A stretch of DNA of 64,000 bases, taken from positions 62,001 to 126,000 of the forward strand of contig NZ_SMRU01000002.1 of the NCBI RefSeq assembly GCF_004354015.1. Reading direction: 5' to 3'. A program made the translations under genes and the position numbers. This DNA is from Arthrobacter terricola. GTDB lineage: Bacteria > Actinomycetota > Actinomycetes > Actinomycetales > Micrococcaceae. The notes under the pieces were generated by a model. The model was not told where the DNA came from. It saw only the letters and a list, made by a program, of their open reading frames with translations, and did not search any database. This document shows, piece after piece, positions 1-64,000 of the stretch (positions are counted from its first letter, which is position 1; each line of letters starts with the position of its first letter).

Positions 1-1
1 C

Positions 2-1180
2 GAGCTACTCGCGGGGCTAGGACTGAAGGCTGACGCCGTCGAGCTTCGCGAGGCGCTCGAGCGCCAGATGCCCGCCGTCACGGCTCTGCCCCCCGCGGAA
101 GGCTGGAAATCATCCGGTGCCGCTGCGCTGACTGCATGCGACGCCTCACCCCCGGGCGACATCGCTGCGAGCCTGCGGGGCGCCTCGTTGGTCGCCCAAA
201 TCATCAGCCGCCGAGTCGGCAACGAACTCGTCATCGACGGGTCCACGCTGCTGTCCGAACGCGAAAACCTATGCCTGCAACGCCACGAGCCACAGCGCGG
301 GATGACGCTTCGCGGCGGCGGGCGGATACTGAAGGCTGCGGATGGCTGGCTCGCGATAAACCTCCCACGGGACACCGATTGGGAACTCGTCCCTGCCTTA
401 AGCATGGGCGCGGTGGAGCCACGCGACGAGGACGCACTGGCCGAATGGATGGTGGCGCAAATTCGCAGGGACGTCGTGGAACGAGCCGCCTTGCTGGGAC
501 TCGCGGTCGGAGCCATTCCCCGCCGCGGAACAGTGCGTCGGCATCCTTCACCCTATGAATTCTCGGCTGCCGAAATGGCCGCTCCGCTGACCCGTCCGCT
601 GTCTTCCCTTACCGTCATGGACCTGTCGCGGCTTTGGGCAGGTCCTTTGGCAGGTGCCCTCGTGGCCTCCGCTGGGGCAAATGTGGTCAAAGTGGAGAGC
701 CTCGCCCAACCTGAACTGGTCATCCCGGAAGATTCCGCCTTCGCGCACCGGCTCAACGGAGGCAAGGAACTGTTGCGGCTGGATTTCAAAGATCACGCAG
801 CATTGGGCCAAACACTTGCCCAGGCCGACGTCGTGATCGTTTCCGCGCGTCAGCGTGCCCTCAACTCCTTAGGGCTTAGGCCAAGCCCAGGCCAACTCTG
901 GATCTCCATCTCAGCGTACGGAGGACACGAAGACCCCAACCAGCGGGTGGGGTACGGGGACGACGCCGCGGCTGAGGCGGGCGCAGTCTGCTGGCACGAG
1001 GATATTCCGCAATTCGCAGGAGACGCATTGGCGGACCCCGTCACAGGTCTGCTGGCCGCCGTCGCAGTCTTTGGACTCTTGGATACCGGGCGGTCCGGCA
1101 TCCTCAGGCTCGATCTCGCAGGGGCGGCGCGGTGGGCCATCGGGCCCCATGGTCGCGAAGTCGATAACGTTGCACTGTGA
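2..1180 (+). CDS. CaiB/BaiF family III CoA-transferase, 5' partial
   Basis: The reading frame is open from base 2, so the gene begins upstream of the window; an internal ATG at 68 is probably not the start. The segment DLSRLWAGPLAGALVASAG followed by NVVKVE matches the N-terminal Rossmann-like signature of family III CoA-transferases, here around residue 200 of the visible part. Family members move CoA between carboxylic acids in the cytoplasm. The stop overlaps the next start (GTGA), so it is translationally coupled to the amidohydrolase, suggesting a catabolic operon. The substrate cannot be told. The long N-terminal part before the signature is less typical, and a fused or duplicated half is possible. 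Confidence 0.8.
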   Translation, partial: ELLAGLGLKADAVELREALERQMPAVTALPPAEGWKSSGAAALTACDASPPGDIAASLRGASLVAQIISRRVGNELVIDGSTLLSERENLCLQRHEPQRGMTLRGGGRILKAADGWLAINLPRDTDWELVPALSMGAVEPRDEDALAEWMVAQIRRDVVERAALLGLAVGAIPRRGTVRRHPSPYEFSAAEMAAPLTRPLSSLTVMDLSRLWAGPLAGALVASAGANVVKVESLAQPELVIPEDSAFAHRLNGGKELLRLDFKDHAALGQTLAQADVVIVSARQRALNSLGLRPSPGQLWISISAYGGHEDPNQRVGYGDDAAAEAGAVCWHEDIPQFAGDALADPVTGLLAAVAVFGLLDTGRSGILRLDLAGAARWAIGPHGREVDNVAL

Positions 1181-2583
1181 GTCAGTCCGTCTTGATCGTC
1201 AACGCCGCTGTTGGCTGGCGCACGGGAACGAGCGTGCTGATCAGGGACGGCGTTGTTTCCGAGATCGGTTCCTGCCGGGCCCGTCCGGGCACACGTGTCA
1301 TTGACGCCCGCGGCGGTTCTGTCGTCCCGGGCCTGTGGGACCACCACCTGCATTTGCGCTCAGCCGCTGCGCGCCGCCGATCTGTGGACGTCAGCGCCGT
1401 CACCGACCCTGCCCGCTTCCAAGCGATGGTGCGGGCGGCTGCTGACAGCAAACCTCTGGGTGCCTGGCTGAGGGTCGTAGGGTACGACGACGACGCCCTG
1501 GGCGATCTCGACGCGCACCGACTGGAGGAGCTGCTTCCCTCGCCGACGCCCGCGCGGGTACAGCACCGAAGTGGCCACCAATGGGTCCTCAATCAGAGGG
1601 CCATGGAGCTTCTACACGAAGCGACGGGCCAATCAGTGCCGAACGACGGAGTCCTTCTCGACGACGATTCGATCCTGGCCGGTCTGCCTGGTGATGCACA
1701 CCGCGACTCCGACATCGTGCGTGAGGCGCGGTTGCTGGCCGCGCAGGGCTGCATTGGCGCGACTGATATGACAGCCACCATTGATCCGGTGTCCGCACGG
1801 GAATTGGTTGGCATCGTCCGGCGGTGGCTGCAGCTCGGCGTCTTCGGGCGGGCCAGGCCCGACGCCCGGGCGGACCGGGCCCCGGTCAATGGAACCAAGC
1901 TCATTGTTGCCGATCACGATCTGCCTGAGCTGGATGGGCTAACACGAATGATCACTGCGAGCAGGCCCGGTCCCGTGGCTCTGCATGCCGTCACATACGA
2001 GGCGTTGGTGCTTGCCATGTCCGCCCTGGAGACCGCGGGCCGGGCTGGGGACAGGATCGAGCACGCCTTCCTGGCGACCGGGGACTATCGCAAGAGCTAT
2101 GCCTCGGGCGCGCTGAACCACGAGCTGCCGCGCATCGGTGCACATCCGGGATTTATCTGGTGCCAAGGCAACCGCCTGGCGCGTGTGCTCACGGAAGACG
2201 AGCAGGAAGATTATCAGCGGCTGCGCTCCTGGCACGACGCCGGATATGTCCTCCTCGGCGGAACGGATGCCCCGTTCGGAACCCCTCGGCTGTGGCGGGC
2301 GATGCAGTGTGCGGTCGATCGTAGAACTCCCGATGGCAGGACTCTCAACCGTGCTGAAGCATTGACGCCCGAGGAAGCCTTCGCGATGTTCACTCCCGAC
2401 GGTTTAAGCGGAACGGCGGCTACACCGGAGCCGCGCATCGGACAAACGGCAGACATCTGCATCCTGGCCCAGCCGTGGGCTGTGGTCCGCCGGAATCTTT
2501 CCTCGGCCCGGGTGACCGCGACCCTGCGGGCCGGAGTGGTCATAGCCGGTGGCCGGACAATGGACCACCGGCAATTCCCATGA
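1177..2583 (+). CDS. amidohydrolase family protein (amidohydrolase 3 / YtcJ-like)
   Basis: This is a 468-residue metal-dependent hydrolase starting at GTG inside the stop of the CoA-transferase gene. The N-terminal strand region (LIVNAAVGWRTG, IDARGGSVVPG) is the composite beta-sandwich of amidohydrolases. VPGLWDHHLHL carries the HxH metal ligands near residue 53. GGTDAPFGTP in the last third carries the conserved metal-binding or catalytic Asp. Length and layout fit the amidohydrolase 3 group, which hydrolyses amide-like bonds of unknown substrates. Coupling to the CoA-transferase suggests a joint role in degrading an amide or acyl compound; that role is inferred. Confidence 0.85.
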   Translation: MSQSVLIVNAAVGWRTGTSVLIRDGVVSEIGSCRARPGTRVIDARGGSVVPGLWDHHLHLRSAAARRRSVDVSAVTDPARFQAMVRAAADSKPLGAWLRVVGYDDDALGDLDAHRLEELLPSPTPARVQHRSGHQWVLNQRAMELLHEATGQSVPNDGVLLDDDSILAGLPGDAHRDSDIVREARLLAAQGCIGATDMTATIDPVSARELVGIVRRWLQLGVFGRARPDARADRAPVNGTKLIVADHDLPELDGLTRMITASRPGPVALHAVTYEALVLAMSALETAGRAGDRIEHAFLATGDYRKSYASGALNHELPRIGAHPGFIWCQGNRLARVLTEDEQEDYQRLRSWHDAGYVLLGGTDAPFGTPRLWRAMQCAVDRRTPDGRTLNRAEALTPEEAFAMFTPDGLSGTAATPEPRIGQTADICILAQPWAVVRRNLSSARVTATLRAGVVIAGGRTMDHRQFP

Positions 2584-2801
2584 AAAACGAAAAGACACCG
2601 CCTTATGGTGATCGGGGCCGCCTGCCGATGCTCACTAAGCAATGGAACTGCCCCAGGCTTGAAAGTTTGGGCTATTCCCTCACAATCGACACGGCACAGT
2701 TCGTTCACTAAATCGTCGTCGTGTGCGTCGGGCGACTCGCCCCCGATGAACCCATGCAGACCTAGGGCGAGTCGCGAGCAAATACCCTAATCAACTGCAA
2801 G

Positions 2802-2856
2802 AAATCAGGCCTAAGTGTGGACACTGTCCACACCCACTTTGGCAGGACAAACGGAC
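2802..2856. repeat. direct repeat copy 1 with 19-bp palindrome
   Basis: About 55 bp that recurs almost unchanged at 17695-17749. It contains the perfect palindrome GTGTGGACACTGTCCACAC (2815-2833), then CCCACTTTGGCAGGAC. The aldehyde dehydrogenase fragment downstream begins just where the repeat ends, so the repeat marks a recombination junction. Related 19-bp palindromes occur at 4084 and 18195. Confidence 0.85.
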
Positions 2857-2857
2857 A

Positions 2858-3082
2858 GCCACAGCTTACATCTACAACAAGGATTTCAACCGGCTTCTGT
2901 GCGTCGCCGAACAGATCGAATTCGGCAGTCCCGTCGGCTTCAACGCAGGCGTCATCTCCAACGCCGCCGCCGACTTCGGTGGCGTCAAACAATCAGGACT
3001 CGGCCGCGAAGGCGGCTCCGAAGGCATCGCCGAGTACACCGTCACCCAATACATCGGCATCGCAGACCCGTACACCAACTGA
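2858..3082 (+). pseudogene. aldehyde dehydrogenase C-terminal fragment
   Basis: The frame encodes about 74 residues ending in TGA at 3080. YIYNKDFNRLLCVAEQIEFG, GVISNAAADFGGVKQSGLGR, then EGGSEGIAEYTVTQYIGI correspond to the C-terminal end of NAD(P)-dependent aldehyde dehydrogenases of the succinate-semialdehyde type, where FGGVKQSGLGREG is the classic tail motif. The catalytic Cys and Glu and the NAD-binding domain are absent. No start codon is present and the fragment abuts the 2802-2856 repeat, so it is the leftover of a gene cut by recombination. Confidence 0.85.
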
Positions 3083-3218
3083 GGGAACGTGTGCGCACGC
3101 GGCGCACCTTTTCTCGGGCTGTCAGACACACAACCGACGTATCGATGGGGAAGGAACCACAAAGGGTCTCGTCCCTATCGAATGTCACCATCCGCCCAAC
3201 CGACGGAAAGGTAGTTCC

Positions 3219-3502
3219 TTGCCCAACCTCCCAAGCGACGGTCGTCGCCCGGTTGTAGCGGATTGGCGTGAGCTCATCGACGGCGACAGCGTCGTGCTGC
3301 TAGATCCGCAAAAGAGCGATGCCCGGATATCAGGAACAGTCGACGGGGTATCCAACGACGGCTCTCTGATCTGGCTCGTGCTGGACGATTCCGCGGAACG
3401 TCACCGACAAATTTTCACCAGGCCGATGGCTACAAAACCCTGGTGTGCCTTCCAGATTTTGGGCCGTTGGACGACAGAGAATCGGCTCGGCAGTCGATCT
3501 GA
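3219..3502 (+). pseudogene. small hypothetical protein, frameshifted
   Basis: From a TTG start with GGAAAGG upstream, the frame reads DWRELIDGDSVVLLDPQ, then GTVDGVSNDGSLIWLVLDD. After about 3410 the coherent reading moves to another frame (ADGYKTLVCLPDFGPLDD) and stops at 3500. Joining the two gives a protein of about 94 residues with an SH3-like beta pattern. I do not recognise the family with certainty. A one-base deletion would explain the break; the ORF could instead be spurious. Confidence 0.45.
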
Positions 3503-3931
3503 AACACTAATTCCGCTTTCAGACAGCAGTCGCAATCTTGCGTCACGATCATTGCCGGTGGTTACGATCGGAAATCCCTCCCGAACATCCCTCCGAGCGA
3601 AATCGGACATCGTGCACGCGGCAGTGTCGGAGCTGAACGCGGTTTCGGGTTCCGCCTGGGTTCGGGCAGGTAGGCGATCCTGTCTTCGCCACGTGGTTCG
3701 GCCCGTCTGCACCAATAGCGACCGCTCAGACACCTTCGGACCGAAAGCCCGAAACGACCGGGCGGTTGCCCGGGTCTGGCACGAGCTCAACGGATGGCAA
3801 CAACGACGATTGCGACCGTGCCGTCTAGGCACTCAGCCAAGGATTACATCCGGCGAGGTCTCGATTGGTCTCGCGGTGTGAACTACAAGCCCTTACACCC
3901 GACCACTTCACAAAGTCAAGTTTTGTCAACA
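3503..3931. other. intergenic, no recognisable gene
   Basis: About 430 bases between the frameshifted small gene and the att-like relic. Open frames here give compositionally biased translations with no motif I recognise. It may be the remains of the element whose end is the relic at 3970. Confidence 0.5.
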
Positions 3932-3956
3932 GTCAGGGGCCAAATAGGCCCCTGAC
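3932..3956 (-). terminator. hairpin beside the tRNA-like relic
   Basis: GTCAGGGGCC and GGCCCCTGAC form a perfect 10-bp stem with a 5-base loop. It sits on the 3' side of the tRNA-like sequence (minus strand), where a tRNA terminator is expected, although no clear T-run follows. The same hairpin style plus the flank ACCTGCGACAACAT recurs at 24012-24036. Confidence 0.5.
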
Positions 3957-3969
3957 CTGCGACAACATT

Positions 3970-4102
3970 GTGCCCGAGGTGGGACTCGAACCGCATTCCA
4001 GGCCGCGGAAACACTGGGAACTCCCGAAAACATAGCCAATCCGGGCCAGTCCGGCCGATGTTCGACCCAGTCCGAAGCGAAATGTGTTGACACTGTCAAC
4101 AC
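3970..4102 (-). other. att-like relic A: tRNA 3' end + arm + palindrome
   Basis: Read on the minus strand, 3992-3970 (GGTTCGAGTCCCACCTCGGG then CAC) is the T-loop, 3' T-stem and acceptor end of a tRNA, most like tRNA-Leu. The bases before it do not pair to complete the T-stem, so only the 3' end is present, as in integrase attachment cores. A conserved arm containing GGGAACTCCCG leads to the palindrome GTGTTGACACTGTCAACAC at 4084-4102. Spacing from core edge to palindrome is 114 bp, identical to relic B at 18081-18213. No integrase gene remains next to it. Confidence 0.65.
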
Positions 4103-4281
4103 CCGCAGATCCGAATCCGCAAGCTTCCACATCGGCCGCTCAACAATATGATTACAACCTCCAGGCGTAGAGCTACGAACTTACGACCCCGTTTCCGCAG
4201 CGATCGCGATTCGACACCTCATCAGCAGGCGGACCACCACGGTGTGGGCCTTCCTGGCAACACCGAGCAGCCGTCTAACCA

Positions 4282-4314
4282 TGTCATGACACCCCTTCTC
4301 GGGGTGTCATGACA
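4282..4314. promoter_or_regulatory. inverted-repeat operator upstream of the toxin-antitoxin pair
   Basis: A perfect 14-bp inverted repeat (TGTCATGACACCCC, five-base spacer, reverse complement). Each arm itself contains the 10-bp palindrome TGTCATGACA. It lies 49 bases before the antitoxin start, with TAGACT just downstream as a possible -10. This is the usual arrangement for autoregulation by a ribbon-helix-helix antitoxin. Confidence 0.7.
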
Positions 4315-4362
4315 CCGCGTAGACTTGGTCGCGAAGGTCAAACTCTCTGAGAGGAGCGCGCC

Positions 4363-4860
4363 ATGTCGACAGGGACGCCACGGCACACAATCCGCGTCAG
4401 CGACGAACTGTGGAACGACGCCCACCGCAAAGCCGTGCGGGAAGGCACATCGGTGTCCGAACTCATCCGCATCCGGCTCCGCGAGTACATTACAGCCCCG
4501 GTAGAGCACCGGCACACGATCGCCGACTCCCTCGTGTACCTGGTCCCGCACGCGTTCAACGACCTGCAGGGCCCCGCCACCGGAACCGCGGAGCTCCCCC
4601 TGCACTTGGACTGGGGACCGGAAAGAAGCTACACCGTAGACGATGACGGCAGCTGCTCGGTGCTGTACCAACTCACCCTGCAGAATTCCGGATCCATCGA
4701 AGAAATCTGCCGCATCGTCCACCCGGCACGACTGACGGCCCTGTGGCCGACCATGATCCTGCCCGCCCGGTGCCGGCAGCTCTGGGAAACCAGCTTCCCC
4801 CAGCTCCCCGCGACCCGCGAAGCGAAGGAACACCCGTCATGGACGACGCTCAGCGTCTAG
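4363..4860 (+). CDS. ribbon-helix-helix-type antitoxin (AbiEii partner)
   Basis: A 165-residue protein starting at ATG with GAGGAG seven bases upstream. Residues 6-45 (HTIRVSDELWNDAHRKAVRE, then SVSELIRIRLREY) have the beta-helix-helix pattern of ribbon-helix-helix DNA-binding proteins: IRVSDELW for the strand and SVSELIR for the second helix. The remainder is unrecognised and may bind the toxin. The gene overlaps the nucleotidyltransferase toxin gene by 22 bases, and the operator at 4282-4314 precedes it. It therefore likely represses the operon and neutralises the toxin. AbiE antitoxins are usually winged-helix AbiEi proteins, so this partner type is a variant. Confidence 0.7.
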   Translation: MSTGTPRHTIRVSDELWNDAHRKAVREGTSVSELIRIRLREYITAPVEHRHTIADSLVYLVPHAFNDLQGPATGTAELPLHLDWGPERSYTVDDDGSCSVLYQLTLQNSGSIEEICRIVHPARLTALWPTMILPARCRQLWETSFPQLPATREAKEHPSWTTLSV

Positions 4861-5564
4861 CAGCCAAGATCGCCCTCGGCGTCCTGGCCGACGACGGCTT
4901 CCTTCTCGCGGGCGGCCAGGCCCTCATCGAACACGGCATCACCGAACGCCTCTCGGACGACATCGACCTCTTCGCCCTCCACCGACGCCACACCCCGGCA
5001 ACCTTCGCCGCCTCAGTTCAGAAAATGAAAGCCGCCCTCGAAACCGCCGGATACGCCGTCCAGATCACCCGACAATACGAAGAGTTCGCCAGCGTCACCG
5101 TAGGACACGACCAAGAAGCCGTCGTCATCGACCTCGGACTGGACTGGTGGGAGAACTCCCCCGCCATCATCGACATCGGACCGATCCTGTCCCTGAAAGA
5201 CTCCGTCGCGTCCAAGCTGCTCGCCGTCTACTCACGCGGATACGCCCGCGACTACCTCGACGCCTACTCCATCATCACCAGCCACCGCTTCACCCACCAG
5301 CAACTGATCACCCTCTGCCAACGCCGCGACCCGACCCTGGACCCGCCAACGTTCGCCGCCGCCATCGCCAGGCACCGGACACTCCCCACGACCGAATTCA
5401 CCAAATACGGCCTCCAACCCAGCGAACTCCGCGCCCTCAGCACCACCCTCTTGGACTTCGCCGAAACAATCAACAAAACCAGCCACAACCCCGGCACCCC
5501 TTACACAGACGCAGCCAACCCCACCGGGCCGCCAAACTCCAAATCCGGCCCCGAACTGCTATAA
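4839..5564 (+). CDS. AbiEii/AbiGii-type nucleotidyltransferase toxin
   Basis: A 241-residue protein; ATG 4839 is chosen because it begins the conserved fold (MDDAQRLAAKIALGVLADD) and overlaps the antitoxin by 22 bases. FLLAGGQALIEH followed by RLSDDIDLF is the GG...[DS]xD nucleotidyltransferase motif near residues 18-43, and VVIDLGLDWW supplies the third acidic position. These are features of the AbiEii (DUF1814) family, whose members halt growth by nucleotide transfer to RNA and act in abortive infection. The C-terminal 40 residues are Pro/Thr/Asn-rich and probably disordered. Confidence 0.85.
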   Translation: MDDAQRLAAKIALGVLADDGFLLAGGQALIEHGITERLSDDIDLFALHRRHTPATFAASVQKMKAALETAGYAVQITRQYEEFASVTVGHDQEAVVIDLGLDWWENSPAIIDIGPILSLKDSVASKLLAVYSRGYARDYLDAYSIITSHRFTHQQLITLCQRRDPTLDPPTFAAAIARHRTLPTTEFTKYGLQPSELRALSTTLLDFAETINKTSHNPGTPYTDAANPTGPPNSKSGPELL

Positions 5565-5850
5565 CCGGGTCCCGTTCATTTACCTGGATACCTGATGGAT
5601 TTCGTGTCGGTGACGGGAGTCAAACCAGCCATGACAGACTGGCAGACTGTCGCGTTGCCTTCTACGCCACACCGACAATGCCGGCCTAGCGCCTTAGCGA
5701 GGCCCGACACCTGCCGGGATCTCGTTACCGCGGAGGACCGCATGTCACAGGTTTTACTTCGGAGGTATTGGGGGCGCCGTTTCTCCGCACCGGCATAACA
5801 GGCCTGCTTATTTCGACCACCGCAGCAACGGTGGCGTCGCTACCCCCGTC
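5565..5850. other. intergenic, nothing recognised
   Basis: About 290 bases with no coding signal or repeat that I can support. It separates the toxin-antitoxin module from two tRNA relics. Confidence 0.5.
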
Positions 5851-5928
5851 GTGCTCACCCCGGACTTGAACTAGGAACCTCGTGTTTTTCAGGCACGCGC
5901 TCTACCGGTTGAGCGCGGAGACCCTGCC
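5851..5928 (-). pseudogene. tRNA-Phe-like (GAA) degenerate tRNA
   Basis: On the minus strand the D-arm GCTCAACCGGTAGAGC, an anticodon loop CTGAAAA (anticodon GAA) and the T-loop TTCAAGT are all in order. The acceptor halves pair at only about four of seven positions, and the T-stem and anticodon stem each have a mismatch. It looks like a decaying or divergent mobile-element tRNA, not the housekeeping tRNA-Phe. Confidence 0.55.
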
Positions 5929-6047
5929 GGCCGCGGGACGGCAAAAGTGTGGGCCACCTGGATCGCTGATACGGCTCCGTAGAGCCATGCGCCCAACACG
6001 GCCAGCGCAGCGGTCCAGGTTGTTATGTGCCGTTTCACGCCCACGCC

Positions 6048-6093
6048 GTCGGGTTGACAGGATTTGAACCTGCGACCAATTGGCCCCCAGATG
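6048..6093 (-). other. tRNA-Pro 3'-half fragment, candidate attachment site
   Basis: On the minus strand the sequence runs from an anticodon-loop-like TCTGGGGGCC through GGTCGCAGG, TTCAAAT and CCTGTCAACCCGAC. The T-stem (GCAGG/CCTGT) is intact. This matches the 3' half of an actinobacterial tRNA-Pro; the 5' half is missing. Such halves mark the distal end of elements integrated in tRNA genes. In this orientation the element would lie on the high-coordinate side, where the defence-like genes begin. Confidence 0.6.
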
Positions 6094-6207
6094 CCCGAAG
6101 ACCCCGATTTGCGCTGAAACCCGCATTGATCTGCGGTCTGGCCTACCTAATCGCAAGTCGTCGTTCCCATGCATTGCATGGTTCTGATCCCCTTCCGGTC
6201 CCCCTCG

Positions 6208-7617
6208 TCAGGAGTTCGCGAGAGCCTCCGCGGCACGCTTGGCGATTGCGACGACTCGTTCGACAATCTCTCGGTCATCGAGCACGTCTTGGTAGCGAAG
6301 TTGTCGACCGGCGTACGCCAGTACCAATGCCCAATACTCGCGTTCAGTGGTCCGGCACTCACTGATCCAGTCCTGGACGCCACGGAACCAAAGTTCGCAA
6401 GGGTGACCCTGCCCGAAGTCTCCCGTCGCGAAGGCCGATTCGATCTCGGAGACGACCGGCCATGCTGCACCACGGATCGGCGAAGCTGGATGGACCAGAG
6501 TCGAGATGAGCATGGTGATTGGGTCTAGCGCGCCGGCAGCGAAGGCTTCGCTATCGAAGTCGATGAGCACTGCCTGTCCGTTGTCAATCAGCACGTTCCC
6601 TGGGTGAAGATCTCCATGGCGAGGGCCCACGTGAGTTGTGACCGTGAGACTTCCGGCAGGCACCGAGATCCCGTACGCGCCAATTAGACCTGACAGCCGT
6701 TCCCAAGCGATCAGAGGTTCGCAGAGCTCAGCCACGGTCAAAGTCCTTCGCTGTGCCACCACTCCGTGCAGAGCGTCCCAGACGGGCCGAGCAAGCTCCA
6801 CAGCCTGGGCGGGTTGCTCGGCGATGATTTCCATGAGCGGGTACGGTGATTCACCGGCGATCTGTAGGACGTTGATGTAGCCTCCGGCCATCAACCCCGA
6901 CAGCGTCCGCACAGTAGCAGTTGTCTTTGCGCGCGGAAGGAGTTCAGCAAGGCCACCCGGCGAACCCGGAGACTTCACCCGCTTAGCTACAACTGTGGCC
7001 ACGCGACCTTCGGAACGGTTAATCTCACACCGCCACACACTCGCCTCAGTCAGGCCGCCAGCAAGAGAGGCCACTACGATCGAAACGCCCCGGTAGTCAA
7101 AGGCGAGCCGGCGAAGGACCCTCTTGTCTAGTTCGTTTAGTGGGTCGCTCCCGGATGGCGTGATGATCTCGATGTCGTCAAGGGATTGCAGTAGTCGGCG
7201 GAACTGTACGACGTGCTCCTTGAACTCCAAGGACTGGTCCTTCTCGAGGACTGTGACCCGGTCAATGGGTTGGCTATCCTGCGCCGGAAGCTGTCCACCT
7301 CCTTGCAACGACTCCTGGATATGACGGACGGTCGCGAAGCCGGTGAATACGATGAGCCTGGAGTCAGGGTGATTCGAGCGGACCTCTTTGAGGAGCTCAT
7401 CGCCAAACTCGTCGGTCGCGGGCTCGCCTTCCTTCACCGGAAGTCGGCGGTCCAGTACGAACAAGTCGATCAGGTCTGTAGATGTGCTGAGGTACACGCG
7501 CGCGGGAGCAATCGAGTTGAAGCTCCGGACACTGAAGCCAGCCGTCTCAAGTACACCTTCGGAAATTTCAGCCTGCTGAGGATCGTCCTCGACGAGCACT
7601 GCGATCGGGTTAGCCAT
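6208..7617 (-). CDS. receiver domain fused to APH-fold phosphotransferase
   Basis: 469 residues. Residues 5-110 form a response-regulator receiver: E10-D11-D12 acidic pocket, phosphoacceptor D56 in FVLDRRLP, T92 in VFTGFAT. After a linker, residues ~165-440 carry an aminoglycoside-phosphotransferase/choline-kinase-like fold, with catalytic loop HGDLHPGN near 333 and metal-binding IDFD near 352. The G-loop region (ASLAGGLTEASVWRCE) and AKR lysine are also visible. It overlaps the histidine-kinase gene by 8 bases and is last in the operon. I infer an output kinase switched by phosphorylation of D56. The target (protein, nucleotide or small molecule) is unknown, and I know of no characterised protein with this fusion. 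Confidence 0.85.
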   Translation of the reverse strand: MANPIAVLVEDDPQQAEISEGVLETAGFSVRSFNSIAPARVYLSTSTDLIDLFVLDRRLPVKEGEPATDEFGDELLKEVRSNHPDSRLIVFTGFATVRHIQESLQGGGQLPAQDSQPIDRVTVLEKDQSLEFKEHVVQFRRLLQSLDDIEIITPSGSDPLNELDKRVLRRLAFDYRGVSIVVASLAGGLTEASVWRCEINRSEGRVATVVAKRVKSPGSPGGLAELLPRAKTTATVRTLSGLMAGGYINVLQIAGESPYPLMEIIAEQPAQAVELARPVWDALHGVVAQRRTLTVAELCEPLIAWERLSGLIGAYGISVPAGSLTVTTHVGPRHGDLHPGNVLIDNGQAVLIDFDSEAFAAGALDPITMLISTLVHPASPIRGAAWPVVSEIESAFATGDFGQGHPCELWFRGVQDWISECRTTEREYWALVLAYAGRQLRYQDVLDDREIVERVVAIAKRAAEALANS

Positions 7618-8500
7618 GAGGACGTGCTCCGCTCAGGGAGAAGGACGCAGTGCCGCTGACACCGTCGAGAGAGATGGAAAGTCCAAGTCGGGCTGCCACA
7701 GTCTTGATCAACGACAGCCCCTGACCTTGGTGCGCCATCTTGGACGAGTTCCCCACATCGACGACATCCGCGAGGGCGAACCGGTCACCCTTGAACGGAT
7801 TGGTAACTCGGACCCAATAGCTTTGGTCCGTGAAACCCCAAGTAACTTGGGCGGCCGTTTCTCCAGTCGCGTCAATCGAGGCGTCGATCGCGTTCTGGAA
7901 GACGTTCGAGAGCAACATCGAAAACAATCCTTCGTCTGTTTCAATGTCGATGCTGGCTTCGTCTGCAGAAGGTGCAACTGCCGGCGCGGTGTGGGTGTCT
8001 GGCCAGTTCTCGGACAAGATGTGCGGGAGGCTCAGACGGCGGAGGTTCAGCTCCTCACTGGACTTGATTATCGCGACGAGCCCGTCGATTCGACGCTGAA
8101 GCTTACGAACGGCATCGTTGGTCTTGCTGGTCCCGAAGGAGTCGATTTCGCCGTCGGCGGCAAGTCTTATCCATCCCACAGCGGGCGACAGCTCGTGCCT
8201 AACCAGAGCTGCGATGTCAACGTGCTCCGGCGCGGTAGCTTCGTCCCTTGCTGATACATCAGTTACCTGCAACCCTGCAGAGGAGCCTCCGCGCGATGTG
8301 TCAGTCGATCTCTGCCGTGACTCCAAGACTTGAAGCAGTAAACGACGCACCTGGGGAACTGTCTCGGTCTGGAGAGCATTCATGAGCGCTCGGGTGGTGA
8401 TTGCCTTTGGATGCTGGATGAGCCACCCTGCCGCCCTCGCGCGATTGCTCGGAGCCGTCGACCCGAGGCCTTGCAGTTCGTCCGGTGTTTCGGCTGTCAT
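7610..8500 (-). CDS. soluble histidine kinase with HEAT-like N-terminus
   Basis: 296 residues with no membrane segment or signal peptide. Residues ~17-62 (ARAAGWLIQHPKAITTRALM and following) look like HEAT-type helices. A phosphoacceptor H-box, VRHELSPAVGWI, lies near residue 102. The HATPase region has an N-box, LLSNVFQNAIDAS (~200), and a G2 box, GQGLSLIKTVAARLG, near 270. The G1 box is reduced to RVTNPFKGD, as in divergent GHKL kinases. It starts inside the ATPase stop (ATGA) and overlaps the receiver-kinase gene by 8 bases, so the three proteins are made together. It is the likely phosphodonor for D56 of the downstream protein. Confidence 0.85.
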   Translation of the reverse strand: MTAETPDELQGLGSTAPSNRARAAGWLIQHPKAITTRALMNALQTETVPQVRRLLLQVLESRQRSTDTSRGGSSAGLQVTDVSARDEATAPEHVDIAALVRHELSPAVGWIRLAADGEIDSFGTSKTNDAVRKLQRRIDGLVAIIKSSEELNLRRLSLPHILSENWPDTHTAPAVAPSADEASIDIETDEGLFSMLLSNVFQNAIDASIDATGETAAQVTWGFTDQSYWVRVTNPFKGDRFALADVVDVGNSSKMAHQGQGLSLIKTVAARLGLSISLDGVSGTASFSLSGARPHG

Positions 8501-10329
8501 CCCAAGCCGCCATGCTCGGTATAGAAGGCCGAGCGACGGGCGAATGCCTCACGCCCGCCCTCCATCAGCCGCGTGATCTTGTCTACAACGACGTCTGAAT
8601 CGATCGCCCCCTTGACGTCAACTCTTCCGACTTTTCCATCACTGCCCAGAACAACAACGTTGTTAGCGGAGCCGAGCACCGGGATATTGGCGTTGTGTGT
8701 GGCGACAATCGTTTGGGCGCCACCTTGTCGGCGTGCGTTAAGGCCGCTCACGACATTGGCGACCAGGAAGGCGTTGTCCAAGTGATCTTCAGGCTGGTCA
8801 AGAATCAGGGTGCGTTCCGGTTCCGAGAGAACGATCGGCAGGGTGACGGCGCACTTCTGACCTGTTGAGAGCGCATCAACGCTCTTGTCAACCGATCCAT
8901 CCCGCAGACGGAAGTCAACGCTGTCTTTCAGGCGAATGCTGCCCAACCCTTGAAGGAGATCCCGCTCATTCAGGTTCTCAATCAGCCTATGCGCTCGATC
9001 CTCAGCGATATCGGCTACAGCTGCGAGCCCGGTGGCATCCCCGCTTTCGACCATCTCCAAGAGCTGCCTCGGCAGCACACGATCCGCCACGGCGTCAATC
9101 AATGCAGCGCGGGTATTACTCCCACGGAGCGAGTCTTGAAGGAACCTTCGGAAGTCGCTTGCTTCTGCTAAGTGGTCGACGACTACCACAACGTTGTTGG
9201 CGATCTGCGCGGTTGTCGACCGTGCTACGGCGGCTCTCGTGTCGTAAAGTGCCTCTTCCGCTTGCTCGACGGCATCAAGCATCCGCCCTCGACGCTCCAA
9301 GAGACCTGCATACCGGGACTCCAGCTCGCGCACGGCGGCGTCGTTCTCATCGAGCGCACGGAGCGCGGTGTCAACGTTCCTGAGCTGCGCGGTGATCTGA
9401 CCGAGCCCGGCCTCCGCTTCTTCGAGTTCTTCCCTGATCGGCGCTGCGGCTTCGCGAGCGCTTATGTTCCGCTCTCGGGTTTCAGCTTCAGCGGTGTCGA
9501 GGTGAGTTCGGGCCGCAAGGAGTGCCGCAGCGACACTTTCCGAGAGACCTACGGCCTGGCTGAGCGCGTCACGTACTGCTGGCACTTGCGCCAAGGACGC
9601 GGCTCGCTCTGTCGTGACGCGCAGCCGGTCGAGCGCGCGTTGTTGGGAGACCAGCAGCTCAGTGACCTCGCCGCGAACCCCTTCGATGCGCTCAAGGTCC
9701 TGTCCACTTGAGATGACTCGCTCCTCCGCCTCTCGGAGAAGATCGCGTTGCTCAGAAAGCTGGGCGGTGCTTCCTCCAAGTAGGGCCGTCTCCTGCGACA
9801 AGAAGAGGTTTCGATCTGCGGTAAGCCGATCACGCTTCTTCGACTCCTCGCGGCGTCGGTCCAACTCTGCTCGCACATCGAAGGCTTCGCCGGTCAACAC
9901 TTCGATCTCGCCGAAGTCGGGAAGCTCGTTGACCGCGCCAGTACGCAAGTCCAGAAGGTTTAGCCGACTGGGCGCGTCGGATGCGATCTCCTCAAGCTCG
10001 TTCTGCCCGAGCACAAGTACCGATTTAGAGAGGTCGAGTCGCTGACCTCCGCCCTTCGCATCAACCACTAGATGACGGCCACCGTCCTCAGACTCCACGT
10101 CAACGATGACCTCGCCAGTGCCAAGCACGGCATCAAGGAATGCTTGTCGGCTGCGGACAGCAGCGACGCTCTGCTCGGCGTGCTGCGCGCCCACGGCGTG
10201 GCGAAGTAGCTCCAAGAGCGTGGTCTTGCCCGCGCCTCGGGGTCCGACGACCACGTTCAGACCATGATCCAGCGATACGTCCAGCCCGTTGAGGAAGCCG
10301 CCAGTCACCCGGATGCGCGAAATCCACAT
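8497..10329 (-). CDS. SMC-like AAA ATPase, first gene of a three-gene operon
   Basis: About 610 residues. ATG 10329 is preferred over an upstream TTG because GGAAGG ends six bases before it. The N-terminal Walker A is GPRGAGKTT (K35). Long charged coiled coils run from ~150 to ~400 (DRRREESKKRDRL and similar). The C-terminal half-site has the signature LSTGQK and an unusual Walker B, TLILDQPEDHLDN, then a switch-like ATHNANIPVLG. The DQPEDxLDN form is shared with TrlF- and RecF/OLD-like ATPases of defence systems. No nuclease domain is seen. The gene overlaps the histidine-kinase gene by four bases. I infer a sensor or scaffold on nucleic acid that gates the kinase pair. Confidence 0.85.
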   Translation of the reverse strand: MWISRIRVTGGFLNGLDVSLDHGLNVVVGPRGAGKTTLLELLRHAVGAQHAEQSVAAVRSRQAFLDAVLGTGEVIVDVESEDGGRHLVVDAKGGGQRLDLSKSVLVLGQNELEEIASDAPSRLNLLDLRTGAVNELPDFGEIEVLTGEAFDVRAELDRRREESKKRDRLTADRNLFLSQETALLGGSTAQLSEQRDLLREAEERVISSGQDLERIEGVRGEVTELLVSQQRALDRLRVTTERAASLAQVPAVRDALSQAVGLSESVAAALLAARTHLDTAEAETRERNISAREAAAPIREELEEAEAGLGQITAQLRNVDTALRALDENDAAVRELESRYAGLLERRGRMLDAVEQAEEALYDTRAAVARSTTAQIANNVVVVVDHLAEASDFRRFLQDSLRGSNTRAALIDAVADRVLPRQLLEMVESGDATGLAAVADIAEDRAHRLIENLNERDLLQGLGSIRLKDSVDFRLRDGSVDKSVDALSTGQKCAVTLPIVLSEPERTLILDQPEDHLDNAFLVANVVSGLNARRQGGAQTIVATHNANIPVLGSANNVVVLGSDGKVGRVDVKGAIDSDVVVDKITRLMEGGREAFARRSAFYTEHGGLG

Positions 10330-10777
10330 ACCCAACCTTCCTCTTGATTCGTCGCCAACGAGGCCCCACGCTTGCGGCAGCCCCGTTGACCAACACTACC
10401 GGCCGGCCACAGGCGAAGCCCGATTGCGGCGCGCGGGTGGCTCGAGTCGACGGACCATATGTCTGATCTCCGGCGGGATGGACATCACGATCGGCTGAAA
10501 CCACGACCGGCACCGCACGGTGACGTTGCAAACCTCTGCCGGATCGGCAAACCAGAGTGCCGGATCCTGTCCTGGTGCAAAAGCGCTCGCGCGACCCCAG
10601 AAACGTCACCGTGACGTTGTCCGAGAGCAACCCCTTCCAGGTATTCGCCGGAGAGCGACGGAAGGTGCGCTCCGCCTGACTGAACCTCGTCGAACGCGAG
10701 GATACCGGTCGGCCCTATCCAGTGGCCCGACTCTGAGGCGCTCGTACCGCAAGTCTTGAAGGCAATCCAGTCACCTG
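10330..10777. promoter_or_regulatory. upstream region of the ATPase operon with repeated CGTCAC/GTGACG sites
   Basis: About 450 bases hold no convincing gene. They contain a perfect palindrome, AACGTCACCGTGACGTT (10602-10618), and a second partial copy, CACGGTGACGTTGCA (10516-10530), 92 bases nearer the ATPase start. Both lie where the promoter of the minus-strand operon should be, so they are candidate operators. Confidence 0.5.
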
Positions 10778-11881
10778 CTAAATCTGTTCGGACTCAACTT
10801 CAAGGATGTCGTCATGCCGTAGCCGCCGGATTGGACGTCGCGCGGGCGTGGAGTTCACACGCGCTGCGGCCGACGATCCGTAATCATGCACCGTGAGCAG
10901 CGGCTGCGGCGGAGGCAACTCCAGGGAATCGAATGATGGATGATCGGGACGGGCCGCGACCCAGTCGATCGCCGAGCCGGTCATGAGCAGGTTGAGTTCC
11001 TCTCCGAAGGATTGTGTTTCCTCGCCGATTAGGTGGACCTCAGCGGGAAGGTTGCGGCGACCCGGGGGCCAGTATGCCAACAGAACAGCTGGCGTGACCG
11101 GGAGCATGATGACCTCGGCATTGGCGAATCCGCGACCGCCTTCCAGACGGACAAGATCTTCTGGCGCCGTGCCTGGCTTCGACGCGCCCCGCTTGACAGA
11201 TTCGTCCCGTTCGCTCTCTACAAGCACTGGCTCGTCACCGATGATCAGGAGCGGTTTGTCGAGGTGGATAAGCGAGGTAGAGCGAGTCTTGAGCGTCTCC
11301 TCGGCTCGTTCGGCGAGGTTTCCGAACATCTTGAGGTGGTCGTTCGGGTGGGGAACGAAGTCGACGTCCCGAATGTCCTCTTCTGTGATCCTGTCCGGAT
11401 TGAGAAGTTTGACGCTGTAGTCGGCAATGACCTCAATTGAGCGTCTTATGCGCATGCCCCGGACTGCTTGCATTGCGACAAACGCATCGAGGGTGGCGCG
11501 CTCCTCCAGAGTGAAGGCGCGCGGCTTTACGAAGGCGCGGAAGTCGAGATGCTGCCGGAGAATCTCTGCGGTCCCAGCTTCTACGGTGCTCAGAAGGGAT
11601 TCCAGGCTCGAGTCGAGGCCTGAACTGTCAGTGACCGCGGTGTAGAAGTCACGTACGGCGAGGTCATTAATCGAGCGCGTCGAGGCTTTGCCGTCGCGTC
11701 TGTTCCGAACTCTCAACTTACCGTCCTCCGACGCGAACCTCGCTAGAAGAAACCTGGGAACTATGTGGTGACGCTTGCCGACTGCCGCCTGGTGATCGAG
11801 GTTGCCAAGCCATTCACGTGCACGACGATCGGCCTCTCGATCGGAGGCGTGCGGTTGGAGAAGGTCAGTCATGCACTTCAT
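10778..11881 (-). CDS. DUF4238 domain protein
   Basis: About 367 residues. ATG 11881 is preferred over a GTG at 11902 because GGCAGGGA lies just upstream of it. HHIVPRFLLARFASEDGKLRV near residue 40 and DFYTAVTDSSGLDSSLESL are the N-terminal signature of DUF4238. GDEPVLVESER, GRGFANAEVIMLPVTPAVLL and GEETQSFGEELNLLM follow in the usual order. The function is unknown. Members often sit in defence or mobile loci, and the N-terminal H-H and later conserved acidic residues invite a nuclease-like hypothesis. It is encoded on the same strand, just upstream of the three-gene operon. Confidence 0.8.
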   Translation of the reverse strand: MKCMTDLLQPHASDREADRRAREWLGNLDHQAAVGKRHHIVPRFLLARFASEDGKLRVRNRRDGKASTRSINDLAVRDFYTAVTDSSGLDSSLESLLSTVEAGTAEILRQHLDFRAFVKPRAFTLEERATLDAFVAMQAVRGMRIRRSIEVIADYSVKLLNPDRITEEDIRDVDFVPHPNDHLKMFGNLAERAEETLKTRSTSLIHLDKPLLIIGDEPVLVESERDESVKRGASKPGTAPEDLVRLEGGRGFANAEVIMLPVTPAVLLAYWPPGRRNLPAEVHLIGEETQSFGEELNLLMTGSAIDWVAARPDHPSFDSLELPPPQPLLTVHDYGSSAAARVNSTPARRPIRRLRHDDILEVESEQI

Positions 11882-11964
11882 TATGTTCCCTGCCGCTGAC
11901 ACTCCCGCGTCGACGCACTCCGCCGCTTGGCAGCGCTGTCAGTCGTGCGGTTCCATGCACGGAG

Positions 11965-12189
11965 TCAGATCAGCAGGGTGAGCGTGAGCGGACCGATCCA
12001 GAGCATCTTGACGCCGTTCCAGATGCACATCACAGCGAGAACGCACAGGAGCTCGGAAGCCACGTCGTCATTCCGCGCCGTCAGGATGCTCGTGAGGTTG
12101 AAGCACCGGGCGGCAAGCAACATGGCGAGGATTCCCCACCTGAGTCCTCGACGGGTGCGAAGCCAGTCGCGGAGGATGTTGGTGGGCAA
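11965..12189 (-). CDS. small two-helix membrane protein, copy 1
   Basis: 74 residues: a basic N-terminus with TRRGLRWG, then two hydrophobic stretches (ILAMLLAARCFNL and LLCVLAVMCIWNGVKMLWIG). It is clearly homologous to the frameshifted copy at 16128-16471 (TRRGLKWGVPAMLLA; LCLWNALKLLGMGPVSVVLL). Similar small proteins are common in actinobacterial islands and carry no proven function. Its position between DUF4238 and HNH-NACHT genes may be accidental or functional. Confidence 0.65.
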   Translation of the reverse strand: MPTNILRDWLRTRRGLRWGILAMLLAARCFNLTSILTARNDDVASELLCVLAVMCIWNGVKMLWIGPLTLTLLI

Positions 12190-12586
12190 GCAGCGATTGC
12201 GGACGCTTACAGCTCAGCCGGATTGTGTCGCCAGTCCGCTCCAAGGGTGTCCGGCGACGAAGAACCTTGTGGGACTGCCTGGCGTGGGCTCACAACTGAG
12301 CCGATTGCGACACATCGCTGATCTGCAGCACCGAGTGAGCCGAATCTGCCAGGCAACTTGCCGTCAGTCCCCGCACCGTTGTTCAACTAATGCCATGTCC
12401 AACCTCCCATGCAACGCGGGAGGATGGCGATGCTTGGCTGTGTCGGCTTCGTCTGACGGTTCTGCGTCGTACCGGGGTGCCACGCACCACCCGCCCCACT
12501 CCTCAGCATCGTGTCTGAACTGTCCAAGCGGTCTTTGTCAGTGACAGCTGGAAGAATGGCGGTGAACTTCGAACGTCAGGAGCAAA
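12190..12586. other. intergenic before the HNH-NACHT gene
   Basis: Roughly 400 bases without a gene I can support. The final bases (CAGGAGCAAA before ATG 12587) supply the ribosome-binding site of the HNH-NACHT gene. Confidence 0.5.
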
Positions 12587-15500
12587 ATGGGCATCAGCGC
12601 GACCACACGCAAGGCCCTATGGACACGTGCCCACAACGAGTGCGCCTTCCCCACCTGCATTCAGGAACTCACTTTTGATGCTGACACATCGGCCTCGGGC
12701 ACCGCCAAAGTGATTGTTCTCGGTGAGGAGGCCCACATCCGAGCCCAGAGCCCCGGCGGGCCGCGGTACGACGCAGGCTATGCCGACGTCGACGGGTACG
12801 AAAACCTCATGCTGATGTGCCCGACGCACCACTCGATGATCGACGCGAACTACGGACAAGATTTTCCTGTCAAGGACTTGCTCAAGATGAAGGCCAATCA
12901 CGAGAGCAACCAAGCTCGGCGGGAGGAGTTACGGACGACCTTGAGGGCCTACCTCGGCGATCGTTATGCAGCAGAGAACACCGTGCAGTTTCAGCAAGCC
13001 GAACTGCGCGGCCCTTCGGTCGAGGCGATGTTCGTAGACGTTCCAGTCGGCTGCAAGCAAGATGGATCCGAACTGGCAGGGCTGCTGGCGCAGATTGCCA
13101 AGGACGCTCCCGGCGACACCGACGAGTTAGAACGCTCATCCGGCCTCATCATCACTGGGGCGACGCAAGCTCTTTTGCACCCCGATTGGGCCGGAAATGC
13201 GGTTCTGATTGGAGGGCCCGGCCAGGGCAAGTCCACCGTGTTGCAGTATGTATGCCAGTTCCACAGGGCCCGCCGACTTGGCCTGAGCGGGTACGCAGCG
13301 GGACAATCCGAACCGGCGCGCGCGACCACCGTAGCGCGTTTCCCCGTGAGAATTGACCTACGCAAATACGCCCAATGGGCGGAACGGCCGCAGTCGCAGC
13401 GAGGCAAGAACCGAAGAAGTCCCCAACCTTCAAAGCACAATGACAGCAACTGGCGGAGTTTCGAAGAATACATTGTCGACGACATCAAACGGCACATCGG
13501 GGCCAACGACTTCACACCGCAGGATCTGGTGCTATTGCTTTCAACCGAACCCGTCTTGTTCGCTTTGGACGGCCTCGACGAAGTCGCAAGTCTCACCATT
13601 CGCGCAAAAGTAGTCGATGAGATCGTCCGGATGCGCGGACGACTCAGCCCAGACTCCGCGGACCTTGTCATTCTGGTCGCGACCCGGCCCGGAACGTCTC
13701 TGCAACCCTTAGTGTCTTCCGGGGTCTTTCCAATTCTCCGCCTTCAGCGACTGACGCAGGGTCTGCGCCTGCAATACTTACGCCAGTGGGTCGAAGTCTC
13801 TCAGCTTTCGGAGGACGCCGCTGCCCGGCTCCAGTCCACATTCATGGATAGCCAGCATGTGCCACACGTCAGCGAGCTCGCGTCCTACCCGATGCAACTC
13901 GCCATCCTGCTGCACCTGCTCTACCGACGTCAGCTTCTCCCCCAGCAACGAACCGAGCTATACGCCGAGTACCTCAAGACATTTCTAGACCGTGAACAGA
14001 CGGAGGATAAAGAGCCTCTTCTTGCTGATCAGCGGCGAGTCGTCGAAGACACTCATGCCTATCTTGGCTGGTATCTTCAGACCAAGGCAGAGCAAGGGCA
14101 GAGTTCCGGGTCCATTACCCGCGAAGAACTTCGCCGTCTGTTGCGCACCTACCTCGCCGGGCAGCCTAAAGAACAGGAACTCGCCGAGGAACTGTATTCC
14201 GCAATCACAGATCGGGTGCTCTGTCTTGTCGAGCGCGACGATGCATTCGAGTTCGAAGTCCAATCGCTGCGTGAGTATTTCGCGGCACTGCACATCTTCG
14301 AGAACCTCACACCGAAAGGCAACGGAAACTCACGTGACGACGGCCTGAACGCGCTGCTCGAACGCCCCTACTGGGCGAACGTGTGCCGCTTCTTCGTCGG
14401 CATGCTCACGAGAGGTGAAGTTCGGGCGCTGGTCGGCAACTTTCTGAGCGTCGAGAAGAAGGTCTCACCGCGGCCACTCGTGCGAGCAATGGCTGTGACG
14501 ATTCTCAACGATCGGATCTACGACGGCCTTACGAACGACGAAATTCGGGGTGTTGTAGACTTCATACTTAGCGGTCCCGGGGTAGTCCTTGCCGAGGATG
14601 GAGCGCTCGATTCCTCGGGCAGTCCCCTCCGGCTCAGCGAGCGCGCCGGTCGAGCACAGGCCGTTGAACACCTCAAATCACGTCTCGACAACGATTCGAG
14701 CCCCGCCTGTCGTGATGCGATCATCCGAAGCCTTGTCGCCCATTCTCTGCCTACTGACAACCTATCGGACTGGTGGTGGGAGCGATTTGCCCCAACCGTG
14801 ACCTGGCTTGAAGGCGCCGGAAAACTTGGGGCGTTTGCCCAGCTCACCCCAGAGCAGTCTGAACAACTCGCAGCGGCTCTGTCGAACGTGGACTTGCCGA
14901 CCTGTTCCCGGTCTGCGCTCCTCTGTATCGGCGGCTACGATGGGCACGAACAGCGCATTGTTCAGATGGTGTTCACCGATCTCAATGACGGCGCCGCGGA
15001 AACCCTTGAGGTACCCGCAATCCAATCTGACCTCGGTGTGCTGTCTTCGTGCGCCGTAGCGATACTCGACGGACGCTCGGCTGGCTATTCCAGCGATTCC
15101 GCGGTTCCGCGATCCACAACAGCTCTGGCGACTGGTCAGGCAGCAAAGACTATTGGGGCTGCCCCTGGGTCATCTGCTGCGCTTGACTGGGAGCAATACT
15201 TGAGTGCCATCGCGGCGACTTGGGATGACGGGTGGGTATTGCGGCGGGCGGTGTCGAAAGCGCCCGCCACAGTTGACCTCGCGTCGATGTCCGTACGTTC
15301 AAAATCGCCAGCACTCGCCAGCGCAGCACATGACGAAGCCGAATATCGGGCCCACAAGGCTGATACTGAGTGGTGGCGAGCAACGATTGTTGCTGCTTCA
15401 AGCGGACGTGCACTGATGCTCGCCGTCATCGCCACATTCGAGAATGCGCGCGCTTCTGTGATCGTTGCAATCGCATCCGATCTCGATGAAGCCGTGCGCC

Positions 15501-16003
15501 GACTTGATGCGAAGCAGTTCCAAACTGTGGAACGTGCTTTGCGCCGATACGCCTTATCGCATCGCCATCGTACTCTCGATCTGCAAGAACCTCTCCGTCT
15601 TCACCGCGTAGATTTCTCCGGGCGAGTGCTTTGGCTCGTATGGATAATCGGGACAGATTCAACGCGCGAACGGATCCCTTCGTATCTTGAGGCCGACCTC
15701 GCCGATGTGTTTCTGGCCGGAGCCGCGGACGCGCGCGCTGCCGTCAGCGCTTCTCGAACGAAGCGAAAACTGAAACTCGACAACTTCCGACACGCACGGC
15801 GCTCCCTGTCGACGAGCGGTTGGGCAAACCCGGCGTATCTCGCCACCATGACGATCTCGATGGCCAAAGCAATTTTAGAGGAGCCCGAACCTTGGCCAGC
15901 CGATCTCGTTCAGGTAGCTGCAGATCGTCTGGACACCCAGGCCGGCTCACGTGTGATACCGCTGGCCGACGTTGCCAGCGATAACCACTGGTTCGGAACC
16001 TAA
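12587..16003 (+). CDS. HNH-NACHT STAND NTPase, likely immune effector
   Basis: 1138 residues. Residues 10-105 form an HNH nuclease-type zinc fold: ECAFPTC, then EEAHI, then NLMLMCPTHHSMID. A NACHT NTPase follows, with Walker A GGPGQGKST near 209-217 and Walker B LFALDGLDEVA near 322; RPGTSLQPL follows it. The C-terminal ~650 residues are helical and repeat-like, the expected ligand-sensing region. NACHT proteins with N-terminal effector domains are known bacterial anti-phage STAND proteins. By analogy, ligand binding by the C-terminus would oligomerise the NTPase and activate DNA cleavage by HNH; that mechanism is inferred. The gene is alone on the plus strand. Confidence 0.88.
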   Translation: MGISATTRKALWTRAHNECAFPTCIQELTFDADTSASGTAKVIVLGEEAHIRAQSPGGPRYDAGYADVDGYENLMLMCPTHHSMIDANYGQDFPVKDLLKMKANHESNQARREELRTTLRAYLGDRYAAENTVQFQQAELRGPSVEAMFVDVPVGCKQDGSELAGLLAQIAKDAPGDTDELERSSGLIITGATQALLHPDWAGNAVLIGGPGQGKSTVLQYVCQFHRARRLGLSGYAAGQSEPARATTVARFPVRIDLRKYAQWAERPQSQRGKNRRSPQPSKHNDSNWRSFEEYIVDDIKRHIGANDFTPQDLVLLLSTEPVLFALDGLDEVASLTIRAKVVDEIVRMRGRLSPDSADLVILVATRPGTSLQPLVSSGVFPILRLQRLTQGLRLQYLRQWVEVSQLSEDAAARLQSTFMDSQHVPHVSELASYPMQLAILLHLLYRRQLLPQQRTELYAEYLKTFLDREQTEDKEPLLADQRRVVEDTHAYLGWYLQTKAEQGQSSGSITREELRRLLRTYLAGQPKEQELAEELYSAITDRVLCLVERDDAFEFEVQSLREYFAALHIFENLTPKGNGNSRDDGLNALLERPYWANVCRFFVGMLTRGEVRALVGNFLSVEKKVSPRPLVRAMAVTILNDRIYDGLTNDEIRGVVDFILSGPGVVLAEDGALDSSGSPLRLSERAGRAQAVEHLKSRLDNDSSPACRDAIIRSLVAHSLPTDNLSDWWWERFAPTVTWLEGAGKLGAFAQLTPEQSEQLAAALSNVDLPTCSRSALLCIGGYDGHEQRIVQMVFTDLNDGAAETLEVPAIQSDLGVLSSCAVAILDGRSAGYSSDSAVPRSTTALATGQAAKTIGAAPGSSAALDWEQYLSAIAATWDDGWVLRRAVSKAPATVDLASMSVRSKSPALASAAHDEAEYRAHKADTEWWRATIVAASSGRALMLAVIATFENARASVIVAIASDLDEAVRRLDAKQFQTVERALRRYALSHRHRTLDLQEPLRLHRVDFSGRVLWLVWIIGTDSTRERIPSYLEADLADVFLAGAADARAAVSASRTKRKLKLDNFRHARRSLSTSGWANPAYLATMTISMAKAILEEPEPWPADLVQVAADRLDTQAGSRVIPLADVASDNHWFGT

Positions 16004-16127
16004 GACGGGCTTCCGTTCTGGGGGGACTGGCCAAACCAGGCGAGACGGATTTTCAGGTCTCCCTTGATCAAAACGTCTGGTTCGAGTCGCTCCAACGTTC
16101 AACTCAACGATTCCAGCAAGGCATCGA

Positions 16128-16471
16128 CTAGGCATCTTGTCGTCCGTTTCCAAACCGCGGGCGACGGAGCAATTTGTGCCGGGTGGCTCTCAGAAGGAGC
16201 ACCACGCTGACTGGCCCCATTCCGAGCAATTTGAGGGCGTTCCAGAGGCAGAGCAGGATGACGAGGTTGAGCCATCCAGGCGCACCCCCGCAGCGAGAAG
16301 TTCCGAGCACGTTCGAGCGATTAGCAGGTACGGGATGGCAAGCAGCATCGCCGGCACGCCCCACTTCAGTCCTCGACGCGTGCGGATCGCCTCAAGGAGG
16401 ACGTTGCTAGGTGTGTAGCGTCGCAGAAGACTCCGGACATGGATGCTGGCGGTCCAGATAAGGCGGAGCAT
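16128..16471 (-). pseudogene. small two-helix membrane protein, copy 2, frameshifted
   Basis: The first half (NVLLEAIRTRRGLKWG, VPAMLLAIPYLLIARTC) and the second half (PGWLNLVILLCLWNALKLLG, MGPVSVVLLLRAT) lie in different minus-strand frames, with the break near 16290. Together they form a complete homologue of the protein at 11965-12189, with a longer C-terminus. A frameshift has inactivated it unless there is a sequencing error. Confidence 0.65.
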
Positions 16472-16622
16472 GGCATTGCCCTTTCAGGTGTTCGGCGATG
16501 AGAACTTGAAAGGGCCTGCACGCGAAGGGCGGGGCCGTGCTGCCGCGACGAGCGTCAGCGAAATAGAACGCCTCGTTCGTCACTTTACGACTCAGGGCAG
16601 CGCTTTGGAAGGCCGAGGGGCC

Positions 16623-17250
16623 TCAGAAGGATTTTTCAACTGGCATTCGCCCGACGTGCTCCTGCGGCAACGCTTCGGTCAGCTGAGTGAGCCTGCCAGC
16701 CCGGTTGATGGCTGTGCGGGCGCGGGCTGCGTCGATCTTCTGGGCATCGTTCTCCGCCGGCGTTCCGAGCGGGGTGGGTCCTGTGATCCCGTACCGGTCT
16801 CGGTTGGCGACGACGGTTAGGGCGAGTTGTCGCCAGATGGCCGCTGCACGTGTTTCTTGGGGTGGCGTGCCGAGGGCACGTAGCCAGTCCTCTTCGTTGT
16901 GGAGAGCTTGGTCGAGAAGTGCGGTTGCGCGGGCTTCGATCAGCTCCTGGCGCTCGGTGAGTGCCCGGTGCATTTCCTCTGCCATGGGACCGGCGCCTTC
17001 GGGGACGAGTCCGGCAATCAGACGTGGGCTTGCCTGGTGCCGGTTGGAACCTGCGGGCCTGGCCGTGGCAGCCGCTACTCGGTGATGGACGGCGGCGGCG
17101 ATGTCGTCTGCATCGTCGAAGCCCCGTGCCTGGACGAGACGCGGTACCAGCGTTTCGGGGTCGTGGTGGTTGGCTTCGGCTCGGCGGAGTTCGGCCGTGA
17201 GCGGCCCGAAGGCATCGGAGTCGATGGCTCTTGGGCTTGCTCTGGTGAGT
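16623..17250 (-). pseudogene. MobF relaxase (TrwC/TraA-like) C-terminal fragment
   Basis: About 205 residues ending at 16623. They include ELRRAEANHHDPETLVPRLV, ARGFDDADDIAAAVHHRV, and then WRQLALTVVANRDRYGI with PLG. These resemble the extreme C-terminal region of actinobacterial MobF relaxases, where the RYGITGP motif is typical. The relaxase and helicase domains are absent. The frame continues upstream into an unrelated exonuclease-like fragment, so this is a mosaic of plasmid debris. Confidence 0.65.
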
Positions 17251-17329
17251 CCGGAGCGGCGGAGGAGGTGCGCCCCATGCCGTGCTCCTTCACTGCCGCC
17301 CGCCGTCGCCCCGCCGACAGGATCACTTC

Positions 17330-17600
17330 GAGGCTGCCTCACAATCCCGCCCACGGGGCAACGGGTATCAACTCCTCGACACAAGCCCACTGCGCATCCA
17401 AAAGCACCTCCGCCAAACCACCACATCAACGACGACGCCGTCTTTTCGCCGATCCCGGCAACGCCCGGCAGCCCGCCGGAGGCGTCGCCGCGCAGCCTGC
17501 CGTCGTCGTCGTCAGAGTAATGCTCGGGCAAGCCATGGACCTCCCAGAAGCCTTCAAGGAGCATCCGCTCCCTAGACGAAGAAGTCACCAAAACCCAAGG
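17330..17600 (-). pseudogene. 5'-3' exonuclease fragment (PolA N-domain type)
   Basis: The minus-strand frame reads VHGLPEHYSDDDDGRLRGDASGG split by a continuous join to LPGVAGIGEKTASSL, the helix-hairpin-helix motif of 5'-3' exonucleases. After WWFGG the coherent reading moves to another frame (EVLLDAQW). No catalytic acidic N-terminal part is present. It is fused in frame to the relaxase fragment only by chance recombination. Confidence 0.6.
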
Positions 17601-17694
17601 CAGTCTCTTATGTCGCTCCGTAGCTCCGAGCCCGCACCTGCATTGGAGGCACTTACGTCGAAGACCAGCGGCGGACCACTATCGGCACTTCCAT

Positions 17695-17749
17695 AAATCA
17701 GACTTAAGTGTGGACACTGTCCACACCCCCTTTGGCAGGACAAAGCGGA
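17695..17749. repeat. direct repeat copy 2 with 19-bp palindrome
   Basis: Near-identical to 2802-2856, in the same orientation, with the same palindrome GTGTGGACACTGTCCACAC at 17708-17726. It is followed by an att-like relic 373 bases on (1155 bases at the other end). The two copies bracket about 14.9 kb of accessory genes. Confidence 0.85.
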
Positions 17750-18048
17750 CACGCACCGCTCCCACTGACGACCGGGAGCGGCTTTCCAAGAAGCTTCGGC
17801 GTCAAAGTCGCTTTCATCATGTCGTACCCGGAACCCTGAACCATGAACTGGTGTTGGTCATCCACGACCAACCAGACAGAACCGGAACGAGGAACCGCAT
17901 AACCCCACCCCAGAGCAAGCGGAAGGCCCACCAGCTAGCGCCCTGAACCCGTCACCCACACACCTTCATAGGCCACCGCGGCGGCCAGGCACCAGCCCGC
18001 GACGCTAGCGCCAGAGGGACGCCATCACAAGCTTTGTACACACGTTAA
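17750..18048. other. intergenic between repeat 2 and att-like relic B
   Basis: About 300 bases with no recognised gene. The plus-strand frame (DDRERLSKKLRRQSRFHHVV) is short and matches nothing I know. Confidence 0.4.
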
Positions 18049-18075
18049 AGCAAAAACCCCCTCTGACGAGGAGGA
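18049..18075 (-). terminator. terminator after the tRNA-like relic B
   Basis: On the minus strand CCTCCTCGTCAGAGGGGG is followed by TTTTTGC. The stem is short, but the U-run makes it a plausible rho-independent terminator on the 3' side of the tRNA end, where a tRNA terminator would be. Confidence 0.5.
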
Positions 18076-18080
18076 ATGCT

Positions 18081-18213
18081 GTGCCCGAGGTGGGACTCGA
18101 ACCGCATTCGGGGCCTTGAAAACACAGGGAACTCCCGAAAACATGCCGAGTACGAGCCCGTCCGGCCGCGGTACGGCCGAGTTCGACGGCCAGCGTGTGC
18201 ACATTGTGCACAC
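18081..18213 (-). other. att-like relic B: tRNA 3' end + arm + palindrome
   Basis: Same architecture as relic A: tRNA 3' end (18103-18081), conserved arm with GGGAACTCCCG, then a palindrome GTGTGCACATTGTGCACAC at 18195-18213, exactly 114 bp from the core edge. The palindrome differs from relic A at paired positions on both arms, so symmetry is preserved. No recombinase gene is attached. Confidence 0.65.
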
Positions 18214-18445
18214 CCCATTTTCTGGCCTTCGAACTCCCAACACCGACTGCTCATCGGGACTTCCGGGCCATCACTTGAACCCCTCCTACCGCACCTAACG
18301 CCGCCTGTCGCGAGCCAAGTGGTGGTAACCCCCGAGGTGCCGAGGTGCGCCTACCGCGTGGATGCTCCCGCTCGTGCTGGCCGAAAGGGCGCGTTCAACG
18401 GGCACCGGGAGTGCCCGTCCCAGGATAACCCCGTTTCTAAGGTTC

Positions 18446-19270
18446 TCAGGCGTCGAAGTCGGTGCTGCGGCTGAAGGCCTCCCACTTGGAGGTCGAGTCG
18501 AGCCGGGCCTTCACGATCTTCTGGTACGCCTCGAACGCGTCGCTGCCCAGCAAGAGAAAAGCCGGAGTGTCCTCGGCCTCGACAGCACGAATAATCGCCT
18601 GCGCGGCCCTGGCCGGATCGCCCTTGGCGGGAGAGTTCACGACGGTCTCGATGCGCCGAGTCCCGGCAGTCGCGGCGTAGTCAGCGATGACAGTCCTCGA
18701 CTGGGTGAGGGACCTGCCCGCGAAGTCAGTGGCAAAGCCGCCCGGTTCAACGACCGTCACGGAAATGCCCAGCGGCTCCAACTCACCCCGGAGCGAGCCC
18801 GTCATACCCTCGATGGCGGCCTTGACGGCCGCGTAATAGCCGGAACCGACCGGGGTGTACGTCGCCGCGATTGAGGAGAAATTCACGATGGCCCCGCTGC
18901 GGCGGGCACGCATGCCGGGCAGCACCGCCTTGATCATCGCGACCGATCCGAAGAAGTGGGTGTCGAACAGCAGACGGATGTCCGCCTCATCGCCCTCCTC
19001 GACAGCGGCGCGATAGCCATAACCGGCATTGTTGATCAGGACGTCCACGCCCCCGAACGTCTTCTCGGCCTCTGCGACTGCGGACCTCACCTGCGCCTGG
19101 TCCGTGACATCAAGCGCCACGGCCAGAACCCGATCGTTGCCCTCCGCGAGGTCCGCGACCTTTTCACGGTCACGCGCCGTCGCGACAACGTTATGTCCAG
19201 CCCCGATAACAGCCTCCGCCAGAGCGCGGCCAATACCCGTCGAGCATCCCGTAATGAGCCAAGTAGTCAT
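18446..19270 (-). CDS. short-chain dehydrogenase/reductase (classical SDR)
   Basis: 274 residues from ATG 19270. The longer frame upstream lacks homology and is rejected as coding. The NAD(P)-binding TGCSTGIGRAL is near residue 7, NNAG is near 80, and the catalytic Ser (NFSSIAATYTPVGSG) and YxxxK (YYAAVKAAIEG) are present. The best-fitting group is oxidoreductases with a C-terminal SDAFEAYQKI. The substrate is unknown. The gene is divergent from the XRE regulator at 19520, which probably controls both. Confidence 0.88.
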   Translation of the reverse strand: MTTWLITGCSTGIGRALAEAVIGAGHNVVATARDREKVADLAEGNDRVLAVALDVTDQAQVRSAVAEAEKTFGGVDVLINNAGYGYRAAVEEGDEADIRLLFDTHFFGSVAMIKAVLPGMRARRSGAIVNFSSIAATYTPVGSGYYAAVKAAIEGMTGSLRGELEPLGISVTVVEPGGFATDFAGRSLTQSRTVIADYAATAGTRRIETVVNSPAKGDPARAAQAIIRAVEAEDTPAFLLLGSDAFEAYQKIVKARLDSTSKWEAFSRSTDFDA

Positions 19271-19519
19271 TGTCTTGTCCTTTCCGTAGGAGTCCGATAC
19301 CAGTAAATACCTCACCCAAGGAAGCTGGGAGGTACTGACTGAACCCCCTCCGTCCCCGAGCCGGCGCCAACGCCGAACAGCGCGCTGGATCTCTGGACGC
19401 CCGGAGCCGCTGCGAACCAAAGGGGTCGAAGGCTCACTGACAAGGTGTAAAGTCCGGAAATCCGGGCCAGCTTGGGGGTGTCTGATGGACACTGCCACCA
19501 GCCGCCGGGGCTGCGTAGC

Positions 19520-20539
19520 GTGGTGGATGTGGACAGACGAGACGAAATCCGTGAATTCCTGATCTCGCGTCGGGCGAAGATCACCCCGGAACAGGCCGGC
19601 ATCCCCACATACAGAAACCTGCGCCGGGTGCCGGGGCTGCGCCGCGAGGAAGTGGCGCATCTCGCAGGAGTGAGCACGGATTACTACACCCGGCTAGAAC
19701 GCGGCAGTATCCGCGGCGTCTCTGACGCCGTGCTCGAGGCCGTCTCGTCGGCCCTTCAGTTGGACGTGGCCGAGCGGGCGCACCTGATGGACCTGGCAAG
19801 GACGGCCACCGCGCCGCCGCGCCGGACTCCACGCCGGCCAGCCCAGCAACGGGTCCGTCCCGGGGTGCTGCGCCTGCTGGACGGGATGACCGGGGTGGTC
19901 GCCCTCGTGCAGAACGGCCGTTCAGACGTGCTGGCCGCGAACCTGCTGGGACGCGCGCTGTACGGGCCCGTATTCAGCTCCGCCGCACAGTTCAACTCAG
20001 CTGCACAACTCCACCCCGCCGGGCAGGCAGTGCCACGGACGCACGACCGGCTGCCGAACCAGGCGCGCTATCTTTTCCTGGATCCAGGCGCTGGTGACTT
20101 CTACCCGGACTGGCCAGCCGTCGCGGCCACCGCGGTTGCCATGCTGCGCCTGGAATCGGGGCGGAACCCCGACGATCGGGCCCTGAACGAGCTGGTCGGA
20201 GAACTGACCACCCGCAGCGCGCTGTTCGCGGGCCTGTGGGCCGGGCACGACGTCCGGATCCACACCGCCGGGACCAAGCGCTTCCATCATCCGGTCGCCG
20301 GGGACTTGTCCTTGCAGTTCGAGACGCTGGACCTTCCCGGTGATGAGGGGCAGACCCTGTTCACCTTTACCGCGGAGCCCGGCTCCGCGTCCGGAAACGC
20401 GCTGGCGTTCCTCGCCAGCTGGGCGGCATCGCCTCCCGAAACAACCACCGCTGGCGGCCCCGCCGGCGGAACCACCACCCCCGACATGCGCTCCCCCGCG
20501 CAGCCAGGAACACATATCCAGGGAAAGACAGAACCATGA
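19520..20539 (+). CDS. XRE-family regulator with MmyB-like ligand domain
   Basis: About 339 residues if GTG 19520 is the start; ATG 19472 is the alternative. Residues ~5-70 carry an XRE helix-turn-helix with the typical YRNLRRVPGLRREEVAHLAG and VSTDYYTRLERG. The C-terminal region (GVLRLLDGM, VQNGRSDVLAANLLGRALYG, RYLFLDPGAGDFYPDW) is the MmyB-like PAS-type domain common in actinobacteria. It is divergent from one SDR gene and overlaps the next SDR gene by four bases (ATGA). It likely senses the SDR substrate and represses both transcription units. Confidence 0.88.
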   Translation: MVDVDRRDEIREFLISRRAKITPEQAGIPTYRNLRRVPGLRREEVAHLAGVSTDYYTRLERGSIRGVSDAVLEAVSSALQLDVAERAHLMDLARTATAPPRRTPRRPAQQRVRPGVLRLLDGMTGVVALVQNGRSDVLAANLLGRALYGPVFSSAAQFNSAAQLHPAGQAVPRTHDRLPNQARYLFLDPGAGDFYPDWPAVAATAVAMLRLESGRNPDDRALNELVGELTTRSALFAGLWAGHDVRIHTAGTKRFHHPVAGDLSLQFETLDLPGDEGQTLFTFTAEPGSASGNALAFLASWAASPPETTTAGGPAGGTTTPDMRSPAQPGTHIQGKTEP

Positions 20540-21432
20540 CTGAACAGAAAACCAGCCTCGAACAAACCAGCACGGCACAGCAGGAAGAAATGACCGACAA
20601 AAAAGTCTGGTTCATCACCGGAGCGGGCCGCGGAATGGGCACCGACATCGCGAAGGCGGCCCTGGCCACCGGCCACGCGGTCGTCGCCACCGGCCGCGAC
20701 CCGGAAAAAGTCACCCGGGCCGTCGGCGAGAACGAGGACCTTCTGGCCGTCAAGCTGGACGTCACCGACCCCGCCGCGGCCGAAGCGGCCGTGCGGGCCG
20801 CCGTCGAGCGCTTCGGCAGGATCGACGTGCTCGTCAACAACGCCGGCAACTTCTACGCCGGATTCTTCGAAGAAATCACCCCGGAAGACTTCCGGGCACA
20901 GATCGAAACCACCATGTTCGGGCCCATGAACGTCACCCGGGCCACCCTGCCGGTCCTGCGCGCCCAGCACTCGGGACTGGTCATCACGATCTCCTCGACC
21001 GCTGGCATCGCTGGCGGGGAATTCCTGACCGCATACGCCGCATCCAAGTTCGGCCTCGAGGGCTGGGCCGAATCCCTGGCACCCGAAATCGCACCTTTCG
21101 GGATCCGCACCATGCTCGTCGAACCAGGGTTCTTCCGCACCGAACTGCTCACCCCAGAATCCACAAGCTACGCCGAATCCACCATTGCCGACTACGCCGA
21201 ACGCACCGCACAGACGGTAACGGCGTGGAAGGGCATGAACGGCCTGCAGGGCGGCGACCCCGCCAAACTCGCCGACGCCCTCATCCAACTCGCCGAACTG
21301 GAGCAGCCACCTCTGCGCTTCGCCGCCGGCGCCGACGCCGTGGAAACCTTCCAACAGCGCGCCAAGGCCCTCCAGGACCAAGCCGGAGCCCACCGCGAAC
21401 TCTCCAGCAACCTCGCCCACGACGACGCCTAA
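20536..21432 (+). CDS. short-chain dehydrogenase/reductase
   Basis: 298 residues from ATG 20536, or 280 from ATG 20590, which has the better site (CAGGAAGAA). VWFITGAGRGMGTDIAKAAL is the cofactor-binding turn, NNAG follows, and ISSTAGIAGGEFLTAYAASK supplies Ser, Tyr and Lys. It is coupled to the upstream regulator and resembles the divergent SDR at 18446, so the two may act on related compounds. Confidence 0.88.
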   Translation: MTEQKTSLEQTSTAQQEEMTDKKVWFITGAGRGMGTDIAKAALATGHAVVATGRDPEKVTRAVGENEDLLAVKLDVTDPAAAEAAVRAAVERFGRIDVLVNNAGNFYAGFFEEITPEDFRAQIETTMFGPMNVTRATLPVLRAQHSGLVITISSTAGIAGGEFLTAYAASKFGLEGWAESLAPEIAPFGIRTMLVEPGFFRTELLTPESTSYAESTIADYAERTAQTVTAWKGMNGLQGGDPAKLADALIQLAELEQPPLRFAAGADAVETFQQRAKALQDQAGAHRELSSNLAHDDA

Positions 21433-21515
21433 GACCAAACCCAAGCGGACGACGGCGGCAGGCCCCGCTGTCGTCCGCCCGAGAACCGGCACTAAGCCGG
21501 AGGAGATCACCACTG

Positions 21516-22280
21516 ATGGCACCGAAACTTTCGAACACTACCGCCCTTATCACCGGGGCCAGCAGCGGCATCGGCGCCGCGACCGCACGGGAACTCGCCG
21601 CACTCGGCGCGTCCGTCGCACTCGTGGCCCGACGACGGGACCGCCTCGAAACCCTCGCTACCGACATCGAGAACGACGGCGGCACCGCCCTTGTCATCGA
21701 AGCCGACATCACCGACCGCGCCCAGGCCCAAGCCGCCGTCGAGAAGACCATCGAACGGTTCGGACAACTGGAAATCCTGGTCAACAACGCAGGCCTCATG
21801 CTCCTGGGCCCGGTCCTCGGCGCGGACCCCGAAGACTGGGACCGCATGATCTCGGTCAACGTCCGGGGCCTGCTGCACACCACCCACGCCGCCCTGCCGC
21901 ACCTGCTCAAAGCCGCAGAAGACAGCCCGCGGCAAGTCGCCGACATCGTGAACATCAGCTCGATCGCCGGCCGCGTGGCCTGGGACGGCTACGGCGTCTA
22001 CAACCTGACCAAATTCGGCATCAACGGCTTCACCGAATCCCTCCGCCAGGAAGTCACCCGGCGGCACGTCCGCGTCGGCGTCCTGGAACCGGGCTGCGTC
22101 GACACCGAACTGGCATCGCACAACACACCCGAGATCCAGAGCGGGATGACGACCCCGTTCTACGAACAGACCGAAGTCCTCGCCCCCACGGACATCGCCG
22201 ACGGCGTCGCCTACATGGTCACCCGACCCCGCCACGCCTCCATCGCCGAACTCTGGATCATGCCCACCGACCAAGCCTGA
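21516..22280 (+). CDS. short-chain dehydrogenase (YdfG/RhlG-like)
   Basis: 254 residues. ATG 21516 is preceded by AGGAG ten bases away and begins right before the cofactor motif TALITGASSGIGAATAREL. NNAGLMLLGPV, the catalytic SSIAGRVAWDG, and YNLTKFGINGF complete the classical SDR set. C-terminal ELWIMPTDQA is typical of the NADP-dependent 3-hydroxy acid / serine dehydrogenase group. Third SDR of the cluster, 83 bases after the previous one. Confidence 0.88.
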   Translation: MAPKLSNTTALITGASSGIGAATARELAALGASVALVARRRDRLETLATDIENDGGTALVIEADITDRAQAQAAVEKTIERFGQLEILVNNAGLMLLGPVLGADPEDWDRMISVNVRGLLHTTHAALPHLLKAAEDSPRQVADIVNISSIAGRVAWDGYGVYNLTKFGINGFTESLRQEVTRRHVRVGVLEPGCVDTELASHNTPEIQSGMTTPFYEQTEVLAPTDIADGVAYMVTRPRHASIAELWIMPTDQA

Positions 22281-22544
22281 CCCGCTCCGTCGGTTGGCAG
22301 GTTCGCCCAATATCTGGCTTCGTGGGTTCGATTGGATCAGATAGTCGGCCGCGGGGCACTGTGGCCCCGGTCAAACGAGGAGATCACCGCGCGACCGGCA
22401 GGATGAAATGTCAGACACAATGTTGGACCTGTTCGCAGTCTGTGAGGACCACGCCCGAGAGCACGGGTCCACCGCGCCGATCGCGGATAGCTCGTCAGTG
22501 GACAGCTAAATCCACTCCCCCGAAAATCTTTGCTAGGAGAACCC
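22281..22544. other. intergenic before the sugar isomerase-like gene
   Basis: About 260 bases. A 29-codon frame at 22427 (MLDLFAVCEDHAREHGS) looks like a remnant but cannot be assigned. AGGAGA at 22535-22540 is the ribosome-binding site for the next gene. Confidence 0.4.
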
Positions 22545-23543
22545 ATGCCCCGCCCGTATACCTTGTTCACCGGCCAGTGGGCCGACCTGCCCTTCGAGGA
22601 AGTCGCCAAGCTGGCCTCCGGCTGGGGCTATGACGGCCTGGAAATCGCCGTCTCGGGCGACCACCTGGACGCCTGGCGCTGGGACGAACCCGGATACGTC
22701 GAGAACAAACTCGCCACCCTGGACAAATACAACCTGAAGGTCTGGGCCATCTCCAACCACCTCAAGGGCCAGGCCGTCCGCGATGACCCGATCGACTTCC
22801 GCCACCAAGGGATCGTCGGGGCCAAGGTCTGGGGCGACGGGAACCCCGAAGGCGTCCGCCAACGCGCCGCCGAGGAAATGAAACACACCGCCCGCCTCGC
22901 CCGCGCCCTCGGCGTGGACACCGTCGTCGGATTCACCGGCTCCTCCATCTGGCAGTACGTCGCCATGTTCCCGCCCGTCCCCGAAAAAGTCATCGACGCC
23001 GGCTACCAGGACTTCGCCGACCGCTGGAACCCCATCCTGGACGTCTTCGACGAGAACGGGGTCCGCTTCGCCCACGAAGTCCACCCGTCCGAGATCGCCT
23101 ACGACTACTGGACCACCGTCCGCACCCTGGAAGCGATCGGGCACCGCCAAGCGTTCGGGCTGAACTGGGCCCCCTCGCACTTCATGTGGCAAGGCATCGA
23201 CCCCGTCTCCTTCATCTGGGACTTCAAGGACCGGATCTACCACGTGGACTGCAAGGACACCAAGCTCCGCCCCACCGGCCGCAACACCGTCATGGGCTCC
23301 CACCTGCCCTGGGGCGACCCCCGCCGCGGCTGGGACTTCGTCTCCGCCGGACGCGGCGACGTGCCCTGGGAATCGAGTTTCCGGGCCCTCACCGCGATCG
23401 GCTACAACGGACCGATCTCCGTGGAATGGGAAGACGCGGGCATGGACCGCCTCCACGGCGCCCCCGAAGCCCTCGCGGCCCTCAAGAAGTTCGACTTCCC
23501 GCCCTCGCAAACCAGCTTCGACGCCGCCTTCAACCAGGGCTAA
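22545..23543 (+). CDS. sugar phosphate isomerase/epimerase family (TIM barrel)
   Basis: 332 residues from ATG 22545 with AGGAGA upstream. GWGYDGLEIAVSGDHLD, KVWAISNHL, FAHEVHPSEIAYDYWT, NWAPSHFMWQGIDP, DCKDTKLRPTG and SVEWEDAGMDR place Glu, His and Asp metal ligands at strand ends, as in xylose-isomerase-like TIM barrels. The substrate is unknown. Its neighbours are SDRs and an MFS gene, as in polyol or inositol-type catabolic clusters. Confidence 0.88.
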   Translation: MPRPYTLFTGQWADLPFEEVAKLASGWGYDGLEIAVSGDHLDAWRWDEPGYVENKLATLDKYNLKVWAISNHLKGQAVRDDPIDFRHQGIVGAKVWGDGNPEGVRQRAAEEMKHTARLARALGVDTVVGFTGSSIWQYVAMFPPVPEKVIDAGYQDFADRWNPILDVFDENGVRFAHEVHPSEIAYDYWTTVRTLEAIGHRQAFGLNWAPSHFMWQGIDPVSFIWDFKDRIYHVDCKDTKLRPTGRNTVMGSHLPWGDPRRGWDFVSAGRGDVPWESSFRALTAIGYNGPISVEWEDAGMDRLHGAPEALAALKKFDFPPSQTSFDAAFNQG

Positions 23544-23590
23544 ACACGTCTCAAACGGAACAGCGTCTCAGCAATCTTTTGGATCCTCCC

Positions 23591-23827
23591 ATGGTGACCA
23601 CTACAGACACCCCGCCCACGGGCACCCGTTCTTCCTTGTTGCCCTTGGTGGTTTTGAGCCTGTGCGGCTTCACGAGTGTCACCACGGAGCTTCTGCCCTC
23701 GGGGTTGCTGACCCGCATCGCCTTGGACCTTGGCACCGGCATCGCTGGCGCAGGGTCCCTGACCTCGGCGTACGCGGCCGCGATCGTCCTCACAGTCCTG
23801 CCCCTGACCCCCGCCGTCATGCTCTAG
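23591..23827 (+). pseudogene. MFS transporter, N-terminal fragment
   Basis: 78 residues. LPLVVLSLCGFTSVTTELLPSG is the first transmembrane helix of an MFS sugar efflux-type permease, and IAGAGSLTSAYAAAIVLTVL is the second. The protein stops after PAVML, where twelve helices would be expected, so most of the gene has been lost. The junction with unrelated DNA lies just before 23827. Confidence 0.75.
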
Positions 23828-24001
23828 CCACGGCGACCCCAGACCACAACCACATCATGTAGCCGAGCCACGACCGCACCATGAAAGAGCAAGAACACAG
23901 ACCTACCGCCCAACCGAAGGAAAGAGGCACCCGGCCACACCGAAGGCCACCAACAAAAACGGCCCCGAAGGGCCCATAAAAAGCTGATTTGTGCACGGTC
24001 A
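23828..24001. other. intergenic junction after the MFS fragment
   Basis: About 170 bases with no gene. Contains a G/C-rich hairpin (GGCCCCGAAGGGCC) near 23963 and leads directly into the repeat relic at 24002. Confidence 0.4.
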
Positions 24002-24036
24002 GGGCGCCAAAGGCACCCTGACCTGCGACAACATCG
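24002..24036. repeat. third copy of the relic hairpin flank
   Basis: GTCAGGGCGCC-AAA-GGCACCCTGAC followed by CTGCGACAACAT copies the hairpin and flank found at 3932-3968 beside relic A. Here the tRNA 3' end is missing and a serine recombinase fragment begins at the next base. Confidence 0.6.
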
Positions 24037-24145
24037 GCGAAGACGTTGCGTTTTTCCACGCCGGCGGCGATCAGCGCGGCCAGCTGTAGCTGGGTGTCCT
24101 GGTCTGAAGTACTGACGCGCGTATAGCCGAGAGTCTCACCAGACC
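24037..24145 (-). pseudogene. serine recombinase N-terminal fragment
   Basis: The minus-strand frame GYTRVSTSDQDTQLQLAALI then AAGVEKRNVFAD is the N-terminal catalytic segment of a resolvase/invertase: YTRVS with the nucleophilic Ser, and the DQDTQLQ turn. No start codon is in frame, and the gene ends abruptly at the repeat relic. Only ~36 residues remain. Confidence 0.75.
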
Positions 24146-24192
24146 ATCCTGACCCAAAAAGACCCCGCGGCGCTCTCGCTGAGACGGTTTAT

Positions 24193-24306
24193 GGTAAGAC
24201 GCGTTTGCAAGACACGAGGGTGCCCGGTCCTTCCACTTTCCCTTTGCCCAGGCCAAGGTCCGGGAGGGTGTCTTGGAAAGCTGTCGTTTTCCAAGACTGC
24301 CTTACC
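24193..24306. repeat. nested inverted repeats, candidate recombination site
   Basis: The outer arms are GGTAAGACGCGTTTGCAAGA (plus CAC) at 24193 and GTGTCTTG...GCCTTACC ending at 24306. Inside the right arm lies a perfect 10-bp hairpin, GTCTTGGAAA/TTTCCAAGAC (24270-24297, 8-base loop). It sits upstream of the serine recombinase fragment, where res or inversion sites are normally placed. Confidence 0.5.
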
Positions 24307-24456
24307 CGGAGTGGCTGCCGCTTCTCCTTCTGGGTCGTTCAGCACTCAAGAAAGAGTGAGGACTGTCGCCGTCCACGTTGAGGGGTACTACAAAGAAGCC
24401 GGGCTGGGCCCGAAGCAATCGGATCCGGCCCGGCAGTAGCCTGCGTTGAGCGAGGC

Positions 24457-24711
24457 TTAGCGCAGTTCGATTTCCAGTACCTGGAAGTCGTCAGCCACAT
24501 GCCGGCCTATCAGCAGGCGGAACGTGCCCTGCTCGAACTGCCACCCGCCGTCGTAATGCCCGAAGGCCTTCGCCGGGATGCGGACCTCGACGCTGTCCGT
24601 TCCGGCGGGTGCAAGGTGCGTTCCGGCGTAGCCGGCGAGCCAGCGGACCGGGCGCTCCACGGCCGACTCCGCGCGGGCAAGGTAGGGGTCATACTTAATG
24701 GGGGTCTGGAT
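24457..24711 (-). pseudogene. GH3 beta-glucosidase C-terminal (Fn3-like) fragment
   Basis: About 84 residues: YLARAESAVERPVRWLAGY, then IPAKAFGHYDGGWQFEQGTF and LLIGRHVADDF. This is the fibronectin-III-like C-terminal domain of GH3 glycosidases, where RPVRWLAGY and the final EPGTFxLLIG are characteristic. The catalytic domain is absent. The fragment ends against the DUF4913 gene. Confidence 0.7.
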
Positions 24712-24712
24712 C

Positions 24713-25150
24713 TCAAGACTGCAGGCTCACGTCAGGGAACCAGCCTTCCGGGGCTTTCTTCGGTTCGAGGTGGTCGGGGTCGCGGTGTTTTTGCATGTCG
24801 CATTTGTAGAACGGTCCGCGGGGGTCCAGGAGCACGTTCATGTGGTGGTCTGCGTGGTCGCACCACCAGACGCTGATGCCGGTGGCTCCGTTGAGTCTGA
24901 GGTGTTCCCAGGCCCGCCACAGGGCTTCCACACGGGAGAGTGCCTCGGGGTGGAAGTACCATTCGAGGCACCATTTGGCGGCGCGGCCATCGACGTCGCG
25001 GACGTAGGTCGGCAGCAGCTGTTCGTGCAGGAACTCCTCGGCCGAGCCATAGACCAGTTCCGGCGGCTTCTGCTCTTCCGCCGGCCTCTCGGCAGGTGCC
25101 TCTGAGTTGACGGTGGCTGTGCTGAATCGCCCGATACTGCTGTCCATCAC
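24713..25150 (-). CDS. DUF4913 protein (conjugative-element accessory)
   Basis: 145 residues. PELVYGSAEEFLHEQLLPTY, then KWCLEWYFHPEALSRVEALW and GISVWWCDHADHHMNVL, then GPFYKCD match DUF4913, found next to coupling proteins on actinobacterial conjugative plasmids and ICEs. It appears intact and starts eight bases after the coupling-protein pseudogene ends. Function is unknown; the context suggests transfer. Confidence 0.8.
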   Translation of the reverse strand: MMDSSIGRFSTATVNSEAPAERPAEEQKPPELVYGSAEEFLHEQLLPTYVRDVDGRAAKWCLEWYFHPEALSRVEALWRAWEHLRLNGATGISVWWCDHADHHMNVLLDPRGPFYKCDMQKHRDPDHLEPKKAPEGWFPDVSLQS

Positions 25151-25158
25151 AGAGCCTC

Positions 25159-26020
25159 CTACGTCGTGACCCAGGGGTTAGCCACCGACTCGGCTGCTAC
25201 GGGTCGGGCCGGTTCCTCGAATCGGGGGCTGTGGGTCTTGATGGACGTTTCCACGGCTTCCTTGTGGGGACCGGTGTACCAAGGCATTGTCCGGACGAGG
25301 GTGGCCGGTGCCTCGGAGGCGAGGACGACGGCGCGGCCGCGGTCGAGTTCGGCGAGGTTGGAGACGTCGAAGATGCGTTCCTTGGCTTCCTGCCGGGAGC
25401 GGCTGGAGCCGGTTTTGCCAGAGGAGATCGAGATGTTGGTGTAGCTATAGTCCCCGATGAGGTCCGAGAGTGCCCGGAGGAAGCCTTCTTCGGCGACGCC
25501 GCCGCCGTACACCTTGACGTTCGCGGCGGACCAGATTTTCCGCATGTTCGCCTCCCCCCAAAGCTCGACGCCCTGGGACCAGGACTGCAGGATGGCCATG
25601 ACGATCAGGCCCTTGGAACCGTAGTGGCTGAACTGATCCGGTAGCCCGGCCCAGCGGACGGCGTTGGCCAGCTCATCGAGGGCGAACAGTGCAGGTTTGG
25701 GCAGGCGTCCGCCGCTGCGCTCGGCCCGTTCCTCCATGGCTTCTGCGATGGCCACGGTCAGGGCGGTGGTGAGCGGGCGGCGGAGCCGGCACCTTCCTTG
25801 GAGAGGATGTAGATCGTCTCCTGGGAGGCTAGATCGTCTCCTGGGAGGCGGCGAAGTCGTGCGGGTTGAACCGGCGGCGGGCATCCGTGCCCACGGAGGC
25901 GCCGCGGGCCGGGGCGACCCAGCGCAGCGTGTTCCTGGACTTGAGGCACTGGATCATTTTCTCGGCGGTGCCGAAGATCCCGTCGCGCTGCTTATCGGCC
26001 AGCTTCAGCTCTGGATGACG
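25159..26020 (-). pseudogene. type IV coupling protein (TraG/TraD-like), disrupted C-terminal part
   Basis: The 3' part reads ALDELANAVRWAGLPDQFSH split from YGSKGLIVMAILQSWSQGVE, then NVKVYGGG, the C-terminal ATPase half of VirD4-like coupling proteins. The 5' part (GIFGTAEKMIQCLKSRNTLR, WVAP, FNPHDFAASQETIY) is in another frame. An exact 20-bp tandem duplication at 25810-25849 creates an in-frame TAG, and a second frameshift follows near 25785. The N-terminal membrane helices and Walker A are gone. It is the remnant of a conjugation gene next to DUF4913. Confidence 0.8.
25810..25849. repeat. 20-bp exact tandem duplication
   Basis: Two abutting identical 20-mers (25810-25829, 25830-25849). 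Because 20 is not divisible by three, the second copy shifts the coupling-protein frame, and its junction spells TAG in that frame. Removing one copy restores ASQETIYILSKEG. Confidence 0.9.
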
Positions 26021-26209
26021 GCCGCGGGTTTAACAGGGCCCGGAGCCGACGTCGACCTGCCCTGGCCGGTCTCCGTCCGCAGGGGTAAATTGATTAATGG
26101 TGTGGCCCGGAGCCTGCCACAGGCCTCCCTCACAGAGGGGTGGGGCCGCCAAGATCAGGGATGTTCCATGAACAAAGAGATGGACCACTGGCGGGCACCG
26201 GCCACCCGG

Positions 26210-26334
26210 CTGCGGGCATCGGAAAGGTCGATAGCCTGCTCGTCGGTCCGACCGAGAACAAAGTCCGCTTCCTGGTAGTGGAGTGCGGCGGCTTTCGCGG
26301 AATGATATACCCTAATCTCCTCTTCGGAAGGTAG
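26210..26334 (+). pseudogene. PRC-barrel domain fragment
   Basis: A short plus-strand frame reads AAGIGKVDSLLVGPTENK then VRFLVVECGGFRG, the second and third strands of a PRC-barrel (typically KIGKVEDLLVD...VRYLVVDTGGFLG). Upstream and downstream parts are missing. Small, but the pattern is specific. Confidence 0.55.
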
Positions 26335-26402
26335 GGCAGAGCAGCAAGCTACCGTCGGTCCAGTCACATTCATCAGACGCAATCGAAGGAAGAGGTTCCA
26401 CT

Positions 26403-27125
26403 GTGTCACTGCCAAGAACGAAACTGGTCAAGAAGGAAGAAGTAGCCGAACAAACCATGGCCTTCGAGTTCGAGAAGCCTGCCGGATTCAGCTACAAGGC
26501 TGGTCAATTCGCGGACTACACGCTGATTGACCCCCCGGACACCGACCAGGAGGGAAATACCCGCGGATTCTCGCTGTCCAGCGCGCCCTATGAGCCCAAC
26601 CTAATGTGCACGACGCGCATACGGGACACCGCATTCAAGCGGGTTCTCAAGGACATGCCCATCGGGACCGAGCTAGAGCTGGATGCCCCTTATGGATCGT
26701 TTACCTTGCACAATAAGGTCGCCAGGTCCGCGGTCTTCCTTACCGGCGGGATCGGAATCACACCGGTACGAAGCATTGCCCTGCAGTCGGTCCATGACCA
26801 GACAGGGCACACGATCATTGTGTTCGCCTCCAACAAGCGGCCCGAGGATGCAGCCTTCCTGGACGAGCTGAAAAGCCTGGGCGAGTCAAATGTCAACGTC
26901 ACCTTCGTTGCCACCATGACCGAACCTGAAAATTCGCATCAGCCCTGGGACGGAGAAACCGGGGTTATCGATCAGAACATGATCTCCAGATACGTCGAGG
27001 ATCTGAGCACTCCGATCTATTACCTTTGCGGCCCGGCAGGCCTGGTCAAAGCCATGCGCAGCCTCCTTAACGGTGCGGGCGTGGACGACGATGACATCCG
27101 CACGGAGGAGTTCACCGGATACTGA
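26403..27125 (+). CDS. FAD-dependent ferredoxin/flavodoxin reductase-like oxidoreductase
   Basis: 240 residues from GTG 26403. RGFSLSSAPYEPN (residues ~55) is the FAD-binding RxxS motif, and FLTGGIGITPVRSI near 115 is the NAD(P)-binding loop. YYLCGPAGLVKAM and the C-terminal EEFTGY complete the FNR fold. There is no N-terminal ferredoxin or C-terminal 2Fe-2S domain, so the redox partner must be separate. It is a stand-alone gene upstream of succinate dehydrogenase. Confidence 0.88.
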   Translation: MSLPRTKLVKKEEVAEQTMAFEFEKPAGFSYKAGQFADYTLIDPPDTDQEGNTRGFSLSSAPYEPNLMCTTRIRDTAFKRVLKDMPIGTELELDAPYGSFTLHNKVARSAVFLTGGIGITPVRSIALQSVHDQTGHTIIVFASNKRPEDAAFLDELKSLGESNVNVTFVATMTEPENSHQPWDGETGVIDQNMISRYVEDLSTPIYYLCGPAGLVKAMRSLLNGAGVDDDDIRTEEFTGY

Positions 27126-27452
27126 AATGCAAACCGTTCGGTTCCCCTCGGATAAGAGGGGCCATCAGCCGTAGCGGCGCGCGTCCAGAACAAAAAGGGG
27201 CTGCTGCAACGGGTTGGGTCCGCGATCACGGCGCGGCGGCCATCGGGGTCCGTCCCCCAACGAAAGTTACCTCCCCTGGCAGATGCGTAGAGGTGTAGTA
27301 GCCAAGGCTCTTGAGCAGTTGCGCAAAATGATCCAGTGCTTCGACGTTGTCCGCAGGGGCGCTCCGTTCGGCATGCGCCCCGCTCCGCGAGCACTGCAGG
27401 TGAGTCCCGTCGGTGTCTAGCGTGTTATCCGAATCGGTTCTAGGGTGATGCA
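27126..27452. other. intergenic, sdh promoter region
   Basis: About 330 bases with no coding signal. TAGGGTG lies just upstream of ATG 27453 and would serve as the sdhC ribosome-binding site. I could not assign promoter boxes confidently. Confidence 0.4.
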
Positions 27453-28168
27453 ATGGGAATTAGCGATGGAGCTGGTTTGCGGTCGAAGCTTCGGTTTTCC
27501 GTGACGCTGCACGCTGCGATGGCGGTCTCCGGTCTGATCATGGTGCTTTTTCTGCTGGCCCATATGTACGGCAACCTCAAGATTTTCGAAGGCCAGCAGG
27601 CGTTTGACGGTTACTCCGCGTATCTGCGTGAGATCGGCGAGCCTTTGTTGCCCCGCGAGGGTGCATTGTGGATTGTGCGTGTAGTGCTGCTGTTCAGTGT
27701 TGTGATCCATATATACGCGGCATTTACCTTGTGGCTTCGATCCCGGACAGCTACGGCTGGCAAGGGCGGCTGGCGTTATGAGACCAGGAAGAACCGGCGC
27801 GGGGTCCAGCGCAGCTACGCCTCGTTTACGATGCGCTGGGGCGGGGTGCTCATTGGTCTTTTCGTCATTTACCACATCCTCAATTTGAGCGCGGACTACA
27901 TTGCACCCGGCGGCCCGTCACCGAGCCCGTATCAGCGCATGGTCAACGACTTCTCGATCTGGTGGGTGGTGCTCTCGTATCTGATCGCGCTAGTCGCGCT
28001 CGGTTTCCATTTGCGCCACGGGGTGTGGAGCGCGTTCGCCTCCCTCGGCGCCAACTCCTCCGTGACACGCAGACGCGTACTCAACCAGGCGGCCAGCCTG
28101 GCCGCCGTGGTCATCCTGGTGGGGTTCCTGGTCCCGCCGCTGGCGATTTTCGTGGGGTGGGTGAGGTA

Positions 28169-28169
<1 letters not shown>
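27453..28169 (+). CDS. sdhC: succinate dehydrogenase cytochrome b558 subunit
   Basis: 238 residues, five predicted helices. [40 protein letters not shown], and [16 protein letters not shown] carry the histidines expected to bind two haems in the single-anchor b558 family. YQRMVNDFS is typical of the loop before the fourth helix. This subunit anchors SdhAB to the membrane and passes electrons to menaquinone. The stop overlaps the sdhA start (TAATG), so the three genes form one coupled operon. Confidence 0.92.
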
Positions 28170-30108
<1,939 letters not shown>

Positions 30109-30112
<4 letters not shown>

Positions 30113-30858
30113 ACATCACCTTGCGCATCTGGCGCCAGCATGACAGGGACGCCGCAGGCAAGATGGTCCGTTACAGTGTCGACGGGATCTCCCCCGATAT
30201 GTCCTTCCTGGAAATGCTCGACGTGCTCAACGAACAGCTCACCGCGGCCGGCGGCGAACCCGTCGCCTTCGACAACGACTGCCGTGAAGGGATCTGCGGG
30301 ATGTGCAGCCTCGTCATCAATGGCATTGCCCACGGCCCCGAGATGCTCACCGCTACCTGCCAGCTGTATATGCGCCATTTCCACGACGGCGACACCATCG
30401 ACGTCGAGCCCTGGCGTTCGCCGGCGTTCCCCATCCTCAGGGACCTCATCGTCGACCGCAGTGCTTTCGACCGGATCATCCAATCAGGCGGGTACATCAG
30501 CGCGCCCACCGGGGCAGCGCCGGACGCGGCAGCCACACTCGTGCCCAAGGAGGACGCGGACAAGTCCTTCGACGCAGCCACCTGCATCGGCTGCGGGGCC
30601 TGTGTTGCTGCCTGCCCCAACGGGTCTGCAATGCTCTTCACGGGCGCGAAAGCAATACACCTCGGCGCGCTCCCCCAAGGCCAGATCGAGCGCAACTCGC
30701 GGGCGCTGGCCATGGTTAATCAGCACGACGCCGAAGGCTTCGGCGGCTGCACCCAGATCGGTGAATGCACGGCCGTCTGCCCGGTAGGCATCCCGCTGGA
30801 CGTGATCTCACGTCTCAACGGGGATGTGTTGTCCGCATTACGTAAGGCGAAATCCTGA
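30109..30858 (+). CDS. sdhB: succinate dehydrogenase iron-sulfur subunit
   Basis: 249 residues starting in the sdhA stop (ATGA). CREGICGMC near residue 56 binds the 2Fe-2S cluster. [12 protein letters not shown] and [16 protein letters not shown] supply the 4Fe-4S and 3Fe-4S ligands. Electrons pass from FAD through these clusters to the cytochrome b anchor. The last operon gene; no clear terminator follows. Confidence 0.95.
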
Positions 30859-31141
30859 TTCGTGATGAACGGCAGCAGCCTCCGCTTTCGGAATCATCAC
30901 CGTCGGCTTCCGTGGTGTTGTTTGCTTCTTAGCGGCCCACCTGCGGGGCTACCATGAGACAGGCTCGAACGGCTGGGAGGGAGACGTTGGGTCAACGATG
31001 CAGCGGGCGAGCGTTCAGGAGATTGACCCATACAAGACACTATTCGTGGTCACTCTGACTTCCGTATGGGCCCGCTGCTGACGCTGCTGACCTCCACGTT
31101 CGTATAGGTCCTTGACGGACCGGACAGGTTGAGGTGTAAAC

Positions 31142-31528
31142 ATGCACAAACATTCACTCGATGCTTTGGCCCGTGAGCTGCTTGAGCGCGCGGCTGCAGC
31201 CGGTGGGGGCCACACCGCTGACACCGTTGTCGGCGGCCATGAGCGCGTGCTCCGTCAGACGGTCATTGCGCTGGTGCAGGGTACGTCCCTGGCGGAACAC
31301 GAGAATCCCGGTGAAGCGACGGTGCACGTGTTGCTTGGCCGGGTGCGGCTGAGTGCCGGCGAGGTGTCATGGGAGGGTCGTCCCGGTGACCTGCTCATCG
31401 TTCCCGACACGCGCCACAGTCTCCACGCGCTGGAGGACTCGGCCGTTCTGCTGACGGTCGCCAAACTGGACAACAGCCCGGCACCCGTACCCAAAACTCC
31501 TCGCCGGGACCCCTCTGCCCGCACGTAA
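31142..31528 (+). CDS. cupin-domain protein
   Basis: 128 residues. ALVQGTSLAEHENPGEATVH, VLLGRVRLSAGEVSWEGRPG and DLLIVPDTRHSLHALED form two cupin strands-turn motifs with histidine and glutamate metal ligands. Small single-domain cupins of this type often sense or protect redox status. The gene stands alone after sdhCAB; GAGGTG upstream of ATG is a fair ribosome-binding site. The function is not known. Confidence 0.85.
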   Translation: MHKHSLDALARELLERAAAAGGGHTADTVVGGHERVLRQTVIALVQGTSLAEHENPGEATVHVLLGRVRLSAGEVSWEGRPGDLLIVPDTRHSLHALEDSAVLLTVAKLDNSPAPVPKTPRRDPSART

Positions 31529-31669
31529 TATCGCGGACTCGTCTGCCCGTTACCGGTGACTCCGTCTGCCGCCAACGCAGATGTTACGTACCCCCGAGCC
31601 CTCCCCGCGTCGGACTGCGCGCTGCAAAAGCCGCTGAGGCGTTGCGGGGAGGGCTTCGAAAGACGCATC

Positions 31670-32280
31670 CTCATACCGTTTGGGAAGGAGCAGGAACGGC
31701 CAGCGTCCCGCTATCCGAGGACCACCTGCGGGGCAAATCCGACAGGATGACATCTGCGTCCATCCGCAGGCCTGCTATGCCGGGCAGGAGGTGGGACTCC
31801 GCACCAGCACCAAGGTCGCGGGATTCGACCCTTCCAGCCGCAGGTCAGTTTGTGTATCGGGGAAACCGGTCGACTACGACAAAGTGCTGCTGGCTACCTT
31901 GGGATCCGGACATTTACTGCGCTGCACACGTTACAACTCCATCCCGTGCTAGGCAAACACACCCACATCGAGCACTGGTCCGACGCAACTCAGCCAGCCG
32001 ACTGTCGCTTGCCGGGTCCATGCTTGGTCTGGACGCGACCTGACAAGGTTCCGTGCTTCTACAGCGAACAGGATGAATTTGGGATCGAATACTCCGGTCA
32101 TGTGGAGCTGGAGGGCGACGACGAAGTGCTCTTACGGAGGGCAAGGACAGACCGAATGCATCACGTTCTGGCTCAGGAACCACCGGGTGCTCGAGGGAAT
32201 GAACATTAACGTCTAGGCTCAAATCGACTCGATCCTTGAGGACACGGCAGTTGAAGATACCTCGGGAATCATCCGTATGG
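31670..32280 (+). pseudogene. NAD(P)/FAD ferredoxin reductase, heavily decayed
   Basis: Pieces in several plus-strand frames align in order with rhodocoxin/putidaredoxin reductases: VPLSEDHLRGKSD (31700s), GLRTSTKVAGFDPSS and PVDYDKVLLAT (to ~31905), then VPCFYSEQDEFGIEYSGHVE and ECITFWLRNHRVLEGMNINV near 32150-32215, which is the reductase C-terminal domain. The NAD-binding middle is deleted. Frameshifts and missing sequence rule out function. Confidence 0.7.
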
Positions 32281-32390
32281 TTTGTGTCTCCACGTCCCTT
32301 TACGGCGCACTCGCGGGACGGCTAGCCTGATAGAGTCCTCGATCGGTGTCTAACCCGGTCTTTCCATTTTCTTGAAAGGCTGGTTTCCGG

Positions 32391-32903
32391 ATGGGGTCTG
32401 ACGATTCAGGAGCACCCGGTGCACCCGGTGCACCCGGTGCACCCGGTAGGAGTGTTCCGGACCGGGGCGAGGCTTCCGGACAGGGTCCGCATCAACCGCT
32501 TCAACTGGCCTCGGCTGTGATGTTCGTGGCCGAGCTGGATCGTTCTCTGGCCTTTTATCAGGAACTGCTGAGGTGGGAAGTAACAGTCCACGACGATACC
32601 GTGGCATTGCTGGTCAGCCCGGACGGATACCAGTTGTACCTGCGCACCATGGGAAAGTGGGCACAGCATCCCATGGGCAATATCGGCATCCAGTACCTCA
32701 TATGGACCGCCCGCGACGAGGATGACCTGATTCGTTGCGAACAGGTCCTCCGGAAATACTCTTCACAGGTAGCGAGCCGCAAGTTGGAAGGTTTCAATCT
32801 GGTTGAGGGGCGCGGCCCCGACGACGTTCCGGTGCTGGTGACGTATCCGGGACCGGCCCAGGCCCCGCGGCATGAGATCCTGCAGAGAATCTACCAATGG
32901 TAG
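32391..32903 (+). CDS. VOC (glyoxalase-fold) family protein
   Basis: 170 residues. After about 40 low-complexity residues comes the VOC core: LASAVMFVAELDRSLAFYQE, VALLVSPDGYQLYLRTMG, IQYLIWTARDEDDL and GRGPDDVPVLVTYPGP, with the beta-alpha-beta-beta-beta pattern. The N-terminus starts with GAPGAPGAPGAPG, encoded by four tandem 9-bp units. Metal-ligand residues are not all clear, so enzyme versus binding role is open. A later ATG at 32520 would drop the repeat. Confidence 0.75.
   Translation: MGSDDSGAPGAPGAPGAPGRSVPDRGEASGQGPHQPLQLASAVMFVAELDRSLAFYQELLRWEVTVHDDTVALLVSPDGYQLYLRTMGKWAQHPMGNIGIQYLIWTARDEDDLIRCEQVLRKYSSQVASRKLEGFNLVEGRGPDDVPVLVTYPGPAQAPRHEILQRIYQW
32412..32447 (+). repeat. 9-bp tandem repeat GCACCCGGT x4 in coding sequence
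   Basis: Four exact copies encode Ala-Pro-Gly repeats near the VOC protein N-terminus. Copy changes would keep the frame and alter only the tail length. Confidence 0.9.
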
Positions 32904-32940
32904 AAATCCAGGGGCTGACGGGGATGCGAACGGCGGTGCA

Positions 32941-33230
32941 GTGACCGAGAATTCCCCCGTTCCGGCCCCAGGGCGGCCGTGGACCGTTACCGGCACGGCG
33001 TGCTGAGCGGCCCCAAACCCCGGATCCGCCTCAAATTTCGTAGCCATCGTCGACGGCGCCGCACGGGTAAGTATTTCGGGCGCGTTGTCAGGTTCCGCGG
33101 AGCAACGATCTTTCGACCCCCTGCGCCGAATGGCGGACGCGGTGATGGTGGATGCGCGGACGCTGGGTGTCGTCGATACGGTGTGCCTGAGTGAGATACC
33201 TGGCCATGCCCGAGGGCCAGCCGGATGCGG
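32941..33230 (+). pseudogene. RibD C-terminal/dihydrofolate reductase-like fragment
   Basis: From GTG 32941 the frame gives GRPWTVTGTAC, then an in-frame TGA, then SNFVAIVDGAARVSISGALS, SGSAEQRSFDPLRRMADAVM. This fits the RibD C-terminal domain, where NMVASLDGA...GPADRxxFxxLRxxADVVLVGAxT is typical. About 90 residues remain of over 200, and the stop codon disables it. Confidence 0.5.
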
Positions 33231-33318
33231 GGGACAACCCGAGAGACCGGCCGACGTAATAAATGGACGCAATCGACAGGAAGCCGCGGGCGTCATGCAG
33301 ACAGGCTCTCCGTCACCT

Positions 33319-35679
33319 TCACGACCCGGACGGGCGGTGAGGTTTTGGTCCCCGCCCGACCGGCTGGACAGGTCTTGGCCCTGCCGGTGGCGGTTCCGGA
33401 ATGGCACAGGTGAGCGCTTCACCGGTAGAGACCGTGACCGGCTGACCGTGGTGAAGGATCTGCAACGGTGTACCTTCTCGAAGCGTGTACGACGCCATTG
33501 TGCGGGTGATCTCCACACGGAGCGTCCGCCCCGTCAAGAGCATGCCAAAGGCCAACCGAGTGAGTCCCGGCGGCAGCCGGGGTGCGAACCGCAGCACAGC
33601 CCCGTTATCGCGCATCCCGCCGTAACCGGCGATCAAAGCCGTCCAGACCCCCGCCAGCGAGGCAACATGCAGGCCGTCCGCAGTATTGTGTTCGAGGTCG
33701 TCAAGGTCCATCAGCGCCGCTTCGGCAAGATAGTCATCGGCCAGGTCCAGGTGGCCGACCTCGGCCGCAATGACGGCCTGGACGCACGCGGATAGAGACG
33801 AATCACGGACGGTCAGCCTCTCGTAGTAAGCGAAGTTGCGGGCCTTTTGCTCGCGAGTGAACACGTCAGGGTGAAGCTGCATGGCCAGAACCAGGTCCGC
33901 CTGCTTGACGACCTGCTTGCGATAGAGATCGAAATAAGGGAAGTGCAACAAAAGCGGGTACTGCCCGGCCGTGGTGGCGCTGAAGTCCCAGACCTGGTGA
34001 CCGGTGAAACCCTCGGCCTGGGGGTGGACACCCAGCGCCTCGTCGTAGGGGATGAACATACTGGCCGCCGCGTCGCGCCAGCCAGCCATTTCTTCAGCAT
34101 CCACACCGAACTCCCCGGAAAGGTCGGGGTGCCGGGCCGCCGCGTCCGCAGCGGCGACCAGGTTCTGTTGCGCCATCAGGTTGGTGTAGACGTTGTTGTC
34201 CGCGACGGCACTGTACTCGTCGGGCCCAGTAACCCCGTCGATGCGGAACCGACCCAGCCCATCGTGGTGGCCAAGTGAACGCCACAGGCGGGCCGTGTGC
34301 ACGAGCAGCTCCAAACCTATGGTCTGCTCGAACGCAACGTCCGCGGTGGCACGGACATAGCGGACGACGGCCGCCGCGACGTCAGCGTTGATATGGAAGG
34401 CTGCAGTGCCGGCCGGCCAGTAGGCAGAGCACTCCTCACCTCGGATGGTCCGCCACGGGAACGCTGCTCCCTTCAGCCCCAGCTGTCGGGCGCGTGCAAT
34501 CGCCATCGGCAACGTACCGTGCCGCCACCGTAGCGCTTGGGCGGCCGCGTCCGGGGTGGTGTAAGTGAGCACCGGGAGCACGAAGGTCTCGGTGTCCCAG
34601 AATGTGTGACCACCATATCCAGGCCCCGTGAGCCCCTTGGCAGGGATCGCCCTACCCTCGGCACGAGCGCCGGCCTGTAAAACCTCAAACAGTGCAAAGC
34701 GCGCCGCCTGCTGGATTGAGGTGTCGCCGTCGATTTCAACATCCGCCCGCGCCCAAAAATTATCCAGATAGTCCCTTTGCTCGGCGCACAAACCATCCCA
34801 CCCGGTCTGCATGGCGCCTGCCAAGGCGGCGTCAGCTTGATCCCATACTGCGGGAAGGGACCGGGACCCCGACCAACCGTATCCGATGGCCTTGAACAGC
34901 CGGAGGTGTTGCCCGGGTTCAAGGGTTGCCACGACAGTCGTGCGTCCCAGATCCGGGAAGCTCTCGGCGTCAACCCGGGTACCGCCAGGACCGTCTACGA
35001 CGTGATCCATCACGGCGGCGATGATCAGGCGACTGCCGCGGGTGGAATGCACGAGACCCGCGCGAGCGCGATGTGAAGCATTCTTTTCCGGGACCAGCGC
35101 GGTCCCAAGTGCTGCGGCGACTCGTGGGTCACCGCTGGGAGCTGGGAGTTGTTCATTAGCGATGATTTCCGATTGCACAACGATCCGTACCGGATCAGAT
35201 AAGGCTTCAACCTCGTAGCAGACGGCAGCGATGGAGCGCTGCACAAAGGACACCAGTCGTGTTGAGGTGACTCGCACGGCACGGCCAGCGGGAGAAACCC
35301 AGACAGCCCGGCGGGTAAGCAACCCCGACCGGAAGTCGAGGCAACGCTCATGGCTGCGCAACTCCCCGTACCGGACATCGAACGGCTCGTCATCGACCAG
35401 TAACCTGATGGGCTTACCGTTGGTGACATTGATGGCGATTTGTCCGGATTCCGGATACCCGTAGCCGGCTTCCGCGTAGGGCAGGGGCCGCAGCTCAAAC
35501 ACCCCGTTCAAGTAGGAGCCAGGCAAGCCGTGCGGCTCACCCTCGTCCAGGTTAGCCCGCCAGCCAATATGTCCGTTGGAGAGCGCAAACAGTGATTCCG
35601 TCTGGGCCAACAGCCCCAGATCCAGACCTGTTTCACGAAGACACCACGGCTCGGTGACGAAGTCCGGATGTCCGATCAT
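33319..35679 (-). CDS. GH65 disaccharide phosphorylase (kojibiose/trehalose/maltose phosphorylase-like)
   Basis: 786 residues. An N-terminal beta-sandwich spans ~1-270 (LFALSNGHIGWRANLDEGEP near 30). It is followed by an alpha/alpha barrel: HTFWDTETFVLPVL near 360, and GVTGPDEYS near 485 with the conserved general-acid Glu. KQADLVLAMQLHP follows near 595. GH65 enzymes split alpha-linked disaccharides with phosphate to glucose and beta-glucose-1-phosphate. The gene overlaps by four bases the HAD gene upstream of it, whose product would convert beta-glucose-1-phosphate to glucose-6-phosphate. The exact sugar linkage cannot be assigned. Confidence 0.92.
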   Translation of the reverse strand: MIGHPDFVTEPWCLRETGLDLGLLAQTESLFALSNGHIGWRANLDEGEPHGLPGSYLNGVFELRPLPYAEAGYGYPESGQIAINVTNGKPIRLLVDDEPFDVRYGELRSHERCLDFRSGLLTRRAVWVSPAGRAVRVTSTRLVSFVQRSIAAVCYEVEALSDPVRIVVQSEIIANEQLPAPSGDPRVAAALGTALVPEKNASHRARAGLVHSTRGSRLIIAAVMDHVVDGPGGTRVDAESFPDLGRTTVVATLEPGQHLRLFKAIGYGWSGSRSLPAVWDQADAALAGAMQTGWDGLCAEQRDYLDNFWARADVEIDGDTSIQQAARFALFEVLQAGARAEGRAIPAKGLTGPGYGGHTFWDTETFVLPVLTYTTPDAAAQALRWRHGTLPMAIARARQLGLKGAAFPWRTIRGEECSAYWPAGTAAFHINADVAAAVVRYVRATADVAFEQTIGLELLVHTARLWRSLGHHDGLGRFRIDGVTGPDEYSAVADNNVYTNLMAQQNLVAAADAAARHPDLSGEFGVDAEEMAGWRDAAASMFIPYDEALGVHPQAEGFTGHQVWDFSATTAGQYPLLLHFPYFDLYRKQVVKQADLVLAMQLHPDVFTREQKARNFAYYERLTVRDSSLSACVQAVIAAEVGHLDLADDYLAEAALMDLDDLEHNTADGLHVASLAGVWTALIAGYGGMRDNGAVLRFAPRLPPGLTRLAFGMLLTGRTLRVEITRTMASYTLREGTPLQILHHGQPVTVSTGEALTCAIPEPPPAGPRPVQPVGRGPKPHRPSGS

Positions 35680-36482
35680 GACCGGGCCGGAACGTCCATC
35701 AGGTCGGACACGACGATGTCGGCGCCGTGGTCCAGAAGGGCCTGAGTCTGTCCAACCCGGTCCACCCCGATGACCTGGCCGAAGCCACCGGCCCGGCCGG
35801 CCGCCACACCGGCCAGTGAATCCTCAAAGACGGCACATTCGCCCGGTTTCATCCCCAGCGCGCGGGCCGCTGCCAAGTACATGTCCGGTGCAGGCTTGCC
35901 CAACAGATTTTCGCGCCGGGCTGTGAGACCGTCGATGCGCCGGTCAAAGAGGTCCTCAATGTTGGCGGCGGCAAGCACCGCTTGGCAGTTAGCGCTGGAT
36001 GACACGACGGCGCAGCGCAGACCGGCCCGGCGAACCGCATGCACGAACCGCACGGAGCCTTCAAAAACCTCAACGCCGTCATCGCGAATACGACGTAGAA
36101 CAATCTCGTTCTTGGCGTTGCCGAGCCCGAACACAGTCCCGGTGCCGGCTGCATCATCCGGCTGGCCCTCCGGCAGGGAGAGGTGCCGCGAGGCCAGGAA
36201 CGACCGAGTACCGTCCGCACGGGATTTACCATCAACGTAGCGGTCGTAGTCGGCACCGGCGTCGAACGGCACGAAGGGTGTACCGGTGCTCCGTGCGGAC
36301 TCGCGTAGATAGGCATCGAACATCTCTTTCCAAGCGGCGGCGTGGACCCTGGCCGTTCTCGTTAGCACACCGTCCAAATCAAAGAGGCATGCCCGCAAAC
36401 CCTTGTCCAAACCCGCCGTCGTGGCGTCGGCCTGGACCGCAGGGTTCGCCGCGTCGGAACCACTATCCGGTGCCGGTGTCAT
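35676..36482 (-). CDS. HAD-family beta-phosphoglucomutase-like hydrolase
   Basis: 268 residues. ACLFDLDGVLTRTARVHAAA near residue 32 holds the nucleophile and acid Asp. WKEMFDAYL, DYDRYVDGKSRADG, VVSSSANCQAVL, KPAPDMYLAAARALG and VFEDSLAGVAAGRAGG complete the beta-PGM fold. It would isomerise beta-glucose-1-phosphate, the product of the coupled GH65 enzyme. It overlaps the upstream UspA gene and the downstream GH65 gene (ATGA-type joins), so the three are one operon. The N-terminal ~25 residues are a non-conserved extension. Confidence 0.9.
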   Translation of the reverse strand: MTPAPDSGSDAANPAVQADATTAGLDKGLRACLFDLDGVLTRTARVHAAAWKEMFDAYLRESARSTGTPFVPFDAGADYDRYVDGKSRADGTRSFLASRHLSLPEGQPDDAAGTGTVFGLGNAKNEIVLRRIRDDGVEVFEGSVRFVHAVRRAGLRCAVVSSSANCQAVLAAANIEDLFDRRIDGLTARRENLLGKPAPDMYLAAARALGMKPGECAVFEDSLAGVAAGRAGGFGQVIGVDRVGQTQALLDHGADIVVSDLMDVPARS

Positions 36483-37012
36483 GGCCGGAGGCCTTCACGA
36501 CCGGGATCGGGGACGATAACGACCGGGCAGCGGGCGTGGGCCACCACGTGCTGACTCACGGAACCAAGAAGCACACCGGCGAAGCCGCCATGGCCCCGGG
36601 AACCTACAACCAGCATTGCCGCGTCCTTGCCTGTACGAATGAGCGCTTCTGCGGGGTGTCCCTCGACGGCCTCGCACCTGATCTTCACCCCGTGTCGTCC
36701 CGCGGCTTCTTCCCCGATCCTGGTTATCTCGGCGGTCGCTTCATTAGCCAATTGTTTGGCCGTTTCGCCGGACGGACCCATCCGCGGGGTCCATGGGTTC
36801 GGCGCCGGGTAGAATTCGGGAGGTCGCCAGGCAAAGACCGCGTCGATGGTGACGCCGCGTAGCTTCGCCTCCGCGAGTGCCCACTCCAAGGCCGCCAGCG
36901 ATCCCGGAGAACCGTCCACCCCCACGACAATCCCTCCGTCGCCGCGGGAGGCACCGGGAACCCGGACGGGTTCGGATGCGCTCTGATCTACCATTGCTCC
37001 GTTTTCACTCAT
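36479..37012 (-). CDS. universal stress protein (UspA)
   Basis: 177 residues: VVGVDGSPGSLAALEWALAE at residue 29 and VVGSRGHGGFAGVLLGSVSQ near 138 carry the GxxGxxxxxxxxxG(S/T) ATP-binding loop, followed by HARCPVVIVP. It overlaps the HAD gene by four bases and is the first gene of the UspA-HAD-GH65 operon. Upstream lies a decayed DUF488 tail, showing this is the partner of an old DUF488-UspA duplication. Confidence 0.92.
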   Translation of the reverse strand: MSENGAMVDQSASEPVRVPGASRGDGGIVVGVDGSPGSLAALEWALAEAKLRGVTIDAVFAWRPPEFYPAPNPWTPRMGPSGETAKQLANEATAEITRIGEEAAGRHGVKIRCEAVEGHPAEALIRTGKDAAMLVVGSRGHGGFAGVLLGSVSQHVVAHARCPVVIVPDPGREGLRP

Positions 37013-37061
37013 GGTCCCATTCCTTCCAAACGTCCTTCTCCCGTGAGTGCATTCCGTGGTT

Positions 37062-37142
37062 CGTTACCGACGGAACATGACTCCCAAGAAAGGGGCCTCG
37101 CTGTTGTCGGCCTCATTGGTGGCGGTCAACGCGTGCACGTGA
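37062..37142 (-). pseudogene. DUF488 C-terminal remnant
   Basis: The minus-strand frame VHALTATNEADNSEAPFLGV then MFRR-stop parallels the end of the intact DUF488 gene at 37884-38246 (TLLTATKAADISEATVLADM then LRR-stop). It lies 49 bases before a UspA gene, almost the same spacing as the intact pair (52). Only ~26 codons remain. Confidence 0.7.
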
Positions 37143-37297
37143 ACATCCGTGTTGGTCCACATCACGCGAGCTCCTTTCATTGAGAAAGTGACGCACGAGG
37201 TAATCGAAGATCCCGTGTGGTCCTCCGGCAGCCGATCACCTGCTCAACCGCCGGCGGGCATCCACGGCGGCGCCTACCGGCCGGCCTGCCCTCGTCG

Positions 37298-37831
37298 TCA
37301 TGACGGGATGCCGGCCTGGGAAGGATCCGGGATCAGGACGACCGGGCAGCGGGCATGGGCCACGACATGCTGGCTCACAGAGCCCAGCAGGGCACCCACG
37401 AAACCACCGTGGCCGTGGGAACCGACGACCACCATGGCGGCGTCCTTGCCTGTCCGAACGAGTACCTCTGCTGGGTGACCCTCGACGGCCTCCCACGTGA
37501 TAGCCACATTCTGGCCTTCCCCGGCCTCTTTCCCGAGCCGGGTGATCTCGGTGTCGGCGGCTCGGGCCAATATTGTTCCTGAATCACCGGACGGGTCCAC
37601 GCCCAGCCCCCACCCATCGGTGGCACCGTAGTACTGGGGGTATTGCCAGGCCATGACGAGATGGAGACGTACGCCGCGCAGCCGCGCTTCTCCAACCGCC
37701 CAATGCACTGCGGCAAGCGACCCGTCAGATCCATCCACCCCCACAACTATCCTCGACCCGGGCCGGCCCGCCGCGCGGGTGCTGTCGGATTCAGCTACAT
37801 CAGTCGTCGTCGCAGTCCCATTGTCAGTCAT
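37298..37831 (-). CDS. universal stress protein (UspA)
   Basis: 177 residues from ATG 37831 (upstream frame lacks homology). IVVGVDGSDGSLAAVHWAVG near 26 and VVGSHGHGGFVGALLGSVSQ near 142 form the ATP-binding Usp fold, ending VVLIPDPSQ. Closely similar to the UspA at 36479; both follow DUF488 sequence, so they are duplicates. Confidence 0.92.
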   Translation of the reverse strand: MTDNGTATTTDVAESDSTRAAGRPGSRIVVGVDGSDGSLAAVHWAVGEARLRGVRLHLVMAWQYPQYYGATDGWGLGVDPSGDSGTILARAADTEITRLGKEAGEGQNVAITWEAVEGHPAEVLVRTGKDAAMVVVGSHGHGGFVGALLGSVSQHVVAHARCPVVLIPDPSQAGIPS

Positions 37832-37883
37832 CAATCGGTTCTTTCTGGTCGTCGCTTTCCCGGGGTGTGCACGCCGCGGCTCT

Positions 37884-38246
37884 CTACCGGCGGAGCATGT
37901 CTGCCAGGACGGTGGCCTCACTGATGTCGGCAGCCTTGGTGGCCGTGAGCAGCGTCAGCCTATGACCTTTGGCGAGTTCACGCAGGTGGTCAAGGGCCTG
38001 CGCCCGGACGGGGTCTTTGAGTTCGGCCTTGTAGCGCTTGGTGAATTCGCCGAACTTGTCTGGGTCGTGGCCGTACCACTTGCGCAGCTCCGTTGACGGA
38101 GAGACGTCCTTGCACCACTCCTCCAGCGCCGCCTTGGCCTTGGTCATCCCGCGGGGCCAAATATGATCGACCAGGACCCGTGTCCCGTCGTCGTCTTTGA
38201 CTGCCTCATAGACCCGGCGCACCTGTACATCTTTTTTGGTCGACAT
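37884..38246 (-). CDS. DUF488 family protein
   Basis: 120 residues. RVYEAVKDDDGTRVLVDHIW, PRGMTKAKAALEEWCKDV, PSTELRKWYGHDPDKFGEF and LTLLTATKAADISEA are the DUF488 landmarks. The function is not established; members often sit beside stress proteins. It lies 52 bases upstream of a UspA gene on the same strand. A decayed tail of a second copy lies at 37062. Confidence 0.9.
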   Translation of the reverse strand: MSTKKDVQVRRVYEAVKDDDGTRVLVDHIWPRGMTKAKAALEEWCKDVSPSTELRKWYGHDPDKFGEFTKRYKAELKDPVRAQALDHLRELAKGHRLTLLTATKAADISEATVLADMLRR

Positions 38247-38445
38247 CCTTCAGCCTCCTCGCTGACTTGCGCGCCCCCGTGCTGTCCTCATTGGAATAGT
38301 GTCGTCCGATACGACGGCGACTCCATCGGGTTCCTGATCCCGTTTACATTATGCTCCCCTCCGGCCCTTCGAAAACGTGATACGGATCACCAACCCGGCA
38401 CATCGTCGGGGTCCGGCTTTCAGGCTGGTCAGGTACGCTCGTCCC

Positions 38446-39123
38446 ATGAACGCTCTTTCCGGTTTTCGGCCCGCGCACCGGACGTTCTTCGCCCGCGATG
38501 TGCTCGACGTTGCACCGGAGCTTCTTGGCTGCGTCCTTCAACGCACGGATGCCGCCGGGACCGTCGCAATCCGGATTACCGAGGTCGAAGCATACGCCGG
38601 CGAACGGGACCCAGGGGCTCATTCCTACCGTGGCAAGACCAACCGGAACAAAACCATGTTCGGACCCGCGGGCCACATCTACTGCTACTTCACGTACGGG
38701 ATGCATCATGCGATCAATCTCGTCACCGCGCAGCCGGGCCAGCCTTACGGTTGTCTTATTCGGGCAGGCGAGGTCATCGAGGGCGCGCAGCTGGCCCGCA
38801 CCCGGCGTGAAGCGAAACCACGCAAAACCCCGCTTCCCGAACGCGGGTTGGCCTCCGGTCCGGGTTGCGTGGCCCAATGTTTTGCCGCTGACCTGACCAA
38901 TGACGGTGACGACCTCTTCGATGGCCAATGGCGGTTCTTCGTTCCGGTTGACCACACCATAGTGCCCCACGTGACGGGTCCGCGAGTCGGTCTCACCGGG
39001 CCTGGCGGCGACGGAACAGCATTTCCTTGGAGATACTGGATAAAAGATGCACCGTCGGTCTCCACCTACAAACCAGGACGATCCCTGTCGCCGGCCGCCC
39101 GTCTGCTCGGCGCATCCCGGTAG
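38446..39123 (+). CDS. DNA-3-methyladenine glycosylase (AAG/MPG family)
   Basis: 225 residues from ATG 38446; an upstream frame extension is not conserved. ARDVLDVAPELLGCVLQR, ITEVEAYAGERDPGAHSYRG with the catalytic Glu, TMFGPAGHIYCYFTYGMHH and VLIRAGEVIEG-like VIEGAQLAR show the AAG fold. The enzyme excises alkylated bases such as 3-methyladenine from DNA. The nearby Usp genes face the other way, so this gene has its own promoter. Confidence 0.92.
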   Translation: MNALSGFRPAHRTFFARDVLDVAPELLGCVLQRTDAAGTVAIRITEVEAYAGERDPGAHSYRGKTNRNKTMFGPAGHIYCYFTYGMHHAINLVTAQPGQPYGCLIRAGEVIEGAQLARTRREAKPRKTPLPERGLASGPGCVAQCFAADLTNDGDDLFDGQWRFFVPVDHTIVPHVTGPRVGLTGPGGDGTAFPWRYWIKDAPSVSTYKPGRSLSPAARLLGASR

Positions 39124-39477
39124 ACTCCCATCACTCCGGGAGGCCCCGTCTTCGACAAAACGCAGTCCAAGCCGAAAAGAGAACCCGGACTGGTAGCTCC
39201 GACCAAGCGCCCGGCGGCGGCCCGTATGCCTGCGAATCCTTACCGGTATCAGTGCGGGCCGGGGACCCGCTGGACTGTTTTCCGAAGCAATGTCACGCAA
39301 GGTGGGGGGAAACGGCGGTGGCTACACGCGAGACCGGAAAACTGGTCACCCTCAGCGCCCCCCGCGGGACCGTCGCGGTCGGCGACGTAGGCATCTCTTA
39401 GCCTGCCTTCCCCTGAGTTTCAGGAGCCGGCCCGCGGATTCATGGATAGCATCTGCGGCGGGAACGCGGAATCCGGG
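39124..39477. other. intergenic, no recognised gene
   Basis: About 350 bases between the glycosylase gene and the two-domain UspA gene. A frame ending at 39401 (ETGKLVTLSAPRGTVAVGDV) could be a remnant but matches nothing I can name. Confidence 0.4.
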
Positions 39478-40509
39478 TCATTGCGGACGCGTGTGCCGAG
39501 GGTGGACGGGGTCGGGTATGAGGACGACCGGGCAACGGGCATGGGCCACCACATGCTGGCTCACGGAGCCCAGCAACGCCCCGACGAATCCGCCATGGCC
39601 TCGCGATCCCACCACCAGGGCGGCGGCGCCTTCGGCACACTGAACCAGTACCTGAGCGGGGTGTCCCTCGATGGCCTCGCAGCTGATCGTCACGTCGCTG
39701 CCCTTCACCGATTCCTTCGCGAGACGGGTGACTTCGACGGTGGCCGTGGCCATGACCGGGTCGGTATCACCCGATGGGCCGCCCGTGCCGACCGCCCATC
39801 CGTTCGTAGCACCCGGACCCGTAATTCGCTCCCACGCTATTACCGCATGGACGGAAGCTCCGCGTAGCTGGGCCTCGTTGACTGCCCATGCCAAGGCCGC
39901 CCGTGATCCGTCCGACCCGTCCACTCTGACCACAATCCGTCCGAACGGTTCGTGGGCATGGGCTGGTGGGACGGTCCCAGCCGGCACGCTTTCCCCGGCA
40001 GGGGCGGGGATGAGAATGACCGGGCAACTGGCATGGACCACCACGTGCTGGCTCACCGAGCCCAGCAGCACCCCGACGAATCCGCCACTGCCGCGCGAAC
40101 CCACCACGAGGGCCCCGGCACCCTCGGCCGCCCGGACCAGCACCTCTGCCGGGTGCCCCTCCATGGCTTCCCATGTAATCTCCGCGTTCTGACCTTGGCG
40201 GGCCTCCATGCCGAGCCGTTCAAGCTCGGTGTTGGCGGCATTAGCCATCGTCTGGCGGGTATCACCGGAGGAGTCCATCATCATCGTCCACACCGTCGCA
40301 GGCCAGTAGGACTGTGGATGCCGCCAGGCCATCACCATGTGGACGGCGGCCCCGCGCAATTGTGCTTCCGAAACAGCCCACCGCAGGGCGGCCATTGATC
40401 CTTCCGATCCGTCCACTCCGACTACAAGCCTCCCGCCGTGGTCGAGCAGGCGCGCCGCGTCGAGGGTATCCGCCCCCTTCGGATGAGAGAGTGCTCCTTT
40501 TTCGCTCAT
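39478..40509 (-). CDS. two-domain universal stress protein
   Basis: 343 residues with two tandem Usp domains. ATG 40509 follows AAAGGA eight bases away. Domain 1 has VVGVDGSEGSMAALRWAVSE near 24 and VVGSRGSGGFVGVLLGSVSQ near 140. Domain 2 starts with IVVRVDGSDGSRAALAWAVN near 190 and ends with VVGSRGHGGFVGALLGSVSQ. Both ATP-binding loops are complete. Such doubled forms are common in actinobacteria and linked to dormancy and low oxygen. Confidence 0.93.
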   Translation of the reverse strand: MSEKGALSHPKGADTLDAARLLDHGGRLVVGVDGSEGSMAALRWAVSEAQLRGAAVHMVMAWRHPQSYWPATVWTMMMDSSGDTRQTMANAANTELERLGMEARQGQNAEITWEAMEGHPAEVLVRAAEGAGALVVGSRGSGGFVGVLLGSVSQHVVVHASCPVILIPAPAGESVPAGTVPPAHAHEPFGRIVVRVDGSDGSRAALAWAVNEAQLRGASVHAVIAWERITGPGATNGWAVGTGGPSGDTDPVMATATVEVTRLAKESVKGSDVTISCEAIEGHPAQVLVQCAEGAAALVVGSRGHGGFVGALLGSVSQHVVAHARCPVVLIPDPVHPRHTRPQ

Positions 40510-40795
40510 TGTCTTCATCCTTTCGGGAATATTAGCCGCGGAACTGTAGATGTCGCCCGCGGCGGAAAGGGCCTCCGGGGGTGGTACGCCGGCCACGGCT
40601 GACCGTCACGTCGACGGCAGTGACCTCATCCCACTCCTACGTCCCGGCACTGTCAAGGGCATCGATCCGGTGCTAAAGCGGGCGGTAAGTCAAGAGGATG
40701 GGTCAATCTGAGGCCCTTGCGCCAGTGCCAGCGCGCGAGAGTAAGCTGACGGCACAGAAACTGACCAGAGTTCCACACCTGTGATCGAGGTTTCG

Positions 40796-40987
40796 ATGGC
40801 TGCTTACGCTTCCAAGCTGAGCCGTTTCTTCTCCATCGGCGGATATGGATCGGACTCCACCTACCGGGGAGAGCCGACCAGGATGGCCCTGCGGCGTGCC
40901 GACCGGCCGCCCTGGGCAGGCGCGGACCACGTGATCACCCCCCTGACCGAGGGACTGGCGCTGGAAGGCATGGAGGTCACAGGGTGA
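40796..40987 (+). CDS. small hypothetical ORF coupled to zwf
   Basis: 63 residues (FFSIGGYGSDSTYRGEPTRM and PPWAGADHVITPLTEG). Its stop overlaps the zwf GTG start, consistent with translational coupling, but no family is recognised and it could be chance. Confidence 0.35.
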   Translation: MAAYASKLSRFFSIGGYGSDSTYRGEPTRMALRRADRPPWAGADHVITPLTEGLALEGMEVTG

Positions 40988-42468
40988 CGGCGACAGGCCC
41001 GGGCTCCTGGGCCGTCCACTCCCCGCTCCCAGAGGTCCAGCTGCTGATCCTCTTCGGCGCCACCGGGGATCTGGCCAAACGCAAACTGCTCCCGGGTCTG
41101 TTCCACCTGGCCGCCGCGGGCATGATGCCAGCCCGCTACCGCATCATCGGCTCCGGTCTGCCGCATGACGCGCCCGGCACCGATGATTTCCGCACCCATG
41201 TGCGAGCCGCCGTCGACAACTACGGGCGGACCGGACACGGTGCCGGAAGCTGGGACCCATTCGCTGTCAATCTGGACTTCGCTCCGGCTACCCCCACGGA
41301 GCCGCAGGCACTGCGGGACGCCGTCGCCAAGGCCGAGCAGGACCTCGGAGGTCCGGTTCAGCGCCTGATCTACCTGGCCGTCCCGCCGGATGCCTTCGTC
41401 GCAACGGTCCGGATGCTCGGAGTTACGGGCCTGGGCACGGGCGCAAAACTGGTCATCGAGAAACCGTTCGGTCACGACCTCGACTCCGCAAAAGCCCTGA
41501 ACCGGGAGTTGCGCGCCGTGTTCGATGAAGACCGGATCTACCGGATCGACCACTTCCTGGGTAAGGAAGCTGTCCAGAATATCCTCGCGTTCCGCTTCGG
41601 CAATGGTCTGTTTGAGTCGGTCTGGAACGCCGATCACATCGATCATGTCCAGATCGAAGTGCCGGAACGGCTCACCATTGAAGGCCGGGCCGATTTTTAC
41701 GAGCAAACCGGAGCCTTCAGGGATATGGTGGTCACCCATCTGTTCCACCTTCTCGGCTTCCTCGCAATGGAAGCACCTGCGCGCCTGGACGCCGCCTCAC
41801 TGCACGAACAGGCCGAAACCGTCTTCCAGGCGCTGAATCCCGTGGACCCTGCCCGGACCGTGCTAGGCCAATACGACGGCTACACCGCAGAACCCGGCGT
41901 GGCACCGGACTCCACGGTGGAGACCTTCGCCGCCCTCACCGTGGAGATCGACAACCCCCGCTGGGCCGGGGTGCCTTTCCACCTGCGCACCGGAAAAGGG
42001 ATGACTCAAAGCCGGCATACCATCACCCTGACCTTCACCAAAGCCCCGCAAGACCTCTTCGGCCCGGCCGACTGCACCTCGGGCCGGGATGCGCCCAACG
42101 AGCTGATCTTCGAACTCTCGGACCCCGGGTCGATCTCGATCAGCTTTCGCACCAAGGCGCCCGGGGCGGACACCAGACTCGATGACGCGTCCCTGAACTT
42201 CCACTACGCGGACTCTTTCACCGCCGCCCATGGGCTCCTGGGCTACGAACGCCTGCTCCACGACGCCATGACCGGGGACCACACCCTGTTCACCCAGGCC
42301 GGCGGAATTGAACGCCTTTGGGAAATTTCCGCCCCGCTGCTCGCGCACCCGCCCCGGCCACTGCCCTACCGGCAGGGATCCTGGGGACCGGCCGAGACTG
42401 ATCGGCTCATCGCCCCGGCCAGCTGGCACCTTCCGGAGCCCCGGGACGGACGGCCGTGGCAGGGATAA
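40984..42468 (+). CDS. zwf: glucose-6-phosphate dehydrogenase
   Basis: 494 residues from GTG. LFGATGDLAKRKLLPGLFHL near residue 22 binds NADP. RIYRIDHFLGKEAVQNILAF near 183 contains the catalytic His and substrate-binding Lys, and EKPFGHDL precedes it. It oxidises glucose-6-phosphate at entry to the pentose phosphate pathway and supplies NADPH. The nearby GH65/HAD operon can deliver the same substrate. The start overlaps the stop of a small ORF. Confidence 0.95.
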   Translation: MTATGPGSWAVHSPLPEVQLLILFGATGDLAKRKLLPGLFHLAAAGMMPARYRIIGSGLPHDAPGTDDFRTHVRAAVDNYGRTGHGAGSWDPFAVNLDFAPATPTEPQALRDAVAKAEQDLGGPVQRLIYLAVPPDAFVATVRMLGVTGLGTGAKLVIEKPFGHDLDSAKALNRELRAVFDEDRIYRIDHFLGKEAVQNILAFRFGNGLFESVWNADHIDHVQIEVPERLTIEGRADFYEQTGAFRDMVVTHLFHLLGFLAMEAPARLDAASLHEQAETVFQALNPVDPARTVLGQYDGYTAEPGVAPDSTVETFAALTVEIDNPRWAGVPFHLRTGKGMTQSRHTITLTFTKAPQDLFGPADCTSGRDAPNELIFELSDPGSISISFRTKAPGADTRLDDASLNFHYADSFTAAHGLLGYERLLHDAMTGDHTLFTQAGGIERLWEISAPLLAHPPRPLPYRQGSWGPAETDRLIAPASWHLPEPRDGRPWQG

Positions 42469-45669
<3,201 letters not shown>

Positions 45670-45900
45670 TTCTCGTAACCCGGCCGCATCGCTCTGGCGG
45701 TCTGCTGAACGTCCAGACGGATAGTCCTCCCAAAGGGCCTCTTCGGAAACCTCCAGGTCCCAGCCGCAGATCCGCCGGCTGCACCGTATGCTACGCACGC
45801 CAGCTGGTTCCGTTGCGTGTCCACGACGGGAGCGTATTCTTGGGATCAGCCAACAGGTATCCACCCGAACCGCAGTTGCGGCGACGATTGAAGGCACATC

Positions 45901-47697
45901 GTGGCAAAAGACCACAATCATGGCCATCCGAACCGTTCCAGGTCCACAGTCTCCACCGGCGGACCGCAAACACCGGCCGGTTTCCGGGGGGAGCTCTCAC
46001 GAGAAGCGAACACCGTCGTCGATGCTTCCTGGGCCGGGTCCGCCCCGCCGCAATACGGGGTGGCACCGCGGATACGTATCGGGGCCAGTAAGTGGTTCAA
46101 TCTGCTATGGCTGCTGCCGATCGGCTTCGTCCTGCTGATTACCGCCGTTGCCGTCGCCAAGGGGTTGCGCGGAGTACCGGCAGTGGCTGATTTCATCCGG
46201 CAGTACCCCGGCCGGATCGTGCCGCCGGGCGCGGAAGCCCGGGCCGGTTTCCCCGCCTGGATCGGCTGGCAACACTTCTTCAACATGCTGCTCCTGATCC
46301 CGATCATCCGGGCAGGCTGGGCCATCCTCGCCGATCACCCGCGGCTGTACTGGACCCGGCACTCTACCCCGGGCAAGGAATGGTTCCGGATGCAAAAACC
46401 GGTGCCTGCTGACCCGCTGTACACGGCCAAACAGGACTCCATCACGCTCCCCAACGGGGTGGGACTCCCCGGCCGGCGGCACTCGATCGGATTGGCACGC
46501 TGGTGGCACCTCGGGATGGACACGCTCTGGCTGCTCAACGGGCTGATCTTTTACATTCTCATCTTCACCACGGGTCAGTGGCTCCGCCTGGTGCCCACCA
46601 CTTGGGACGTCATCCCCAATGCCCTCTCGATGTCCATCCAGTACGCCTCGCTGAACTGGCCGACCGACGACAGCTGGGTCGCCTACAACAGTCTCCAGGT
46701 CATGGCCTACTTCATCACGGTCTTTATCGCCGCACCGCTGGCGTTCATCACCGGGCTGGGCATGTCCCCGGCATTGTCGACCAAATTCCGTTGGATCAGC
46801 AGAGTCTTCAGCATCCAGGTTGCGCGGTCTCTACATTTCCTGGTCATGGTCTGGTTCTTGCTGTTCATCGTGATGCACGTATCCCTGGTGGTCGCCACCG
46901 AGGCATTACGGAACTTCAACTACATGTACGCGGACCGCAATTCCGGCGACTGGTACGGATTCTGGGTCTTCGCCGCATCCCTGGCCATAATCATCGTGAT
47001 CTGGGTGGGTGTTACCCCGTTCACCTACCGGCATCCGCGAACGGTCCAGCGGATTGGGTTTGCGCTCATCGGCCCGGCGCAACGCCTATTCGAGCACCTC
47101 GACTCCAAACCGGGCCAATACACCGAAAAAGACATTTCCCCGTACATGTGGCACAACGGCAAGTACCCCGAATCCACTGAATACAAAACGCTCCTGGCCA
47201 CAGGCTTCGCCGACTACCGCCTCCGGGTCTCCGGCCTGGTCCAAAACCCCACGGAGCTCGATCTGGCCCAGCTGCGGAACCTGGCACACCATGAGCAGAT
47301 CACCCAGCACTTCTGCATCCAGGGCTGGTCCGGAGTCGCCAAATGGGGCGGGGTATCCATGCAGACCATCATCGACCTGGTTCAGCCCGACCCCGAAGCG
47401 AAATGGGTGATCTTCTACTCCTTCGCGGAAGGATCCGACGGCGGCATCTACTACGACGCCCAGCCAATCGAACAGATGAGCTACCACCTCACCATGCTCG
47501 CCTACGACATGAACAATGCGCCGCTGAGCTATGGTCACGGCGCTCCCTTGCGGCTTCGCAACGAGGTCCAGCTTGGCTTCAAACTCGTCAAATGGATCAA
47601 GGGCATCGAATTCGTCAGCGACTTCTCCCAGGTCGGCGGTGGAGAAGGCGGCTACAACAACGACCACGAGTTCTTCGGTTACCGCCAATCCATCTAA
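45901..47697 (+). CDS. cytochrome b561-like membrane domain fused to sulfite-oxidase-type Moco domain
   Basis: 598 residues from GTG 45901. Residues ~60-390 form several helices (NLLWLLPIGFVLLITAVAVA, WQHFFNMLLLIPII, WWHLGMDTLWLLNGLIFYIL, LHFLVMVWFLLFIVMHVSLV) with haem-ligand-type histidines. Residues ~430-598 are a YedY/sulfite oxidase-like Moco fold: YRLRVSGLVQNPTELDLAQL, then HFCIQGWSGVAKWGGV with the Moco-binding Cys, and GAPLRLRNEVQLGFKLVKWI. It would be a quinone-linked molybdenum oxidoreductase. The two parts are usually separate genes (YedY/YedZ), so fusion is notable. Substrate unknown. Confidence 0.82.
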   Translation: MAKDHNHGHPNRSRSTVSTGGPQTPAGFRGELSREANTVVDASWAGSAPPQYGVAPRIRIGASKWFNLLWLLPIGFVLLITAVAVAKGLRGVPAVADFIRQYPGRIVPPGAEARAGFPAWIGWQHFFNMLLLIPIIRAGWAILADHPRLYWTRHSTPGKEWFRMQKPVPADPLYTAKQDSITLPNGVGLPGRRHSIGLARWWHLGMDTLWLLNGLIFYILIFTTGQWLRLVPTTWDVIPNALSMSIQYASLNWPTDDSWVAYNSLQVMAYFITVFIAAPLAFITGLGMSPALSTKFRWISRVFSIQVARSLHFLVMVWFLLFIVMHVSLVVATEALRNFNYMYADRNSGDWYGFWVFAASLAIIIVIWVGVTPFTYRHPRTVQRIGFALIGPAQRLFEHLDSKPGQYTEKDISPYMWHNGKYPESTEYKTLLATGFADYRLRVSGLVQNPTELDLAQLRNLAHHEQITQHFCIQGWSGVAKWGGVSMQTIIDLVQPDPEAKWVIFYSFAEGSDGGIYYDAQPIEQMSYHLTMLAYDMNNAPLSYGHGAPLRLRNEVQLGFKLVKWIKGIEFVSDFSQVGGGEGGYNNDHEFFGYRQSI

Positions 47698-47841
47698 CCA
47701 CCGGCCCGGGGTACCGCGCAGGCAGACTAGAGGAACGGACCGTGCCGGTTCCTGGCACCGTAAGACAGCTCCAAACCAAAATTCACACAACGGCATCACG
47801 CACCAGTAGGCGCGCGGGCCGTCCAAAGAGGGAGGCCAGCT

Positions 47842-48495
47842 GTGGAAAGCCCAACACCAGCGAATCCGAATAACGTGCAGCGACAGCTGGCCATCTTTGA
47901 CGTTGTCAGACGTGCCCGTGGCAAGAGCCTGCCGCAAATCAAGGCAATGCTGACCAAGGCGTTCACCGAGCGCGGCCTGTCCAGGCAACCAGGCGCCTGG
48001 CTGGATGCCGTGGCATCCGAGGCGGCCTACGGAAAGCCTTATATTGTAGATCTCCCCGCAGCGGTAGCCGCCAACAGCATCGCAGCTTCTCCCGACCCGC
48101 AAGTCGAAGACGACCTGCGCAAGCGCGGTATCCTCCGACGATCCGAAAGCAGCACCGGCAGCCAGCACCCGTCTCCGGCAGCCAGAAAAACAACGGACGA
48201 AGGCGAGGAATCAGGACACCCCGCAACTCCAGCGGCGGAAGCGCGAAACAAACGCGATGCCGCGCACCCTCGTCGCGCTTCAGACACATCCACCCGTACT
48301 GTGTTGCGACTAATTGCAAGCGCCCTCCTCATCGCCTCGGCCGCGACGGCAGTCGGCGTGGCCCTTCGCCAGCGCAGAGGGCGCCCCACTTCGCCTGCCC
48401 TCGCAGTCGGCGCTTGCACGGTGAATAACTTGGAAGCGCACACCGACACGCATGAGGGTCGGTGGCACAATCCGCGGGTACGCGAAGGTCGGTAG
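47842..48495 (+). CDS. hypothetical protein with C-terminal membrane anchor
   Basis: 217 residues from GTG. The N-terminal ~75 residues (RARGKSLPQIKAMLTKAFTE, RGLSRQPGAWLDAVASEAAY, GKPYIVDLP) look helical and conserved in style. A long Ser/Thr/Ala-rich linker follows, then VLRLIASALLIASAATAVGV as a membrane helix and a basic tail. I do not recognise the family. It lies between the Moco fusion gene and the MarR-ClC pair. Confidence 0.6.
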   Translation: MESPTPANPNNVQRQLAIFDVVRRARGKSLPQIKAMLTKAFTERGLSRQPGAWLDAVASEAAYGKPYIVDLPAAVAANSIAASPDPQVEDDLRKRGILRRSESSTGSQHPSPAARKTTDEGEESGHPATPAAEARNKRDAAHPRRASDTSTRTVLRLIASALLIASAATAVGVALRQRRGRPTSPALAVGACTVNNLEAHTDTHEGRWHNPRVREGR

Positions 48496-48625
48496 GCAAC
48501 ACGGTGGTCCCATATCGCCTGGCAAGCGACAAAGAGGGCACCCGACGGGACCAGCACCACCCTCGCGACGGCAATCCAGGACAACGTGCGCGGGCCAAGA
48601 CTAGCGCCTTGTGCCACAGCAAGCC

Positions 48626-48638
48626 TTGCATTGTGCAA
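48626..48638. promoter_or_regulatory. inverted repeat upstream of marR-like gene
   Basis: TTGCA-TTG-TGCAA, 11 bases before the ATG at 48649. This is the size and place of a MarR operator; autoregulation is inferred. Confidence 0.45.
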
Positions 48639-48648
48639 TAGTTGTCGT

Positions 48649-49104
48649 ATGCCAAATCCTCTCGACCGCCACATCGATGCCCTCCAGCGGGCCACGCGTG
48701 ACTTGCTCGCCGTCGCCATGCGCAGTGTGGACGAGGTCACGGACCTTTCCCTGCCGCAGATGCGCATGCTGTTCGCCCTGCACGACCACGGGACGGTGCC
48801 CAGCGGCGCCCTCGCGCACGTCCTTGAAGTCTCCGGATCTTCGGTGACCCGTTTGGCCGACCGGCTGTGCGCGGGAGGGTACGTGCGGCGCTCCGCTTCC
48901 GCCGGAAACCGCAGCCTCGTCCTGCTTTCCCTGACGGATGTCGGCCGCGGTGCCGTCGAAGCCGTCCTCCGCCGGCGCGACGACGAGTTCCGCGAGGCCC
49001 TCGCGCACCTCGACCCGGAGCTGCGGGACCAGCTCGCCGCCGGTCTCACCGCTCTCCATGGGCACCTCTCGGCGGCGTCGCTGAGCCGGGCGGTGGTCGC
49101 GTGA
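48649..49104 (+). CDS. MarR-family regulator
   Basis: 151 residues from ATG 48649. LPQMRMLFALHDHGTVPSGA, LAHVLEVSGSSVTRLADRLC, GGYVRRSASAGNRSLVLLSL form the winged helix with the DxRs-type basic wing. The stop overlaps the GTG start of the ClC gene, so it is coupled to it and probably regulates it together with itself. Confidence 0.88.
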   Translation: MPNPLDRHIDALQRATRDLLAVAMRSVDEVTDLSLPQMRMLFALHDHGTVPSGALAHVLEVSGSSVTRLADRLCAGGYVRRSASAGNRSLVLLSLTDVGRGAVEAVLRRRDDEFREALAHLDPELRDQLAAGLTALHGHLSAASLSRAVVA

Positions 49105-50705
49105 GCACGCACCGCGGCCATCAGTTGGGCGATTTCGCCGTCGACCGGCGGATGCTCCTGGTGGCGGCCCTCGCGATCCCGGTCGGGGCGCTCGGGGCAC
49201 TTGCGGCCTGGGCGCTCTTGGGCCTGATCGGGCTTGCCACAAATCTCTTCTTCTTCGGCCGCCTCTCGACAAGCCTTGTGGCCGTGGGCAGCGGACATCC
49301 GTGGTGGCAAGTGCTCACCTTGCCCGTCGCCGGCGGACTCGTGATTGGCCTCATGGCCCGGTTCGGCTCGGAGAAGATCCGCGGCCATGGAATGCCCGAG
49401 GCCATCGAATCCATCCTGATTGGCGGCAGCCGGATCGCTCCGAAGGTCGCCGTCCTCAAGCCGGTCTCGGCCGCCATCAGCATCGGCTCGGGAGGGCCCT
49501 TCGGTGCCGAAGGGCCCATCATCATGACGGGCGGCGCGATCGGCTCTATTCTCGCCCAGCACCTCCACCTCACCGCGGACGAGCGCAAGACGCTGCTCGT
49601 GGCGGGAGCGGCGTCCGGCATGGCCGCGACGTTCAACTCGCCCCTCGCCGCCGTGTTGCTCGCCGTCGAGCTGCTTTTGTTCGAATGGCGTCCTCGCAGC
49701 TTCATACCCGTGGCTGCCGGGGTCGCGGTCGCGACCGTGGTGCGCGGCGTAATCCTCGGCACCGCACCGATCTTCCCGGTCTCGACCTCCGGATTGCACT
49801 TGACGCCCGGCATCGAGGCGCTGGCCGCCGTCGTCGGCATCTCCGGCGCGATCGTCGCCGCCGGAGCAACCTGGCTCGTGTACCGGGCAGAGGACGCGTT
49901 CTCCCGGCTGCCCATCCACTGGATGTGGTGGCCCGCCATCGGCGGACTCATCATCGGCGCAGGCGGTCTCATCGAACCCCGCGCCCTCGGCGTCGGCTAC
50001 GACGTGATCGATCAACTGCTGACGGGGCACGCGACGACAGGGCTCATCATCGGCATCCTCGTGGTCAAGACACTCATCTGGTCGCTGTCCCTGGGCAGCG
50101 GGACCTCCGGCGGTGTGCTCGCTCCGATCTTCATGATCGGCGCGGCACTCGGCGCAGCGGCGGGCCTCGTTCTGCCGGACGTCATCCCGGGGTTCTGGGC
50201 ATTGCTCGGGCTCACCGCCGTCGTCGGAGGCGTCATGCGCTCGCCCCTCACCGGCGTGATCTTCACTCTCGAGCTGACCAATGCCTGGGCTGTCGCACTC
50301 CCGCTGCTCATCGCCTCGGTGGTTGCCTACGGCGCTTCCGTCCTGTTCCTTCGACGTTCGGTACTCACCGAGAAGATCGCGCGCCGCGGACTCCACCTGA
50401 CCCGCGACTACACGACCGATCCGCTCGAGACGTTCTTCTGCGAGGACGTCATGCGCGCACCGGCCGCTGACCTCACCGAGGCAACGCCAGTGCTCCATCC
50501 GCGGGAAACACTCCGTCACGCCGCATACGTCCTCGCCCGGACCGGCGCGCCCGAAGCTGCGGTAGTGAACGACGACGGCGCGTGCCTTGGGCTCATCGGC
50601 CCATCTGATTTGCTCGTGGCCAGGCTGCACGACCTCACCGAGGCGACCGACCGGGACCGCTCGCTCCGCTACCTCACCCGGGTGGGAATGCAAGGCAGCA
50701 AATGA
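49101..50705 (+). CDS. ClC chloride channel/transporter with CBS-type tail
   Basis: 534 residues from GTG 49101. Selectivity-filter motifs are GHGMPEA (helix D, where E. coli ClcA has GSGIPE), then GSGGPFGAEGP with the gating Glu near residue 136 (GREGP in ClcA), and GTSGGVLAPIFMIGA. The C-terminal ~80 residues (EDVMRAPAADL, LGLIGPSDLLVARL) are a CBS-like pair. It moves Cl- across the membrane, perhaps with H+. The Ser-to-His and Arg-to-Ala changes are seen in a ClC subfamily. Confidence 0.9.
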   Translation: MSTHRGHQLGDFAVDRRMLLVAALAIPVGALGALAAWALLGLIGLATNLFFFGRLSTSLVAVGSGHPWWQVLTLPVAGGLVIGLMARFGSEKIRGHGMPEAIESILIGGSRIAPKVAVLKPVSAAISIGSGGPFGAEGPIIMTGGAIGSILAQHLHLTADERKTLLVAGAASGMAATFNSPLAAVLLAVELLLFEWRPRSFIPVAAGVAVATVVRGVILGTAPIFPVSTSGLHLTPGIEALAAVVGISGAIVAAGATWLVYRAEDAFSRLPIHWMWWPAIGGLIIGAGGLIEPRALGVGYDVIDQLLTGHATTGLIIGILVVKTLIWSLSLGSGTSGGVLAPIFMIGAALGAAAGLVLPDVIPGFWALLGLTAVVGGVMRSPLTGVIFTLELTNAWAVALPLLIASVVAYGASVLFLRRSVLTEKIARRGLHLTRDYTTDPLETFFCEDVMRAPAADLTEATPVLHPRETLRHAAYVLARTGAPEAAVVNDDGACLGLIGPSDLLVARLHDLTEATDRDRSLRYLTRVGMQGSK

Positions 50706-50924
50706 TCGACGGCACCTACGCGAACTTCGCCAGCGGGCTGGCCACCCTGATCATGCGCACCCCTTCCTGCAAACACCCGATTTTGAGAAACCGCAGACGA
50801 CCCGGCCCACCCGGGCCCGGATCGCCCGGAATTCCCCTCAGAACCCCTTCTCACTCAAATAACGCACCACCGGCTTCTGCGGCCGCACGGTTTTGCGGGA
50901 CAGGGTGATGGGAGCCTCGCATAG

Positions 50925-51020
50925 ATGCCCGCACGAAGGACATATGATGCCGCGTTCCATGAGGAATCGGTTCGGCTGGTTTTGTCCTCGAACCGGCCGG
51001 TGAAGCAACTCGCCGAGGAG
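50925..51020 (+). pseudogene. IS3-family OrfA N-terminal fragment
   Basis: MPARRTYDAAFHEESVRLVL then SSNRPVKQLAEE is the start of an IS3 transposase OrfA helix-turn-helix. It stops being homologous after ~32 residues and runs on in frame into the serine recombinase gene. No matching OrfB is present. Confidence 0.75.
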
Positions 51021-51023
51021 ATG

Positions 51024-51938
51024 ATGAGCAGCGGGCCCGGAACCACCGTCCCATCCGACGCCGATGAGATCGAGCGGCACCCGTGCCCCCACTGCCACGT
51101 CCAGCCGGGCTCGCCGTGCCGGTCCCGCTCCGGTGCCGTTGCCTCGACCTACCACACCGGCCGGTTCACCAAAGTCCCCCGCCTGGCGAAGGAGCTGCGT
51201 ATGCCGACACCGGCCGGCCGGGGACCGGGCCAGCCCTGGAGACCGGGCACCCCGCCGCCGGCACCAATCCCCGCCGACACCCCTGGCGCGGACATACGCG
51301 TCGGTTACGCCCGCTGTTCCCACCACCTGACCCAGGAACTCCAGCCCCAACTCGACGCACTGGCCGCGCACGGCATTCCGCGCGAAAAGATCTTCGCCGA
51401 GAAGGTCTCCAGCCACCTGCGGGTGCGTCCGAAGTTCGAAGCCGCGCTGCAGGCAGCCCGGAAGATCAAGGCCCACGCCCCGCACTGCCGGGTCATCTTC
51501 ACCGTCTACGGGATGAAACGACTGGGGCGGGATTCCGCCGAGCTGACCGCGCTGGCCGATCACCTCAGCGCACACGGCATCGCCATGGAGATCCTCGCCG
51601 GGCCACTCACCGGGATCTACGACCCGGCCGGCACCGGCCGGGTGCTGTTCGCGTTCTTCGCCGCGATGGCCGAAACCGAACGCGAGAACATCCGCGAAGC
51701 CACCCTCGAAGGCCTCAACCCGGCCAGCAGGAAAAACCACGGAGGCCGGCCCCCGGTCATTACCGAGGACATGCTTCACACCCTGCTGCGCCGCCGCGCG
51801 AACGGCGAGTCCCTCCACGACATCCGCCTCGACCTGATCATCCCCGCCGGCAAACACAAAGGCCGCAACCCCAGCATGGCCAGCATCTACCGGGCGCTCA
51901 GAGCACGAGAGACGTCTGGCCCACCCGCAAGCCGTTGA
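51024..51938 (+). CDS. serine recombinase with N-terminal zinc motif
   Basis: About 304 residues. ATG 51024 (MSSGPGTTVPSDADEIERHP) is favoured as native start, since the longer frame is an IS3 remnant. A CxxC...C motif, CPHCHVQPGSPCRSRSG, with HTGRF (residues ~17-45) is a small zinc-binding fold of mobile elements. IRVGYARCSHHLTQELQPQL holds the catalytic Ser near residue 100, FAAMAETERENIREATLEGL follows, and a C-terminal HTH (RRRANGESLHDIRL) ends it. It may still be active. The zinc motif is not usual in resolvases. Confidence 0.82.
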   Translation: MSSGPGTTVPSDADEIERHPCPHCHVQPGSPCRSRSGAVASTYHTGRFTKVPRLAKELRMPTPAGRGPGQPWRPGTPPPAPIPADTPGADIRVGYARCSHHLTQELQPQLDALAAHGIPREKIFAEKVSSHLRVRPKFEAALQAARKIKAHAPHCRVIFTVYGMKRLGRDSAELTALADHLSAHGIAMEILAGPLTGIYDPAGTGRVLFAFFAAMAETERENIREATLEGLNPASRKNHGGRPPVITEDMLHTLLRRRANGESLHDIRLDLIIPAGKHKGRNPSMASIYRALRARETSGPPASR

Positions 51939-52371
51939 CCAGACCCACCCCGACGTCGCCACGCACCCGCCGGTCACCTGACGCGACTGAACGGCCGGGT
52001 CACCCCGGACTTTCTCGAGAACAGGAATGCATCTTCTTCAACCAGCGTCCACGCATGAATGAGCTCACTGCTCAGACCGAAACCCATAGGCCAAACTCAA
52101 CCACACCTAGATTGCCCCTCGGGACACGCTCAGGAGCACTGGGCCTCCAAGGCCAGCTGGTCCCCCAATCCGGAACCCAAACCTGAACTCCGCCGATGTC
52201 CGATCCTTCCTCTTCCGGGCCGCCCCGGATCATGGTTGTTTCGAAGCCACCAAGGCAGCTCAGTGGAGTCCTGCGCGAGCGGAACTAATGAGGGCCTTGA
52301 CCGCTCCCCACGACGGGCACAGACTGACACTGCCCAAGGCCATGGGACCGGGGCGCGTGAAAGGACACAAA
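51939..52371. other. intergenic before a UspA gene
   Basis: About 430 bases with no gene or repeat that I can support. AAAGGACACAAA precedes ATG 52372. Confidence 0.4.
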
Positions 52372-52794
52372 ATGGACGCTTCCGGTACATACCTGATCGT
52401 GGTCGGCGTAGACGGTTCCCAACAGTCCCTCTCCGCCCTTCGCTGGGCCGTGGACGAAGCGCGCTTGCGCCGCGGAAAGGTCCGGGTTATCACTGCCTGG
52501 CACTATCCGTCTGTGCCGTCCACGGTGGAAGACAGCGGTACCAACGACTCCTTTCATTCCGCTGAACGTGTCCAGGCGGACGCGCTGAAAACCGTCAACG
52601 CCGAAGGGGTGGACCTCGCGGGATTGCTCGTTCGAGATCTCCCATCCATGGCGCTGCTGGACGCAGCCAAAGACGCGGACCTGCTCATAGTGGGATCCCG
52701 CGGACACGGAGGGTTCTCCGGGCTTCTGCTCGGATCAGTCTCCAGCCAGGTCGCCCACCATGCGCCCTGCCCCGTCCTGATCTTCCGGCACTGA
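52372..52794 (+). CDS. universal stress protein (UspA), single domain
   Basis: 140 residues. LIVVGVDGSQQSLSALRWAV near 10 and IVGSRGHGGFSGLLLGSVSS near 110 with APCPVLIF give a complete single Usp domain with its ATP-binding loop. AGGA upstream of ATG. Only Usp gene of the window on the plus strand. Confidence 0.92.
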   Translation: MDASGTYLIVVGVDGSQQSLSALRWAVDEARLRRGKVRVITAWHYPSVPSTVEDSGTNDSFHSAERVQADALKTVNAEGVDLAGLLVRDLPSMALLDAAKDADLLIVGSRGHGGFSGLLLGSVSSQVAHHAPCPVLIFRH

Positions 52795-52858
52795 TTGTCC
52801 GATCCAGGAGCGGTGCATCTACTCGGAGTCCGTAACCCGCAGGTGTCACCGCTAACGG

Positions 52859-53110
52859 TTACGAGCGCGGGCTCGCATTCGGGGAGCGGCGTACCCACCA
52901 GACCGCGGCGCAGATCTCGATGGCTCCGACCAAGCGTGTCAGCCCGGGCCGACTGGCGAAGAAAGTGACGAGGTCCCGCCACCATTGCGGCCCGCAGATC
53001 CAGGTCTTCATGTGTTCGGCCGGCATGAGCAGAGCCAGTGCCCCGTCACCGATCATTGCCACTGCCGTCAGATCGACGAGTCGGCGCTCGAATGAACTGT
53101 TGTCGTTCAT
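52859..53110 (-). CDS. small membrane protein
   Basis: 83 residues: LVDLTAVAMIGDGALALLMP then a Trp-rich loop (HMKTWICGPQWWRDLV) and LVGAIEICAAVWWVRRSP, with two probable membrane segments. Function unknown. A partial second copy of its C-terminal half lies at 59318-59430. Confidence 0.7.
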   Translation of the reverse strand: MNDNSSFERRLVDLTAVAMIGDGALALLMPAEHMKTWICGPQWWRDLVTFFASRPGLTRLVGAIEICAAVWWVRRSPNASPRS

Positions 53111-53339
53111 TCAGTCAAGCTACCTCCATCGGCAGGCACTGTCTACGCGGTGACCCGACTCCCCGGAATCAGGGCGAGGGCTCCCAAGCATCATCCGGCG
53201 GAGTCTGTGTGAGTGAATCGGTGGGGGGACGCGGATCCTCATGGAGTACCGGGGGCCGGGACCCGGGTCCCGGAACGCCATTTGGCGGACCGCGGGTTCG
53301 CGACCCGGCGGCGCGTTCCGGTAGTCATCGGCCCCGGCT

Positions 53340-53700
53340 GAGCATCGCCGCGGGTGGTTGCGGGAACGGGGTGTTACTGAACTCCGGGGTTGCTGCGTCC
53401 ATGAACCGTCCCCATTGGCCGCCGGCGAGGTCGGCCCCGTCGACCCCTGCATAGTATCTTCCGTTGATGGTGATGTTCGGGTTTTGCCCCATTGCGGGCC
53501 GGTGCCTTTGTAGCTGCCGAACCAGGACGCGGTGGCGATGCTGGCTCTGGCCGGGGAGCAAGTTCCGGAAGCCATGAGGCGCTCGTCCGCCCGGGCCTGT
53601 GCCGACGTGCCCGCTGGCGGCTACCTGGTGCTAGTCGTGGCGGTCCTGCCACCCCGGGCAGACCTGCTGACGGCGCCCACGCAGTCACGTAGATCGGCGC
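53340..53700 (-). pseudogene. penicillin-binding protein C-terminal fragment
   Basis: The minus-strand frames read ASWFGSYKGTGPQWGK, then ITINGRYYAGVDGADLAGGQ and WGRFMDAATP. These are the C-terminal end of bifunctional penicillin-binding proteins (typically NITIDGxxYxxVYGATLAAPIWKxYMDAA). Parts are in different frames, and the transpeptidase domain is absent. A decayed fragment. Confidence 0.6.
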
Positions 53701-53785
53701 ATGGACGTTGCCTTTGTCTTTGACGGTGCCTTGCTGAGCGCGATGGATTGCCTTGCTTCGCCGTCATGTACCAGTGGTTCACGCC

Positions 53786-54247
53786 TCAGGAGGCCCCGGA
53801 CCGGACGACAAGCACCGGACACTGCGCGTGGCTGAGGACCTGGCTGGAAACCGAGCCGAGATGCAGTCCGGGAAATCCGCCGTGCCCGCGGGAGCCGATG
53901 ACGATGAGATCCGCGTCCCGGGCGGCGTCGAGTATCGCCGATGCCGGCGAAACGTTGTGGACAACCTGGCCCGTGGCGGCCGTTCTCTCACCGGCTGCGG
54001 TCTTCAGGGCCTCAGCCTGAAGCGTCTCCGCGATGTGCTGCGGGGAATCTTCGGCCGCGATTTCACCCGCCGCCGTTTCCATCACGGCCGGATACCAGGC
54101 CATCAGAGGCTGGGTCCACGCTGTGACCAGGCGGAGTTGCCCGTCGCGTTGGCGGGCCTCGTCTATCGCCCAGTTCAATGCTGTTTGAGAATGTTCGGAA
54201 CCGTCAAAACCAACCACAATCACGAATGAGCTCTTACTGGTCATCAT
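53786..54247 (-). CDS. universal stress protein (UspA)
   Basis: 153 residues. FVIVVGFDGSEHSQTALNWA near 10, VIGSRGHGGFPGLHLGSVSS near 118 and AQCPVLVVRSG. The ATP-binding loop is complete. AAAGGAAAGAGAA precedes ATG 54247. Divergent from the permease gene at 54374. Confidence 0.92.
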   Translation of the reverse strand: MMTSKSSFVIVVGFDGSEHSQTALNWAIDEARQRDGQLRLVTAWTQPLMAWYPAVMETAAGEIAAEDSPQHIAETLQAEALKTAAGERTAATGQVVHNVSPASAILDAARDADLIVIGSRGHGGFPGLHLGSVSSQVLSHAQCPVLVVRSGAS

Positions 54248-54373
54248 TTCTCTTTCCTTTCACCGGCCTCAAGAGCATCCTAGCCTTCACAGGCCACGCC
54301 GTTCAGATTCAGTGCTACGGCAGGCGCAGGCGCAATAGCCTGCCGTCACTGTCATAGGAATTGGGCGCACCAA

Positions 54374-55720
54374 ATGATTAGCGAATCTCCGACACCCAAA
54401 GCGGCGTTCCACCCCAGAACAGCCGCGCACCGGGACAAAGGACTCGGCAAGCTGCGCCTGCGTGATGCGGCGGCGATGGCGGTCGGAGGAATGATCGGCG
54501 GCGGCATCTTCAGCGTCCTGGGTGTGACTGTCGCACTCGCCGGGCACCTCGCCGTCGGAAGCTTCATCATCGGTGGAGCCATCGCCATGGTGACCGCGCA
54601 TTCCTTCGCGGCACTCTCCATCCGGGCCGGGCGCTCGGGCGGCCTCTTCGTTTACCTGCACAATGCAGGGTATCCGCGCACCGGCTCCTACATTTCATGG
54701 CTGCTGATGTTTGGTTATCTGATCGCGCTTGCGGTCTACGGGTTCACATTCGGCCACTACGCGGCGCACGCTTTCGGTCTACCGGGTGCGTTCGCGAACG
54801 GATTCGCGGCCCTGATCCTGTTGGTGTTTCTGGGGATCAACCTTCGCGGTGTCGGCGCGTCGGCACTGTCGGAAGACGTCGTGGTCCTCATCAAGGTCGC
54901 CGTCTTGGCCCTGATCTCCGCCATCGGGTTTGCGCATTTCTCCCCCGAGCGGCTTGCCCCGCCCGATGACAAGGGTCTGGCCGGTGTCATCATCGCCTCG
55001 GCATCAATTTTCGTCGCCTATGAAGGGTTCGAACTGCTCTGCTACGACTACGACGACCTCCTCAAACCGCGCTGGACGCTGCCACGGGCACTATACCTCT
55101 CGGTCGCGATGGTCACGCTGGTCTACGTCACCGTGACGATCGGCTCCCAAATGCTTGTCAGCGACAGTGTCATCGTCGCGCAAAAGGAAGTGGCATTTGC
55201 CGCGGCGGGCCAGGCGGCCCTGGGGCCTGCCGGGTACTGGATCGCGAGCCTCGGGGCGCTTCTGGCGGCGAGTTCGGCGATCAACGCCACCTTGTTCTCG
55301 ACGGCGCGCCAGATGCACGAGATCGCGCTGGCGAAGGAGCTGCCGGCGGTGTTCGCAAGAAGCCGGGCAGGCCTGCCCGTCCCCGCCCTCGTCTTCCTGG
55401 CGGTCTTCGGAGCATCCTTTGCCATGCTGCCGGACATCACGGCCCTCCTGACCTTCGGTTCGGCGGTCTTCCTCGCAGTCTTCGGAGCCACGAACCTCCT
55501 GGCCTGCCTGGTCCTGTCGGGGTTCTGGCCACGACTGTTCAGCGGTACCGGGTTTCTGGCCTGCCTCGGCGCACTGGTTGTCCTGGTAGTCCAACTCATC
55601 CTCCACGACCAGGCAACGTTACTGCTCATCGGCGGGTCCATGGCGACGGTGTCCGCCCTGCGGCTCGCCTTTGCCTGGCACCGGAAACGGAACCCGCCGA
55701 ACGGTGCGGCGGCCGCGTAG
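54374..55720 (+). CDS. APC-family amino acid permease
   Basis: 448 residues with about twelve membrane helices. LRDAAAMAVGGMIGGGIFSV near 28 is the substrate-binding GxG motif of APC transporters. FVAYEGFELLCYDYDDLLKP and AINATLFSTARQMHEIALAK are the mid- and late-family motifs. It imports an amino acid or related amine; the specific substrate is open. Confidence 0.9.
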   Translation: MISESPTPKAAFHPRTAAHRDKGLGKLRLRDAAAMAVGGMIGGGIFSVLGVTVALAGHLAVGSFIIGGAIAMVTAHSFAALSIRAGRSGGLFVYLHNAGYPRTGSYISWLLMFGYLIALAVYGFTFGHYAAHAFGLPGAFANGFAALILLVFLGINLRGVGASALSEDVVVLIKVAVLALISAIGFAHFSPERLAPPDDKGLAGVIIASASIFVAYEGFELLCYDYDDLLKPRWTLPRALYLSVAMVTLVYVTVTIGSQMLVSDSVIVAQKEVAFAAAGQAALGPAGYWIASLGALLAASSAINATLFSTARQMHEIALAKELPAVFARSRAGLPVPALVFLAVFGASFAMLPDITALLTFGSAVFLAVFGATNLLACLVLSGFWPRLFSGTGFLACLGALVVLVVQLILHDQATLLLIGGSMATVSALRLAFAWHRKRNPPNGAAAA

Positions 55721-55775
55721 GACAGGGCCTGGCTTCCGCACGCCAGCAGCGGCGCCGGGAGCTGGCATTCTGGAT

Positions 55776-55960
55776 CTTAGGGGTAAAGCACGCGTCGTCG
55801 ACGGTCTGCTCGAAGGCGACGGACGGCCCGCCGGGACTGTCGCACATCGGCATCAGGAACCCGATCGAACCTTTCTTTCCAGACTGCGGCATAGGCCCCG
55901 GCTCATTGGGTGAGCACGCCGTCCACGTCGAACACGCACGGGCCGCACCCGGCCCGGCAG
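55776..55960 (-). pseudogene. HAD beta-phosphoglucomutase-like fragment
   Basis: The minus-strand reads CVFDVDGVLTQ, an in-frame TGA, AGAYAAVWKERFDR. This matches the first motif of the intact HAD protein at 35676-36482 (CLFDLDGVLT...AAAWKEMFDA). The rest is lost. A decayed paralogue next to the H+-ATPase gene. Confidence 0.65.
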
Positions 55961-56061
55961 ACCCAAGGCACGGATCGCGTTCCACTCGCCATCGCTTCCG
56001 GGCGCCCGCCTCGCCGATCCCCGGGTGGAAGCAACGATCCTGGCTTCTGGCCGCGGGTCCG

Positions 56062-58575
56062 TCATCGACCCACCGCCATGCTGCTGGGGCCACGATCGAA
56101 GCGATGGGCTGGGGCGGGGTCCAGGATGCGGTAGGCGAACAGTTTGATGCGGTCGCTGACCAACGCCCAGATGATCGCGTAGCCCCAGACGAACCCGGCC
56201 CAGCCCCAGCTCAGCGGGTACATGAACAGGCCGTTGACGGCGATCAGGGTCGCGATGATCTGGGTGCCGAGGACGGCGATCCAGAGAATGCGGGCGGGGC
56301 TGATTGACCAGAACGGGCCTCGGGTGCGGGTAAGGAAGATCGTGAGATGCCCGGCGACGGAAAGCATCAGATACATCATGGTCTGCAGCTGGGGCTGGCC
56401 GAGGTGGAAGACGCGATCGCCGAGGTAGAACAGGCCGAACGCGGCGACCGGGCCGATGACGCCCAGGACTGTGGCGATGCCAAGGACGAGGCGCATGTTC
56501 CAGGCCTCTGGCTGGTCCTTGTAGTGGACGTTGTCGTAGGCGATGGACAGGATCGCGCCGTCGTTGAGCAGCGCCAGCATCACGATCATGATCGCGGTGA
56601 CGGGGAAGAAGTTGAAGATCAGGATCGCCAGCGTCACGAACAGCAGCACGCGCAGCGTCTCAGCGATGCGATAGATCGCATAACTGTTCATGCGTTGGAA
56701 GATCTTGCGGCTTTCCTTGATTGCGTCGATGATCACCGACAGGCCCGGGGCCAACAGCACGATGTCGGCCGCGGCGCGGGCGGCGTCGGTGGCTCCGCTC
56801 ACGGCGATCGCGCAGTCGGCTTTTTTCAAGGCGGGGGCGTCGTTGACACCGTCGCCGGTCATGCCGACGATGTGTCCGCGTTTCTGCAGGACGTCGACAA
56901 TGTGGTACTTGTGCTCGGGAAAGACCTGGGCGAACCCGTCGGCGGTCTCGATCGACTCGGCGACCGCCGGGGTCTCGACCTTCTTCACATCCCCGAGTCC
57001 GGCGGCGTCCAGGATGCCGGTGCCCAGCCCGACCTTCCCGGCGGTCTCTTTCGCGATGGCCAGCGCGTCGCCGGTGACCATCTTGACCGTGACACCCATG
57101 CGCCCGGCGGTCGCGATGGTGGATGCGGCATCCTCGCGGGGCGGGTCGAACAGGGGCAGCACCCCGAGGAAGGCCCACCCGCCGTCCTGGTCGGCGCGGG
57201 CCACCCCGAGGGCCCGGAAGCCGCGTGAGGCGAAGTCGTTGACCGTCGCGTCGACCGCGGAAGTGATCTGCGCGGTGTTGGCGGGCAGCGCCAGGATCAC
57301 CTGGGGGGCGCCTTTGGTCACGGTGAAGGTGGTTCCGTCGGCAGCGGTGACGGTGGCTTCGGTGCGTTTGCCGATCGGGTCGAAGGGCTGAAAGTGCGTG
57401 ACGCGGTAGGGCTCCAGAGCTTTCTTGTCGGGGATGGCGCCGAGGACGGCCAGGTCGATCGGGTCGTCGTTGTCGGCCCGGGAGGCCAGTGCGGCGGCGA
57501 GGATGAGCTGCTCGCCAGTGACGTTCCCGACGGTGAAGGGTTCACCGAGCGTCAGCGCGTTCTGAGTGAGAGTGCCGGTCTTGTCGGCGCAAAGCACGTC
57601 CACGCCGGCGAGTTCTTCGATGGCAACCAGACGGGTCACCACTGCTTGTTTCCTCGCGAGCAGACGCGCGCCGACGGCCATCGTCACCGATAGCACCGTG
57701 GGCATCGCCACCGGGATCGCCGCCACGGTGAGGACAAGCGCGAACTCCAGCGTGGTCAGGATCGGGTCGCCTCGCAGCACGGAGCCGCCGATGATCACCA
57801 GCACGAAGACCGCCGCGAGCACGATCAGGTAGTTGCCGATCTTGAGGACGGCCTTCTGGAAGTGGCTGACGGTGTGGGTGTCCTGGACCAGTTCCGCGGT
57901 CTTGCCGAAGTAGGTGTCCGACCCCGTGGCATACACCAGAGCGCCGATCTCGCCCCGGCGGATGATGGAGCCGGAGAAGACGGCCTCCCCGGCCGCTCTC
58001 GTGGCCGGCAGCGATTCGCCGGTCAGCGCGGACTGATCCACCTCGACCGGATCACCACCCAGCAGCCGCGCATCAGCCGGCACGATGTCGCCCAGGCGGA
58101 GCCGGATCACGTCCCCGGGCACCAGCTCGCGTGCCGCCGACGTGGTCCATTCGCCTTCGCGTCGGACCCGGGCCGTGATCGCCAGCTTCGCTTTCAAGGC
58201 GTCGATGGCGTTGCCGGCCTGGCGCTCTTCCGTGTAGCCGACGATGGCGTTGGCCAGCAGCAACACCAGAATGATGAAGAAATCCGGCCAGTGCCCAACC
58301 GCGCCGGACAGGATCACCGCGACTTCGATCATCCACGGGATCGGGCCCCAGAAGTAGGACAGGAACTTCAGCAGCGGGCTCGTCTTGTGTTCGGAGATCT
58401 CGTTCGGCCCGTACTCCGCCAACCGCTTCCCCGCTTCGGTCTGGCTCAACCCGTCCGGCGAGGTGGCGAGTCGTTTCTCGACCTCCGGCATGGGCAGTGA
58501 CTTCAGGTCGGAGTTCGGCTGCGTCCCGCTCACGTCCGCCTCGGACGGAGTCGGCCCGGTCGTATCAGGGGTCAT
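56062..58575 (-). CDS. plasma-membrane H+-ATPase (P-type, IIIA)
   Basis: 837 residues. TGES lies in ALTGESLPAT near 186. DKTGTLTQNALTL holds the phosphorylated Asp near 330. KGAPQVILAL near 425 and GDGVNDAPALKKADC near 575 are the nucleotide and hinge motifs. Short N- and C-terminal tails and the order of helices fit bacterial proton-exporting ATPases (Pma1-like). It would pump H+ out using ATP, useful in acid or energy stress. It follows the HAD fragment and precedes a repeat-protein gene on the other strand. Confidence 0.93.
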   Translation of the reverse strand: MTPDTTGPTPSEADVSGTQPNSDLKSLPMPEVEKRLATSPDGLSQTEAGKRLAEYGPNEISEHKTSPLLKFLSYFWGPIPWMIEVAVILSGAVGHWPDFFIILVLLLANAIVGYTEERQAGNAIDALKAKLAITARVRREGEWTTSAARELVPGDVIRLRLGDIVPADARLLGGDPVEVDQSALTGESLPATRAAGEAVFSGSIIRRGEIGALVYATGSDTYFGKTAELVQDTHTVSHFQKAVLKIGNYLIVLAAVFVLVIIGGSVLRGDPILTTLEFALVLTVAAIPVAMPTVLSVTMAVGARLLARKQAVVTRLVAIEELAGVDVLCADKTGTLTQNALTLGEPFTVGNVTGEQLILAAALASRADNDDPIDLAVLGAIPDKKALEPYRVTHFQPFDPIGKRTEATVTAADGTTFTVTKGAPQVILALPANTAQITSAVDATVNDFASRGFRALGVARADQDGGWAFLGVLPLFDPPREDAASTIATAGRMGVTVKMVTGDALAIAKETAGKVGLGTGILDAAGLGDVKKVETPAVAESIETADGFAQVFPEHKYHIVDVLQKRGHIVGMTGDGVNDAPALKKADCAIAVSGATDAARAAADIVLLAPGLSVIIDAIKESRKIFQRMNSYAIYRIAETLRVLLFVTLAILIFNFFPVTAIMIVMLALLNDGAILSIAYDNVHYKDQPEAWNMRLVLGIATVLGVIGPVAAFGLFYLGDRVFHLGQPQLQTMMYLMLSVAGHLTIFLTRTRGPFWSISPARILWIAVLGTQIIATLIAVNGLFMYPLSWGWAGFVWGYAIIWALVSDRIKLFAYRILDPAPAHRFDRGPSSMAVGR

Positions 58576-58849
58576 GACGGGGATTCACCTCCTCGAGGTC
58601 AGCAGCCGGTACGCCGGCCGGGCCTGCCGGCCCGGAGCGCCGACAGGACTGAATCGGTCCAGAATATTCAATCGTGCCATCGCACCTCCCGGGGGAACAT
58701 CCTCCGGACCAAAGTCTATGCCCGGAGGATCTCGTTTGACGGGCGCTCACGGAACATGGCCCGCGTCAGCGACTATTTCCGTTCTTTTGGCCTCGCTAGA
58801 ATTGGAACCGCCGGGAAGACCTCTCAGCGGATTGCGTGGAGGCGAGATC

Positions 58850-59227
58850 ATGACGCGAAACGACAAGTTTGAAGGACACACGGGCAAGCCGCGGGACGGG
58901 CAAAATTCAGAAGACCCAAAGGTCCGCGGCCGTTACGTCGAAGGCAGCTACGGCGACGCCGGTACTGAGGCAGGCCGCAGCGCAGACGACGAAGAAGGCC
59001 AATACACCGAAGGCGACTATGGTGCAGCCGGCAGCGAGGGAGCGCTGCCGGGTACACCTGACAAAGACACAGAAGAAGCCGGACGCTTCGTGGAGGCCGA
59101 CTACGGCACGGCCGGAACGGTTCAAGGCCGAACCCCAGGGACGGAAATCGGCCAATACGCCGAGGGCGACTACGGTCCGGACGGAACCGCGGGCCCCCAA
59201 CGCAAGGCTGGAGCAGACAAGGAGTGA
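58850..59227 (+). CDS. acidic protein of four YxEGDYG-type repeats
   Basis: 125 residues from ATG 58850, GGAGG nine bases upstream. Four imperfect units: GRYVEGSYGDAG, GQYTEGDYGAAG, GRFVEADYGTAG and GQYAEGDYGPDG, spaced ~24-32 residues apart by Asp/Glu/Thr-rich linkers. No membrane segment or signal peptide. Strongly acidic and probably disordered. I do not know its function; acidic repeat proteins of this kind may hold water, metal or act as stress glue. Confidence 0.75.
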   Translation: MTRNDKFEGHTGKPRDGQNSEDPKVRGRYVEGSYGDAGTEAGRSADDEEGQYTEGDYGAAGSEGALPGTPDKDTEEAGRFVEADYGTAGTVQGRTPGTEIGQYAEGDYGPDGTAGPQRKAGADKE

Positions 59228-59317
59228 TGGCACGACCGGGCTGAAGCCGCCAACGCGACCCTCTCACGGTCCAGGAGAGCGAGGTGTCGGAACCACCGTG
59301 CGTGACCTGCCTCAGCC

Positions 59318-59430
59318 CGCCGTTAGCGGTTACGAGCGTGATCCGCCATTCAGGGACCGGCGTACCACCAGGCCGCGGCGCAAATCTCCACGGCCCCGAC
59401 CAAGCGCGTCAGCCCGGCCGCTCGGCGATC
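59318..59430 (-). pseudogene. C-terminal fragment of the 52859-type small membrane protein
   Basis: Minus-strand sequence closely parallels 52850-52970 (shared runs such as CGCGGCGCA, GACCAAGCG and GTTACGAGCG). Only about 38 codons align, without a start. It joins directly to a TetR fragment. Confidence 0.7.
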
Positions 59431-59434
59431 GAAA

Positions 59435-59600
59435 GGACGTCATAGTACATCGAGGCTTTGGAGATACCGGCAGCATCGATCACCCGATTGAGCGGGGCGT
59501 CGTGGTATCCGCGAGTGGCGAATTCGTCGAGAGCAACCCGCAAGATTGTCTGCCGCTGCCGGTGGGCGACAGGTTCGCGAACTTGGTCGAACCATACGCT
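59435..59600 (-). pseudogene. TetR regulator N-terminal fragment
   Basis: The minus-strand frame RQTILRVALDEFATRGYHDA then PLNRVIDAAGISKASMYYDV is the TetR helix-turn-helix (TRGY..., AGISKxSxYY). It begins just after the monooxygenase gene and is cut at the small-membrane-protein fragment, so no ligand domain remains. It probably once regulated the monooxygenase. Confidence 0.8.
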
Positions 59601-60784
59601 CAGCGGGCCGACTCGGTGTCGGGGAACGATGGGAGTTCAACGGCGTCGTGAAAGCTCCTGCCCATCACGATGTCGGCGACCTTGGGCAACCCCATCATTC
59701 TCATCACGGTGTTCCTTGCGAAGAGCTGGAATCGATTCTTGGGCGCGAAAGCCAAACCCAAACCCTCTGCGGCATCCTGCTTGGAGTGGAGCAACGGAGC
59801 GAGCCGCTCCTCGTATCGTGCGAACGCAACACGATGGTCACGGCTCCGCGCGAGTTCTGCCGCCAGGGTATAGGCCTCGACCATGGCCAGGGCGGACCCC
59901 TGGCCGGCAAGAAATGAGGGGCACGCTGCTGCGTCGCCCAACAGCGCAACGCGCCCCGTCGTCCAGGACGGCATCCGGATCTGGCTCACGGAGTCGAAGT
60001 AGAAGTTCTTTGCCTGAGCCATCAGGTCGAGCATGGAGGGCACCTCCCAGCCTTTGTCGCTGAGCTTGTCTCGCAGCAGACCCTCCTGTGCGGCCCGATC
60101 GGTCGGTACGTCCCCATCATGTCGAAGGCTGAAGAGGAACAGTGTGGCGTCGTCGCGAAGAGAAAGCCGGACTGCCTGAAAGCCGATGTCGGCGTACATC
60201 AACGCGACAAGTTCGTCTCGCTCCGGATACCGTTCGGATTCGAACGCCGCCACCACCGTGCCCAGGTATGTCTCGAATCGATCATCCGGGCCGAACGCAA
60301 GCCTCCGCACACCGGAATGAAGGCCGTCGGCACCGACGACCAGGTCGAAGTCCCGGGTGGTCCCGCTGGCGAACGTGACCCGAACCCGGTTCCCGTCGTC
60401 CTCGAGTGCGCCGACCGTGTCACCAAGGATCAGCTCAACCGCGCCGCCGATTGCCTCGTAGATCACGGCCGCGAGATCGGATCGGGCGATACTCAGGTAC
60501 CGCTTCACCGACTCCATGATGACTTCGGGCCTAAACGAGGCCACCCGGCGTCCGTCGCGGTTGACCGCCCTCGCTTCGGTCATGACATATCCGCGTCGTC
60601 GCAGTTCTGGCACGATGCCCATCTTTTCAGCGACGTCGAAGCCGGCACCCCAGAAGTCGATGAGGTACCCGCCGCTCCGCAGTTCTGGTGCATGCTCCAC
60701 GATCGTGACCTTGTGTCCAGACTTTTGAAGCCAGTACGCCAAGGTCGGACCGGCAATTCCTGCACCGACAATTAAGACCCTCAC
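59600..60784 (-). CDS. FAD-dependent aromatic monooxygenase (TetX/PHBH-like)
   Basis: 394 residues. Residues 1-30 (VLIVGAGIAGPTLAYWLQ) are the FAD-binding GxGxxG, GADGLHSGVR near 150 is the DG motif and GRVALLGDAAACPSFLAGQG near 280 the GD motif. This is the group A flavoprotein hydroxylase fold, which hydroxylates an aromatic or polycyclic substrate with NAD(P)H and O2. TetX-type tetracycline inactivators share it, but specificity cannot be told. A cut-down TetR gene follows on the same strand. Confidence 0.88.
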   Translation of the reverse strand: MRVLIVGAGIAGPTLAYWLQKSGHKVTIVEHAPELRSGGYLIDFWGAGFDVAEKMGIVPELRRRGYVMTEARAVNRDGRRVASFRPEVIMESVKRYLSIARSDLAAVIYEAIGGAVELILGDTVGALEDDGNRVRVTFASGTTRDFDLVVGADGLHSGVRRLAFGPDDRFETYLGTVVAAFESERYPERDELVALMYADIGFQAVRLSLRDDATLFLFSLRHDGDVPTDRAAQEGLLRDKLSDKGWEVPSMLDLMAQAKNFYFDSVSQIRMPSWTTGRVALLGDAAACPSFLAGQGSALAMVEAYTLAAELARSRDHRVAFARYEERLAPLLHSKQDAAEGLGLAFAPKNRFQLFARNTVMRMMGLPKVADIVMGRSFHDAVELPSFPDTESAR

Positions 60785-60864
60785 AATAGGATCCTTCCCG
60801 CGCGCAAATTAGGCCACCACTCTTAACCGGTAGCCTAATCGACAAACGAAAAGTCGAACTGGGC

Positions 60865-61110
60865 TCATGTGGCCGGTCCTACGGCACCCCCTGCGCTCCC
60901 GAACACGCGTGTGTCCGATGCCCCCTGCTGCACATTGAGCCTAGGATGATCGCCCGGCTCGGTGAACTCGAAACCGACCTGATCGCCCGAAGATCGCAGG
61001 CGATTCAGGAAGGCTGGTCTGGTGAGGTCGGAGGCCTGGATCTCACCCTGGAACACCTGAGCGGTAAGCGCGACCGTGCACAGCGCCTTCCATCGACGAC
61101 GACCATGTAA
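60865..61110 (+). pseudogene. tyrosine-recombinase transposase C-terminal fragment
   Basis: YGTPCAPEHACVRCPLLHIE then LGELETDLIARRSQAIQEGW and SGEVGGLDLTLEHLSGKRDR resemble the zinc-binding C-terminal end of Tn554-type recombinases (CxHEHxCxRCP...RIxEAExxGW.GEVEGL). The catalytic domain is missing. Frame is open to TAA 61108. Confidence 0.6.
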
Positions 61111-61568
61111 TCAGTCACGGCCGGGAGACCCGAACCGTCCCGGGCCACGCGGTTAGGAAGGGGACCGTCCGCCCCGTACCGACTACCCAGGGTTGAGGAG
61201 TTATAGCTTGTCATCTGCAACAGATTTCAAGTTTTGAGGTCGCGTTCCGAGGGCCATGTCGTGTATCCGAGAAGTCGTTCTGCCTAATACCGTCGGACCG
61301 CAATGATGCAAACGACGATGCCCGCAGCGCAAGCCCCGCCGACGGAAGCCAATCGGCGGGTTTAGGCACGGTCACCCAGGAAATCGCTAGATTGACCAAC
61401 GCGCCCAAGGCACCAAATACCCTAATCGACAGGCATTATCACGGGCTCATCAAGGAGGCGCGAGCCAACGACCTCTGAGCGCCCGTTCCCGAACTAGGGA
61501 AGTAGGCTGCGAGCATCAGCATAGATAGTCGCTGGATATACGGGACAAACCTCAGGGAAAGAAGGACC
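61111..61568. other. intergenic, with hairpin at 61335-61360
   Basis: About 460 bases. CCCGCCGA/TCGGCGGG at 61335-61360 makes an 8-bp stem with TTTA after it, plausible as a weak terminator. A plus frame ending at 61479 (IARLTNAPKAPNTLIDRHYH) may be another recombinase remnant; not certain. Confidence 0.4.
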
Positions 61569-61775
61569 GTGAATTACGTCTGCACGCGGTGCAATAGCCT
61601 GGTTGTCAAAAAGTGGGTTGAAATTCCCTCCATGGGAGTGATGGCTACCAACGGAACACAAATTCCCTACCTGTGCACCAACAGGGAGTGCGACTATTCC
61701 ACCCATGATTACCGCAAGCCCCCGAATTCGGCCATTGAGGGTGCGCCCAAGGTCCGGGAAAACCAGGGAGGCTAA
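61569..61775 (+). CDS. small zinc-ribbon protein
   Basis: 68 residues from GTG with AAGGA upstream. CTRCNSLVVKKWVEIP and CTNRECDYSTHDYR give a CxxC and Cx4C pair, a compact zinc ribbon. The function is not known. It is the only clear gene between the recombinase fragments and the cytochrome set. Confidence 0.65.
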   Translation: MNYVCTRCNSLVVKKWVEIPSMGVMATNGTQIPYLCTNRECDYSTHDYRKPPNSAIEGAPKVRENQGG

Positions 61776-62187
61776 GAGCCTGTTCCCAAGCCTTGTGGCG
61801 CCCCCGAGGACGAACGGTGGTTTGGCGTGGCGGCTCGGGCTCGGAAATCCTGGCTTCACTCCCCCCCCACCATGCTTCCTGCCGGCTGGCGGAGCATCGT
61901 GCGAATGTCATCGCGCGCTACGGTGCCGGAGTCGTCATCACCTAAAGTCGGGGCACCGCCTCGGCGCACTGACCGCGGAGCAAAATGCCGCCCTCGCCAC
62001 GACGTGGTCAGTTGTCGCCAGCCTCCAGGGTACGAGGTTAGGCCTCTCGCCCGGTGGTGTGATGGTGCTCGACCCTGACGGTCGGACGACATGAGGGGCC
62101 AACGGGGTGTTGTCGGACCTGTACTGTGAACCACAAAGGTGGTTCCTTAGGAATCCCGATATGCCCTTTCTGGGGCAGGAGGCCGTT
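61776..62187. other. intergenic before the cytochrome b set
   Basis: About 410 bases with no gene I can support; presumed to hold the promoter of the coupled genes at 62188-64000. Confidence 0.4.
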
Positions 62188-62355
62188 ATGCGCGGATCAC
62201 TGTTGGCGGAGGCCGGAATTCCGGCTCCCGGAATTTATCTTGGATGGGGAAGTTTCCTGATTCAGTTCGGCAACCTGATCGTCATCGTCCTGATGGTCAT
62301 TCTGTTCGTGGTTGCGTTGTTCCTGCCATTTCCGCGCGGCAAAGGCCGGAAATGA
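62188..62355 (+). CDS. small single-helix membrane protein of the cytochrome b set
   Basis: 55 residues. The core LGWGSFLIQFGNLIVIVLMV runs on as a long membrane helix ending before a basic tail (FPRGKGRK). Its stop overlaps the ATG of the cytochrome b gene (ATGA). This coupling is the main evidence that it is real and belongs to the complex. ATG 62188 (MRGSLLAEAG) is chosen; a longer frame from 62107 is less likely. Confidence 0.65.
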   Translation: MRGSLLAEAGIPAPGIYLGWGSFLIQFGNLIVIVLMVILFVVALFLPFPRGKGRK

Positions 62356-63059
62356 CCCCGGACGGCGATACCGCTGCCGGTACCGTGGACGAAGAGCCAC
62401 GATTCTCGACCTGGACGGGTACGGCCCGGGGCTGGATGCTGCGCCGTCTTCCACCCGACAAACTACTGCCGGAGGATCAGCCCAGCTACGTGGCATCCTG
62501 GATCTACGTGTTCGGCATGGGCGCCATCGCAGCCCTTGTCTACATCATCGTTTCCGGGTGCATCCTGGCCCTGAACGGCCCGGCCTGGTACCACGTCTCC
62601 GGTCTTGGTCATTTCATCAACAGCACCCACCTGTGGAGTGTTGAGTTGTTCTTCATGTTCATGGTGATCCACCTCTGGGGCAAGTACTGGATGGCAGCCT
62701 GGCGGGGCGGCCGCGTACTGACCTGGATCACCGGAGTAATAGCATTCGTGGTTTCCATCGTCACGGCGTTCACCGGCTACCTGCTGCAAACCAACTTTGA
62801 TTCGCAGTGGATCGCCTTCCAGGCCAAAGACGCGCTGAACGCCGTCGGGGTCGGAGCCTGGTTCAACGTCACCAACCTGGGCCAGATCCTGATGTGGCAC
62901 ATCACCCTTCTTCCCCTGGCGGTGGCAGGCGTCGTCGCCCTGCACGTTGTGCTGGTCCGGATGCACGGCGTGGTGCCCCCGCTGGATGCCGCCGCAACCG
63001 ATGCGCAACTCCAGCAGGATCTTCCTCAGCGCGCCAGCGTGGAAGGGGAGCACCTATGA
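62352..63059 (+). CDS. cytochrome b (b6-type) subunit
   Basis: 235 residues from ATG 62352. FINSTHLWSVELFFMFMVIH, ITGVIAFVVSIVTAFTGYLL with QTNFDSQ, and LMWHITLLPLAVAGVVALHV supply the two haem-b histidine pairs and the quinol-site loop of the N-terminal half of cytochrome b. The C-terminal half is not present here; the next gene may substitute for it. Overlaps neighbours on both sides by four bases, so the three are co-translated. Confidence 0.88.
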   Translation: MTPDGDTAAGTVDEEPRFSTWTGTARGWMLRRLPPDKLLPEDQPSYVASWIYVFGMGAIAALVYIIVSGCILALNGPAWYHVSGLGHFINSTHLWSVELFFMFMVIHLWGKYWMAAWRGGRVLTWITGVIAFVVSIVTAFTGYLLQTNFDSQWIAFQAKDALNAVGVGAWFNVTNLGQILMWHITLLPLAVAGVVALHVVLVRMHGVVPPLDAAATDAQLQQDLPQRASVEGEHL

Positions 63060-64000
63060 GCAAGAACACCGACCCTATGTCCTGGCGCATGCGGAACGAT
63101 ATTGCCGGAAGGCCCTGGCGCGGCAGGGCGCGCGAATACGACCTGTTCAAAGAACTTACCGTCGGCGTCATGGTCGTCGGCCTGCTCGTGCTTGGTCTCT
63201 CGGCCGTCTTCAGCTCCCCGGATGATCCAAGTGTCACCTTGAAATCATGGGCGACGGCAGCGCCGGCGGACTTCGTCGCTACCGCGACCGCGGAACTGGG
63301 CGGAACCAGCAAGACTGCCGGCTACGGCCCTCCCTACAACGCCACACCGGACGCATCCCAAAAGCTTGGCCCGATAGATCTGCAGAGCTTCTCCGGCGTC
63401 CGCATACCTATCGATACAGCCAACGATTTCGTCATCAGCCCGTTGCAGTCACTACCCTCATCTCCCAGCGCGGTTTCAGACTGGAAGGCCGGAACGGACA
63501 AACAGCACGTGGACTGGGCGGCGGCGTACACCGATGCCCTTTCGAAAGCTCCGGACAACGACCCCGCCAAAGTCGGCCCCGGCGACTACGGCCCCGTCCC
63601 CGCACTCACGGGAACCCTGCTCGGCATGGCTCAGCAGGGAGCGCTAGACGGTGTACTTCAGGCAAAAGACTCTTTCTACAGCACCGACTACACCCGCAGT
63701 ACGCTGTTCCTCGGCGACGGAACCTATTTCCCCGGCCTGGCCGACACCGCTCACCTCACGGGTGACCAGTGGGGCATGATGAACGAAACCGGTAACTATC
63801 CCGGCCAGTCCTGGCTCTGGCTTTTCTCCTTCGTGTACCAGGTGCAGCCGATCAAATCCTCGCCCAACGCAGACATCCTCGTCGTCTCAATCATGGCGGT
63901 GCTGACCCTCCTGCTGACCCTCGTCCCCTTCATACCAGGACTAAGGTCGCTGCCCCGCCGCATACCAATACATCGTCTGATCTGGAAGGACTACTACCGG
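63056..64000 (+). CDS. membrane partner of cytochrome b, 3' partial
   Basis: 315 residues visible, open at the window edge. One membrane helix near 38-56 (LTVGVMVVGLLVLGLSAVF), then a large extracytoplasmic domain (LKSWATAAPADFVATATAEL, GDQWGMMNETGNYPGQSWLW), then a second helix (LVVSIMAVLTLLLTLVPFIP). The family is familiar beside actinobacterial cytochrome b genes but has no assigned function. It likely forms a quinone-oxidising complex with the upstream two proteins. Confidence 0.75.
   Translation, partial: MSKNTDPMSWRMRNDIAGRPWRGRAREYDLFKELTVGVMVVGLLVLGLSAVFSSPDDPSVTLKSWATAAPADFVATATAELGGTSKTAGYGPPYNATPDASQKLGPIDLQSFSGVRIPIDTANDFVISPLQSLPSSPSAVSDWKAGTDKQHVDWAAAYTDALSKAPDNDPAKVGPGDYGPVPALTGTLLGMAQQGALDGVLQAKDSFYSTDYTRSTLFLGDGTYFPGLADTAHLTGDQWGMMNETGNYPGQSWLWLFSFVYQVQPIKSSPNADILVVSIMAVLTLLLTLVPFIPGLRSLPRRIPIHRLIWKDYYR

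Follow-up and report, generated by a model that had tools for sequence, protein, structure and literature searches.

The 64,000-nucleotide stretch of Arthrobacter terricola DNA analysed here (the window) carries a gene in which a membrane cytochrome b is joined to a C-terminal Moco-binding domain with the sulfite oxidase fold. Its neighbours are an aconitase gene upstream and a gene for a ClC protein downstream, with universal stress genes at a greater distance. The features of the locus are as follows:

42880..45669, + strand: aconitase gene upstream of the fusion, context only (Pfam; aconitase also near 5/61 fused loci)
45901..47697, + strand: fusion gene, six-helix di-haem cytochrome b plus Moco domain, 598 aa, GTG start (open reading frame, Pfam, relatives)
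46102..46164, + strand: TM1, residues 68-88, an additional helix that FdnI and the split forms lack (hydropathy; alignment)
46270..46332, + strand: TM2, residues 124-144, core helix 1 (hydropathy; alignment)
46273-46275, + strand: H125, candidate haem ligand in TM2 (conservation; alignment)
46507..46569, + strand: TM3, residues 203-223, core helix 2 (hydropathy; alignment)
46507-46509, + strand: H203, candidate haem ligand in TM3 (conservation; alignment)
46687..46749, + strand: TM4, residues 263-283, core helix 3 (hydropathy; alignment)
46834..46896, + strand: TM5, residues 312-332, core helix 4 (hydropathy; alignment)
46834-46836, + strand: H312, candidate haem ligand in TM5 (conservation; alignment)
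46876-46878, + strand: H326, candidate haem ligand in TM5 (conservation; alignment)
46957..47019, + strand: TM6, residues 353-373, an extra helix and linker to the Moco domain (hydropathy)
47209..47622, + strand: sulfite-oxidase-fold Moco-binding domain, Pfam residues 437-574, predicted cytoplasmic (Pfam, PDB search, structure comparison)
47314..47316, + strand: Cys472 of the motif C-I-Q-G-W-S, expected to bind Mo (47/47 rows; aligns with the YedY Cys)

The fusion is real. Many genomes have relatives that are 64-92% identical to it from end to end, and such copies rule out a chance fusion or a mis-assembly. Oxidored_molyb (PF00174) matches residues 437-574 (E 2.2e-29, 102.7 bits, cut-off 24), a hydropathy scan gives six hydrophobic 19-residue windows (peaks at 68-86, 126-144, 204-222, 265-283, 313-331 and 353-371), and H125, H203, H312, H326 and C472 are invariant in 47 distinct full-length rows. 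An earlier note on this DNA had described a multi-helix haem protein with a C-terminal sulfite-oxidase-type Moco domain, and the Pfam match, the six helices and the four invariant histidines bear that out. The AlphaFold2 model of the fusion, built on a 65-row alignment, has a mean pLDDT of 71 and a pTM of 0.69, with pLDDT <50 in the active-site loop 471-477. A PDB sequence search (E <0.02) returned matches to the Moco half only. Among the structure-comparison matches listed no single chain spans both halves, an absence that is not evidence in itself.

The membrane half gives only a weak match to Ni_hydr_CYTB (PF01292; residues 123-335, 19.7 bits, below the cut-off of 30.1). Relatives occur that carry the cytochrome part alone, hereafter stand-alone cytochromes; the same cut-off is passed by one of these (L119, 31.4 bits) and by a five-helix fusion (L130, 60.7 bits), and missed by another stand-alone protein (L114, 25.3 bits). 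In structure comparison residues 115-351 resemble E. coli FdnI of formate dehydrogenase N (1kqf_C; 177 residues matched with Z 10.7 and rmsd 3.3) and, with Z 8.6, HyaC, values that may reflect a common arrangement only, as can be the case for helical bundles with Z under about 13. Since a Z of 10.7 is weak on its own, the link to FdnI is carried by the common haem histidines, which occupy the same columns in 118/118 aligned rows including E. coli K-12 FdnI and HyaC. Because these four columns are shared and the fold matches FdnI, the membrane half is assigned as a di-haem cytochrome of the FdnI/HyaC type with one extra helix at each end. No Pfam match to a ferric-reductase-type membrane domain (MsrQ/YedZ) was listed at E 0.1 in the fusion. 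Helix order, the four haem histidines and the fold are common to the fusion and FdnI/HyaC (PF01292), whereas the fusion differs in its opposite predicted orientation, the two extra helices and the fused catalytic domain.

As to the Moco half, residues 401-587 of the model match sulfite dehydrogenase SorA (Z 16.4) and YedY (Z 12.7), and YedY is also the closest solved structure by sequence. By fold it belongs to the sulfite oxidase family, with PF00174 and C472 as the candidate Mo-ligating cysteine. Its best NCBIfam match is the MsrP/YedY equivalog model NF003767, at 66.5 bits against a cut-off of 207; the models of the sulfite dehydrogenases SorA, SorT and SoxC are missed by far (38.9, 24.9 and 40 bits versus cut-offs of 600, 570 and 420), and Pfam gave no Mo-co_dimer match in the fusion. 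The core has a YedY-like C-x-E/Q-x-W motif, and in it the residue two positions after the Mo-ligating cysteine, Gln474, is glutamine in 47/47 actinobacterial six-helix fusions as well as in four proteobacterial and four five-helix fusions. L162 and L163 have Gln too, in the motif C-I-Q-A-W. In YedY and in the seven proteins in which the Moco domain is encoded separately (split proteins, motif C-V/I-E-G-W) this residue is Glu, and the change from E to Q goes along with the predicted location, fused versus split. The N-terminal Tat export of MsrP/YedY has, by sequence, no counterpart in the predicted protein, as its Moco domain is C-terminal and follows six helices, the last of which has no twin basic pair ahead of it. 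MsrP and MsrQ (YedY/YedZ) resemble the fusion in having a Moco core of similar fold and motif, and differ from it in being separate proteins, in Tat export and in the membrane family, the fusion also missing the MsrP cut-off. Judged from its sequence, the Moco half forms a branch of its own next to MsrP/YedY.

The genome of the window (5.57 Mb, 108 contigs) has two Mob_synth_C matches and therefore should make Moco. It has five PF00174 matches, the fusion included. Two of the other matches (L002 and L003) appear by eye to be Moco proteins with several helices as well, in which two arginines precede the final helix and the helices are free of histidine; this resembles a Sec-Tat layout that lacks haem. 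The genome thus seems to hold both styles of multi-helix Moco protein.

At the moment at least 78 distinct related loci can be counted in GTDB species genomes, and 44 of those listed cover the whole fusion in the alignment; these loci, the query and two further genomes make up the 47 distinct full-length rows. In an even draw of Actinomycetota 13/396 genomes gave a match at E <= 1e-80, a count that takes in the genome of the window, five-helix forms and one frameshifted copy, so that the distribution of the fusion is patchy. Among the same-genus genomes listed, 34/36 match the cytochrome part, 4/36 have the six-helix fusion and 1/36 a five-helix fusion. In addition, 20 plasmid records cover at least 80% of the query. 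Their genera are Curtobacterium, Rhodococcus, Corynebacterium, Halobaculum, Natrinema, Paraburkholderia, Variovorax, Methylocystis, Mesorhizobium, Rhizobium and Bradyrhizobium, and 18/20 of the records are annotated as 'molybdopterin-dependent oxidoreductase'. The first helix is missing from the haloarchaeal, the Corynebacterium and some of the actinobacterial copies read. An apparent natural split after the last helix (L153, genome G115) looked like a frameshift inside one gene and was not used. The earlier note held that membership of a common, characterised family would speak against its proposal. The family is indeed recurrent; among the literature matches listed, judged by title and abstract (in a collection without most subscription journals and preprints), neither the fusion, nor a cytoplasmic Moco domain of such kind, nor a cytochrome adjoining ETF genes was described. 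We found no characterisation of this family.

That the two halves are separate proteins elsewhere, as the earlier note stated for the YedY and YedZ functions, agrees with seven plasmid-borne pairs in which they are neighbouring genes (Agrobacterium, two of Rhizobium, Pararhizobium, Sphingomonas, Rahnella and Paraburkholderia). The split cytochrome b has four helices and the four haem histidines of the fusion, and the split Moco proteins are 27-42% identical to the Moco domain of the window. By eye, 7/7 of these Moco proteins show near the N-terminus two basic residues, then a hydrophobic run and a Cys as in a lipobox, for example RRRFLIGG...LSGC, which has the look of a twin-arginine lipoprotein signal and on which the split Moco proteins are read as exported. 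In Rahnella and Paraburkholderia the signals begin some 25-40 residues in, and the Paraburkholderia pair is unannotated, its start having been chosen by us. The split pair and the fusion have in common the two halves in adjoining position, the four haem histidines and a related Moco domain, whereas the pair consists of two proteins, a four-helix cytochrome with FdnI-like charge sign and a signal-bearing Moco protein with the Glu motif. A Streptomyces split pair (L149) is more distant. Plasmids of E. coli, Klebsiella and Rahnella are among those listed with a relative of the split Moco protein (38-43% identity); for the partner cytochrome, the sequence covered was that of Rahnella (L147).

The orientation of these proteins was assessed by comparing the two faces of the membrane for Lys+Arg in the 12 residues on each side of the four core helices. 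The set comprised 47 actinobacterial six-helix, four proteobacterial and four five-helix fusions, 54 stand-alone cytochromes, seven split cytochromes, FdnI and HyaC, with the Streptomyces pair outside it. FdnI has both termini in the cytoplasm, as seen in its crystal structure. The charge sign is normal (FdnI-like) in 9/9 of the split cytochromes, FdnI and HyaC, the orientation generally ascribed to FdnI and HyaC being the reference, and inverted in 109/109 of the others, among them 55/55 fused proteins. Averaged over the 47 fusions, successive segments hold 6.4 (residues 27-65), 1.9, 8.8, 1.2, 3.7, 1.2 and 3.3 Lys+Arg, the last segment being the 20 residues past the final helix, and this alternation fits the expectation for a chain with both termini inside. 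A twin basic pair ahead of the last helix occurs in 1/55 fused rows, the five-helix L130 (RRL), and in none of the 47 actinobacterial and four proteobacterial six-helix fusions. Inverted loop charges together with the lack of a twin basic pair in 54/55 strongly predict that the Moco domain is cytoplasmic and the orientation opposite to that of the exported two-gene relatives, the positive-inside bias being a predictor and not a measurement. The earlier note had left export and a cytoplasmic location side by side; the loop charges and the missing twin basic pair favour the latter and disfavour the former. The inverted orientation would place H203/H312 at the cytoplasmic face, on the Moco side, and H125/H326 at the outer face.

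In the tree of Moco domains (36 rows) a branch with support 96/100 divides off the fused forms, with the split forms adjoining, and both are set apart from YedY, the other proteins of the same genome and the Streptomyces pair with 90/91, which is under the strong-support mark of the tool. The tree of cytochrome cores (45 rows) separates the inverted proteins from the split cytochromes and the E. coli controls (97/92). Within it the stand-alone cytochromes group together (100/100) and are united with the actinobacterial six-helix fusions (100/100), and the proteobacterial six-helix and then the five-helix fusions lie outside these two. The trees are unrooted, several outgroup branches are long, and sampling covered 15 (Moco) and 12 (cytochrome) of the 47 actinobacterial fusions and 12/54 stand-alone cytochromes. 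If the root lies outside the fused clade, the stand-alone cytochromes would fall inside it, and positions among or beside the actinobacterial fusions both fit. The simplest reading of this placement derives the stand-alone cytochrome from a fusion by loss of the Moco domain.

Stand-alone cytochrome genes have an etfA-like gene within three genes in 28/41 loci and both etfA- and etfB-like genes in 27/41, the census being made without four loci where the gene caller missed the gene (L091, L095, L098 and L101). Among the 14 loci that remain, the contig ends close by in five, and either etfA or etfB alone is present in three. Pfam confirmed the ETF domains in the one pair scanned. Near the 61 fused loci etfA was not matched at E 1e-8, and at E 1e-5 the 64-kb window gave a match to neither etfA nor etfB. 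ETF is a soluble cytoplasmic protein that normally gives electrons towards quinone. The linkage of the related stand-alone cytochrome to ETF genes therefore fits, independently of the charges, a docking side of the cytochrome that faces inward. The ETF-adjacent cytochrome likely descends from the fusion by loss of the Moco domain, as far as the trees can tell. Mycobacterial EtfD is described as linking ETF to menaquinone by means of a single b haem and iron-sulfur clusters (PMC13083937). On that account both would be membrane haem proteins leading from cytoplasmic ETF to menaquinone, whereas the stand-alone L114 and L119 are without an iron-sulfur domain (Pfam) and have four haem histidines. 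Given its presumed role, the ETF-adjacent cytochrome would be a different solution from EtfD.

In general, the surroundings of the fusion are mostly not conserved. Neighbours were searched at 61 fused loci, after eight duplicate or partial loci and one split locus (L136) had been dropped, with a crude gene caller for which starts and some genes will be wrong. SLAC1/TDT channels were found near nine loci, universal stress proteins near six, aconitase near five and moaA-like genes near four; DUF488 and DUF2945 (queries from L139) were found at 3/61 loci each, all proteobacterial, and ClC near 2/61, once as a fragment. In a Pfam census of 127 of the 150 listed flanking proteins, from 42 loci, aconitase, ferredoxin-reductase-type flavoproteins, SLAC1, Moco synthesis and Crp-type regulators are each represented by 3-5 proteins and MFS transporters by eight. 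No conserved operon partner that would name the substrate was found across the flanks of the fused loci. The background of SLAC1 is 15 over-cut-off matches in 80 genomes of the phylum, about 0.06 per Mb, so that 0.04 would be expected in 0.65 Mb of flanks versus the nine loci observed. The two rates are not strictly alike, as the loci were searched by tblastn with two channel proteins and the control by Pfam; three of the nine loci are not actinobacterial, and at L135 the channel gene lies in two frames. The window itself has no SLAC1 match at E 1e-5. The yeast sulfite exporter Ssu1 belongs to the SLAC1 channel superfamily. According to literature abstracts, Ssu1 exports sulfite. From this kinship and the channels near the fusions, an anion may be guessed as substrate, with sulfite as the first candidate; the core, which resembles the reductase YedY, and the missing dimer domain call for caution and speak against sulfite oxidation.

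Around the fusion, positions 36482-54247 of the window contain five mutually matching universal-stress-like genes, a small DUF488-like gene (by eye) and genes for glucose-6-phosphate dehydrogenase, aconitase and ClC, and this region looks like a stress island. At L135 in Mesorhizobium, tkt, pgm, DUF488 and a chloride channel fragment surround the fusion copy. Formate dehydrogenase-like genes (by eye) lie upstream of the five-helix fusion in L166 and L167 and were not recognised in the gene lists of the other six five-helix loci. Several of L166, L168, L169, L171, L172 and L173 share a small membrane-like protein of about 150-180 aa; a lipoprotein-like gene was seen in some of these loci, and a small protein with YD(F/L)SIRWG in five loci. 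A Curtobacterium neighbour taken for a nitrate reductase passes no NCBIfam cut-off.

We regard it as probable, by a modest measure, that the fusion is a single-chain quinone-linked molybdoenzyme with its catalytic domain in the cytoplasm. The N-terminus would lie inside, followed by six membrane-spanning helices and the C-terminal Moco domain, also inside. Helices 2-5 would form the FdnI/HyaC-type bundle with two stacked b haems, held by H203/H312 near the cytoplasmic face and by H125/H326 near the outer face, and this bundle would lie the opposite way to FdnI, HyaC and the split Tat-exported version. Electrons would travel between the Mo centre and the menaquinone pool by way of the inner and the outer haem. 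In the likelier direction a small anion, with sulfite as first candidate, would be oxidised in the cytoplasm and the electrons would pass to menaquinone; the reverse, a menaquinol-driven reduction, would be nearly as likely. In Actinobacteria the cytochrome half would later have lost the Moco domain and come to adjoin etfB-etfA. Sequence shows the fusion itself, its conserved histidines, the charge inversion, the branching of the trees and the neighbouring genes; cytoplasmic location, haem binding and pairing, quinone link, substrate and direction are inferred from these. Points against this explanation are the RRL ahead of the last helix in L130, the positive charges behind the last helix, the YedY-like core without a dimer domain, the mostly variable neighbours, the window's lack of etf and SLAC1 matches at E 1e-5 and the low pLDDT of the active-site loop.

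A cytoplasmic menaquinol-dependent reductase of the same anatomy and opposite electron flow is a tentative alternative, possible rather than probable. Quinol would be oxidised at the outer haem and electrons would run through the inner haem to the cytoplasmic Mo centre, where an S- or N-oxide, nitrate or another oxyanion would be reduced, giving a NarGHI-like arm that adds to the proton motive force. The YedY-like motif of the Moco core, the MsrP model as best NCBIfam match, although below its cut-off, and the missing Mo-co_dimer match all suit a reductase, as do nitrogen-oxide genes at single loci (nirK in L142 and a NarK-like transporter, below the model cut-off, in L043). Against these stand the ETF genes beside the related stand-alone cytochrome, with ETF as a donor towards quinone, and the Gln that in 47/47 replaces the Glu of YedY and the seven split proteins.

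Among the literature matches listed, the nearest proteins described are the Sec-Tat dual-targeted haem-Moco proteins of the Sco3746 family (PMC5449189). In these, too, a C-terminal Moco domain comes after membrane helices that bind haem; they have five helices with a twin-arginine motif before the last one and an exported Moco domain, whereas the fusion has six, no such motif and a Moco domain predicted to stay inside. Membership of that family was rejected on the number of helices and the missing twin-arginine motif. The idea that the last helix is nevertheless handed to Tat or flipped, with the Moco domain outside, draws on the Tat-dependent last helix reported for Sco3746, on the exported look of the nearest split relatives of the Moco domain and on the positive charges after the last helix (the 20 residues following TM6 are basic and without acidic residues), which are also a feature of Sec-Tat dual-targeted proteins (PMC5449189). 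We consider it unlikely, as 51/51 six-helix fusions are without a twin basic pair before that helix, which is strongly hydrophobic (mean hydropathy of TM6 2.43), and the core helices are charge-inverted too. The earlier note had likened the two halves to YedZ and YedY, yet a fused YedYZ (MsrPQ) methionine-sulfoxide repair system, favoured by the YedY-like core, is highly improbable and was rejected: the membrane half is of the FdnI/HyaC and not the ferric-reductase type by fold match and aligned histidines, the MsrP model stays far under its cut-off, the Moco half branches apart from YedY and no export signal is seen.

Returning to the cytoplasmic quinone-linked enzyme, the chances of a wider reading are about even. 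One pair of proteins would occur in both orientations, having a common ancestor, and the flipped cytochrome would have shed its Moco domain to become a new ETF:menaquinone oxidoreductase. The flip would have taken the Mo centre and the docking haem into the cytoplasm together, and the oxidoreductase that arose in Actinobacteria would work without iron-sulfur clusters. What is new here is the predicted inverted orientation relative to the exported two-gene relatives and the likely descent of the ETF-adjacent cytochrome. If the orientation is true, this would be a rare case in nature of a complete catalytic unit turned over in the membrane, the cytochrome together with its cofactor domain; the side of substrate and proton uptake would change, and with it the sign of energy coupling. 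The cytochrome b that adjoins ETF genes in Actinobacteria of soil, and that may connect fatty-acid oxidation to menaquinone, would thereby have its origin explained.

A long low-complexity N-terminal extension was seen in a number of the stand-alone cytochromes (L087, L095, L099, L100, L102 and others, also L119, L123 and L133). The sequence R-R-G-L-P-R-V occurs in this extension in two or three copies in 14/54 proteins and once in four, often followed by GGEPWPP (by eye), and the repeat might be a docking or scaffold motif.
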